Below are positions 1 through 39,913 of a DNA stretch of 39,913 nucleotides, piece after piece. The position numbers were made by a program, and so were the translations under genes. Location of the stretch: assembly GCA_002069885.1 (NCBI GenBank), contig MWCD01000036.1:1-39913 (forward strand). Reading direction: 5' to 3'. Source of the stretch: a bacterium ADurb.Bin236. GTDB taxonomy: Bacteria > UBP15 > UBA6099. Within the stretch, counting starts at the first letter, position 1. Every line of letters starts with the position of its first letter. Under the pieces are notes generated by a model. The model ran no database searches. It was not told the origin of the DNA and saw nothing but the letters and a program-made list of their open reading frames with translations.

Positions 1-301
1 TGAAGAATGACTTCACCGAGGTTTTTACCTTGTTGACGGAACCTTGAGCTTTCGGTGCGCCGTCCGACATGTGGGTGACCAGCGGAGACGCGAAAAACTC
101 GTTGAGCATGTCCGCCGTCACGCGCGCCGCCTCCGGGCATTGGAAGCGGTCCGCAAGGAACCGCTCCAATAGCCAGAGGTCGCGCAGGTAGGATGCTACG
201 GTGTGCGTCGAGCGAGCGTCGGCAAGAAGCTTCGTCTCGAAGAGTTCAATCGCCTTGCGGAGCGTCAGGGGCGGGTTCTGTGTCGCCGGCGTCGTTTCCA
301 T
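1..301 (-). CDS. Tyrosine recombinase-like protein, N-terminal part (runs off left edge)
   Basis: Read on the minus strand from an ATG at 301, this frame stays open to the window edge and encodes about 100 residues. After a short Pro/Thr-rich start (METTPATQNPPLTL) it has the pattern of a SAM-like core-binding domain of phage integrases: a helix beginning LRKAIELFETKLLA, a THTVASYLRDL segment, then an ADMLNEFF helix. Family knowledge: this domain clamps DNA ahead of the catalytic domain, which would lie outside the window. The start overlaps the end of the upstream gene (stop at 246) by about 55 bases, so the two are probably translated together. The R-H-R-Y catalytic residues cannot be checked here, so 'recombinase' rests on the N-terminal domain only. 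Confidence 0.6.
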   Translation of the reverse strand, partial: METTPATQNPPLTLRKAIELFETKLLADARSTHTVASYLRDLWLLERFLADRFQCPEAARVTADMLNEFFASPLVTHMSDGAPKAQGSVNKVKTSVKSFF

Positions 302-659
302 TCAGAGCGCGTCCTTTCTTCATTTCCGCTTTCGGCAGCGGGATGTCTTCGAGATAGCCCTTCTCGTGCGCCCAGACGAGCATCATTCTGAGCACGCGGC
401 GGTTTTGAGTCAGGGTGATTTCGCTTTTCAAGTTGCCGTTTGGCTTCTTGATAAACGCGTCTGACTTGAAGAATGCGCCGATGGTCGCCGGAGTGAGTTT
501 GCCGAGCGGCTTGTCCGCGCCGAAGTATTCGACGGCGTTTTCAAGGCAGCGGCCGTAAACCTCGACCGTGCGCTCGTTCTTGCCCTCGTCTGTCAGGTTC
601 TTCAGATACGCGGGGACTGCTTTTTCAAACGTGATTTCTTTCGCTTTTTTCGTTGCCAT
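246..659 (-). CDS. Stand-alone integrase core-binding (SAM-like) domain protein
   Basis: The protein has 137 residues. ATG at 659 is preferred over ATG at 665 because the minus-strand GGAGG lies 8 bases before it and only 2 before the other. Residues about 8-105 match the N-terminal DNA-binding domain of tyrosine recombinases: AVPAYLKNLTDEGKNERTV, then a TPATIGAFF helix and a NRRVLRMMLVWAHEKGYL helix, typical of the segment just before the catalytic domain. The protein stops in a short Pro/Asp-rich tail with no catalytic domain. The next gene downstream begins with the same type of domain, so either this is a true accessory DNA-binding protein or an old recombinase was split or duplicated. 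Function as DNA binder is inferred; the domain match is fairly clear. Confidence 0.65.
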   Translation of the reverse strand: MATKKAKEITFEKAVPAYLKNLTDEGKNERTVEVYGRCLENAVEYFGADKPLGKLTPATIGAFFKSDAFIKKPNGNLKSEITLTQNRRVLRMMLVWAHEKGYLEDIPLPKAEMKKGRALNGNDAGDTEPAPDAPQGD

Positions 660-686
660 GTGCATGGCCTCCTTTTTTTGAGTGGT

Positions 687-776
687 TCAAATGTTCCGGG
701 GGTTGACCCGTTTGCTCAACTGCTTGCTGCCCTCCTCTCTTTTGTACTTGGCTCTGCGTCCGATGATTCTTTTCAT
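687..776 (-). CDS. Possible 29-residue basic peptide
   Basis: A short minus-strand frame begins at an ATG preceded by GGAG at 8-base spacing, ends 28 bases before the core-binding-domain gene, and encodes a very basic peptide (MKRIIGRRAKYKREEG...). Its position ahead of the recombinase-like genes suits a leader gene of the same transcript. Other frames are open across the same stretch, so coding status is uncertain and no family is recognised. Confidence 0.2.
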   Translation of the reverse strand: MKRIIGRRAKYKREEGSKQLSKRVNPRNI

Positions 777-912
777 GTTCGCGACTCCGTGTTCGTTGCA
801 ATGCAGGTGACATCTTTGAGCCGGGTTCGGAATAAGCCAAGCCAGTTTTGAAAAAAGATATCAAGCGCGCGGGGGAGAGTTTTTCAAAGCGAAACATGCC
901 GCGCCGGGCTAT

Positions 913-935
913 GCGGGAAAAGCCGTTTTTCCCGC
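913..935. other. Hairpin in the divergent gap between recombinase genes and terminase
   Basis: GCGGGAAAA and TTTTCCCGC face each other across a 5-base loop, a perfect 9-bp stem. The T run lies inside the stem, so it does not look like a normal terminator in either direction. It sits between the minus-strand recombinase genes and the plus-strand late operon (gap 660-963) and could be an operator or a transcript-end structure. The rest of that gap shows no convincing gene on the plus strand. Confidence 0.35.
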
Positions 936-963
936 GCCGGGAGTTCGGATTTCAGGAGACACA

Positions 964-2502
964 TTGAACGACAAGGAAATGCCAAAATACCATCGCGCCC
1001 TCGGTCTTACAATGCGCAACCCCCGGCTGTGGGGCGAGCATTATCTGATGAACCGCGACGGAAGCGCGCGCCGGTACTGGCAGCATCAGAATGAAGACCT
1101 TGAGTGTTCGGCGACGAACATCATTCACCTTGACGGACGGGACACGGGCAAGACGGTGGACATCGCAACGCTGGCTCTGCATCACGCTTTCGTGAAGAAA
1201 GGCGGTTCCGTGCTGGTGGCCGCGCCGCATCAGGGGCCGGTGGACACCATCATCGAGGAAGTGGAAGCCCAGATCGAAAGCAGCCCCGCTTTGAAGGCGA
1301 GCGTCGCGGTCAACTCACAGGGACGCCCGAAGATAATCCGAAAGCCCTATTTCAAAATCGAGTTTACGACCGGCTCGACAATCTATTTTCGCCCCGCCGG
1401 AGCTTATGGCGATCCGTTCCGCTCTCTGCATGTCGATCTGGTTCTGGTCGATGAGGGCGCATGGCTTACGGAGAAAGCATGGAAGGCTCTGCGGCAATGC
1501 CTGAAGGCGGGCGGACGGATGCGGATTTACTCGACGCCCAACGGTCTGCGAGACACGACATACTACCGGCTGACGCATTCAAAGAATTGGAAAGTGTTCA
1601 GGTGGCCGTCGTGGTTGAATCCGAACTGGTCGCCGGAGCGCGAAGAGGAACTCGTCGAATTCTACGGCGGGCGCGACACGGCTGGATGGCAGCACGAGGT
1701 GGCCGGCGAGCATGGCCGACCGAGCTACGGCGCGTTCAACCTCGAACATCTGACGGCGTGCAGGCTGGACATCCCGGAATATGAATGTGTGGAGATAACT
1801 GGAAGCGAACTGAAAGATTGCGATGGCGAGGAAGCGGTCGCCGACCGGCTGGACATGCTGCTGAATATCGCGCCCGGCGACGGGCTGTTCTGGATCGGAG
1901 CGGACACAGGATACACGGCCGACCCGACGGAAATTGTCGTCTTCAGAGAGGCGGTGGAAAATGAAAAGCCTGTTCTGCGCCTTATGCGCCGCATTCACAT
2001 GGAGCATGTGGCCTATCCTCATATCGCTCAGACCATCGCTCTTCTGGATCGTTACCTCAATCCCGCGGGCATAGGGGTGGACGCTGGCGGCAACGGGCTG
2101 TCCGTGGTTCAGGAACTTACCTCGCTCGACAAATACAGAGACCTCAACCTCGGCCCGCGTCTTCGCGGATACAACTTCGGAAGCGCGGCGGTCATAGGAG
2201 AAAACGAAGACGGCAAGCCCGTCAAAAAGCAATGCAAGGAATACATGACAAGCCTGATCAACAGAGGTCTTCAATCGCGGCAGGTAATTCTTCCGGCTTC
2301 TGACGTCGAGATAGAAAGCCAGTTCACCACACACACGTATTCAATGAAGACGGGCAATGTGATTTATTCAAAAGGACACGACCACATAATCGACGCGGTG
2401 CGGTGCGCGGTGATGATCAGAGAACAAGAGCGGCTGGACGGCATAGGCGGAGTGGTAAGCGAGTTACCTCTTCCGGTAATGACCAATCCTATTTTTATAT
2501 GA
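964..2502 (+). CDS. terL: Terminase large subunit (ATPase/nuclease)
   Basis: The 512-residue protein starts at TTG behind a CAGGAG ribosome site. The ATPase half shows a Walker A motif (GRDTGKT, about residue 58) and a Walker B motif (LVLVDEG, about residue 160). The C-terminal half shows RNase-H-like nuclease signatures: an early acidic site (IGADTGY), GIGVDAGGNG, and a late acidic KGHDHIIDAV segment. Family knowledge: TerL powers DNA packaging through the portal and cuts the concatemer. It is the first plus-strand late gene. No small terminase is recognisable beside it; that gene may be elsewhere or divergent. Confidence 0.93.
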   Translation: MNDKEMPKYHRALGLTMRNPRLWGEHYLMNRDGSARRYWQHQNEDLECSATNIIHLDGRDTGKTVDIATLALHHAFVKKGGSVLVAAPHQGPVDTIIEEVEAQIESSPALKASVAVNSQGRPKIIRKPYFKIEFTTGSTIYFRPAGAYGDPFRSLHVDLVLVDEGAWLTEKAWKALRQCLKAGGRMRIYSTPNGLRDTTYYRLTHSKNWKVFRWPSWLNPNWSPEREEELVEFYGGRDTAGWQHEVAGEHGRPSYGAFNLEHLTACRLDIPEYECVEITGSELKDCDGEEAVADRLDMLLNIAPGDGLFWIGADTGYTADPTEIVVFREAVENEKPVLRLMRRIHMEHVAYPHIAQTIALLDRYLNPAGIGVDAGGNGLSVVQELTSLDKYRDLNLGPRLRGYNFGSAAVIGENEDGKPVKKQCKEYMTSLINRGLQSRQVILPASDVEIESQFTTHTYSMKTGNVIYSKGHDHIIDAVRCAVMIREQERLDGIGGVVSELPLPVMTNPIFI

Positions 2503-2519
2503 TTGAGTATATCATGATT

Positions 2520-3209
2520 TTACTTAATTATACCTTGACGCCTTGCTTTTTTAATCAAGTTTTGTGTCGCCATTTGCAACTTTTCTTTTTTCTTCTTGTG
2601 CAAATATTCAAGCCATCCCTGCTTGATGTCGTCACCGAATTCACATGAGAACCTATCATCGGATACTGAGGCTCTCATTGCATTAACAGAGTCTGAAATG
2701 CTGTGACCTTTAGAAAGATTCTTATAAAAAGTGCAGAAACCTAAGGCCGTATCGCTCCACTCAGGATTGTCTCTGTGGCCAATAATTGCGAAGAAAGGCA
2801 CGTCATCATTTGTAATTGCCATTTTGCAGCCAGCATACCCACGACATGAGGACATACATAGAATCAAGAGGTTGTCATATTCATTATTTATCGGATTCAG
2901 TATTTTTGTTAAATCATACCAATTAATGATATCGCCATTAGTGAGAGCGATACCGTCAGCGTTTCCATGTGCACTTATATGAATAATGGGAATTGAAGAA
3001 TCGGATTCCAATGCCGCAGGGAGGCCTTCATAAACAGCTTTTTTAAACATCTCATCATTAACAGCAATAAAGTATCCACATGGTATGTTCATTAACTGAA
3101 GCATATGTACAAGAATCTGCCCTTCTGTTCTTTTAAGCAGAAAATCATCAGGAGACGGAGATTCAATTATGTGAACGAAAAAGTCCACGGGAGTTAATCC
3201 TTTGGCCAT
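2520..3209 (-). CDS. CHAT/caspase-like protease, cargo gene
   Basis: The protein has 229 residues and is encoded against the late operon. ATG at 3209 is chosen because GAGGTGG lies just before it. Caspase-fold features: a strand ending IIHISAHGNADG, putative catalytic His81, and LILCMSSCRGYAGC, putative catalytic Cys122. This His-Gly then Ser-Cys-x-Gly arrangement is typical of CHAT-family cysteine proteases. The C-terminus is Lys-rich (LHKKKKEK). The gene is clearly AT-richer than the terminase and DUF1599-like genes around it, which points to horizontal acquisition. CHAT proteases elsewhere act in bacterial defence and cell-death systems; a role in superinfection exclusion is inference. No partner gene lies next to it. 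Confidence 0.65.
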   Translation of the reverse strand: MAKGLTPVDFFVHIIESPSPDDFLLKRTEGQILVHMLQLMNIPCGYFIAVNDEMFKKAVYEGLPAALESDSSIPIIHISAHGNADGIALTNGDIINWYDLTKILNPINNEYDNLLILCMSSCRGYAGCKMAITNDDVPFFAIIGHRDNPEWSDTALGFCTFYKNLSKGHSISDSVNAMRASVSDDRFSCEFGDDIKQGWLEYLHKKKKEKLQMATQNLIKKARRQGIIK

Positions 3210-3240
3210 GTGCCACCTCATCATGCAGTAATTAATCTTA

Positions 3241-3269
3241 ATTCTACACCAAAGATGCTTGGAAAGCAT
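3241..3269 (-). promoter_or_regulatory. Possible promoter/operator of the minus-strand CHAT gene
   Basis: A perfect palindrome ATGCTT-GGA-AAGCAT lies at 3255-3269. Just downstream on the minus strand is a TAGAAT hexamer (3241-3246) that could be a -10 box, about 30 bases before the gene's start. The -35 match is poor. A dyad abutting a -10 box is the usual place for a repressor; this is inference from spacing. Confidence 0.3.
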
Positions 3270-3300
3270 TACTTAGCCAATACATAGCGAAAGGGAGCTA

Positions 3301-3654
3301 ATGCGCGATCAGGAATTGATTAAAGAAGCGATGGCGCGGGTGACAGACCTGCTGCTGCGCAAGAACCGGGACTACGGCAGCAGTTTCAGGGCTCCGGGCA
3401 TTCTGTCCGGTGGACTGGATTCAAAGACGAAGCTGCTTGTGCGCATTGACGACAAGCTTGAGCGGCTCGGCAACCTGCTGGAAAAGAAAACGGACGTCGC
3501 CGTCTCCGACGAGAGCGTCATCGACACGGCCACAGACCTCATCGGCTATTTCGTTCTGCTTCTCATTCTTCTTGACGAAGAGCGAGGCGGCGGCAAACCG
3601 ATGAGCGTCATAGAGGCCGAAGGAAGAACGGCCGGAGGAATCAATGAAAACTGA
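3301..3654 (+). CDS. DUF1599-like, nucleotide modification associated domain protein
   Basis: The 117-residue protein starts at ATG behind AAGGGAG. It shows the family pattern LLRKNRDYGSSF, then LLVRIDDKLERLGNLL, then ESVIDTATDLIGYFVLL, an all-helical protein resembling the MazG/dUTPase-type folds. Family knowledge: this domain (DUF1599) was named for occurring near nucleotide-modification enzymes of phages; its biochemical activity is not settled. Its 3' end overlaps the portal start by 11 bases, so it belongs to the late operon. Its presence fits with the adenine methyltransferase domains at 11911 and suggests the phage DNA or nucleotide pool is modified. Confidence 0.7.
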   Translation: MRDQELIKEAMARVTDLLLRKNRDYGSSFRAPGILSGGLDSKTKLLVRIDDKLERLGNLLEKKTDVAVSDESVIDTATDLIGYFVLLLILLDEERGGGKPMSVIEAEGRTAGGINEN

Positions 3655-5182
3655 AAACAATCGGGGCAAGCGTCCGCGCCATCGCCCGAAGAACAATCTT
3701 ACTGGCGACGTGATTGTTCCTCCGCGACTCAGCGCAGAGGGGGACATCGACTCCTCCGCGCTCGCCGATCTCGCCGTCAGCGACGCCGTTCCCGCAACGT
3801 GGGAAGAGCGCGCCGCTAAGGCATGGCAATATTACGTCAGCGAGCCGATAGTGAAAAACGCCATCAATTCGTGGCGCACGTTCGCCATCGGAGACGAAAT
3901 CCAGTTCGGGTGCGACGACGAGGACGTCAAATGGGAAGCTAGAGAGCTGGCCGCGAAACTTAAACTGAACGCCTTCGTCAAGAATATGATTCTGAATCTT
4001 CTGGTGAAGGGCGAATGCGTCGGCTTCCAGCAGACCGGCTCCGACGGCGACGACATCGAAAAAGTCATCTGCGTAAATCCCAACAGCGCGAAGGTAATAT
4101 ACGAGAACGGCGAACTTAAAGAAATGAAACAGCATCCCGAATCGGCGGCCGCGGGCGAGCCGATAGACCTGCCGCTGGACAGGGTGCTGCACATTAAATG
4201 GGACGCGCAGCCGTATTCGCCGCGCGGAAACTCAATGGTGGTTCCGGCGTTTGAGTCCATCGAGCTGCTCCGGGACTATCGCAAGGCCGAGCGCGCGGTG
4301 GCGAAACGATGGACGACCCCGCTGCGATTTGTGCAGGTGGGCGGGCAGTTCGGACAGAAGACAATCATCCCCGACCAGAGAACGCTCAACAGCGTGCGCG
4401 ACATGATCAACCGGATGGATTTGAAGGCCGGGCTGGTCGTGCCGTTCTATGTGAAGGCCGAAACTTACGGAACTGAAGGTCAGGTGCTCGACACCGAAAA
4501 GAAGATCAGGGAAATCAAAGAGGACATCATCATCGCGCTCGGTCTGGCAAAATCCCTCATCACGGGCGACGGTCCGAACTTCGCCACCGCCACCATCGGC
4601 ATGCAGAAGATGGTAATCATGCTCAAAGAAATCAAACAGGCGGCGCGGGACATCCTCAACTGGATATTCTTCAAATGGCAGGACATGAAGGGCTACGGGG
4701 AAAAGAGCATCAATTACATTTTCAACGATCTCGATCTCGCCAACGAGGTGGACATCAAAAAACTGTACATCGAGCTTTATGACCGCAAGCTGATTTCAGG
4801 CAACAGCCTTCAGATCAAGATGGACCTTAACCCCGAAGTTGAAAGCGCCAACCTTGAAGCAGAATCAAAGAAGGGCGTCGACGTCACCGACCCGCGAATC
4901 ATCATCGACATGGTCAACTCTGGGATAATGTCCATCGAGACCGCTCAAGAAAAGCTCGGCCTCGATAAAGAAAAGAACCGCCCGGCGGCGTCAGCGGACT
5001 GGCCGTATCGCCCTCCGTCGCTGACGGGAAGCGCCTCGCCGGACGCGCTGTGCGACGAATGTGAATTCTTCGATTCTGAAAACAACTGGTGCGACGCGCA
5101 AAACGGCGAGACCCGGTTCGACTCGCGCGCCTGCGCGTCGTTCAACAAAAAAACGAAGGAAGGCTGCGGATGCGGGCGTTAG
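3644..5182 (+). CDS. Portal protein with Cys-rich C-terminal tail
   Basis: The 512-residue protein has GGAGG 5 bases before its ATG. It has portal features: an early helical segment with VKNAINSWRTFAIGDE, a wing region with LLVKGECVGFQ, LPLDRVLHIKWDAQPYSPRGNS, the FESIELLRDYRKAERA helix, and a C-terminal crown region (GIMSIETAQEKLGL). Family knowledge: twelve copies form the DNA channel at the head vertex. The last 50 residues hold six cysteines (CDECEFF..., CDAQNGET..., CASF..., CGCG), resembling a small metal-binding module, which is unusual for a portal. It overlaps the MuF gene by 13 bases. Confidence 0.85.
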   Translation: MKTENNRGKRPRHRPKNNLTGDVIVPPRLSAEGDIDSSALADLAVSDAVPATWEERAAKAWQYYVSEPIVKNAINSWRTFAIGDEIQFGCDDEDVKWEARELAAKLKLNAFVKNMILNLLVKGECVGFQQTGSDGDDIEKVICVNPNSAKVIYENGELKEMKQHPESAAAGEPIDLPLDRVLHIKWDAQPYSPRGNSMVVPAFESIELLRDYRKAERAVAKRWTTPLRFVQVGGQFGQKTIIPDQRTLNSVRDMINRMDLKAGLVVPFYVKAETYGTEGQVLDTEKKIREIKEDIIIALGLAKSLITGDGPNFATATIGMQKMVIMLKEIKQAARDILNWIFFKWQDMKGYGEKSINYIFNDLDLANEVDIKKLYIELYDRKLISGNSLQIKMDLNPEVESANLEAESKKGVDVTDPRIIIDMVNSGIMSIETAQEKLGLDKEKNRPAASADWPYRPPSLTGSASPDALCDECEFFDSENNWCDAQNGETRFDSRACASFNKKTKEGCGCGR

Positions 5183-8100
5183 CTGTCGAAACAACTCTGC
5201 ACGACAGGATTATCGAAGCGACGCTCGCTTCGCGTCACAGCCGCGACCTGTACGCGGAACAGACGGTGGCGCGAGTCACCGACGCGCTTCAACGCGCTGA
5301 AAAGGATGTCAAAACGAGCCTGCTTCATTACGCCAATCTCGGTTCTCTGCCCGAGGGCAAGGCGATCAATCAGGCGTCGCTCAGAAAGCTTCAGCATCAG
5401 ATTAAAGACCATATCCGAGTCGTGCGGGACGAGCATTCCCTGATTATGAAGACAGCCGTCAAAGACAGTTACAAGGCCGGCATCGATAACGGCGTCGGGG
5501 ATCTCGCGCGCGCGAAAATGCCTTTTTACCGAGACCTTACTCCCGCTGGAATAAATCAGACGGGCAGCGCCGTCTTCACTCTCATCGACAAAGACGCGCT
5601 CGACTTCATGGCCAACTACAACGTGCAGCTCGCCGGAGATGTATCGCGGGAGTTGACCGACGGGATCAACCGCGCCATCCAGACGGGCATCGCCTCCGGG
5701 CGCAGCGTGCCGGAGATAGCAAAAGACATCGGGCGCGTCGTGCGCGACCCCGAAGAGTTCCGCAAGGCGGGCAAAACCGTGTTCAAGACGGCGCAGACCC
5801 GCATGGAGATGATCGCCCGCACCGAAACGCTAAGGGCGCACAATCAGGGCCGCATGAAGTTCTATGACGCCGTGGGCATTCAGAAGCTCGAATGGATGGC
5901 CGCCGGCGACGAGCGCATGTGTCCGGTGTGCGGGGAGCTGAACGGAAAAGTTTTTCCGATAGATAAATTCCCGAACATCCCGGCTCATCCCCATTGCCGG
6001 TGCTCGGTGGTTCACGCGTATCCGCTGGACATCTGCGGCGCGAAAAATCTGGGCGCCGTCGCCGCCACGGGAGAAGCCGCGTGCATTCTGCCGCCTCAGT
6101 CCATCGAGCAGATGGCGAAGGAAAAACAGTCTGAGGCGATCAAGGTCGGACAGTTCATATCAAAAGGCGAATGGGGCAAGCTGACAATCAAACAGCTTCA
6201 GGACAAGGCAAAGGCGAGCGGCGTGTCCATCGCCCGCACGAAAGACGACTTCATCGCCATCCTCAAACAGAAGACGGGCGCCGATTATTCCCATCTCGGC
6301 GGCAAGGAACTCAAGGCGCTGCTCAAACAGCACAAGATTGCCGCTCTCCGAAGCAAGGATGAACTCATCGACCTGTTGAAGGCAAAAGCGGCGCATGAGC
6401 ATGGGCCGGATTTCGCTTCCATGCCCGTGTCGAAACTCAAAGAGCTGGCGCAGGAAAAAGGCATATCGTTGAACCTGACCAAGCGGGAAGTCATCGCAAT
6501 GCTGGACGCGCTCGAGCCGGGCGTCGATCACAGTCTGCTCTCCGGTCAGGCGCTCATCGATGCGAAAGTAAAATTCAATATACCTGTCCTCAAAACCAAA
6601 GAGCATCTCGTCAAAGCTCTTGAGAAAAGTTTCAAAGAGGAACTTGGAAAGAAGGTCGTAAAAGAAGCCGCCGTGCAGGTGGCCGAAGAAACCGTCAAAA
6701 AAGAAAAAGAGATGATTCTTTCACTGCTGGACAACGTGAAGGTTTCCGTCGATCCCAAAGACTACAAAACGTTTCTGGCGGCCGCCAACGACGCCGAAGC
6801 GTTTCTCGGCAAGGGCGGTCTGTCCGTGGGCGACGACTATCTTAAAGAGAAAATCGCGGAGCTTGCAAAAAAGAAAGCCGAGTTCAAGGCGAAGATCGAG
6901 GCGATGTCCGCCAAGCAACTTAAAGACCTCGGCAAGCAGACAAAGGCTTCGCATTGGCAGTGGGGATCAAAAGACGACTTTGTAACGCTGTTCACAGAAA
7001 CCGATCCGGCGGCGATCAAGGCCGCAAAAGATAGCATTGATCTGAAATGGGCGAAATGGGCTGAAAAGCATGGAAAGAAGCCCGCGGGAACTCCCGCGAC
7101 AAAGCCGACGCCGCCTCCAGTTCCCAAGCCCGCTCCGAAACCCGCGCCGCCTCCGACCGCCGTCGTTCTGGAAAAACCGCACACGGATATCGCGGGCGGG
7201 TTTAAAAAACTTGACGCCGACTGGGACGCGCTCGACAAGGGCGGAATCTTCAAATATTCCAGAGACGCTAAATCGCTGGGCGGCGCGCATGAAAAATACA
7301 TCTATGTTGACCGCCGGGGCGACGAGTGGCTGTTCAAGCCGAACGATGCGTTTGTGGCGCGAGGCGAAGAGATGGCGTACCGCGTCGGGCGGCTCATCGA
7401 CCCCGACGCAGTCGAGGTGCGCTATGTGGAACTCGGCGGACGGCAAGGCTCAATCCAGCGGCTGGTCAAATACGTCAAACATGAAGGCACGTTCCGGGAC
7501 ATCCCCATCCACAAGATGACGTCTGTCGAGATCGAGGCGGTGCAGCGAGAGCACATCATCGACTGGCTAATCTCTAACCATGACGGGCACGCCAAACAGT
7601 TCGTGCGGGCCGCCGACGGCAAGATTTACGGAATCGACAAGGGTCAGGCGTTCAAGTTCCTCGGCAAAGATAAACTCAACATCGCCTATCATCCCAACTC
7701 TATGGAGGCCGAGCCGCTATACAACACGCTTTTCAGGGCGTACAAAAGCGGCGATGTGGATATTGACCTTCAGGCGGCGCTCAAATACATCCGGCGCGTC
7801 GAGCGCATTCCCGACTCTGAATACATGGAGATCATCCGACCTTATGTCGACGGTCGATTCGGAGCGAAAGCGAGCGCGGCAAAAGATGAGTTCTGCAAGC
7901 TCGCGCTCGCCCGCAAAAACAACATCAGGCGAGACTTCGAAAGTTTTTACAACGAGCTACATAAGACGCGGCACAGCGCGGAGTTCAGGTTCAGCGACGA
8001 CGTGAAAGCCGTTCGAAAATTGTCAAAGGAAGACGAACTTCTTCTGCGCGAGGCGCACGAGATGAAGGCGCAGGGAAAAACGCTCCAACTCGACGTTGAC

Positions 8101-9720
8101 GACATAGAGGATCAGAACGCGCTCGTTTTCACACAGAGGAACATTCAGGGCAAAGAGGAAACGGTCATTCAATTCAAGCTGCGGCCCGACTCTGAAAAGA
8201 AGTTTCTGGACGCGCTCGGAGAAAAAGGCGCGGCGTCCCGCTCGCTGTCCCACGGCGACGTTCTGACCGAAGACACTTTTTACGACAAAATCCTCGCGGG
8301 CGTCAAAACAGTCAATCACCACATCGACTCCGGCGACTTTGCTTTCAACAAAGACAAGCTCGATGAAATAAGAAAACTGATTCCCGATCTTGAAAAGCTG
8401 GCGAAGACGGGCAAAACGGCGTCCGTCAGGGACATGGCCGCCGAATATCTGAAAGTGTCCGAGGCTGCGCTCGAAGCCGCGAAAAACAAAACGAAATATC
8501 CCGGCAAGCTCAATCAGTACGCCGCGAAAAAACATCTTATCGACCAAGAAGCAAAACCCGATCCGAAGGCGGCAGACTTCCGGTTTCAGAAGACGGACAT
8601 CAAGATAGACCAGCGGCAGTGCCGGGGCGGGGAAATACATGTGGTCAAATCCGACGCCGACCTGAACAAAATATTCGGCAAAAGTTCAGGTTTCAACCGG
8701 GGCGTGCAGTACCGCGTCGAACTCGACGACGGCGTTGTGATGGACTATCGTCCGTGGGACTCCGCGAACCCTTACGCTATTCAGGGGCAGGTGGAAATCC
8801 GGGTAGTCGGCAAAGTGGCCGATCACAACAGTTTCGAGTCGATTCTCGACAGACTCGAGCGGCTCGGCATCAACTCCGTTCCCGCGAGCGTCGAGGACGC
8901 CGAGATTATGTACTTGCAGAAACAGGCGTATGTGCTCAAGAAAGACGCGTCCGCCGCATGGAAAAAGATGGGCCAGAAGCTGGATTCCTCGAACGCGACG
9001 AAATCAGAGCGCATTCAGGCGATGAGAAAATTCTGGTTGGACGAACTCGGCGTGGACGATGTCACAAAGATACCCGGCTATGACCCGGTGGGCAGATATG
9101 AGCTTGGCTTCAACGCTCCGGCGCGTCGGGCGGGATACCGCCACCAGATTAGGTTCGACATCACAGACGAGATGCTGGAGAAGGATTTGAAAGGTTACGG
9201 CCTTTATCACAACGTAACCGACGGCGGGGACATCGAAGACCTCGTTAAATCGGTTCTTGAAAACAACGGCAACATGGTCTCGACGGTCGAAAAAATCCGC
9301 ATCGGGGTAAAGCCCGGAGGCATGTCGCCGGAGAGCGATATGAGAAGCGGCGGCGCGACGTACTTCTTCACCCGCATTCGCAAAGTGCCGACTGGCGGAC
9401 GGGGCAGCGCGGGTCTCTATTTCAAGAAACGCCTTCTGCGCCGGATGGACGCCATCACTTACGACCATGACGCTTTCGGCAAGGTGATCGACGACTATGT
9501 CCGCAAAAAGCGGCTATCCAGTCTAGATGACTACAAGCGGCTGGCCGGCGGCGGGCGAAGCGACGAGACTATTTTCAAATACACGGTGTCCCTGCTTGAC
9601 GAGATTGAAATAATCAAAACAAAGGACGCGGCGCAACGCGCCAGAATCATCGGGCTTTTCAGGCAAAAAGGCTTTTTAAAACTGCCGGATGGCCGGAACA
9701 TAGAGGACGTGGTTCTGTGA
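5170..9720 (+). CDS. Giant MuF-type head protein with SAP-like repeats and kinase-like domain
   Basis: The 1516-residue protein starts at ATG 5170 (AAGGAAGG six bases upstream); an open frame extends further up inside the portal gene but lacks this site. The phage Mu F/SPP1 gp7 domain is at about residues 1-285, with RTETLRAHNQGRM near 217 and a metal-type CPVCGELNGKVF...HPHCRC near 250-278. Four or five helix-extension-helix (SAP/HeH-like) repeats follow at about 335-608 and a Pro/Lys linker at 637-667. Then comes a kinase-like domain with Lys723 (WLFKPND), GEEMAYRVGRLI, DWLISNHDGHAKQF (Asp805) and YGIDKGQAF (Asp823), resembling HipA/PI3-4-kinase-type folds. The last 500 residues are unrecognised but include GMSPESDMRSGGATYFFTRI. 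MuF proteins of temperate phages are known carriers of polymorphic toxin domains; an injected effector kinase is inference. Confidence 0.8.
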   Translation: MRALAVETTLHDRIIEATLASRHSRDLYAEQTVARVTDALQRAEKDVKTSLLHYANLGSLPEGKAINQASLRKLQHQIKDHIRVVRDEHSLIMKTAVKDSYKAGIDNGVGDLARAKMPFYRDLTPAGINQTGSAVFTLIDKDALDFMANYNVQLAGDVSRELTDGINRAIQTGIASGRSVPEIAKDIGRVVRDPEEFRKAGKTVFKTAQTRMEMIARTETLRAHNQGRMKFYDAVGIQKLEWMAAGDERMCPVCGELNGKVFPIDKFPNIPAHPHCRCSVVHAYPLDICGAKNLGAVAATGEAACILPPQSIEQMAKEKQSEAIKVGQFISKGEWGKLTIKQLQDKAKASGVSIARTKDDFIAILKQKTGADYSHLGGKELKALLKQHKIAALRSKDELIDLLKAKAAHEHGPDFASMPVSKLKELAQEKGISLNLTKREVIAMLDALEPGVDHSLLSGQALIDAKVKFNIPVLKTKEHLVKALEKSFKEELGKKVVKEAAVQVAEETVKKEKEMILSLLDNVKVSVDPKDYKTFLAAANDAEAFLGKGGLSVGDDYLKEKIAELAKKKAEFKAKIEAMSAKQLKDLGKQTKASHWQWGSKDDFVTLFTETDPAAIKAAKDSIDLKWAKWAEKHGKKPAGTPATKPTPPPVPKPAPKPAPPPTAVVLEKPHTDIAGGFKKLDADWDALDKGGIFKYSRDAKSLGGAHEKYIYVDRRGDEWLFKPNDAFVARGEEMAYRVGRLIDPDAVEVRYVELGGRQGSIQRLVKYVKHEGTFRDIPIHKMTSVEIEAVQREHIIDWLISNHDGHAKQFVRAADGKIYGIDKGQAFKFLGKDKLNIAYHPNSMEAEPLYNTLFRAYKSGDVDIDLQAALKYIRRVERIPDSEYMEIIRPYVDGRFGAKASAAKDEFCKLALARKNNIRRDFESFYNELHKTRHSAEFRFSDDVKAVRKLSKEDELLLREAHEMKAQGKTLQLDVDDIEDQNALVFTQRNIQGKEETVIQFKLRPDSEKKFLDALGEKGAASRSLSHGDVLTEDTFYDKILAGVKTVNHHIDSGDFAFNKDKLDEIRKLIPDLEKLAKTGKTASVRDMAAEYLKVSEAALEAAKNKTKYPGKLNQYAAKKHLIDQEAKPDPKAADFRFQKTDIKIDQRQCRGGEIHVVKSDADLNKIFGKSSGFNRGVQYRVELDDGVVMDYRPWDSANPYAIQGQVEIRVVGKVADHNSFESILDRLERLGINSVPASVEDAEIMYLQKQAYVLKKDASAAWKKMGQKLDSSNATKSERIQAMRKFWLDELGVDDVTKIPGYDPVGRYELGFNAPARRAGYRHQIRFDITDEMLEKDLKGYGLYHNVTDGGDIEDLVKSVLENNGNMVSTVEKIRIGVKPGGMSPESDMRSGGATYFFTRIRKVPTGGRGSAGLYFKKRLLRRMDAITYDHDAFGKVIDDYVRKKRLSSLDDYKRLAGGGRSDETIFKYTVSLLDEIEIIKTKDAAQRARIIGLFRQKGFLKLPDGRNIEDVVL

Positions 9721-10199
9721 TGATGAACGAGCTTGAAGAGGCAAAACAACAGATGCAGGGAAAGATCGACCGCATCGCGGAGCCGGGGGCTGTCGTGGTG
9801 GTTGACCTCGGCGGCTCGGATTTCGTGCGAATCCTCGTAGACCGGTTCGAGATTCTTTTCGCACGGCCTGTTTTCGGCGCTGACGGCGCGGTCGCCGCGC
9901 ATTGCTACTGGGCTGTGTGTTTTGAGGTCGGGTTCGACATGGGCGGCCCCCAGCATGTCCGAATATTCAAGATGGAGAACATCCGGGAAGAGCGGCCCGA
10001 TCTGTTCCTGTTCCGCGACCAGCGTGGGTATGACTGCTTCATTGAGTCCGTTGATGTGATAGATGAAGACAGAAAAGCGGACTTCAAACGCTGGCGAGAA
10101 TACAAGGCGAAAAACAAAGAAGCGTTCGAGAGGTTGTATGGCGAGTTCACCGAAGAGGCGATGGAGATGGCCCTGAACCACGAAAAGGATGTCTCATGA
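9717..10199 (+). CDS. Unknown protein after the MuF effector
   Basis: The 160-residue protein begins at GTG or the ATG right after it, overlapping the MuF stop (GTGATGATGA). It has a hydrophobic alpha/beta first half (AVVVVDLGGSDFVRILVD) and a charged helical end (ADFKRWREYKAKNKEAFERL). No family is recognised. Tight overlap with the MuF gene upstream and with the next gene downstream (ATGA) indicates one translational unit, so a partner, chaperone or immunity role toward the MuF protein is possible but unproven. Confidence 0.55.
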   Translation: MMMNELEEAKQQMQGKIDRIAEPGAVVVVDLGGSDFVRILVDRFEILFARPVFGADGAVAAHCYWAVCFEVGFDMGGPQHVRIFKMENIREERPDLFLFRDQRGYDCFIESVDVIDEDRKADFKRWREYKAKNKEAFERLYGEFTEEAMEMALNHEKDVS

Positions 10200-10549
10200 A
10201 GATACGCTATTTCATCGAGTACAAACGGCCCGACCCGAATAAGTGGGAGATGATCCCCATCGGCGTCTGGGCGCATGGGGTGGACGACCGCTCCGCGTTT
10301 GAAGTCGGCTATCTGCCCGGTTACGACGACGAGGAATGGGACGCCCAGTGCGTCATCAACCGGATGGTCGAGCAGGACATTCGGGAATTGCCGGCGGACT
10401 TCCTTGAGCAGCGCCGCGACGCCGTCCCCGTCTATCTCGGCTCGCGCACCATGCCTGTCGAAACGGACAAGTATGGAAGCGTGACGAAACTGGTCAATGA
10501 TGTTCTGGAGCAAATAATATCAGGCAAGCAATTGTTGCTTGATGGTTAA
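10196..10549 (+). CDS. Unknown small protein, last gene of the MuF unit
   Basis: The 117-residue acidic protein overlaps the previous gene by four bases (ATGA). It starts with a beta-like stretch (MKIRYFIEYKRPDPNKWEMIPIGVW) and contains GYLPGYDDEEWDAQ. No family is recognised. Base composition turns AT-rich in its last 30 codons, where the cargo module begins, so its 3' end may have been replaced when that module was inserted. Like its neighbour it could serve the MuF protein; this is inferred from operon structure only. Confidence 0.5.
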   Translation: MKIRYFIEYKRPDPNKWEMIPIGVWAHGVDDRSAFEVGYLPGYDDEEWDAQCVINRMVEQDIRELPADFLEQRRDAVPVYLGSRTMPVETDKYGSVTKLVNDVLEQIISGKQLLLDG

Positions 10550-10582
10550 GGCAGGCCATTTTATTTTGCAAACTCTGGTTGA

Positions 10583-10689
10583 CAATTGGTATATTATGAT
10601 AAAATTACTTTCAAATTCGAAAACGGCAAGGCAACATATGTCGAGATGAACTCGACGAGAAGTGGGAGTATAAAGACTTGCCAAATTAA
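10583..10689 (+). pseudogene. Probable remnant of a small gene
   Basis: Two frames together read like one interrupted coding stretch: DKITFKFENGKATYVE in one frame, then DELDEKWEYKDLPN and a TAA in another. A one-base shift near 10652 would join them. This suggests a decayed cargo gene between 10549 and the next intact gene. It shares the region with a candidate promoter, so both readings are tentative. Confidence 0.3.
10587..10595 (+). promoter_or_regulatory. Extended -10 promoter candidate for the second cargo module
   Basis: TGGTATATT fits an extended -10 box (TGn followed by TATATT). A TTGACA lies at 10579-10584, but too close to serve as its -35; paired with TAAAAT at 10600 it would have a 15-base spacer. 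Either way this AT-rich stretch is the likely start of the module's own transcript. Similar boxes precede the other plus-strand cargo genes at 19144 and 33483. Confidence 0.35.
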
Positions 10690-10707
10690 ACTGCGAGGCA
10701 CATAAAT

Positions 10708-11115
10708 ATGGCGCGGTACTTTCTTACTAATCCAGAAACGGGAAAAGGCAAGCTAGAGCAAAAAGGACAAAGTTGGGATAAACCGATTTACCATTGCAGA
10801 CAAACCAATACACTTTGGCTTCTTGATTGGACTCCATCAGGAAGATATCTTATTTATCTCGACAAAGAAACAGGGCACATCGATCCCTCAAGACAATTTT
10901 CTGTTCCTACTGATTGGGAAGGAGAGCCTCAAAGCATTGGAATACGAGAAGAAATATGGATGCACATCATTAACCAAGGAGAAGGAGTTGATATCGCGGA
11001 AGATGTCAAAGAGCTTATAAGAAATGGTGATTATCTTTACAAGATTGATTTTGAGGGACGGATAACCCACCGAATCCTCCTAGAAGGAAATGAATTTAAG
11101 TTAGTATTGTTGTAA
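10708..11115 (+). CDS. Unknown AT-rich cargo protein paired with a caspase-like gene
   Basis: The 135-residue protein has composition unlike the structural genes. It begins MARYFLTNPETGKGKLEQKG, has aromatic strands (NTLWLLDWTPSGRYLIYLD), and ends YLYKIDFEGRITHRILLEG, suggesting a small beta-rich fold. No family is recognised. It lies 20 bases before the caspase-like gene and seems co-transcribed from the promoter near 10590. In two-gene protease modules the small partner is often a sensor, substrate or inhibitor; that is only an inference here. Confidence 0.55.
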   Translation: MARYFLTNPETGKGKLEQKGQSWDKPIYHCRQTNTLWLLDWTPSGRYLIYLDKETGHIDPSRQFSVPTDWEGEPQSIGIREEIWMHIINQGEGVDIAEDVKELIRNGDYLYKIDFEGRITHRILLEGNEFKLVLL

Positions 11116-11135
11116 AATATGAGGGAGAGCATGAG

Positions 11136-11756
11136 ATGAATACCCTGATAGTCAACATAACAGAGAATAAGAAAGGTTTTGAAGACAGGCTTGCAAACGA
11201 AGTGCTTGCCGCCTTGGAAAACGAATATCCCAACAGAAATACTCTTGTTAATATCACCAATAGTAATTTCGATGAACTGGAACAGGAAATATCAAAGAAT
11301 GATGTGATTTTTCTTGTTGGACATGGTCTTGCGGATGACGATATTGATCTGATCGAACTTTTCCCTACAGATACAGCGAGCACTGGTGGTAGCTTTGATC
11401 ATTTTAGGATATTTAACAATTATGAGTTGCTGGCACATTTCATCGGAATACAAAACCATAGATTCCTTTTGATTTTATGCGTTTGCGATGGCTTTTGCCC
11501 TTCTTCCCTTTCAATCACAATGGATTTCCCGAATCTTATAGGAGTAATTGGTTCGAAAACAAAAGTGTTAATTCCCAATCATCAACAAGCACTAATTTCT
11601 CTATTGAAGAGATTTCATCAACAGTGGATAACGGATAGCCGTGCCTCGAAACATGTTGAAAGTGTAACGATGCAATGGAAAAAAGAGTTTTCCGAGGTGA
11701 AAGACTTCCATTTCTTCCCAGGATTTACAATTATCGATGATGGATTTGAGGAATGA
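11136..11756 (+). CDS. Second CHAT/caspase-like cargo protein
   Basis: The 206-residue protein starts at ATG behind GGGAGAG. It shows a caspase-like core: VIFLVGHGLADDDI with putative catalytic His63, then FLLILCVCDGFC with candidate nucleophile Cys117. The string LILC before the Cys also occurs in the CHAT-like protein at 2520-3209, though the two differ greatly otherwise. Codon use and AT content mark it as cargo. It is followed after 35 bases by structured RNA copy 1. Role unknown; CHAT-like proteases in phages could act in superinfection exclusion or host takeover. The assignment rests on the His-Gly and Cys motifs, not on whole-length similarity. Confidence 0.5.
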   Translation: MNTLIVNITENKKGFEDRLANEVLAALENEYPNRNTLVNITNSNFDELEQEISKNDVIFLVGHGLADDDIDLIELFPTDTASTGGSFDHFRIFNNYELLAHFIGIQNHRFLLILCVCDGFCPSSLSITMDFPNLIGVIGSKTKVLIPNHQQALISLLKRFHQQWITDSRASKHVESVTMQWKKEFSEVKDFHFFPGFTIIDDGFEE

Positions 11757-11791
11757 TGGGAATCTTTTACCATTGAACTAAATAGCATATA

Positions 11792-11890
11792 GTCCGGCAG
11801 TATTGAACGCTCAGGCGCGGTAGCCAGTCCGTAAACGCTGAGACATCAAGCCCGGTAACAAGCGAGAGATCGCATGTTGCCGGGTTTTTT
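11792..11890 (+). ncRNA. Structured RNA, copy 1 (cargo-end element)
   Basis: This is one of three related copies in the window. Shared 5' part: GTCCGGCAGTATTGA, then stem 1 CTCAG (11810-11814) with CTGAG (11838-11842), enclosing a small hairpin CGG-TAGCCAGT-CCG. The 3' part is a long stem CCCGGTAACA...TGTTGCCGGG with inner GCGA/TCGC, followed by T6. In copy 3 stem 1 changes on both sides to TTCGA/TCGAA, which preserves pairing. It lies between the caspase-like cargo gene and the methyltransferase-protease gene. I do not recognise it as a known RNA family. Confidence 0.75.
11851..11890 (+). terminator. Intrinsic terminator forming the 3' half of RNA copy 1
   Basis: The stem CCCGGTAACA/TGTTGCCGGG, with an inner GCGA/TCGC pair around a GAGA loop, is followed directly by six T. 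It would end transcripts from the cargo module before the capsid polyprotein gene, which starts 20 bases later. Confidence 0.75.
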
Positions 11891-11910
11891 ATTTTCCGCG
11901 AGGTGAGCAA

Positions 11911-14900
11911 ATGGAAATCAACGGATTCAAAACAGACCTTGAGAAGATAAGCTTTCTGATTGAAGCCGATGCAGACCTGCGTCTCGGCCTTCTCGCCGCA
12001 GAGGGCAAGCTGGAACTCGTCACCGACCGGCGAGCCGCCGGGGGCGAATTTGGCGATACTTTATCTCCTTGCTTAACAGAATATGAATACGATCTGGAGT
12101 CGCTTGCAGCGGCTGATGACCCAGCCGAGGAGCGGCCGAAGTACATCACGAATTTCATTGGCTCCAAACAGAAGCTCGTTGACTGGATTTGGAGCAACAC
12201 GCCCGGAGACGTCGAATCCGTGTTTGACGCCTTTTCCGGCTCGTCCGTCGTCGGATACATGTACAAAACAAAGGGTCTGCGGGTCTTTTCCAACGACCGC
12301 CTCACATACTGCTATCACGCCGCGCGCGCCATCGTCGAAAATAACAACGTCCGACTGACTGAAAAAGAAATAGAAGCCCTGCTCAAAGAAAGCAATTCCG
12401 ACGCGGGCACATTCATACAAAAAACATTTCACGGCATTTTCTTCAAAAACGACGTGCTCGCGCTTCTGGATGTGATGCGCGCAAACATCGACGCGCTGAG
12501 CGGCACAAAGAAAAGCATGGCTCTGTTCGCGCTGGGCAAGACGTGCATGTCGGGGGGCGGGTTCGGGCATTTCTCATCCACCACCAAGGGCGGACAGAGA
12601 CACTACACCGTCGAAAGCTTCATTGAACATTACAGGGACAACCTGCTTCGCATCAACGCGCTCGTGTTCGACAACGGCAAGGAAAACAAAGCGTTCAACG
12701 GCGACATCGCGGACGTCGCGCCGAAAGTGAAAGCCGACCTCGTCTATTTCGATCCGCCTTACGCCACGCAGTTCAGCTCCACGAACTACGAGAAATATTA
12801 TCACTTCGTGGAAGGCCTGATGGACTACTGGAAAGACAAGGAGATAGACCACGCGAAAAAAATCCGCAACTACAAGATAGACGACTCCGGAGTGACGCCC
12901 GCGACGGCCAAACAGTTCTTCACGGATTTTCTCACCGCCTCGAAACACATCCCTCACTGGCTGATCTCCTACCGGGACAACGCATACCCGACAGAGAGCG
13001 AGATCAAGGGCATCGTCGCCGGCCTCGGCAAAGAGTCCCGCATGAAGTCGAAGGATCACAAATATCAGCTTGCGGGCAAGAACCGGGGAGACGCGCCCTC
13101 GAACGCCAAAGAAAGACTGTTCGTGTGCGCTGATGAAGCTGGTGAAGACGACGCCGGGCTGTCCGCCGTCGCCAACATGGAGGATGTCGCGGAGTTGTCT
13201 CTCGACACGGATTTCGACCTCGATGTGATGAGCGCCATCGCGGGTAAAACCGACAACGTGCTCGTGACCGGCTACATCGGCAACAAGCATTTCGTCATGA
13301 ACTGGATAGACAAGAATTTTCCTAAGGACGCCAAAAGTCTGTTTGACGCATTCTCCGGCGGCGCGAACGTCGCCTATTACTTCAAGCGCAAGGGACTGCG
13401 GGTCACGACCAACGACATCATGCGCTACCCGTATCACATCGCCCGCGCCGTCATCGAAAACAACACGGAAACAATCTCGGACGAAGAGCTGGTGGCGCTG
13501 ACGGAAAAGAACTCCGGCGCCGGGACGTTCATCGCAGACACCTTCTACGGCTACTACTACACAAAGCCGATTCTGCAGTTCATGGACGCCGTCTGGTCGA
13601 ACGCCCAGAAACTCAAAGGGTACAAGAAAGACATCGCGCTCGCCGCTCTCGGCCACACGTGCAAGGCAAAGGCCGTGTTCGGAATGTTCAACCGCAGCAA
13701 GATGAACCGAACGCGCAAGATAAGCGAACTGGACAAGGGCTATCAGTCTTCGAGCATAGGCAACATCCCCGTGGGCGAATTCATCACGGCGTACAAAAAG
13801 TATGTCCGACAGATCAATGGCCTCGTCTATGACAACGGACAGGAGAACAAGGCGCACAACGGCGACATACTCAAAACCCTCCCCGAAGTGAAAGCAGACG
13901 TCATCTACTGCGATCCGCCGTACATCACCGAATTTCTGCGCAACGACTACGAAGACTATTACCACTTCGTGGAAGGGCTGATGACGCGCTGGGAGGGAAA
14001 GGAAATCCTCGACACGCCCCGCCGCAACTTCGCGTCCCGCACGAAATACACAAAAGAAAGCATGAGAGAACTGCTTGGGGACGTCGTGACGGCGTCGGCG
14101 AAAAACTTCCCCCACATCCTCATCAGCTACCGGGACAAGGCGTTTCCCACCGAGCGGGAAATGCGCGAGATGGTGTCCGGCTCGTACAGCGACGTGAAGG
14201 TAAAGCGCATCGCCGTCGAGTACAACATCGTCAAAAAAGAGTCCGCATCGGGCGGCAAATACGCGACCGAACTGCTGTTCATCGGCAAGAAGACCTCGGG
14301 CGGCGGCGCGGCGGCAAAAGCGTCCGACCACACAACGCCCCGCAACCACACCACCGTCATTGGCGAGATCATGCCGGCGGCCGCCCCCGGCCTCGCCGCC
14401 GAGGCGATCAGCCTGTCGGACGGCAACGCGCAGGGCGACAAGGAATTCAGTTTCATCCTGACGCACGCTGGCGCGAACAAGAACGGGGACTTCTTCACGG
14501 TCGATGAGCTTTCGGCGCGCCACCAGACGGCCATCAACAAAAAGATAGACCTGAAACACTCGCAGGATTTTACGGACATCGTGGGCGGCGTCATCGCGAG
14601 CGACTTTGTTCAGGAGAGTCAGAAAGCGTGGGTCGAATGCGTCGGGGAGTTGTACACCAACGACAACATCAACTCCCGGCTGGCGTACAAGCTGATCAAG
14701 AAAGGCGTCATCACGCAGGTGTCGATGGAGTGCGATTACGAGGAGGGCGAATGCTCGATCTGCGGCAAGCGCGTGAGCAACAAGGCCGACTACTGCATCC
14801 ATCTGAAGAAACACAAGGGAGGTGAGTTCAAGGGGCAACCCGCGTATGAAATTCTTCACGGCGTCACCTTTACGGGCCTCGGCCTGCTGGACCGCAAGGG

Positions 14901-15537
14901 CGCCGACGAGAACGCGAAGATAAAGCAGGTCGCTGAAATACAAAACAACGAAGGAGGCAATGACGGTATGGACGGAGAAAACAAGAAACCGGACACCGAG
15001 GAAACCGGCGCGGCGAAAAGCGCGCTTGAGTCAATCTCGGCGGCCAACGACGCCCGGCTCAAAGAGCTTGAGGCCGAGAACAAGAAGCTTAAAGAAAGCC
15101 TCGATGAGCTTCAGAAGGAACTGGACAAGCTGAAGTCCGAGCGCGAGGCGGCGATTCGAAGCGCGCGCGCCGAGAAGCTGGTCGGCGAGATGGAAAACCG
15201 GGGCGTCGAGTTCGCCGACAGTTCCGACCGCGAGTCCGAGATGAAACGGCTGGCGGGACTGACCGACGACGCTTTCTCGGCCACCGAGGCTGCGGTCAAG
15301 CGGATGAAGAAGAAGGAGGAAAAAAAGGAGGAGCCCGACCCGGATGAGAATTCGGAGAGCGGCGAGAAAGACAAGAAGCCCGCGGGCAAGAAGAGCAAAG
15401 CCGACGCCGCCGGCGGCATGAACGCGAACGCGAACGTGCGGCTGTTCGACGTGGACGACGGAAAAGAATCCCTCGAGGACAACTTGAAGTCGGGATTCAT
15501 GGCGGCGTACAACGAGCGCGTGGGCGCGAGCAACTGA
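11911..15537 (+). CDS. Fusion of two adenine DNA methyltransferase domains, prohead protease and scaffold
   Basis: The 1208-residue protein starts at ATG behind GAGGTGA. Residues about 80-410 and 450-790 are two copies of a D12-class N6-adenine methyltransferase: each has an FIGSK/YIGNK start, DAFSG AdoMet-binding motif and intact DPPY (residues about 281 and 668) followed by YYHFVEGLM. From about 846 comes an XkdF-like prohead protease (FILTHAGANKNGDFFTV, candidate His in LKHSQD and Ser in QVSMEC) with a CSICGK...CIHLKKH metal-type insert. The last 190 residues are a charged coiled coil and Lys/Glu-rich scaffold tail. Proteases with a C-terminal scaffold are common; fusion to two methyltransferases in one frame is not usual. 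It sits where the head protease gene is expected. Confidence 0.8.
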   Translation: MEINGFKTDLEKISFLIEADADLRLGLLAAEGKLELVTDRRAAGGEFGDTLSPCLTEYEYDLESLAAADDPAEERPKYITNFIGSKQKLVDWIWSNTPGDVESVFDAFSGSSVVGYMYKTKGLRVFSNDRLTYCYHAARAIVENNNVRLTEKEIEALLKESNSDAGTFIQKTFHGIFFKNDVLALLDVMRANIDALSGTKKSMALFALGKTCMSGGGFGHFSSTTKGGQRHYTVESFIEHYRDNLLRINALVFDNGKENKAFNGDIADVAPKVKADLVYFDPPYATQFSSTNYEKYYHFVEGLMDYWKDKEIDHAKKIRNYKIDDSGVTPATAKQFFTDFLTASKHIPHWLISYRDNAYPTESEIKGIVAGLGKESRMKSKDHKYQLAGKNRGDAPSNAKERLFVCADEAGEDDAGLSAVANMEDVAELSLDTDFDLDVMSAIAGKTDNVLVTGYIGNKHFVMNWIDKNFPKDAKSLFDAFSGGANVAYYFKRKGLRVTTNDIMRYPYHIARAVIENNTETISDEELVALTEKNSGAGTFIADTFYGYYYTKPILQFMDAVWSNAQKLKGYKKDIALAALGHTCKAKAVFGMFNRSKMNRTRKISELDKGYQSSSIGNIPVGEFITAYKKYVRQINGLVYDNGQENKAHNGDILKTLPEVKADVIYCDPPYITEFLRNDYEDYYHFVEGLMTRWEGKEILDTPRRNFASRTKYTKESMRELLGDVVTASAKNFPHILISYRDKAFPTEREMREMVSGSYSDVKVKRIAVEYNIVKKESASGGKYATELLFIGKKTSGGGAAAKASDHTTPRNHTTVIGEIMPAAAPGLAAEAISLSDGNAQGDKEFSFILTHAGANKNGDFFTVDELSARHQTAINKKIDLKHSQDFTDIVGGVIASDFVQESQKAWVECVGELYTNDNINSRLAYKLIKKGVITQVSMECDYEEGECSICGKRVSNKADYCIHLKKHKGGEFKGQPAYEILHGVTFTGLGLLDRKGADENAKIKQVAEIQNNEGGNDGMDGENKKPDTEETGAAKSALESISAANDARLKELEAENKKLKESLDELQKELDKLKSEREAAIRSARAEKLVGEMENRGVEFADSSDRESEMKRLAGLTDDAFSATEAAVKRMKKKEEKKEEPDPDENSESGEKDKKPAGKKSKADAAGGMNANANVRLFDVDDGKESLEDNLKSGFMAAYNERVGASN
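14968..15537 (+). CDS. Scaffold protein from an internal in-frame start
   Basis: Within the 3' part of the polyprotein gene, AAGGAGG at 14951-14957 is followed 10 bases later by an in-frame ATG (14968; residue 1020, MDGENKKPDTEE). Translation from here would give a separate 189-residue protein made of the coiled coil (LKELEAENKKLKESLDELQK) and charged tail, ending NANVRLFDVDDG...AYNERVG. This is the lambda C/Nu3 arrangement, where the scaffold is also made alone from inside the protease gene. The ribosome site is as strong as any in the window, so independent expression is likely. Confidence 0.6.
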   Translation: MDGENKKPDTEETGAAKSALESISAANDARLKELEAENKKLKESLDELQKELDKLKSEREAAIRSARAEKLVGEMENRGVEFADSSDRESEMKRLAGLTDDAFSATEAAVKRMKKKEEKKEEPDPDENSESGEKDKKPAGKKSKADAAGGMNANANVRLFDVDDGKESLEDNLKSGFMAAYNERVGASN

Positions 15538-15565
15538 TAATTTTCCACTGAGGAGGAAACAGACA

Positions 15566-15925
15566 ATGGGATATCTGAACGCGAATCACCCCGGCCTTGC
15601 GTATGGCGACGGATATATGCAGGGCGCGGGAAGCATGGGGCAGTTCGTCAAGGCGGTCGGCGACAACACTTTTGCGGTGAACACTGACGCGGGCGTTCAG
15701 TGCGTGGGCATGCTGCGCAAAGACTACGTCGACGGCGAGATGCCCGCATTCTGGTGTTGCGGCGGCGTGTACGAAACGGATGTGTTCAGCGGCGCGATCA
15801 CCCCGAACGAGCTTCTGAGAATAGACGCCAACGGCAAACTCACCGGAGGGGGCAACAACAACAACAAGGTCGCCCAGGCGCTCAGCGTCTCCGGCGGCAT
15901 CCTGAAGTTCAAACTGCTGATCTAA
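15566..15925 (+). CDS. Capsid decoration/stabilising protein
   Basis: The 119-residue Gly-rich protein starts behind a strong GAGGAGG. It reads as a small beta barrel: MGQFVKAVGDNTFAVNTDAGVQCVGMLRKDYVDG, then SGAITPNELLRIDANGKL and KVAQALSVSGGILKFKLL. This pattern and its place between scaffold and major capsid genes match head decoration proteins of the DUF2190/gpD-like kind, which bind the outside of the expanded capsid. Assignment comes from position and general pattern. A short inverted-repeat element (15929) follows three bases after its stop. Confidence 0.6.
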   Translation: MGYLNANHPGLAYGDGYMQGAGSMGQFVKAVGDNTFAVNTDAGVQCVGMLRKDYVDGEMPAFWCCGGVYETDVFSGAITPNELLRIDANGKLTGGGNNNNKVAQALSVSGGILKFKLLI

Positions 15926-15928
15926 AAA

Positions 15929-16026
15929 CAGTAGACAGTAGAAAGCATACAGGATACAGGGAAAGACAAAAGCCAAAAAGCAATTAAAAAGCATTCCCTT
16001 TATTCTGCCTACTGCCAACTGCCTAC
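15929..16026. repeat. Inverted-end intergenic element, copy A (short)
   Basis: The left end CAGTAGACAGTAGAAAGCAT, then a CAGGGAAAG block, a purine-rich middle, and right end CTGCCTACTGCCAACTGCCTAC. The ends are inverted copies of each other and match copies at 17284, 28399, 30050 and 34150. It lies between decoration and capsid genes, three bases after a stop codon, and leaves the capsid ribosome site intact downstream. Confidence 0.75.
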
Positions 16027-16052
16027 CTTCAGAAAGGGAGGAACAACCCAGT

Positions 16053-16919
16053 ATGGAAACAAAGAAAAAGGTTAAAACGGACTCGCAGGAGTTCATGGAA
16101 AAGATGGGCAAGCTGATGACCGAGGCTCTGGCCACGCCCGATGGAATGCGCGCGCTGGCGGCGTCAATAGCCGCGCCCATCGAGCAGGAAATAGCGCGCA
16201 AGGAAATCAGCTCTCTGCTTCTGACCAAGCACAATCTGCCCAAGGGCGAGCGCGCGATTTATCAGAAGCGGCCCCGGCTGAAAGCCTTCTGGATTTCAAA
16301 GGACGGCGAGGCGCGGGAGATTGAAGTCGGCAAAGACGAAATCGAAATCCCGACCCACCGCGTCCACAGCGCCCCGATGGTGGACATCAGCATTCTCAAA
16401 CACGGCAACATCGGCGCCCTCACGGACATCCAGAAAGCTTCCTCGGATGAAATCCGAAAGGAGATAGACAAGCGCACGCTCACCGTCATCTCCTCGGCCG
16501 TGCCCGCCGAAAACATCGTGAACATCTCCGGCGGGGTCATCACCGAAGACGCGCTCAACGACGCAATCAGCATCCTTGAAGACAAGGAGCTGACCGTCAA
16601 AAACATCGTGCTTCGCGGAAAACGCTTCAACGAGATTCGCTCGTGGGACCTCGACCCCGTCACCCAGCTCGAGCTTCGCCAGAAAGGCGTCATCAAGGTT
16701 TACGGCGGCGCGAACATTCTGCTCACTTCGGCGGCCAACATCAACGAGGTGCTCGTCCTCCCGGACGAGGAAATCGGCAAAATGCCCATCCGCGAGCCTC
16801 TCACGTCCGAGGCGATAGACAAGAAGCTCAAGTTCAAAACCGGCTGGCTGATCTGGAGCGAGCTCGGCATGGGAATCACCCGCCCGGACATCATCGCAAA
16901 AATCGTCATCAATCCGTAA
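16053..16919 (+). CDS. Major capsid protein
   Basis: The 288-residue protein has a GGGAGG ribosome site. A helical, charged N-terminus (SQEFMEKMGKLMTEALATP) leads into a mixed alpha/beta body with VHSAPMVDISILKHG, DALNDAISILEDKELTVKNIV, and C-terminal EPLTSEAIDKKLKFKTGWLIWSELGMGITRPD, like the end of HK97-fold capsid proteins that form the P-domain and A-domain edges. Gene order (scaffold, decoration, this gene, connectors) is strong support. Length is at the short end for the fold, fitting processing by a separate scaffold. Forms the icosahedral shell. Confidence 0.8.
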   Translation: METKKKVKTDSQEFMEKMGKLMTEALATPDGMRALAASIAAPIEQEIARKEISSLLLTKHNLPKGERAIYQKRPRLKAFWISKDGEAREIEVGKDEIEIPTHRVHSAPMVDISILKHGNIGALTDIQKASSDEIRKEIDKRTLTVISSAVPAENIVNISGGVITEDALNDAISILEDKELTVKNIVLRGKRFNEIRSWDLDPVTQLELRQKGVIKVYGGANILLTSAANINEVLVLPDEEIGKMPIREPLTSEAIDKKLKFKTGWLIWSELGMGITRPDIIAKIVINP

Positions 16920-16937
16920 GCGAAGGAGGAATCGCGC

Positions 16938-17294
16938 ATGGCAAAAATCAGAAACCTCACGCCGGGCATTCTGCATGTTCCGGCGGCGAAGCTTCGGCTT
17001 CAGGGCGGCGCGGTCGCGGATGCTCCGGAAATCACCCCGGACATCCAAAAGCAGATCGACGCCGGACGCCTCGAAGTCGTCACGGACGAGGACGCGGCGA
17101 CGGAGGAAGCGCCCGCGCTACGACCGCCCGATCCGCCCGCCGATTACGACAGGCTGGATGAAGCTGGAGCCATCGATTACATCGAGGACGAGACCGACCC
17201 GAAAGTCATCAAGTCCATCTTGACCGTCGAAAACCGGCCCGGCGTGCTCGACGTCCTGAGAACCAAACTTTCAGAAGTAGAAGGCATGCAGTAG
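16938..17294 (+). CDS. Small acidic protein after the capsid gene
   Basis: The 118-residue protein starts behind AAGGAGG. It begins with a beta-like segment (IRNLTPGILHVPAAKLRLQGG) and has a Pro/Asp/Glu-rich middle; the C-terminal half (DYDRLDEAGAIDYIEDETDPKVIKSILTVENRPGVLDVL) looks like a small helical repeat. This kind of protein often sits between capsid and connector genes; role unknown, perhaps head completion. The final residues Met-Gln and the TAG stop are supplied by the left end of the element at 17284, so its original C-terminus may have been altered by that insertion. Confidence 0.55.
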   Translation: MAKIRNLTPGILHVPAAKLRLQGGAVADAPEITPDIQKQIDAGRLEVVTDEDAATEEAPALRPPDPPADYDRLDEAGAIDYIEDETDPKVIKSILTVENRPGVLDVLRTKLSEVEGMQ

Positions 17295-17727
17295 GCAGTA
17301 GAAAGGGAAAAGACTATTTCAAGGATTCTATAAGGCCGTGAAGCATCCTGCTGACCTCGCTTATGTTGGAAATATAGTCGCTGTTGGACTCGATGTAATC
17401 AAGGTCTTTGGCGAGGATGAGATAGTATCTCAATTCTTCGAGAGAGGCTTGGGCGATATTGTAATAATTCGCCTTATCCTTCAAGCCCCTCTTTTTGAAG
17501 CCCTCCGCGATATTCGCGGGAACGGAAACTGCCGCTCTCCGCATCTGGCTGACAAGCCCGTAGCGTTCCTCGGCGGGAAACGCGCCTGTTGTTTTGTAAA
17601 TATTGAGGACAAGAGAATGCGCTTTTTGCCAGACCACAAGGTCAGTGAAGTTGCTGATAGTTGCCATAGAGGCCTCCTGACTGATTTTACTTTTTTCCCT
17701 GTATGCTGTCTACTGCATGCTGCCTAC
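17284..17727. mobile_element. Inverted-end element, copy B, carrying a four-helix-bundle gene
   Basis: Left end GCATGCAGTAGGCAGTAGAA followed by AGGGAAAAG; right end, read on the minus strand, GTAGGCAGCATGCAGTAGAC followed by AGCATACAGGGAAAAAAG. The ends thus match in inverted orientation over about 28 bases. Between them is one gene (17314-17667, minus). Four shorter copies with the same ends and no gene occur in this window, so this is the 'full' version and the others look like non-coding derivatives. Confidence 0.75.
17314..17667 (-). CDS. Four-helix-bundle protein, 23S rRNA intervening-sequence (S23/Avd-like) family
   Basis: The 117-residue protein is near the usual family length, and AGGAGG precedes its ATG. 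Diagnostic pattern: FTDLVVWQKAHSLVLNIY, FPAEERYGLVSQMRRAAVSV, PANIAEGFKKRG, YYNIAQASLEELRYYLILA. Family knowledge: these small basic proteins form pentameric bundles; relatives are encoded inside 23S rRNA intervening sequences and, as Avd, bind the reverse transcriptase of diversity-generating retroelements. Here it is encoded against the late operon inside a pair of inverted ends, suggesting it acts in the element's own maintenance or movement. No reverse transcriptase is present in the window. Confidence 0.88.
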   Translation of the reverse strand: MATISNFTDLVVWQKAHSLVLNIYKTTGAFPAEERYGLVSQMRRAAVSVPANIAEGFKKRGLKDKANYYNIAQASLEELRYYLILAKDLDYIESNSDYISNISEVSRMLHGLIESLK

Positions 17728-17739
17728 CGGAGATTTTAG

Positions 17740-18219
17740 ATGCCGACCAGTAATCTCGTCGCGCTGTTGCGGCTTGACATAGGGGACACCGCCGGGGAGA
17801 TGCTCAACGATGAGTATCTTTCCCGGTGCGTGACCCGGGCCGTGTACGCCGTCAACAAGGACAACGGCTCGTCCTTCTCCGTCGAAGGAGACGAAATCAT
17901 TCCCGACCCCGCCGGAGAACAGCGGGAGCTGCTTCTGCTGAAAGCGCACGTCAATGTCTGTTCTCTGATGCGCTCGATCACCGCGAACGTTTTCTCGTTC
18001 AAGAGCGGCGACAAGAGCGTGGATAAGACGAAGCAGCCGTCATACTGGGCCGACCTTCAGGGCGACCTTGAGAAGGAATACCGGGAGCGCACAAAGAAAT
18101 CCGCGCCGGACGGCGGACTCGTGGACGACCCGGACAGCGGAATCATGATCGCGCCGGCGTTAAAACCCGTGATCTATGAAAGCGGAATCGTAGAGGACGA
18201 AAATGCTGCTCTCGGATAA
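17740..18219 (+). CDS. Head-tail connector (adaptor) protein
   Basis: The 159-residue protein starts with MPTSNLVALLRLDIGDT; GGAG lies nine bases before the ATG, just outside the end of the preceding inverted-end element. The predominantly helical pattern LNDEYLSRCVTRAVYAVNKDNG is typical of adaptor proteins (gp6/gp15-like) that bind the portal. The next gene overlaps its end, and both fall in the standard slot between capsid and tail terminator. Family assignment is from helix pattern and position, not from a motif. Confidence 0.6.
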   Translation: MPTSNLVALLRLDIGDTAGEMLNDEYLSRCVTRAVYAVNKDNGSSFSVEGDEIIPDPAGEQRELLLLKAHVNVCSLMRSITANVFSFKSGDKSVDKTKQPSYWADLQGDLEKEYRERTKKSAPDGGLVDDPDSGIMIAPALKPVIYESGIVEDENAALG

Positions 18220-18565
18220 GGACAAAGAGTTCATCGCCGTATGCGCGGCGGAGCTGATCGCCAGTTCCGGCCAGACGGGCAAGCGGTATGTCGCCGACAC
18301 GGCCGCCGAGAAAATCTACGGCGCGGGCGACGCCCCTTTTGTGTTCGACTGCGAGTTCCCGTTCGAGTTCGTGGAGACGCCGCCCCAAACACTCACCGCG
18401 CAGAAGATGGACGCGACGATATCCGTTCTGCCCGATCAGGAGATTTACGAGAGCGACCACATCGAGTTCGACGGCGTTCGTTACAAGGTCGTGACGGTCG
18501 AGTCGTTGAACGTGTTCGGCGGCGTCAGCCATAAGGTGGTCGCGGTTGTGAGGCTGCATCCGTGA
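18203..18565 (+). CDS. Head closure (stopper) protein
   Basis: The 120-residue protein overlaps the previous gene by 17 bases. A helical start (DKDKEFIAVCAAELIASSGQTG) is followed by a beta-rich body ending DHIEFDGVRYKVVTVESLNVFGGVSHKVVAVVRL, the pattern of small beta-barrel head-closure proteins that sit under the adaptor ring and plug the channel. Its stop overlaps the next start (GTGA). Assigned from fold pattern and gene order. Confidence 0.6.
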   Translation: MLLSDKDKEFIAVCAAELIASSGQTGKRYVADTAAEKIYGAGDAPFVFDCEFPFEFVETPPQTLTAQKMDATISVLPDQEIYESDHIEFDGVRYKVVTVESLNVFGGVSHKVVAVVRLHP

Positions 18566-19050
18566 AGAAGACGAAATTCGGAGATTGGAACAAACTCGAG
18601 CGGACGCTGAAAAACTGCGCGCCCGTGAAATTCCAGATCGCTTTGAATAAGGCGGCGACGAAATGCGCGCTGCTGCTGGTTCGGGAAATCAAGAAGGGAA
18701 TCGTATCTCAGTCGCCCGGGGGCAAGAAGTTTGAACCGCTTGCAGCCGCGACCATCGAGAGAAAGGGTTCTTCAAAGGCGCTCATCGACACCGGCTTTCT
18801 GCTCAACGCCATCACGCAGAAGATACAGGGCGACAAGGCGTTCGTGGGACTCCTTCGGGGCACGCGAAACAAGGACGGAGACGAGATCGTGAACATCGGC
18901 GCGGTCATGGAGTTCGGAGCGACGATCCAGCATCCCAACGGCGCGACCATCGTCATCCCGCCGAGACCGTTCCTGCACCCGGTCATGGAGCAGCACAAGG
19001 AGGAGATAAAAAAGATTTTCTCGGAGGCGATCCTTGGGCTGATTGATTGA
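18562..19050 (+). CDS. Tail completion/virion morphogenesis protein (gp10/gpS-like)
   Basis: The 162-residue basic protein starts at GTG overlapping the previous stop. It shows the pattern of the HK97 gp10 and phage virion morphogenesis group: ALNKAATKCALLLVREIKKGI, then PLAAATIERKGSSKALIDTGFLLNAI, then IGAVMEFGATI and the common end IPPRPFLHPVMEQHKEEI. Family knowledge: it helps join tail to head. A cargo module at 19144-20503 separates it from the tail terminator that would normally follow. Confidence 0.75.
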   Translation: MKKTKFGDWNKLERTLKNCAPVKFQIALNKAATKCALLLVREIKKGIVSQSPGGKKFEPLAAATIERKGSSKALIDTGFLLNAITQKIQGDKAFVGLLRGTRNKDGDEIVNIGAVMEFGATIQHPNGATIVIPPRPFLHPVMEQHKEEIKKIFSEAILGLID

Positions 19051-19143
19051 GTTACAAACGCCTGTATAATTAGATGAGGCATGGTGTTGCCGATGGTTGA
19101 AAGATAATTGAAAACAGAATCATAAATCGCCTTGAGCAGCGGG

Positions 19144-19152
19144 TGATATGAT
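19144..19152 (+). promoter_or_regulatory. Extended -10 promoter candidate for the secreted cargo protein
   Basis: TGATATGAT fits TGn plus a -10 hexamer TATGAT, 38 bases before the preferred ATG at 19190. No good -35 hexamer is seen, which extended -10 promoters can lack. It lies at the AT-rich left edge of the cargo module. Confidence 0.3.
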
Positions 19153-19189
19153 ATACTTTAATAAATACTACCTTGATTGGTGGATATCG

Positions 19190-20371
19190 ATGGCGATAAA
19201 GTTGTTTCTGAAGACAGTCATTTTTCTCTTCACGATTCAAGTCGCATATGTAGCAACGGCTCTGGCTAACCATAGCTGGACTATTGATGGAGTAGGCGGA
19301 TCAGTGCGAGTGCTTGATACAGAGCACGAGTCCGTTATTATGGTTAGGGAATGGGTTCGCATGGATGTTTACGACGATTATTACACAGTGAAGGCCCAGT
19401 TTGTCTTCCACAATGATGGACCGCCGACGGATGTTATGATGGGGTTTCCAGAAAGAAATGATACATACGAACTCAGCAAATACGAAGGTTTTTTATGGTT
19501 CAATAATTGGGTTGATGGAAAGAAGGTTGATGCAGTTCGGACAAGAAGGATGCATGAAGAAGGATACCCGCTTGACGAAGACGGACAACCGATTGACGGT
19601 GAGTTGGTTTTTTTTGATGTTTATTTATGGAAAATACGCGTTGGTTTTGATCAGAATCAAACAAGAACCATACGTGTTGAGTACAAGGCAAAGGCAGGGA
19701 AAGAGGCGTTTGGCTCGAGAATCGCAGAATATAACTTCACAGGACAAAATTGGCGCGATAATGTCAAAGAAGCAAATTTCCTAGCGGTTCTGCATCTTTC
19801 AGGAACGAATCGTATTTGGATTGCATCTCCGCTGTGTTTGCGAATGAAAGACAATCGTTTGAGTGGGAAGTGGGTGGACTGGCCGGCTCAAGCCCACCTC
19901 AGAATTAACTACGCTCCAACGCTTGAAGAGGCTATCAATCTAAGTTTCGGAAAAAGAGAAAGTGAAACAGACAAATCATGTCTTATGGATGGGGTATTGT
20001 TTTCGAGAGATAAAGTACAAGAAGTAATGTTGCCTCAAGCGCTAGTGGACAATGGAAACGTATATATTAGGTCCCAAGCCTTCTATCGTATTCTTCCTAA
20101 ATGCTCATTAGAAGGAGTAACCACCAGCAAGTTTAGCGTTGAATGCAAAAGCAGAAAAGCAACATTTATTGCAGAAGAATCGACAATCGATGTTAATGGT
20201 GAAAAGCAGGAGGTATTGCTATCGCCGTTTTTTAGGAAAATTGAAAAGCATCACGACAGTGACATATATGTGCCTGCGAAAGCCACAATAGAGTTATTGG
20301 GGGGGCAGCTAGAATTTGATGATAACGCAAGAAGAGCTTGGATTGATATTGCAGGCATAATCGATAATTAG
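19190..20371 (+). CDS. Secreted cargo protein with C-terminal Cu-amine-oxidase-N-like domain
   Basis: The 393-residue protein is markedly AT-rich. ATG 19190 is preferred over 19148 because it gives a clean signal peptide: MAIKLFLKTVIFLFTIQVAY, ending ATALA-NHS. The body starts GVGGSVRVLDTEHESVIMVREWVRMDVY and has VFHNDGPPTDVMMGFPE, resembling DUF4424-type exported proteins. The C-terminus (EVLLSPFFRKIEKHHDSDIYVP...IELLGGQLEFDDNARRAWI) resembles the copper amine oxidase N-domain-like modules often found in cell-surface proteins. It is not a virion component by pattern; it is probably expressed in the lysogen and exported, altering the host envelope (inference). RNA copy 2 follows after 34 bases. 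Confidence 0.65.
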   Translation: MAIKLFLKTVIFLFTIQVAYVATALANHSWTIDGVGGSVRVLDTEHESVIMVREWVRMDVYDDYYTVKAQFVFHNDGPPTDVMMGFPERNDTYELSKYEGFLWFNNWVDGKKVDAVRTRRMHEEGYPLDEDGQPIDGELVFFDVYLWKIRVGFDQNQTRTIRVEYKAKAGKEAFGSRIAEYNFTGQNWRDNVKEANFLAVLHLSGTNRIWIASPLCLRMKDNRLSGKWVDWPAQAHLRINYAPTLEEAINLSFGKRESETDKSCLMDGVLFSRDKVQEVMLPQALVDNGNVYIRSQAFYRILPKCSLEGVTTSKFSVECKSRKATFIAEESTIDVNGEKQEVLLSPFFRKIEKHHDSDIYVPAKATIELLGGQLEFDDNARRAWIDIAGIIDN

Positions 20372-20405
20372 AACTGAATGATTTTAAAATAGATAATACA
20401 CAACA

Positions 20406-20503
20406 GCCCGGAAGTATTGAACGCTCAGGCGCGGTAGCCAGTCCGTAAAGCTCTGAGTTCAAGCCCGGTGACATGCGAGAGATCGCGCGTTGCCGGGCTT
20501 TTT
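20406..20503 (+). ncRNA. Structured RNA, copy 2 (cargo-end element)
   Basis: This copy is nearly identical to copy 1 over GTATTGAACGCTCAGGCGCG and TAGCCAGTCCGTAAA. Stem 1 is CTCAG (20424-20428) with CTGAG (20453-20457), enclosing CGG-TAGCCAGT-CCG. The terminator stem GCCCGGTGAC/GTTGCCGGGC keeps pairing although several bases differ from copy 1 (A to G opposite T, for example). It separates the secreted cargo gene from the tail terminator gene. Confidence 0.75.
20463..20503 (+). terminator. Intrinsic terminator forming the 3' half of RNA copy 2
   Basis: The stem GCCCGGTGAC/GTTGCCGGGC, with inner GCGA/TCGC around a GAGA loop, is followed by five T. It would stop cargo transcription 50 bases before the next gene. 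Confidence 0.75.
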
Positions 20504-20553
20504 GCGTTTGCGGGGCGTTTTGCGGCAAATCAGTCTGCGGGGGGAGGTGAAAT

Positions 20554-21168
20554 ATGAACTCAAACATTAGAAATGCCGCTGAAGCTCTTGTCCGTAAACT
20601 TCAGGCGGACGCGGCGCCGAACACTGTTCTGGTTCCTGTTAACGACCACTACGAGATAAAGCAGGTTCCCTCTCTTCTTGCGATAGGCCCGAAGATGGAA
20701 GAGAACCGCTCGAAGCGAATATATGAAAAGAGGGTGGAGACGGACAGAGTCAGCCTCGCTTACGCCGAGCGCAACTGGCCCCGGTTCTATCATCTGGATT
20801 TCGATTTAGTCCTTACGACGGGCAACGGGATGGAGCTTCTCGAACTTCAGGAGCGGCTGACAGCGTTTTTTCTGGACAACATTTCTCTGTCCATTCCGTG
20901 CGCCGTCGGATGGGGACTCGGCCCGTATGGGATCGAGCCGTGGGGTTCGGAGTCCGGCGACCTGAAGTTTTATCTGCGCGAGATGGTTCCCATGGGCGGT
21001 CTGGAGAGGCCTAACCTGTCGAATCTCCGTCAGGCTTCCGGGCGATACCGCATCGAGGATGTTCCCGTTTTCGATCACGCGCTTGAGCAAGGCAAACTCG
21101 TTGTCCACCGGGACTTTGTTCTGTGCGACATGGAGTCGCGGGTTCCGGTGGAAACTTTTTCACGATAG
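20554..21168 (+). CDS. Probable tail terminator/tail completion protein
   Basis: The 204-residue protein starts behind GGGGAGGTG. It begins with MNSNIRNAAEALVRKLQADA and has an alternating alpha/beta body (RFYHLDFDLVLTTGNGMELLELQERLTAFF), as in tail terminator proteins that cap the tube. Its place directly before the sheath gene supports this. It carries the motif GWGLGPYGIEPWGSE, which recurs in altered form in the 49-residue protein at 34006; both genes follow a copy of the structured RNA. Confidence 0.5.
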   Translation: MNSNIRNAAEALVRKLQADAAPNTVLVPVNDHYEIKQVPSLLAIGPKMEENRSKRIYEKRVETDRVSLAYAERNWPRFYHLDFDLVLTTGNGMELLELQERLTAFFLDNISLSIPCAVGWGLGPYGIEPWGSESGDLKFYLREMVPMGGLERPNLSNLRQASGRYRIEDVPVFDHALEQGKLVVHRDFVLCDMESRVPVETFSR

Positions 21169-21186
21169 GAAATGAGGTGATTTATT

Positions 21187-21399
21187 TTGAAAAATATTCT
21201 TCTCAAAAACATCTCCGGCGCGTTGCTGACAGTGAATGTGGCCAAGGGGCGCGGGCTGCATTTTCTTGCCGGAGAGACGAAAAACGTGCCCGCGGCGACG
21301 ATTGAAAGCCCCGATGTGTTCCGGCTTTTCAGAAAGGGGTTTCTCGCGGTCATAGACGAAAAGCCCTCCGCGCCCGAAAAGAAGAAGGGCAAATCCTGA
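21187..21399 (+). CDS. Small unknown protein before the sheath
   Basis: The 70-residue protein starts at TTG behind GAGGTGA. It has a beta-like N-terminus (ILLKNISGALLTVNVAKGRGLHFLAGETKNVP) and a Lys-rich end (EKKKGKS). Small proteins of this type often precede sheath genes in contractile-tail phages; function unknown. Confidence 0.55.
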   Translation: MKNILLKNISGALLTVNVAKGRGLHFLAGETKNVPAATIESPDVFRLFRKGFLAVIDEKPSAPEKKKGKS

Positions 21400-21419
21400 A
21401 AGAGAGGTGATCCATCCTC

Positions 21420-22970
21420 ATGCCCGAATATCTGTCTCCAGACATTTTTGTCGAGGAACGGGAGAGCAACCGGCACACCATCGAGCGCGTGAGCGCGTCG
21501 GTGGCCGCGTTCTACGGCATCGCCGAGCGCGGGCCCGTGGGCGTTCCCGTCCTCATCACAAGTTTCGCCCAGTTCCGGCGCATCTTCGGCGGCTATATTC
21601 CCAACAGCCATCTTGCATACGCCGTGGACGGGTTCTTCAAAAAGGTAAAGGGTCGCTGCTACGTGTCGCGGGTTGTGCATTACACCGACATCACGGACGC
21701 GGCCACCGCGACGTGCGAAACCAGCGCGGCAACGCTGAACGACCGCGCGGGCGCTCCCGTCCCGACGCTTGGCGTGAAAGCGGTATCCCCCGGCAAATGG
21801 GGCGACGACATCTCCGTGAAAATCGAAGCGGCCACAAACAAGGCCGCCGAGCATTTCAAGATGAAGGTCTATCTGAAGGGGACGCTTGTCGACCTGCGCG
21901 ACGACCTGTCGATGGACGCGGCAAGCGAGAACTACGCGATAGGGCGCGTCAACGGAGTATCCGAATTCATCGTCCTTGAAGACCTCGGCGGCGCGACCGC
22001 CGCGCCTGAAAACAGGCCCGCCGAGGGTTTGTTCGCGCTGACGGGCGGGGACGACGGACTTGTCGGCATCGGCGACATCGATTACGCTGGAAGCCATGCG
22101 GCGCGCACGGGCGTGTTCGCTTTCGACCCCGTCGATGAAATCAGCATCCTCGCCTGTCCCGGCGTCACCACGCAGACGGTTCAGAACGCGCTCTGCACCT
22201 ATTCCGAACTGCGACAGGACATCTTCGTCATTCTTGACCCGCCCGTAGGCATGAACGTGACGGAGATAAAGGAGTACGTTCAGGACACGGCGGCGTTTAA
22301 CTGCCGGTTCGCGGCGCTGTACTACCCGAACATCGTCATCATTGATCCGGCGACCGGAAAGAGCCGCATCGCGCCGCCGTCCGGCCAGCTCGCCGGCATC
22401 TATGCGAAAACGGACGTGGTGCACGGGGTGCATAAAGCTCCGGCGGGAACCGAGGACGGCAAATTCGCGGACGTCATCGGCCTTGAATACACGCTCGACA
22501 AGGGGCAGCGGGACACGCTGTATCCGGCGCGCGTCAATCCGATCATAAAAAAGCGCGGCGTGGGCGTTGTGGCTTGGGGCAACCGGACGCTGACGGCGCT
22601 CTCCGACTGGCGTTCAATCAACGTGCGGCGTCTGTTTCTGAACGTGGTGGAATCCATCGCCGAGGGAACGGAATGGGCGGTGTTCAAGCCGAACAATCAG
22701 GAGTTGTGGCGCGACCTCAACACCACGATCACGCTCTTTTTGAAGGAATACTGGCGAGAGGGCGCGTTTTTCGACGGCGGCACGGGCAACTGGCGCGATT
22801 CGTTCTACGTCAAATGCGACGCCGAGTTGAACACGCAGGAAATCATCGACCAATACAAAGTCGTGACCGAGATCGGAATCGCGCCCACCAAGGCGGCGGA
22901 ATTCGTGATCTTCCGCATCACGCAGTGGGACGGCGGCCGATTAATCGGCGAAACAATGGGAGGTGTGTAA
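21420..22970 (+). CDS. Tail sheath protein
   Basis: The 516-residue protein starts at ATG behind GAGAGGTGA. It has the canonical sheath N-terminus PEYLSPDIFVEERESNRHTI, then SVAAFYGIAERGPVGVPVLI and FGGYIPNSHLAYAVDGFF. The C-terminal domain has VVAWGNRTL, WRSINVRRLFLNVVESI, and GTGNWRDSFYVKCDAELNTQE, the conserved handshake region of contractile tails. Family knowledge: the sheath shortens to drive the tube through the envelope. This gene, with gp25-like and baseplate J proteins, fixes the morphotype as contractile. Confidence 0.95.
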   Translation: MPEYLSPDIFVEERESNRHTIERVSASVAAFYGIAERGPVGVPVLITSFAQFRRIFGGYIPNSHLAYAVDGFFKKVKGRCYVSRVVHYTDITDAATATCETSAATLNDRAGAPVPTLGVKAVSPGKWGDDISVKIEAATNKAAEHFKMKVYLKGTLVDLRDDLSMDAASENYAIGRVNGVSEFIVLEDLGGATAAPENRPAEGLFALTGGDDGLVGIGDIDYAGSHAARTGVFAFDPVDEISILACPGVTTQTVQNALCTYSELRQDIFVILDPPVGMNVTEIKEYVQDTAAFNCRFAALYYPNIVIIDPATGKSRIAPPSGQLAGIYAKTDVVHGVHKAPAGTEDGKFADVIGLEYTLDKGQRDTLYPARVNPIIKKRGVGVVAWGNRTLTALSDWRSINVRRLFLNVVESIAEGTEWAVFKPNNQELWRDLNTTITLFLKEYWREGAFFDGGTGNWRDSFYVKCDAELNTQEIIDQYKVVTEIGIAPTKAAEFVIFRITQWDGGRLIGETMGGV

Positions 22971-22971
22971 C

Positions 22972-23433
22972 ATGCCCGCACAGGCGACAGCAATCAATTA
23001 TTGGGACAAGTACGCGTTCATCGTGAAGATCGACGGCGTTGTCCGAGCGGCGTTCAACAAGTGTTCCGGGTTGAAGGCCGAGGCCGAGGTCATCGAGTAT
23101 TCAGAGGGCGGCGCGCTCACGCCACACAAACAGCCGGGCACGGTCAAGTTCGACGACATCGAACTCGAACGAGGCATGACGGACGACGACGACCTCTACA
23201 ACTGGTGGAGCGAGATTTACAACCACGCGTCGGGGACGGGGTCGGCGGACGAGCGCAAGTACAAACGCAAGGTGACGATCATCCAGAAGGACAGAAGCGG
23301 CGCGGAGCTTGCGCGATGGGTTGTGCCGAAAGCGTTTCCGTCCGCGTTCGAGACCGACGACTGGGACAATGAGTCCTCCGAGCACCAGATCACCAAACTG
23401 ACTCTGGCGCACGAGGGATTCGAGAAAGAGTGA
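22972..23433 (+). CDS. Tail tube protein (T4 gp19-like)
   Basis: The 153-residue protein has GGGAGGTG nine bases before ATG 22972. Tube-family pattern: YWDKYAFIVKIDGVVRAAFNKCSGL, EVIEYSEGG, then the IELERGMTDDDDLYNWW helix and RKVTIIQKD...WVVPKAFPSAFETDD. It follows the sheath as usual. Its TGA is directly adjacent, tail to tail, to the stop of the inverted hicA gene (TGA|TCA), leaving no intergenic bases. Confidence 0.92.
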   Translation: MPAQATAINYWDKYAFIVKIDGVVRAAFNKCSGLKAEAEVIEYSEGGALTPHKQPGTVKFDDIELERGMTDDDDLYNWWSEIYNHASGTGSADERKYKRKVTIIQKDRSGAELARWVVPKAFPSAFETDDWDNESSEHQITKLTLAHEGFEKE

Positions 23434-23658
23434 TCAGAGGAGGTCGATGAATTCTTCGATTGTGAGACCGGCATCTTTGATGATGCTTGACAGAGTTCCT
23501 TTGGGGATTGTTGTGGCATGGACGGGAACTATCAGAAAATGGTTTACGCCGGGCTTTTCAAGCTTCGCATGGCTGCCTTTCTGACTCTTGATATTCCAGC
23601 CGTTCTTTTGAAAGGCTCTGATCGCTTTTTTCCCGGTTATGTCTGGAATCTTTGTCAT
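23434..23658 (-). CDS. hicA: HicA toxin (mRNA interferase)
   Basis: The 74-residue protein is the usual length. HicA double-stranded-RNA-binding-like pattern: ITGKKAIRAFQKNGWNIKSQKGSHAKLEKPG with the catalytic His in GSH, then FLIVPVHATTIPKGTLSSIIKDAGLTIEEF. Family knowledge: it cleaves mRNA and is held inactive by HicB. Its start overlaps the hicB stop (ATGA), so the antitoxin is translated first. It is encoded against the tail operon between tube and tail chaperone genes. Confidence 0.93.
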   Translation of the reverse strand: MTKIPDITGKKAIRAFQKNGWNIKSQKGSHAKLEKPGVNHFLIVPVHATTIPKGTLSSIIKDAGLTIEEFIDLL

Positions 23659-23864
23659 ACAGCAATTTCCAGAAACTCCACTTTCGTGCGTATTCTGTCG
23701 ATTTCGTCCTTAGAAGCATCTTCGAGGTAAAGCTCTATGGCTTCACGAATGTTTTTCTGTGCGTCTTCTATCGTATCGCCGAATGAATGGCAGCCTTTGA
23801 GTTCAGGACATGAAACATTAAAGCGTCCGTCCTCATCCTGCTGGATAACAATTTTATAGTTCAT
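23655..23864 (-). CDS. hicB: HicB antitoxin
   Basis: The 69-residue protein starts at ATG 23864, five bases after GAGGTGA. Partial RNase-H fold of HicB: YKIVIQQDEDGRFNVSCPELKGCHSFGDTIEDAQKNIREAIELYLED. It is short: only a tail (SKDEIDRIRTKVEFLEIAV) follows the domain, with no clear helix-turn-helix or ribbon-helix-helix module, so autorepression by this protein is doubtful. It neutralises HicA and may stabilise the prophage or exclude other phages (inference). Confidence 0.9.
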   Translation of the reverse strand: MNYKIVIQQDEDGRFNVSCPELKGCHSFGDTIEDAQKNIREAIELYLEDASKDEIDRIRTKVEFLEIAV

Positions 23865-23882
23865 TGCTTTCACCTCGTTTCA

Positions 23883-23891
23883 ATTATAACA
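23883..23891 (-). promoter_or_regulatory. Extended -10 promoter of hicBA
   Basis: On the minus strand TGTTATAAT matches TGn plus a perfect TATAAT box. The hicB start lies about 19 bases downstream, leaving a very short leader with the ribosome site. No strong -35 box is seen. It sits directly before the tail chaperone gene that points the other way. Confidence 0.55.
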
Positions 23892-23918
23892 AATTTCTGT
23901 AAAGGAGACACGACAATC

Positions 23919-24605
23919 ATGGAACTTTACACCGAAAAAGTGACGCTGCCGTCGGGCGTCGAGGCGACCATCAGGGAGATGACCGCCACAGAGGAAGGAT
24001 TTCTCGCAAGCCAGAAGATGCTCAAATCCGGCGAGGCGTTCGAGAAGATTCTGCGCAACTGCGTGCTCGAAAAGGACGTCGACATAGACAACCTGCTTGT
24101 GGGCGACCGCTACTACCTGATGCTCGCCATCCGCCGCCTGACATACGGCGATGACTACGATTTCAAAGTGCGGTGCGGGTCGTGCGGACAGACGTTCAAC
24201 ATGAGCGTCAATCTTTCCGAGCTTCCCGTAAAGAAACTTGAGGGCGACCCGGACGCGACGCACACCATCACGCTGCCCCGCACGGGAAAGAAAGTGCCGT
24301 TCAGACTGCTTCGCGGCCGCGACGAAAAGAAGATAGCCGCCACGCTCCGCAAAAGCCCGCAGGAACTCATCCGGCTTTCTCTCTATCTGCACACGGTCGC
24401 CGTGGACGGCGATGAAAATTTCTCCGAGAAGTTTTTTGAAGCCTTGCCCGGGGCGGACTCGCAGTATTACCGCCGCCAGATAGACGCCGTCACATGCGGC
24501 GTTGACTCGGTCGTCGAGGTGGAATGTCCTGAATGCGACAACGAGTTCGAGGCACAACTGCCGATAGGTGAAAGTTTTTTCTTCCCGAACTCCAAGAAGA
24601 CCTGA
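23919..24605 (+). CDS. Tail assembly chaperone / baseplate-hub gp26-like protein, short form
   Basis: The 228-residue protein has AAAGGAG before its ATG. It starts MELYTEKVTLPSGVEATIREMTATEEGFLAS, like the T4 gp26-related family found before tape measures. It has a likely zinc site: Cys86-x2-Cys89 (CGSC) and Cys203-x2-Cys206 (CPEC). Near its end AGT TTT TTC forms a slip site, allowing a longer product. Family knowledge: such G/GT chaperones coat the tape measure while the tube grows. The hicBA insertion separates it from the tube gene. Confidence 0.8.
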   Translation: MELYTEKVTLPSGVEATIREMTATEEGFLASQKMLKSGEAFEKILRNCVLEKDVDIDNLLVGDRYYLMLAIRRLTYGDDYDFKVRCGSCGQTFNMSVNLSELPVKKLEGDPDATHTITLPRTGKKVPFRLLRGRDEKKIAATLRKSPQELIRLSLYLHTVAVDGDENFSEKFFEALPGADSQYYRRQIDAVTCGVDSVVEVECPECDNEFEAQLPIGESFFFPNSKKT

Positions 24606-24772
24606 TCTTGGAGGAGATTTTCTTTTTGTGTTACGGCAAGGGGCCGTTCAAGTCGTTTGAGGAAGTCGAGCGGCTCCCGGCGCGCGCGCGGCGATGGTTC
24701 GTCGAGCGGCTCTCGGATCAGTACCGCGAAGAGGAACGCCAGATGAAAAAGGCGTCGAGAAGGAAGCGATGA
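23919..24772 (+). CDS. Frameshifted tail chaperone (GT form) via -1 slip at 24575-24581
   Basis: If ribosomes slip back one base on TTTTTTC, reading continues LPELQEDLILEEIFFLCYGK, then FKSFEEVERLPARARRWFVERLSDQ, to TGA at 24770, giving about 284 residues. The -1 frame is open through the overlap and its extension is conserved-looking, with charged helices and a basic end (KKASRRKR). Without slipping, the extension could only start from TTG at 24608. The stop overlaps the tape measure ATG (ATGA). This is the classic arrangement upstream of tape measures. Confidence 0.7.
24575..24581 (+). promoter_or_regulatory. -1 ribosomal frameshift slippery heptamer
   Basis: T TTT TTC lies in the correct phase (AGT TTT TTC in the zero frame), 24 bases before the zero-frame stop. 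It matches the X XXY YYZ rule and sits where tail chaperone frameshifts are normally found. Confidence 0.7.
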
Positions 24773-27700
24773 ACAACTACGGACTGGGCATACTCATACA
24801 GGCAAAAGATCAGGCGTCCGCCGTTTTTCAGAAAGTGGAAAAGAATTTCGATTCCCTTTCAAAGAAAAGCGACGAGCTTGCCTCTCGCATGCAGGCGTCC
24901 TCGAAGACATTCTTTGCGGGAGTCGGAATGATGGGCTCCGGCGCGGCCATGATCGGCGGGATTGCCGCGACCGTGAAAGCGGCCGGTGATTTTCAGGAAG
25001 CCATGATCGGCGTACAGAAGACTTCCGGCATGACGGACGCGGAGATAAAGAAGCTCGGAAACCGGTTTGTCGAGATGTCATCGAAGATGCCGAACAGCGC
25101 TAAGGAACTCGCCAACATCGGCGAGATCGGCGGGCAACTCGGCATCGTTGGCGTCGAGAACCTCTCCTCATTCACGGACACAGTGGCGAAACTCGCGTCT
25201 GTTTCAGAATTTTCGGCGGAGGAAGGCGGCGCGGCGCTCGCGAAGATCGCAAACCAGTTCAAGATTCCGATCAAGCAAGCCAAGAACATGGGTTCGGTTC
25301 TGAATGAGTTGTCGAACATTTCAACCGCCACCGCTCCGACGATTGCCGACCTGACAAGCCGCATGGCCGGCGCGGGCGCGTCTCTCGGACTGACCATACC
25401 TCAGATTTCCGCCATCGGCGCGGCGCTCACGGACATGGGCGTCAGTTCCGAAGTCGGCGGCACCGCCATGTCGGACATGTTCATGGAGATGATGAAGCGC
25501 ACGGACCAGTACGCGAAAGTCGCGGGCGTTTCCTCCGCCGAGTTCAAACAACTCATTGAAAAGGACGCCTACGGCGCTTTGACGAAATTCGCGTCGGGAT
25601 TGCAGAAGTTCGACAAATTTCAGGTCGCATCCATGTTGACCGATCTTGGCATCGGCGGCGCTCGCGGAACGGATGTTCTGTTAAAACTCGTCGAGGCGAA
25701 CAAGTCCGTCAACGGACAGCAGGCGCTTCTGGGTCGATTTGTGGACACGTCCAACAAGGCGTTCGCCGAGGGGATATCGCTTCAGAAGGAGTACGACAAC
25801 TCTCTCAAGGGCATGAACGCGCAACTCAAGATCGCTTGGAATTCCGTCGTCGCGCTCGCTATCGAGATCGGGCAGGAGATGGTTCCTTATGTGACGAAAG
25901 CGGCAAAAGCGGTTTCATCTTTTGTTCAGGGCATGAAGAAATGGTCGAAGGAACATCCCGGCGCGTTGCGCGGCATAGCGCTTGTCGCAGCGGCTTTCGG
26001 AGGACTGCTTGTAGTCGGCGGCGCGATACTCGCGTTTCTCGGCGCGGTCGGCATGATGTCCGTGGGGCTTGCCGCTTTGCCCATGGCCGCGGGCGCGCTC
26101 GGAGGAGTTGTCGCCGCCATCTGGCCTGTGCTCACGGCGGTCGCGGCTGTTGTCGCCATCGGCTATCTGCTCTACAAAGCATGGACGACCAACTTTCTGG
26201 GCGTGCGCGACATTGTCCTTCCCATTCTTAAGAAACTGCAATCGGGTTTTTCCTCTTTTGTGAAAGCGCACGGCGACACGCTGTCGGCGTTTGCCCGGGC
26301 GGCCGGAAAAGTAGTGTTCGCCATCTTGGCGGTCGCCGGAGCGGTGAGAGTGGTGAGGGCCGTTGTGTCTGGCGCGACAACCGCATGGCGCGCGGGAGCG
26401 ATGGCCGTTCGTTTCCTTTATCTCGGCTTTCATCTCGCGCGCGCTTACGCCGAATATTACGCGCGGGCTATGCTCGCGGCGGCGAGAAACACACTGGCGT
26501 TCGCAAAAACCGCCGCCGCTCAAGCGACTCAGGCAGTCAGACGTTTCGCGCTTTCTCTTGCCGCGGCCGCAAAAAGAGCCGCGTTGTTCTCCGTCACTCT
26601 GGTTCGCAACGCCGTCGCGGCGGTGGCGGCATTTGCGGCGTCGCTGGCCACATCGGCGGTCGCGGCCATCGGAGCTTTCGCCGCCGCGCTAGCGCCCGCC
26701 ATCGCGGGAGCTTGGGCTTTCACTGTCGCTCTGCTCGCAAATCCTATCACGTGGATCGTGCTCGCCATCATCGCCCTTGTCGTCGTCATCATCCTGCTTG
26801 TCAAAAACTGGGACAAGGTCAAAGAGGTAGTCATGCGTGTGTGGAGTGTTGTTGTGGAATGGATAAGAGGCGCGGTGGAGAGGATTAAAGGCGCTGTCGC
26901 GGGGATTTACGACTCGGTTGTTGACGCTTTTTCTCGCGCGTGGGAATGGCTGAAGGCGTTCATCATCAAGTGGTGGCCGTTCATCCTCGGCGTGTTCACG
27001 GGCGGCGTCGGACTTCTCGTCGGCCTCGTCATCCGCCATCGCGAGCAGATAATGGCTATCCTTCGCGGCGTGGGCGCGGCGATTGCCGGGTGGATTGCCG
27101 CTCTGGTGAATTTGATCAAGATGAGGTGGGAAGCGCTCAAGGCGGCGGTCGTCTTCGTATGGCAGTCCATTCAGACCGCTGTCGCTTGGGCGATCAACGC
27201 CGTGGGCGGCATCGTTACAAGAGTGGTTTCCGCCATTCAGACACGATGGGCGCAGTACAGGGGCGCGGTCGCCGCAGTGTGGAACGCCATCTCTGGAACG
27301 ATCTCCGGCGTGGTCGCGGGCATACAGTCCCGCGTGCAGACGGCAATCACATTCATCGCCGGTCTTTGGAGCGGACTGAAGGCGGCCGTCGCGGGCGTGT
27401 GGGATTCAATAGTCAGCCGGATAAGCGGCGCGGTGGCCCGTATCAGGGCAAAACTTGTCGGCCTCATTCCCGACTGGCTGCGCACCGCGCTCAGTAGCAT
27501 CGGGATAAATATTCCGGCGCCGACGGCAGCGGGCGGCGAATCTTATGCCTCCGGCGCTTATGTGGCGAAAACAGGCGTCGTCTCCGCGACGCTTCACGAG
27601 GGCGAGGTCGTCACCCCCGCGCCAGCCGTTCAGAAGATTGTCCGGTTCGCCGACATGATTCCGGCGTCCGGCGGCTCTCCGGGCGCGTCCGGCGCAGGCA

Positions 27701-27882
27701 ATGTGACGCAGCATTTCTCGCCGCAAATCTCGATCAGTCTTCCGAACGTCAAAGAAATCGACAGGCAGTCCATCGAGGAACTCTCCGATCTGATTATTCG
27801 AAAAATCGAGTATCTCCAGAAACGAAAACGCGAGGCGGGCTTCTCGAATGATTTCAATCCGAGTCTGGCGGTGTCCGTATGA
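24769..27882 (+). CDS. Tape measure protein
   Basis: The 1037-residue protein starts at ATG 24769 (AAGGAAGCG just before), overlapping the chaperone stop. Pattern of TP901-type tape measures: a coiled-coil start (MNNYGLGILIQAKDQASAVF), GDFQEAMIGVQKTSGMTDAEI, ANIGEIGGQLGI, GTAMSDMFMEM; then hydrophobic segments at roughly residues 400-470 and 650-690 (ITWIVLAIIALVVVIILLV) and amphipathic Ala/Trp-rich repeats (VWDSIVSRISGAVARI). Family knowledge: its length sets tail length, at about 0.15 nm per residue, so near 150 nm here. Hydrophobic parts may form a membrane channel on injection. Confidence 0.92.
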   Translation: MNNYGLGILIQAKDQASAVFQKVEKNFDSLSKKSDELASRMQASSKTFFAGVGMMGSGAAMIGGIAATVKAAGDFQEAMIGVQKTSGMTDAEIKKLGNRFVEMSSKMPNSAKELANIGEIGGQLGIVGVENLSSFTDTVAKLASVSEFSAEEGGAALAKIANQFKIPIKQAKNMGSVLNELSNISTATAPTIADLTSRMAGAGASLGLTIPQISAIGAALTDMGVSSEVGGTAMSDMFMEMMKRTDQYAKVAGVSSAEFKQLIEKDAYGALTKFASGLQKFDKFQVASMLTDLGIGGARGTDVLLKLVEANKSVNGQQALLGRFVDTSNKAFAEGISLQKEYDNSLKGMNAQLKIAWNSVVALAIEIGQEMVPYVTKAAKAVSSFVQGMKKWSKEHPGALRGIALVAAAFGGLLVVGGAILAFLGAVGMMSVGLAALPMAAGALGGVVAAIWPVLTAVAAVVAIGYLLYKAWTTNFLGVRDIVLPILKKLQSGFSSFVKAHGDTLSAFARAAGKVVFAILAVAGAVRVVRAVVSGATTAWRAGAMAVRFLYLGFHLARAYAEYYARAMLAAARNTLAFAKTAAAQATQAVRRFALSLAAAAKRAALFSVTLVRNAVAAVAAFAASLATSAVAAIGAFAAALAPAIAGAWAFTVALLANPITWIVLAIIALVVVIILLVKNWDKVKEVVMRVWSVVVEWIRGAVERIKGAVAGIYDSVVDAFSRAWEWLKAFIIKWWPFILGVFTGGVGLLVGLVIRHREQIMAILRGVGAAIAGWIAALVNLIKMRWEALKAAVVFVWQSIQTAVAWAINAVGGIVTRVVSAIQTRWAQYRGAVAAVWNAISGTISGVVAGIQSRVQTAITFIAGLWSGLKAAVAGVWDSIVSRISGAVARIRAKLVGLIPDWLRTALSSIGINIPAPTAAGGESYASGAYVAKTGVVSATLHEGEVVTPAPAVQKIVRFADMIPASGGSPGASGAGNVTQHFSPQISISLPNVKEIDRQSIEELSDLIIRKIEYLQKRKREAGFSNDFNPSLAVSV

Positions 27883-28406
27883 GGGAAAACGGAACCATCA
27901 GCGCGATTCCTACGCCGGACAAAGGGTTTCTGTATTCAGCCAATGGCGGCGTGATTCTGGATTTCTCCGTGAACCCGGCGCAGCTTCACCGGCAGGAGCA
28001 GGCGACGTTCAACACAAGCATGTCGCCGGGCGCGCCGGGCGCGTTTGTTCAATACACTGGCGGCGGGGAGCGCAACGTGACGTTCGAGCTTATTCTTGAC
28101 GCCATCGGAACCCGCGCCGGAGATGGCGGCGTCCTGCGTCAGCTCTCCATTCTTGAATCTTTCACATATCCGGACACGAACGATCTGGTCAACGCGCAGT
28201 TCGTGCCGCCGCCCCGCGCGCTGCTCGGTGTCGGCCCGCGCATCTGGGAAGGATACGTTTCGATGATTCAATTCACGGAGGAACGGTTTAACGTCCGGAT
28301 GGAGCCGGTGTATGTGAAAGCGCAGTTGACGTTCACGCTCGATATGTGGAAAAACGACACCAGCAGGCGGATGCATCAGACGCGCCGCCAGTTCTTGAGT
28401 AGGTAG
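27879..28406 (+). CDS. Baseplate tube-initiation protein (contractile injection system tube-like)
   Basis: The 175-residue protein overlaps the tape measure stop by four bases. It has the pattern of the N-domain of proteins that join tube and hub: GGVILDFSVNPAQLHRQEQATF, GGGERNVTFELILDAIGTRA, LRQLSILESFTYPDTN, and VSMIQFTEERFNVRMEPVYVKAQLTFTLDMW. In many relatives a LysM domain follows in the same protein; here it is a separate gene (28525) across an inverted-end element, whose left end supplies this gene's TAG stop. Confidence 0.7.
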   Translation: MRENGTISAIPTPDKGFLYSANGGVILDFSVNPAQLHRQEQATFNTSMSPGAPGAFVQYTGGGERNVTFELILDAIGTRAGDGGVLRQLSILESFTYPDTNDLVNAQFVPPPRALLGVGPRIWEGYVSMIQFTEERFNVRMEPVYVKAQLTFTLDMWKNDTSRRMHQTRRQFLSR

Positions 28407-28520
28407 CATGCAGTAGGTAGTAGACAGGGGAAATGAAAACAAGAAAAAGGAATTGGGCGAGCGCATTTGGGGATGGGGAAGGATGTTCTCTTTCTACTAT
28501 ATGCTGCCTACTGCCTACTG
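28399..28520. repeat. Inverted-end intergenic element, copy C (short)
   Basis: Left end GTAGCATGCAGTAGGTAGTA then GACAGGGGAAA; right end CTATATGCTGCCTACTGCCT followed by ACTG. The ends are inverted copies. The upstream gene's TAG stop (28404) falls inside the left end. The right end abuts the next gene's ATG and no ribosome site remains between them. Confidence 0.75.
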
Positions 28521-28524
28521 AAAA

Positions 28525-28809
28525 ATGAGCGTTTTTGAAGGATCAAGATATGAAAAGGCGTTCGTCTATGCGCGGCGGTTCCGTGGGTTTGCTCGCAACA
28601 CGCTCACATTCCGGGAGATTGACCGCGCTCTTCCCGCCGGAAGCATCCTTCACACCGTCACCGAGACCGACCGCATAGACAACATCAGCTATCAATACTA
28701 CGGAACGCCCGACCACTGGTGGCGCATACTGGACAGGAATCCCGGCGTCGATCCGCTCGATCTGCCCGTCGGAAAACAGTTGTGGATACCGCCTCTTGCG
28801 CGGGAGTGA
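28525..28809 (+). CDS. LysM-like baseplate protein (gp53/tail protein X-like)
   Basis: The 94-residue protein reads ALPAGSILHTVTETDRIDNISYQYYGTPDHWWRILDRNP, then LDLPVGKQLWIPPL, the common LysM-type module of baseplate wedge proteins, here with YYGTPDHWWRI and VGKQLWIPP hallmarks. It likely bridges hub and wedge. The ATG has no recognisable ribosome site because the element at 28399-28520 ends five bases upstream; expression may depend on coupling or be reduced. Confidence 0.8.
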   Translation: MSVFEGSRYEKAFVYARRFRGFARNTLTFREIDRALPAGSILHTVTETDRIDNISYQYYGTPDHWWRILDRNPGVDPLDLPVGKQLWIPPLARE

Positions 28810-28813
28810 AAGC

Positions 28814-29647
28814 ATGGCAGTCATAAACGTCACATCAGAATCGTTCGCGGCGCCGTTCTTTGAGATCACGTTCGGCTCGCGCGCGCTTTCGACTGAGGAA
28901 ACCTCTCTTGTGACGGATGTCGAGATTAAAGATGAGATAGAGGAAAAAGACACGGCGACCATCACCGTGAACGACCCTTTCTTTCAGTTTCAAAAGCTGG
29001 CGACCAAGGGGATGTCCGTTCGAATTGTGGCGGGGTATTTCATGGGCAAGACGAAAGAGTTCATCGGCGAGGTGTCTGGCCTGACTCCTAGTTTTCCCGA
29101 AACCGGACTGCCGACGCTTTCAATCGAATGCTCCGCGAAATCAAAAAAGGGTCACGAGGGTCAGGCCAACAAGGCGTGGAAAAAGATGAAGCGATCCGAG
29201 ATCGCAAAAAAGATCGCCGCCGCGCGCGGCTGGACGCCCGACGTTGACGAGACCAAGGAAATAGTCGAGCAGGAATCTCAGGCCGGGGAATCGGACGTGG
29301 ACTTCCTTCGCAAGCTGGCGCGAAAGGAAAACTTTACCTTTCGGGTAAAGGGAAATGTAATGCAGTTCAAGAAAGCTCCCGATCTCGACGACCAGTCGCC
29401 GGCGGCGGTGTTTGATTACCGCATCGGCAACCACGCTGTGAAAAGCTTTTCTCCCCGATACGCGAGCGACGAGACGGGCAAGGATGTCGAGGGCGCAGCC
29501 GTAAACAACAAGACAAAGGAAATAGTGAAGACGAAAGCCGCCGCCAGCGTCGCCAAGCCTCAGGGCGCTAGAGACATCGGCGAGGTGAACCGGAACAAAT
29601 CCGAAACGCTGTATTCGTCCGAAAAAGAAACGGCGAGGAAATCCTGA
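28814..29647 (+). CDS. Baseplate hub protein, main part (gpD/gp27-like)
   Basis: The 277-residue protein starts at ATG 28814 (GGGAG seven bases before). Hub-family pattern: FFEITFGSRALSTEETSLVTDVEIKDEIEEKDTATITVNDP, GMSVRIVAGYFMGKTKEFIGEV, RSEIAKKIAAARGWTPDVDE, QAGESDVDFLRKLARKENFTFRVKG. This is the tail-hub fold shared by phage P2 gpD, T4 gp27 and VgrG. It stops before the last barrel; that part seems to be encoded by the next gene, one base downstream. Confidence 0.85.
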   Translation: MAVINVTSESFAAPFFEITFGSRALSTEETSLVTDVEIKDEIEEKDTATITVNDPFFQFQKLATKGMSVRIVAGYFMGKTKEFIGEVSGLTPSFPETGLPTLSIECSAKSKKGHEGQANKAWKKMKRSEIAKKIAAARGWTPDVDETKEIVEQESQAGESDVDFLRKLARKENFTFRVKGNVMQFKKAPDLDDQSPAAVFDYRIGNHAVKSFSPRYASDETGKDVEGAAVNNKTKEIVKTKAAASVAKPQGARDIGEVNRNKSETLYSSEKETARKS

Positions 29648-29648
29648 C

Positions 29649-30053
29649 ATGAGGCCTGTTGACTTGAACAGGATTGCCGATGCGGACGCCATCCCCGCCG
29701 CTCCTAAAAGCGGCGCGATTTCAGGCGTGGGCACGGGCGGGGGAAAAAGCGAAGTCGAGACGACGCACTACTTAAAGGACAACGAAATCGGCGGCGCGCT
29801 GCCGGACACGCAGGAGGGACTCGACTCGGCGTCGGGCGCAAAACATTACAGAAATGAAAAAGCGATGCAGGGCTCGCTCACGCTTGTCCGAGGATTCCCG
29901 CAGATAAACGCCGGCGACAAAGTGGCCGTGCTGGGCGTGGGATCGGTGTTCTCCGGCGAATGGATAGTGAAGACGCACACGCTCAAAATCTCGCGGGACG
30001 GATGCCACAGCGCGCTTGAACTGACGCGCAACGCGGTGGGAGTGAAGAAGTAG
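29649..30053 (+). CDS. Baseplate hub C-terminal part as a separate gene
   Basis: The 134-residue protein starts one base after the hub stop. Its second half (AMQGSLTLVRGFPQINAGDKVAVLGVGSVFSGEWIVKTHTLKISRDGCHSALELTR) is the typical C-terminal barrel of gpD-like hubs. The first 45 residues are Gly/Ser-rich and disordered-looking. A split hub or a two-subunit hub both fit; the intact reading frames and start suggest two functional products. The TAG stop is shared with the inverted-end element at 30050. Confidence 0.7.
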   Translation: MRPVDLNRIADADAIPAAPKSGAISGVGTGGGKSEVETTHYLKDNEIGGALPDTQEGLDSASGAKHYRNEKAMQGSLTLVRGFPQINAGDKVAVLGVGSVFSGEWIVKTHTLKISRDGCHSALELTRNAVGVKK

Positions 30054-30156
30054 GCAGTAGGCAGAATAAAGTAGACAGGGGGAAAGAAAAAGACAGGCGA
30101 AATGTGAAGGCGGGGTTGGCTTTTGCTGCCTACTGCATGCTGTCTACTTTCTACTG
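30050..30156. repeat. Inverted-end intergenic element, copy D (short)
   Basis: Left end GTAGGCAGTAGGCAGAATAA then AGTAGACAGGGGGAAAGAAA; right end CTGCCTACTGCATGCTGTCT then ACTTTCTACT. The first TAG is the stop codon of the hub gene. GGAG right after the element serves as ribosome site for the spike gene. Confidence 0.75.
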
Positions 30157-30164
30157 GAGCTATC

Positions 30165-31097
30165 ATGCCGTCATTTATTGGAAAATATCGCGGAATCGTC
30201 GTGGACAACAAAGACCCTGAATATCGCGGGCGGCTCAAATGCAAATGCCCTCAGGTGTTCGGGGATGAAGTCCTGGACTGGGCCCTCCCGTGCGCGCCTT
30301 ACGGCGGGGATTCCGGCACAGGATTCTTTTCCATCCCAAAGAAGGGGTCGTCCGTATGGCTTGAGTTCGAGCAAGGCGACGCAAACCGTCCCGTCTGGGT
30401 GGGCGTGTGGTGGGCGGCGCCGCAAGACAAAACCGAAGCGGCGGACGTGACGCACAAGAAAGAGAAATCTGCTTCCGGCCCATGGGATGAGGCTGAAACC
30501 GGCGACGGCCGCCGCGCCGCGCCCGACAACCACGTGTGGCAGACGAAATCCGGCCACCGAATAGAACTCGACGACACTGACGGGCAGACGAAAATAAAAA
30601 TCACCGACCGCAAAGGGCAACACATCCTTGTTCGCTCTGAAGACGGGAAAGAAAAAATCTATATGAAAGACGCCGCCGACAACAGGTTTCTGCTCGACGC
30701 CACGTCCGGCAAGCGGCGCATTCTCATGCAGGACGGCGCGGGCAGCGCGGTTCTCATGGACGCCGAACAAGGCGACGTTTACATCGCGTCCGCAAAAGAC
30801 CTCTCTCTGCTGGCGGGCGAGAATCTTTACATCGGCTGCAAAAGCAACCGGGAAGAAACAGTCGGCGGCAATCACAATGTTTCCGTCATGGGAAGCGGCG
30901 ACTGGGATGTGGCCGGCGCGCTCAAACTGGCAAAGTCGTCGGGCGACGTGAATATCGCAAGCGGAAGCAAGGCGGCGGCGCGAACGGACGACTCGCTCGC
31001 GGCGGCGACCGAGGTCGGCGGCGGCTCTCAACCACACTCGCACGGCCTGTCGTCCGGCAAGGTCGGACAAGGTTCGTCAAAGGTGAAAATCGGGTGA
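30165..31097 (+). CDS. Baseplate spike protein (gpV/gp5-like)
   Basis: The 310-residue protein starts at ATG 30165, preceded by GGAG. OB-fold start: IGKYRGIVVDNKDPEYRGRLKCKCPQVFG, GGDSGTGFFSIPKKGSSVWLEFEQGD, RPVWVGVWW, as in gp5 and VgrG. A beta-prism repeat region follows (KSGHRIELDDTDG, KIKITDRKGQHI, KIYMKDAADNRFLLDA, RRILMQDGAGSAVLMD), then a His-containing end (QPHSHG). Family knowledge: the trimeric spike pierces the outer membrane. No lysozyme domain is inserted. Confidence 0.9.
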   Translation: MPSFIGKYRGIVVDNKDPEYRGRLKCKCPQVFGDEVLDWALPCAPYGGDSGTGFFSIPKKGSSVWLEFEQGDANRPVWVGVWWAAPQDKTEAADVTHKKEKSASGPWDEAETGDGRRAAPDNHVWQTKSGHRIELDDTDGQTKIKITDRKGQHILVRSEDGKEKIYMKDAADNRFLLDATSGKRRILMQDGAGSAVLMDAEQGDVYIASAKDLSLLAGENLYIGCKSNREETVGGNHNVSVMGSGDWDVAGALKLAKSSGDVNIASGSKAAARTDDSLAAATEVGGGSQPHSHGLSSGKVGQGSSKVKIG

Positions 31098-31101
31098 TCG
31101 T

Positions 31102-31623
31102 ATGAGCACATGCATCGAAAGTTTAAAGAGTTTCATCGGCGACGAGCTGAAATCCAAACTCGGCGATGTCCTCAAAGACGCCACGGACAGCTCGCCCGCC
31201 GGACTCGCGCAAAAGGCGCTCGGGCAGGCGCAGAAACTCCAAGACACAAAATCCGTCGTGTCGCAGGGCATCCAGTCCTTTAAACAACGGGTCGGATTGC
31301 CAGCGGGTCGGATGGACGGCCTCGGCGGTCTCAATCTCGGTGAGATCAAACAGAAAGCTGACGCGCTCAAGACCAAAGCGCAGGAAGCACAAAACAAAAT
31401 CGTAGACTTTCAGTCGCAGTTTCCCGGTTGCGCGCTCGATCCCGACATCCTGCGCACGCTCGACACTGTGGCGTCCATAGAAACAAAGCTCGATCCGCTC
31501 GCCATGATAGACGCGTCAAAGCTCGACGGGGAAATAGCGGCGGCGCAGGCGAAGATTGATGAAGCCGCTGACATGCAGACGCGGTCGGCGCAACTTCAGG
31601 AACTGTTCGGGGTGGAATTATGA
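31102..31623 (+). CDS. Coiled-coil baseplate-associated protein
   Basis: The 173-residue protein, Ala/Gln/Lys-rich, has long helices (GEIKQKADALKTKAQEAQNKIVDF; KLDGEIAAAQAKIDEAADMQ) and a short CALDPDILRTLDTV segment. No family is recognised. It lies between spike and gp25-like genes and overlaps the latter by four bases, so a baseplate assembly role is likely but inferred. Confidence 0.55.
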   Translation: MSTCIESLKSFIGDELKSKLGDVLKDATDSSPAGLAQKALGQAQKLQDTKSVVSQGIQSFKQRVGLPAGRMDGLGGLNLGEIKQKADALKTKAQEAQNKIVDFQSQFPGCALDPDILRTLDTVASIETKLDPLAMIDASKLDGEIAAAQAKIDEAADMQTRSAQLQELFGVEL

Positions 31624-32009
31624 GTCAGGGATACCGGGGCGTTTCGTTTCCGTTTCGTTTTAACGCTGTCGGCGGGGTTGCCGTCAGCTCCGTCGAGGCG
31701 GGCAACCCAGCGCACATTCTTGAGAGCATCCGCCAGATTGTCGGCACGCGCCGGGGCGAGCGGGTCATGCGACCTGAGTTCGGAGCAAACGCGGACGACC
31801 TTGTGTTTTCGCCTCAGTCAAACTCCGGCGTCCGCATCGCCACACACAACATCGGAAGCCAGTTGCTGCGGTGGGAAAAGCGCGTCGATCTTCAGAAGGT
31901 GGAAATCATCCGCATGGAAGACCTCGAGGCTGAGATTGACCTCGATGTGAGAATCAAGGTCACCCGCGACGCTGAAGAGATGAAAATACCGATCAAAAAG
32001 GAATCGTGA
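31620..32009 (+). CDS. Baseplate wedge protein (gp25/GPW family)
   Basis: The 129-residue protein carries the family signature HILESIRQIVGTRRGERVMRPEFGANADDLVF, then IATHNIGSQLLRWEKRVDLQKVEI, typical of gp25/GPW proteins that link wedge and sheath. Overlaps the previous gene by four bases. The EPR-type core motif common in T4 gp25 appears here as MRPEFG. Confidence 0.9.
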   Translation: MSQGYRGVSFPFRFNAVGGVAVSSVEAGNPAHILESIRQIVGTRRGERVMRPEFGANADDLVFSPQSNSGVRIATHNIGSQLLRWEKRVDLQKVEIIRMEDLEAEIDLDVRIKVTRDAEEMKIPIKKES

Positions 32010-32013
32010 GCAA

Positions 32014-33495
32014 ATGCCTGAACTTGACGTGAGCCGTCTGGTCAATTTCTCTAAGCAGATCGACTATACCAGTCTGGACTGGTTGTCTTTCCTGTCCGAC
32101 ATGGTTGACCGGATTCCTCAACTGACGCCGGAATGGACAGACCACTCTGCGTCCGATCAGGGGATAGTTATTCTCGAACTCGTCGCGTTCGCGCTAGACG
32201 CTCTTTCCTATCGCTGCGACATCATCGCAAACGAGGCTTACATCCAGACCGCCGTTCTGCGCAAATCAGTCCTGAACCTCGCAAAGATGATTGATTACAC
32301 TCCGGCGCCCGCAGTGTCGGCCGTCGCCGATCTTGTGTTTACGATTACACCGCAACCGATAGATTTTGTCATTCCTAAAGGCGCGCAGATTTCCACCCAG
32401 CCGACAGGCCTCGAGCAAAGCTATGTGTTCGAGACGATGAAAGACCTCGTCATTCCCGCCGGAGAAACAACGGGCGCGGTCGCCGCCATCGAGGGGGAAA
32501 CAAAGCGTGAAATTCTTGGCAGCAGCGCCGGGCTGCCCGCGCAGTTCTTTGAGCTGAGTTTCAAACCTCTGTCATACTCGCCTGACGGCGCGTGCTCGCT
32601 TGAGATTTATGTGGCCGAAAACGGCGTCGAGGAACGCTGGACGCTCGCGCCGTCACTTCTTGACAGCAATCCATCGGAAAAGAGCTTCGAGATTGAGATA
32701 GACGAAAACGACATCGTGACGGTTAACTTCGGGGACAACCAGAATGGGAAAATCCCCGCGCCGGGCATGAACAACGTTCGCGCCGTCTATCGCGTCGGGG
32801 GCGGCGCGCGGGGCAATGTGGGCGCGAACAAGATCAACAGAATGATTACAAGCGTCTCCGAAGTGTCGTCCGTCACCAACCCGGCGCAGGCGGCAGGCGG
32901 CGTCGACCGCGAGTCGGTCGAGAGCGTAAAGCGCATGGCGCCTAAAATGCTTCGCACGCTCTGGCGGGCGGTGACGGCGGAAGATTACAAAACGCTTGCC
33001 GAGGCTCTGCCGGGAGTGGCGAAAGCGGCGGTTCTGTGCGCGCCGCCCGGTCAGGCGGCGTACTGGGGACAGGTCAATCTTTACATCGCCCCTGAAGGCG
33101 GCGGGCCTCCGTCGCCCGAACTCAAGCAGATGGTCGAGGACTATTTAGCCGACCGGGAAATGCTGAACGCCACGACTGTCGTGTTCGACCCGGTCTACGT
33201 TCCGGTGAACGTGACGATGGAAGTCGCGGTGAAAGAAAACTATATGCGGCTCGACATCGAGAACCTCGTGAGGGAAAAGATAGAGAAGTTTTTCTATTTC
33301 CCCAACGTGGACTTCGGGCAGAGCGTGTTCATGAGCGACCTCATCGCCGCCGTGGACGGCATTGAGGGCGTGCGGTATGTGAACCTGACGGTTCTCTCCC
33401 GCGATGAAACCGGTGTGGGGAATGTAATCATCAGACAAGATGAGCTTCCGCAACTCGGTTTGTTTTCTCTGGATGCGTTTGGTGGTATAATTTAG
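32014..33495 (+). CDS. Baseplate J-like protein (wedge)
   Basis: The 493-residue protein shows DYTSLDWLSFLSDMVDRIPQLTPEWTDHSASDQGIVILELVAFALDALSY and the SYRCDIIANEAYIQTAVLRKSV motif common to J/gp6-like wedge proteins, then EIDENDIVTVNFGDNQNGKIPAPG, the GGGARGNVGANKI signature, GGVDRESVESVKRMAPKMLRT and AVTAEDYKTLAEALPGVAKA. Family knowledge: it forms the outer ring that triggers sheath contraction. Its last codons contain the extended -10 box of the next cargo gene. Confidence 0.92.
   Translation: MPELDVSRLVNFSKQIDYTSLDWLSFLSDMVDRIPQLTPEWTDHSASDQGIVILELVAFALDALSYRCDIIANEAYIQTAVLRKSVLNLAKMIDYTPAPAVSAVADLVFTITPQPIDFVIPKGAQISTQPTGLEQSYVFETMKDLVIPAGETTGAVAAIEGETKREILGSSAGLPAQFFELSFKPLSYSPDGACSLEIYVAENGVEERWTLAPSLLDSNPSEKSFEIEIDENDIVTVNFGDNQNGKIPAPGMNNVRAVYRVGGGARGNVGANKINRMITSVSEVSSVTNPAQAAGGVDRESVESVKRMAPKMLRTLWRAVTAEDYKTLAEALPGVAKAAVLCAPPGQAAYWGQVNLYIAPEGGGPPSPELKQMVEDYLADREMLNATTVVFDPVYVPVNVTMEVAVKENYMRLDIENLVREKIEKFFYFPNVDFGQSVFMSDLIAAVDGIEGVRYVNLTVLSRDETGVGNVIIRQDELPQLGLFSLDAFGGII
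33483..33491 (+). promoter_or_regulatory. Extended -10 promoter for the third plus-strand cargo gene
   Basis: TGGTATAAT is a perfect TGn plus TATAAT, lying inside the end of the baseplate J frame and 28 bases before the cargo ATG. The -35 (TTTTCT at 33463-33468, 17-base spacer) is weak. It gives the cargo its own transcription start inside the late operon. Confidence 0.5.
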
Positions 33496-33518
33496 AAAAT
33501 AATCGAGAGAGGTGCTGA

Positions 33519-33791
33519 ATGGAATACGAGGGAATTATTCTGCTAAGAGTTGGTGTTGTGGATGTTCATGATGATGGTTCAGTCGAACGCGAAGCTGGTG
33601 CATACGTCGACAAATCAGGTAATAAGTACATTGTGTTGACAGACAGTAACGGGACTAAAGTTATGGAAAACCCCAGCGAAGAATTATTTAATGAAATCGC
33701 AATTGAAGCTAAAAATGCGGCCAAGAGGGAAGAAGCAGTGAAAGTGTATAAAAGAGTTCAGCTCGAACTGACCCCTATTTCATACGTTTAG
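33519..33791 (+). CDS. Small unknown cargo protein
   Basis: The 90-residue AT-rich protein has a GAGAGGTG ribosome site. Beta-like N-terminus (YEGIILLRVGVVDVHDDGSVEREAGAYVDKSG...YIVLTDSNGT) and a helical C-terminus (EELFNEIAIEAKNAAKREEAVKVYKRVQ). No family is recognised. With its own promoter, different base composition and a following structured RNA/terminator it fits the definition of a phage moron, i.e. a gene expressed from the prophage independent of lytic genes. Confidence 0.6.
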   Translation: MEYEGIILLRVGVVDVHDDGSVEREAGAYVDKSGNKYIVLTDSNGTKVMENPSEELFNEIAIEAKNAAKREEAVKVYKRVQLELTPISYV

Positions 33792-33866
33792 TTTGAAATT
33801 ACTTGTGCGTGGTCTTTTAAGGCAATGCTGTTTGCCAACATTCTATATTGATTTTGAATAGAAACA

Positions 33867-33973
33867 GTCCGGCAGTATTGACGCTTCGAGCCCGGTAGCC
33901 AGCCCGGTCGCATCGAAACCAAGCCCGGTGATTGAACGGAATATTCGCGTTCCGTTGAATTGCCGGGCTTTTT
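33867..33973 (+). ncRNA. Structured RNA, copy 3 (diverged cargo-end element)
   Basis: The same order of parts as copies 1 and 2: GTCCGGCAGTATTGA, stem 1 now TTCGA (33885-33889) with TCGAA (33913-33917), inner hairpin CCGG-TAGCCAGC-CCGG, then terminator stem GCCCGGTGAT/ATTGCCGGGC with a new inner stem AACGGAA/TTCCGTT and T5. Sequence of the stems differs while pairing and the loop TAGCCAG stay. It lies 75 bases after the cargo stop and 32 before the next gene. Confidence 0.75.
33923..33973 (+). terminator. Intrinsic terminator forming the 3' half of RNA copy 3
   Basis: The outer stem GCCCGGTGAT/ATTGCCGGGC and inner stem AACGGAA/TTCCGTT are followed by five T, the longest of the three terminator stems in the window. 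Confidence 0.75.
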
Positions 33974-34005
33974 ATTTTGCCCAAAACATCGGAGGTGAAA
34001 ACCAA

Positions 34006-34155
34006 ATGGCTGATACAGGATGGGGTCTTGACCCGTGGGGAATGGAGTCGTGGGGATCGCCGCTTCAGGACTTCCCCGGCATCGAAGAGACCGAGTTTGA
34101 GAGGGTCGACGGGGTGGTTGAAAGCCCCGGAGTGTTTTTCTTCGAAAAACAGTAG
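34006..34155 (+). CDS. 49-residue WG-motif protein
   Basis: A short protein starts at ATG behind GGAGGTG. Its N-terminus DTGWGLDPWGMESWGSPLQD closely resembles GWGLGPYGIEPWGSE of the tail protein at 20554. The rest (FERVDGVVESPGVFFFEKQ) is unrecognised. The shared motif suggests a common binding partner in the tail or a common origin with the 20554 gene. Its TAG stop is the left end of an inverted-end element. Confidence 0.6.
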   Translation: MADTGWGLDPWGMESWGSPLQDFPGIEETEFERVDGVVESPGVFFFEKQ

Positions 34156-34251
34156 GAAGTAGGAAGCATAAAGTAGTCAGGGAAAAAGAAAGCCAAAGAG
34201 AAAAAGCTTCTGAGTATTTCCTTTCTACTGGATTGCTGCCTACTGCCTACT
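34150..34251. repeat. Inverted-end intergenic element, copy E (short)
   Basis: Left end CAGTAGGAAGTAGGAAGCAT then AAAGTAGTCAGGGAAAAAGA; right end CTTTCTACTGGATTGCTGCC then TACTGCCTACT. It contains the TAG stop of the 34006 gene. A fresh GGAGG lies between it and the next ATG. Confidence 0.75.
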
Positions 34252-34273
34252 AAAAAATACGGAGGTATTTTTT

Positions 34274-36988
34274 ATGGCGTTCACATTCACAGATTTGCTT
34301 CATCTGGCAATGCCCGCAAGGGGCGACAAGAACTGGGACGCGGACGTAAACCGCGCGTTTCGCGCCATCGACAAGGCGCTCGAAGAGCTTGGCGCAAGGC
34401 CGAGTTACTTCGACAAGCGCGTGGTCAGTCCGGGCGCGGCTGCAACGACGGGGAGAAACGTTTCCGTCACGGGCGTCGAAGCTGTTGTCGGGCAGACGAA
34501 GGTCGCGCTCGACGGCGGGACGGCGGAAATACCGGCCAACGCGACAAACAGGCCGCGCGTGGATTCGCTTTCAATCAATCCCGACCAGCCGGGCGTTCTT
34601 TTTGTCACGCAGGGCGATCCGGCGGGCGACGTCGAGGGCGCGCTGCGCGTGACCCGGATGTTCGACAAGAGCAACACGAATATCGCCGGGCTGCTCAACC
34701 CGACGGGAGAGAAGAGAGCGCTCTTCATCATCCCGACGCTGCTTTCTCACTACGACCCGGCGGTTGAAACCCTGATTGCCCCGGCATACGAAATCGACAG
34801 CGAGTTCATGCGCCGCGGGCCGACCGGGAGCGTTGTCCCCAAACTTCTGCGCTTCGATCCGGCGACGGGAGAGTTCACGGACACGGGAGTGACGCTTCAT
34901 TTCACCGAGCAGTTCATATCCGACGTGGGCGAACTGATGGCGGTCATCCCGCTGGGGTGCATCGCTCCGAACGCCGCAGGAACGGGCGACAGCTACTTTT
35001 TCGCGTGCGCGGTGGCGAACAGTTCCATCCCCGGCGACTTCGCGCTGGTTGAGTTCGACGCGGCAACGGGCGAGATGGTGAACGCCTACTGGTTCGCCAA
35101 CGAGGACGGAAGCGCGTTTGTGTCGCTGCCCGGCTTCTGGAAATTCACGGGCGTCGAGGGTGGCGCGAGAACGTTTCTTGCGTCCGTCATGCCGATGACG
35201 GTGCAACTGAAATTCGCAAAACCCTTCATGACGACCGTTCGAATTCCCAGTCCGGCGCAGGCGGTGAAAATGTTCGGCCAGCCCCTCACATTCGGCTCGA
35301 CGAGTATTAAGGCCATAAACATCGACGCGGATTCGGTTCGCGCTCTTTCTGAAAAAGGCGACCTCGCCGCGCTGCCCGGCGGCGGCATCGACGGCTCTGG
35401 CGTTCTCATCTCCGGCGCGAGCAGCGCGGATGAAGGAATCGCATCGCTGCTTTTCAACCAGAGAATCAGCGTCAACGAGATGCGCCCGCAGGGTTCGCTT
35501 CAAGGCGACATGGGCGGCGGCGGCGACAACGAAAGATTCGATCCGTTCCCGCTCATCTTCGAGGCGCTGGGCAACGCCGCCGCGTGGGACATGACCGCCG
35601 CGCCGGTGTCGCCATCGTTTGAGACGCCCGTGACGGTTTCAAACGGCGACCAGATAGCGATGGCGCGCCAGATAAACAACAACCGCACCGACTGGCTCAA
35701 CGCGACCGCCTCGCAGATACTGGTTGCGCTCAACGACGGGCACACCCCGGTTCCGGTCGGCGTCGAGTTTTTCCTATCCATCAAGGGCAGCCACAACGGA
35801 GAAGACCTCGACACGATGTGGGCGGTCGTCACGGAAATGTTGCCCGGCGACCGCGTCGGCGTGGTTCTGGACAACGCGCATGTGCTTCGGGGCGCGACCA
35901 TCAGCGACTACACCCACCTGAGCGGGCTTCAGTACAACAGTTCGCTCAACATGCGCGCCGGATACTCGATCAAAGACGGCAACAACTACACCGAGCGCGT
36001 CCTGCGGCTCAATGGCGTGTCCGACGCCGACATCGGCAAACCTGTGCGCGTCAGCTACGACCACGACGGCCTCGAATTCGAGTGCGTTTCATTCATCTGC
36101 GGCGAGGGGGAAGTCAGGGAATGCCACGCGGGCACGGACAACCTGCGCGACCATTTCGGCGCCGAGCTTCCTGACTGGCTGGGAACTGTTCTGCGGCAAG
36201 CGCGCAGAGGCGACATCCACATCGGATGGAATATTCTCAAGTCGAACAACGATGCCTCCATGCCGCTCTCTCAAGTGTTCCTGCCCGTGATCAAGTCGCA
36301 ATCGCCCGACTATGTCGCGCTCTATCAGAACACTCACAACGCGCCGGGCGCGTCCCACACCGTCACTTATGAAAAAGACGGGGCGACCGCCTCATGGCAG
36401 GACCCGAACGCGGCCAACGGGCTGTTTCTATGCAACGACGCCACGCTCATTTCCGGCAGCGGGCTTCCCGAAAAAAGCGGCGGGGGCGCGGACTACGCCG
36501 CGCTCGACCCGGCGGGGTTTTCGTGCGACATGGGCATCGAGCTGCCCGTGTTCACCGCCAACGTCATCGACCCCGCGCACGTACTCGTCGAGTTGCTCCC
36601 CTATCAGCAACCCATGTTCACGCGCGGAAGATACGCTTTTCCGTCCATAGTGGCGGTCGCTCTGGGGTCGGCTTATCTGAATGGCAGATACTACGCGCCC
36701 GGCGCGGCGATCTCCGGCATCCCTTATGGGGTCGTCTTTGAGTTCACGCCTTTCGAGGATCCCGCCGCGCACGACGTTCCCTCCGGCCACATCAAGGTGG
36801 GCGAAGTCCTCGTGCCGCCGGACGCCGACGGGTCGCCGCTTGAGGTGAGAAACGCGCCGGACTATTCGGCCGCCACCGTTTCCCGCGCAGACCAGTTCCG
36901 CGCGGCGCTCGCCGCGTTCAACACCGCAAAAGACCTCGGCAACCTTTTGCCTGCGTTCATGACCATCGCGCCGATGATGAACAAGTAG
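34274..36988 (+). CDS. Large fibre-like/baseplate-attached structural protein
   Basis: The 904-residue protein starts behind GGAGG. The N-terminus (FTFTDLLHLAMPARGDKNWDADVNRAFRAIDKAL) and the segment NRPRVDSLSINPDQPGVLFVTQGDPAG are typical of phage fibre or appendage proteins, where 'RPR-D' and 'G-x-P' precede the shaft. The rest is beta-rich with low repeat content and ends in a short helix (AALAAFNTAKDLGNLLP). It lies between J and gpI-like genes, an unusual place for so large a gene; a receptor-binding or tail-decoration role is inferred. Confidence 0.55.
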   Translation: MAFTFTDLLHLAMPARGDKNWDADVNRAFRAIDKALEELGARPSYFDKRVVSPGAAATTGRNVSVTGVEAVVGQTKVALDGGTAEIPANATNRPRVDSLSINPDQPGVLFVTQGDPAGDVEGALRVTRMFDKSNTNIAGLLNPTGEKRALFIIPTLLSHYDPAVETLIAPAYEIDSEFMRRGPTGSVVPKLLRFDPATGEFTDTGVTLHFTEQFISDVGELMAVIPLGCIAPNAAGTGDSYFFACAVANSSIPGDFALVEFDAATGEMVNAYWFANEDGSAFVSLPGFWKFTGVEGGARTFLASVMPMTVQLKFAKPFMTTVRIPSPAQAVKMFGQPLTFGSTSIKAINIDADSVRALSEKGDLAALPGGGIDGSGVLISGASSADEGIASLLFNQRISVNEMRPQGSLQGDMGGGGDNERFDPFPLIFEALGNAAAWDMTAAPVSPSFETPVTVSNGDQIAMARQINNNRTDWLNATASQILVALNDGHTPVPVGVEFFLSIKGSHNGEDLDTMWAVVTEMLPGDRVGVVLDNAHVLRGATISDYTHLSGLQYNSSLNMRAGYSIKDGNNYTERVLRLNGVSDADIGKPVRVSYDHDGLEFECVSFICGEGEVRECHAGTDNLRDHFGAELPDWLGTVLRQARRGDIHIGWNILKSNNDASMPLSQVFLPVIKSQSPDYVALYQNTHNAPGASHTVTYEKDGATASWQDPNAANGLFLCNDATLISGSGLPEKSGGGADYAALDPAGFSCDMGIELPVFTANVIDPAHVLVELLPYQQPMFTRGRYAFPSIVAVALGSAYLNGRYYAPGAAISGIPYGVVFEFTPFEDPAAHDVPSGHIKVGEVLVPPDADGSPLEVRNAPDYSAATVSRADQFRAALAAFNTAKDLGNLLPAFMTIAPMMNK

Positions 36989-36998
36989 GAGAGCGTCA

Positions 36999-38057
36999 GT
37001 GCTGACATCGCTTGATCGTGACAACCGCGTAGTCGTGACTTGGGAGATTCCCTCAGGCGCGGCGAGAGCCGTCCTCGTTCGAAAGACGAGGGATTATCCC
37101 CGCGACGTCAGGGACGGGATTATCGTTCTCGACGCCGCGCCCGCCGAAGATTCATGCGTTGACGCATCCCCGGCCAACGGGCGTTTCAACTACTATCGCG
37201 TGTTCTTTCAGGACGAGCATGGCGCGTGGATGGCCGCGCCGACCGAAGACTGCCGCGCCCGCATACGGTGCGAGGCGTCGTTTGATTACCAAGGCAAGCT
37301 GTATGGCAATCTTCCCGAACTCTATGAGCGCTATGACGAAAACGACGAGCTGCGTCGTTTCATCCGCGTCATCGCATGGGAGTTGGAGAGATTCCGGGCG
37401 AAGCAATCCGGCCTGAACGACATCTCGAACGTCAACGAGGCGCGGGACGACCTGCTGGAGCATCTGGCTTGGAACGTGGGCTGGCTGCTGAACCGGGAAT
37501 TGCCCGTGCTGCGCCAGCGCGCCGAGATAAAACGCGCAGTCGCCATCTACCGAAAGAAAGGCACGCGTCGGGGGCTGATAGACCTCATTCAGGGAATCAT
37601 GAACTGGGACTTAGACGTCATCAAATACAACCGCAACATTCTGATGACGGGCCACCCCGACAGCACGACGCTCAAGGTGAGCGACCCTGCGGTGACGATG
37701 AACATGGACACCGCCGCAGACACCGCCGACTACATTCTCGGCGGCGACAAATCCCCCGACCGCATCCGGGTGAAAATCAACGCCACTTACGACTTTCATC
37801 TGTTCGAGAAAGTGAGAAACAAACTGTTTCGCATCCTTCGCTTCTGGGTTCCGGCGGGCATGACGGTCATTCTGGAGCTTGCCACCTTCAACGACGAATC
37901 GGGAACCATCGAAGACTGGCGGCCCGCGCAGGCGGACATGCTGACAAGCAACTGGCTGCTGACGAGCGCGTTCGCCGAAAGCGACTGGCAAACACTTTCT
38001 CAAAGAATCACCAACAACATTTTGTGGAGGACTCCCGCGTGTTCGAAAATCCTGTGA
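36999..38057 (+). CDS. Tail protein I-like baseplate protein with N-terminal Ig/Fn3-like domain
   Basis: The 352-residue protein starts at GTG (GGAG seven bases before). Residues 1-90 read as a fibronectin-like sandwich (DRDNRVVVTWEIPSGAARAVLVRKT...FNYYRVFFQDEHGAW). The rest is the gpI family: LYGNLPELYERYDENDELRRFIRVIAWELERF, DDLLEHLAWNVGWLLNRELPV, EIKRAVAIYRKKGTRRGLIDLIQGIMNWD, FHLFEKVRNKLFRILRFWVPAGMTV. Family knowledge: it connects wedge and fibres. The Fn3-like addition is not part of P2 gpI. Confidence 0.8.
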   Translation: MLTSLDRDNRVVVTWEIPSGAARAVLVRKTRDYPRDVRDGIIVLDAAPAEDSCVDASPANGRFNYYRVFFQDEHGAWMAAPTEDCRARIRCEASFDYQGKLYGNLPELYERYDENDELRRFIRVIAWELERFRAKQSGLNDISNVNEARDDLLEHLAWNVGWLLNRELPVLRQRAEIKRAVAIYRKKGTRRGLIDLIQGIMNWDLDVIKYNRNILMTGHPDSTTLKVSDPAVTMNMDTAADTADYILGGDKSPDRIRVKINATYDFHLFEKVRNKLFRILRFWVPAGMTVILELATFNDESGTIEDWRPAQADMLTSNWLLTSAFAESDWQTLSQRITNNILWRTPACSKIL

Positions 38058-38560
38058 CTCACATCCCTGTAAAATCCGCTTTCACCGTCGAGGGGCGTTT
38101 CATCGACATCGCTCATTACATCGACGGCCGCTCAGAAATCATCCGCGACGGACACAACATCGTCACTGACTGCGGGCTTGCCCTCATCGTCGGCGCGCTC
38201 GGCAATCTCGCAAACGGCGTCACGCGCTGGCAGGTTGGAAGCGGCGATCCGGCGTGGGACACCGCGCCCGTGGAAGCGTCGGCGGAAACGACCGCGCTCG
38301 TCGCTCCCGTGTTCATGAAGCCCGTCACGGTTTCCTACTGGGACATCGAGAACAACCGATTTTCGCCTACGCCGACTAACACCATCGACGTGAGGGTCGT
38401 GTTTATGGCGGAAGAGGCGAACGCGCCGCTCCGGGAGTTCGGCCTCGTCGGCCCCGACCCGACCTGCGTCCTGTTCAACTATGTCGTCCACGAGCGCATT
38501 TCAAAGTCGGAGAATTTTAACCTTGAGCGCATCATGCGAATCACCGCGCGGCGCGCGTAA
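38039..38560 (+). CDS. Tail-tip/fibre-associated protein
   Basis: The 173-residue protein starts at GTG 38039 behind GGAGG and overlaps the gpI-like gene by 19 bases. The pattern GHNIVTDCGLALIVGALGNLANGVTRWQVGSGDPAWD recurs in proteins of phage tail tips, followed by a beta-rich body (TIDVRVVFMAEEANAPLREFGLVG). Function unknown; likely a structural component of the fibre network. Confidence 0.65.
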   Translation: MFENPVTHIPVKSAFTVEGRFIDIAHYIDGRSEIIRDGHNIVTDCGLALIVGALGNLANGVTRWQVGSGDPAWDTAPVEASAETTALVAPVFMKPVTVSYWDIENNRFSPTPTNTIDVRVVFMAEEANAPLREFGLVGPDPTCVLFNYVVHERISKSENFNLERIMRITARRA

Positions 38561-38580
38561 AACTGAAAGGAGCAACCGCT

Positions 38581-39105
38581 TTGAGCAAAAGAACCATTCG
38601 CAATCTCATCGTTCATCATTCCGTCAGCCACTGGGGCGACGGAGAGACAATCATGGGCTGGCACACTTCGCCCAAGCCGCGCGGCAACGGATGGAAAGCG
38701 CCCGGCTACCATGTCGTCATCTGCAATGGCTACCCCAATTACGCCGCATGGAGCAAGCGCGAGCCTGTGGCGGCCGCAAACGGGCGCGTCGACCGCATCT
38801 GGCCCGAAGACAAGATTTCCAACGGCTGCAGATACGCCAACGCCGACTCGCTTCACGTCTGCCTCATCGGCGACCTTGACAAATGCGCGCCGACGGAACG
38901 CCAGACGGCCAAACTCGTCGACCTGCTTGCGTTCTGGTGCAAGAAGTACGGCCTCGACCCCAGTTCCGCCATCTTCGGGCACGGCGAGATGCAGCGGCGC
39001 GTCGGCAGAGAAAGTTATTTCAAATCATGCCCGGGCGCGAACGTCGAAATGGACGCCGTGCGCGCGGCCGTCGCTGAAACGCTTTCGCTTAAGGAGGTGT
39101 GCTGA
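38581..39105 (+). CDS. N-acetylmuramoyl-L-alanine amidase (Amidase_2/PGRP type)
   Basis: The 174-residue protein starts at TTG behind AAAGGAG. Zinc-amidase pattern: NLIVHHSVSHWGDGETI with the first ligand His, PGYHVVICNGYP, LHVCLIGD, GHGEM (second His region) and KSCPGANV (the final Cys ligand). Family knowledge: it cleaves the bond between muramic acid and peptide. There is no signal peptide, so it acts as a tail-associated enzyme or a holin-dependent endolysin; no holin is seen beside it. Its stop overlaps the next ATG. Confidence 0.9.
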   Translation: MSKRTIRNLIVHHSVSHWGDGETIMGWHTSPKPRGNGWKAPGYHVVICNGYPNYAAWSKREPVAAANGRVDRIWPEDKISNGCRYANADSLHVCLIGDLDKCAPTERQTAKLVDLLAFWCKKYGLDPSSAIFGHGEMQRRVGRESYFKSCPGANVEMDAVRAAVAETLSLKEVC

Positions 39106-39913
39106 TGGCTGTCTCCCGCGATCAATTCGACGAAACAAAAAACTGGACGGAGCCGCAATGGCAGGAAGGCGTGCCCGTGATGGACGCCGATCTGAATCTC
39201 GCCATGAAGATCGGCAAAACGGGTCTGCGACGGGCCGTGTGTGATTTCCTCGGAAACGGATCGCCGAACGACGGGTTCAAACTCTCCGGGATAGCGACCG
39301 ACCCGACCATTCACGCGGGCGCTATCTGGGTCGCCGGACTCAGAATCGGATTGCCCGAAGACGTCCAGGCGTCCGCGCAGCCGAACGCGCCTGTGGCGTT
39401 CCCGATTGGGGACGGCATCTGGTTCCTTGACGCAGTCGAGCAACTCCTGACGAACGCCGACGACCCGGCAATCCGGGATTACCGGCTTCCCGCCAACGTG
39501 GAAACGCCGGTCAAGGTGTGGAAGACGGATTGGACGCTCCGCAAAGTCCTCGTCGCGTCGCTTCCGACACCCGAACCGAACCACTATCACATCGGCATCG
39601 CTCTTGAAGCCGGGGGTGTTCTCTCGGACATCCGAAACGAGGGAATGATTCTCGCCGGAGCCGACACCGGATATCAGGACAATACCGGTGAAAGGCCGGG
39701 AAGCGGCCATCGGCACAAGGATGAAGACATCGATGTGGAGAACCCGAATTTCACGGGGAATAAGCTCGATGAGGTTCTCGACGAGATTGAATCCCGCATC
39801 GGTGTCGTCGAAGGGGATGTGGGCGTCGTCACGCCACATGCGGCATCGCACGGCGCTGGCGGGTCCGACCAGATCAACATCGCAAATCTGCCCGGGCAAT
39901 GCACACAGGCGCA
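39105..39913 (+). CDS. Tail fibre/appendage protein, N-terminal part (runs off right edge)
   Basis: The frame stays open from ATG 39105 (GGAGGTG before it) to the window end, giving 269 residues. The N-terminus VSRDQFDETKNWTEPQWQEGVPVMDADLNLAMK is the conserved start of phage proteins that begin 'F-D-x-x-K ... Q-G-x-P-V-x-D-x-D-L-N', usually long appendage or fibre proteins. Later: ERPGSGHRHKDEDIDVENPNFTGNKLDEVL and VTPHAASHGAGGSDQINI, the His/Gly collagen-like segment typical of fibre shafts. The binding tip lies outside the window. Confidence 0.75.
   Translation, partial: MAVSRDQFDETKNWTEPQWQEGVPVMDADLNLAMKIGKTGLRRAVCDFLGNGSPNDGFKLSGIATDPTIHAGAIWVAGLRIGLPEDVQASAQPNAPVAFPIGDGIWFLDAVEQLLTNADDPAIRDYRLPANVETPVKVWKTDWTLRKVLVASLPTPEPNHYHIGIALEAGGVLSDIRNEGMILAGADTGYQDNTGERPGSGHRHKDEDIDVENPNFTGNKLDEVLDEIESRIGVVEGDVGVVTPHAASHGAGGSDQINIANLPGQCTQA

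Follow-up and report, generated by a model that had tools for sequence, protein, structure and literature searches.

The stretch of DNA analysed here, referred to below as the window, comprises 39,913 nucleotides and contains genes of a myovirus-like prophage together with AT-rich cargo genes, whose G+C content is 0.38–0.41 compared with about 0.55–0.60 for the phage genes. Three of the cargo modules are followed on the plus strand by a copy of one structured RNA element (Table 1). The distance of the copies from the stop codon of the AT-rich cargo is 33–75 nt, and at the 3' end each has a long G+C-rich hairpin and then T5–T6. All three had been proposed in a sequence-only reading; reading the sequence directly places their starts within a few bases of the positions proposed, and also reproduces the paired changes that had been described between copies, namely CTCAG/CTGAG versus TTCGA/TCGAA and GCGA/TCGC versus AACGGAA/TTCCGTT. 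The three copies fold better than their dinucleotide shuffles, with z of -4.8, -3.1 and -3.7.

The cargo proteins vary by allele, and none of them matched a curated family above the cut-off. A fourth cargo gene in the window (2520–3269, minus strand) is antisense and stands without the RNA element. Its protein and that of the plus-strand gene at 11136–11756 are weakly similar (28% over 109 aa, E 2e-4), the similarity being centred on a ..H(G).. and ..LLILC.. pattern that possibly indicates a caspase/CHAT-like fold; neither protein has a Pfam match above the cut-off. The phage gene at 11911–15537 consists of two copies of a D12-type adenine methyltransferase domain fused to a further C-terminal part, and is located inside the capsid cluster. 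The host genome (G000) holds several related prophages or prophage fragments, on contigs C29, C36, C45, C63, C67 and C108, with head proteins that are 82–100% identical.

Table 1. Positions in the window of the RNA element, its parts, and the neighbouring genes and promoter-like sequences
Feature	Position	Strand	Basis or remark
RNA element copy 1 (site 1 type)	11791..11890	+	Covariance-model match, 85.5 bits with R1 and 95.3 bits with R2
Conserved 5' segment CCGG-CA-GU-A-UUGA of copy 1 (5' strand of the predicted antiterminator helix P0)	11794..11806	+	Conservation and nascent-RNA pairing
P1/P2 hairpin with loop UAGCCAGU, copy 1	11810..11842	+	Covariation
Intrinsic terminator hairpin and U-tract, copy 1	11848..11890 (5' arm 11848-11860, 3' arm 11875-11887)	+	Folding; pairing kept in 18/18
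RNA element copy 2 (site 2)	20405..20503	+	Sequence read, covariance-model match
RNA element copy 3 (site 3 type)	33866..33973	+	Sequence read, covariance-model match
Degraded copy of the 46-48-aa small ORF found at the 5' edge of the relatives' site-1 modules	10592..10675	+	
Promoter-like TTGACA-15-TAAAAT ahead of cargo 1	10579..10605	+	Consensus
Cargo ORF 1 of site 1, 135 aa	10708..11115	+	No family match
Cargo ORF 2 of site 1, 206 aa	11136..11756	+	No family match above cut-offs
Phage gene 3' of copy 1, D12-type adenine methyltransferase domains and C-terminal part	11911..15537	+	Start codon 20 nt past the U-tract
Promoter-like TTGATT-16-TATAAT ahead of cargo 2	19043..19070	+	Consensus
Cargo ORF of site 2, 407 aa, hydrophobic N-terminal stretch	19148..20371	+	No family match
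Phage gene 3' of copy 2	20554..21168	+	
Promoter-like TTTTCT-17-TATAAT of site 3, an extended -10 (TG), where the preceding baseplate gene ends	33463..33491	+	Consensus
Cargo ORF of site 3, 90 aa	33519..33791	+	
Small phage gene (MADTGWGLDPWG...) 3' of copy 3	34007..34155	+	

Searching the whole window against Rfam (Rfam 15) at the gathering threshold gave no family matching the RNA element, which agrees with the earlier statement that it could not be assigned to a known family. A relaxed-threshold Rfam search around copy 1 returned chance matches only (E above 2), and BLAST against annotated phages returned nothing relevant. A covariance model built from copies 2 and 3 (R1) recovers copy 1 with E 2e-20, and its matches in other genomes reach E values as low as 4e-26, far beyond what chance would give. 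Over seven genomes of the phylum, R1 finds 11 copies in four genomes, namely seven in the window's own genome, two in G003, and one each in G001 and G006; G002, G004 and G005 have neither a copy at E 0.001 nor a match to the head protein. Viral contigs with relatives of the window's major head and baseplate proteins contribute seven further complete copies and one cut by the contig end. The bona fide copies total 19, nearly all of them in one myovirus-like prophage clade of a small phylum, and a second covariance model (R2) adds one degenerate copy (G000:C98:4652-4750). The further homologues for which a covariance-model search had been suggested do exist, as 16 bona fide copies beyond the window's three and the degenerate one.

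No copy was found in more distant relatives, whose head proteins are about 47–69% identical. A gapped exact pattern gave, in the viral contigs, chance matches inside coding sequence only, and a tighter pattern gave none. Three candidates were rejected: L124, the single match in the genome collection, which is without a terminator and overlaps other genes; L233 (27 bits), an internal repeat within coding-looking sequence; and L247, which is a terminator of simple form and unrelated. The RNA family has no precedent in Rfam and, to the extent of the collections searched, is limited to one prophage clade.

Alignment A6 comprises the 18 complete copies out of the 19, most of them from related prophages. 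In these copies, helix P1 has seven pairs, four of which show double changes; 98% of the cells are paired and 21 are double-change cells. Five versions of the helix can be distinguished by eye (CUCAG/CUGAG, UUCGA/UCGAA, CCGA/UCGG, AUCAA/UUGAU and AUCGA/UCGAU). The covariation score of the structure made up of P1, P2 and the terminator exceeds those of 500 out of 500 shuffles and of all slid controls, and when the 3' arms are permuted among the eight different P1 haplotypes, pairing as good as that observed has p about 4e-4. Helix P1 is real, and through its covariation the proposal of selection on an RNA structure is upheld. So is the claim that the copies end in a terminator stem: the G+C-rich hairpin is paired in 18 of 18 copies, with a U-tract immediately after the stem. 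The loop TAGCCAG, which had been called invariant, is common to the window's three copies only; the family also has TAACCAG, TAAATAA, TAAGTAA, TAAACAA and CGAACGAG, with UAACCAG in the majority and UAAAUAA-like loops in the cargo-free copies of site 1. All three window copies have UAGCCAG whereas the CCAG-loop copies of other prophages have UAACCAG, and the loop shared within the window would have arisen either by gene conversion inside the prophage or by co-adaptation to a common partner. Two tandem local hairpins (box 1 with box 2, box 3 with box 4) were rejected by inspection as the conserved fold because G020 and the site-1 copies without cargo retain P1 and not the local hairpins.

Every copy except that on C98 is found at one of three junctions in one family of myovirus-like prophages. 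Site 1 lies upstream of the methyltransferase-containing gene (window 11911) and site 3 upstream of a small gene (window 34007), and each is represented by four alleles with cargo and five without; one of the four cargo-bearing site-3 alleles is a relic beside cellular genes in G006. At site 2, upstream of gene 20554, element and cargo are present in the window only. The flanking genes overlap there in seven relatives, which have neither element nor cargo, and therefore the element arrived at this site with the cargo. Sites 1 and 3 retain the element both with and without cargo, and consequently the element serves the phage itself. It is a permanent feature of these two sites, and cargo is put between the upstream stop codon and the element. 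The notion that each copy closes an AT-rich cargo module consequently applies to the three copies in the window and not to the family, in which 10 of the 19 copies are without cargo. As is characteristic of morons, the cargo genes are situated between phage genes, are absent from the same junction in close relatives and deviate in base composition; a promoter and a terminator of their own are recognised by sequence alone, the former as promoter-like by consensus and the latter by its structure.

Cargo-bearing alleles have a TATAAT-like hexamer before the cargo, which most cargo-free alleles are without. The sequence is TGGTATAAT at site 3 and, at site 1, where it falls within a small ORF of 46 aa, TGTTATAAT or TGTTACAAT. 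The promoter-like score is higher in cargo-bearing than in cargo-free alleles (Mann-Whitney p about 0.001), a value that is indicative, the sequences being related. At site 1, both the small ORF and the element type differ between cargo-bearing and cargo-free alleles. The small ORF is also found ahead of cargo at helicase junctions (C98 and C118) and ahead of a cargo-like gene in G006, and on C98 the degenerate element and then a primase-like gene come after the cargo. This arrangement suggests an accessory cassette with two recurrent ends. At several unrelated junctions (window 10592-10675, L250 2089-2226, L262 and L263), cargo modules have a small ORF of 46-48 aa at their 5' edge, and an extended -10 (TGTTATAAT or similar) is present within it in most cargo-bearing versions.

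One could regard such ends, with the small ORF and its promoter on the 5' side and the element on the 3' side, as a recombination handle whose homology allows cassettes to be exchanged between prophages, a role of the kind proposed for the mobile regulatory cassettes of T4-type phages. Copy 2 is 96% identical to copy 1 in DNA over 45 nt, site-1 alleles with and without cargo differ at both ends, and the cargo at the helicase/primase junction lies between the same small ORF and a degenerate element, all of which agree with exchange. The covariation, however, shows that it is pairing of the RNA, rather than identity of the DNA, that is under selection; the DNA identity between site types is low, only 73%, and the element is kept without cargo. 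Cassette exchange could be a by-product, and we consider a recombination handle an improbable explanation of the element.

Other repeats are found in the same prophage and at related junctions. Paired palindromic repeats with GTAGGCAGTAGGCAG arms occur between phage genes of the window (15921-16027, 17276-17728, 28398-28519, 30040-30148 and 34142-34251), and three of the five form long hairpins (roughly 100 nt) when folded. Within the host genome their core motif is found only on this contig, and on C45 the corresponding genes abut at two of these junctions; the repeats look like insertions specific to this prophage. Distant relatives have a motif, GACAYTT-N10-TCCGGTARGTAWYCA, that is repeated at the same junctions as the RNA element and elsewhere (L154 3720 and 10639, L161 2705 and 9593, L163 5623, L164 6792, L174 5942, and L203-L212). 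Several of its occurrences are followed by sequence able to pair CUCC with the GGAG ribosome-binding site of the next gene, and the motif could be a late promoter with a hairpin hiding the ribosome-binding site, or a separate RNA leader. An Rfam scan of eight records gave no match to it. Homology of box 1 with TCCGGTARGTAWYCA of the distant relatives is not claimed, the similarity being about chance level by a rough count.

The anatomy of a terminator inside an operon and the position of the next start codon, usually 20–50 nt downstream, point to a cis-acting terminator or attenuator, and the reading of the element as a terminator is strong. A quite different role for the same sequence would be that of a late promoter inside the element, starting RNA past the 5' arm of the terminator, such that late mRNA is free of the hairpin and read-through from the cargo is terminated. 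There is an analogy in T4, where hairpins block translation of early read-through mRNA, and at the same junction distant relatives have the repeated GACAYTT-N10-TCCGGTARGTA, in several cases followed by a hairpin pairing with the ribosome-binding site, which could be a late promoter. The window's clade, however, is without a conserved upstream motif of that kind, and covariation of P1 as RNA is superfluous for a promoter, which makes this role very unlikely.

Any conditionality of the terminator would most likely depend on the segment that precedes it. The 5' box CCGG.AGURUU is invariant in 18 copies, and the 5' segment CCGG-NA-GU-R-UUGA is predicted to pair with UCAAGCCCGG, which contains the terminator's 5' arm; because of this shared arm, the predicted antiterminator and the terminator are mutually exclusive. 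In the predicted ensemble of the nascent RNA, before the 3' arm is made, the mean probability is 0.80 for CCGG:CCGG and 0.81 for UUGA:UCAA, and in that of the complete RNA it is 0.00 for CCGG:CCGG and 1.00 for the terminator. Evolutionary support for P0 is thin: eight of its ten pairs are constant, and in 8 of the 18 copies one pair does not form. UUGA/UCAA is replaced by UUUC/GAAA in the divergent G020 lineage, a change of two pairs on both sides that is seen in this single lineage. Energetically P0 is not exceptional, as shuffles of the 5' segment yield nascent folds of similar energy (per-copy p 0.04-0.84). The finished terminator is predicted to be far more stable than P0, and therefore termination would be the default without a partner. 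A mechanism based on ribosome position was rejected as not general because the spacing from stop codon to element is 12–16 nt in most cargo-free copies versus about 10–106 nt in cargo-bearing ones.

These properties can also be accommodated by a plain intrinsic terminator with an accessory 5' hairpin and no switching, which is passed by processive antitermination due to a phage factor acting elsewhere; the sole role of P1 would then be to shield the 3' end or to keep upstream RNA from misfolding into the terminator. The strength and invariance of the terminator and the non-significant shuffle test are as such a terminator would have them, and processive systems are able to pass many terminators without local elements (PMC8955417, PMC9378689). 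A protective hairpin, however, does not need the single-stranded box CCGG.AGURUU, which is conserved as much as the terminator arm in the 18 copies, and the pairing of box 1 with box 4 is predicted to dominate the nascent ensemble in most copies. We regard the plain terminator as possible, though not probable. Between a local switch via P0 and a passive terminator passed by general antitermination, the local switch is somewhat more likely.

Our preferred reading, which we hold with middling confidence, is that of a conditional terminator that keeps cargo transcription out of the late genes but lets transcription pass in the lytic cycle. The element would be an intrinsic terminator built into the late operon, at fixed junctions that double as docking sites for morons. 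In the lysogen it would halt transcription coming from the cargo's promoter, or spurious transcription, before the essential structural genes 20–50 nt further on. In the lytic cycle it would be silent or bypassed and the structural genes downstream transcribed; such read-through would be needed because structural genes follow with little or no room for a promoter past the U-tract. The conserved 5' domain would be the most likely source of conditionality. In the nascent RNA, the 5' segment and UCAAGCCCGG would pair around hairpin P1 to form an antiterminator that excludes the terminator, and a putative factor, either a phage protein or a modified polymerase, would stabilise it. More tentatively, and with more doubt than confidence, we propose a phage-specific RNA switch, in which several conditional terminators in the late operon, through a 5'-domain antiterminator recognised by a putative phage factor, would separate moron transcription (lysogenic) from structural transcription (lytic) and serve as permanent docking sites for accessory genes.

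The ability of a lysogen to express accessory genes without waking the surrounding late genes is usually credited to ordinary terminators. In this case, the docking sites of a whole prophage clade are marked by a single RNA family, which can be traced by its sequence and covariation and is kept without cargo, such that the split between lysogenic and lytic transcription becomes directly testable. The element can also be used for finding accessory genes in prophages of an uncultured phylum.

A terminator or attenuator at moron sites is of a known kind; what is new is the permanent, covarying 5' domain and the docking sites that are independent of cargo. As with moron terminators in general, an AT-rich gene with its own promoter-like sequence and terminator is located between conserved structural genes, but here the terminator belongs to an element with conserved structure and a covarying 5' domain, which persists without cargo. 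The mobile regulatory cassettes of T4-type phages consist of promoter/stem-loop repeats at module boundaries and have been linked to module exchange. Repeated promoter and stem-loop sequences at module boundaries are found here as well, but in these prophages the stem-loop comes after the cargo, on its 3' side, and is a terminator of the late operon that carries a conserved 5' RNA domain. Integron attC sites, in which an imperfect palindrome ends in the core sites RYYYAAC/GTTRRRY, likewise close each gene cassette; the RNA element differs by its position, standing also without cargo. With attenuators and riboswitches it shares a predicted pair of mutually exclusive antiterminator and terminator that use one strand in common, just before the start of a gene. 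It differs in having no apparent ligand and no strongly conserved aptamer core (the conservation of its variable loop is modest for an aptamer) and in occurring in several copies per operon.

The conAn system of pLS20 and the canT system of Tn916 combine terminators that insulate against spurious transcription with antitermination in the long operons of mobile elements (PMC8955417, PMC11658703), and the same logic is found in lambdoid phages and HK022 (PMC9378689). Insulating intrinsic terminators inside a long operon are common to conAn, canT and the prophages described here; antitermination in the former acts once, near the promoter, and processively, whereas here a structured domain precedes each terminator. 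The put RNA of HK022, which is about 70 nt long with two stem-loops, affects termination in cis (PMC9378689), as we propose for the present phage RNA with its stem-loops. However, put is situated just past early promoters and acts on distant terminators, whereas the element is fused to its own terminator and occurs in several copies in the late structural operon.
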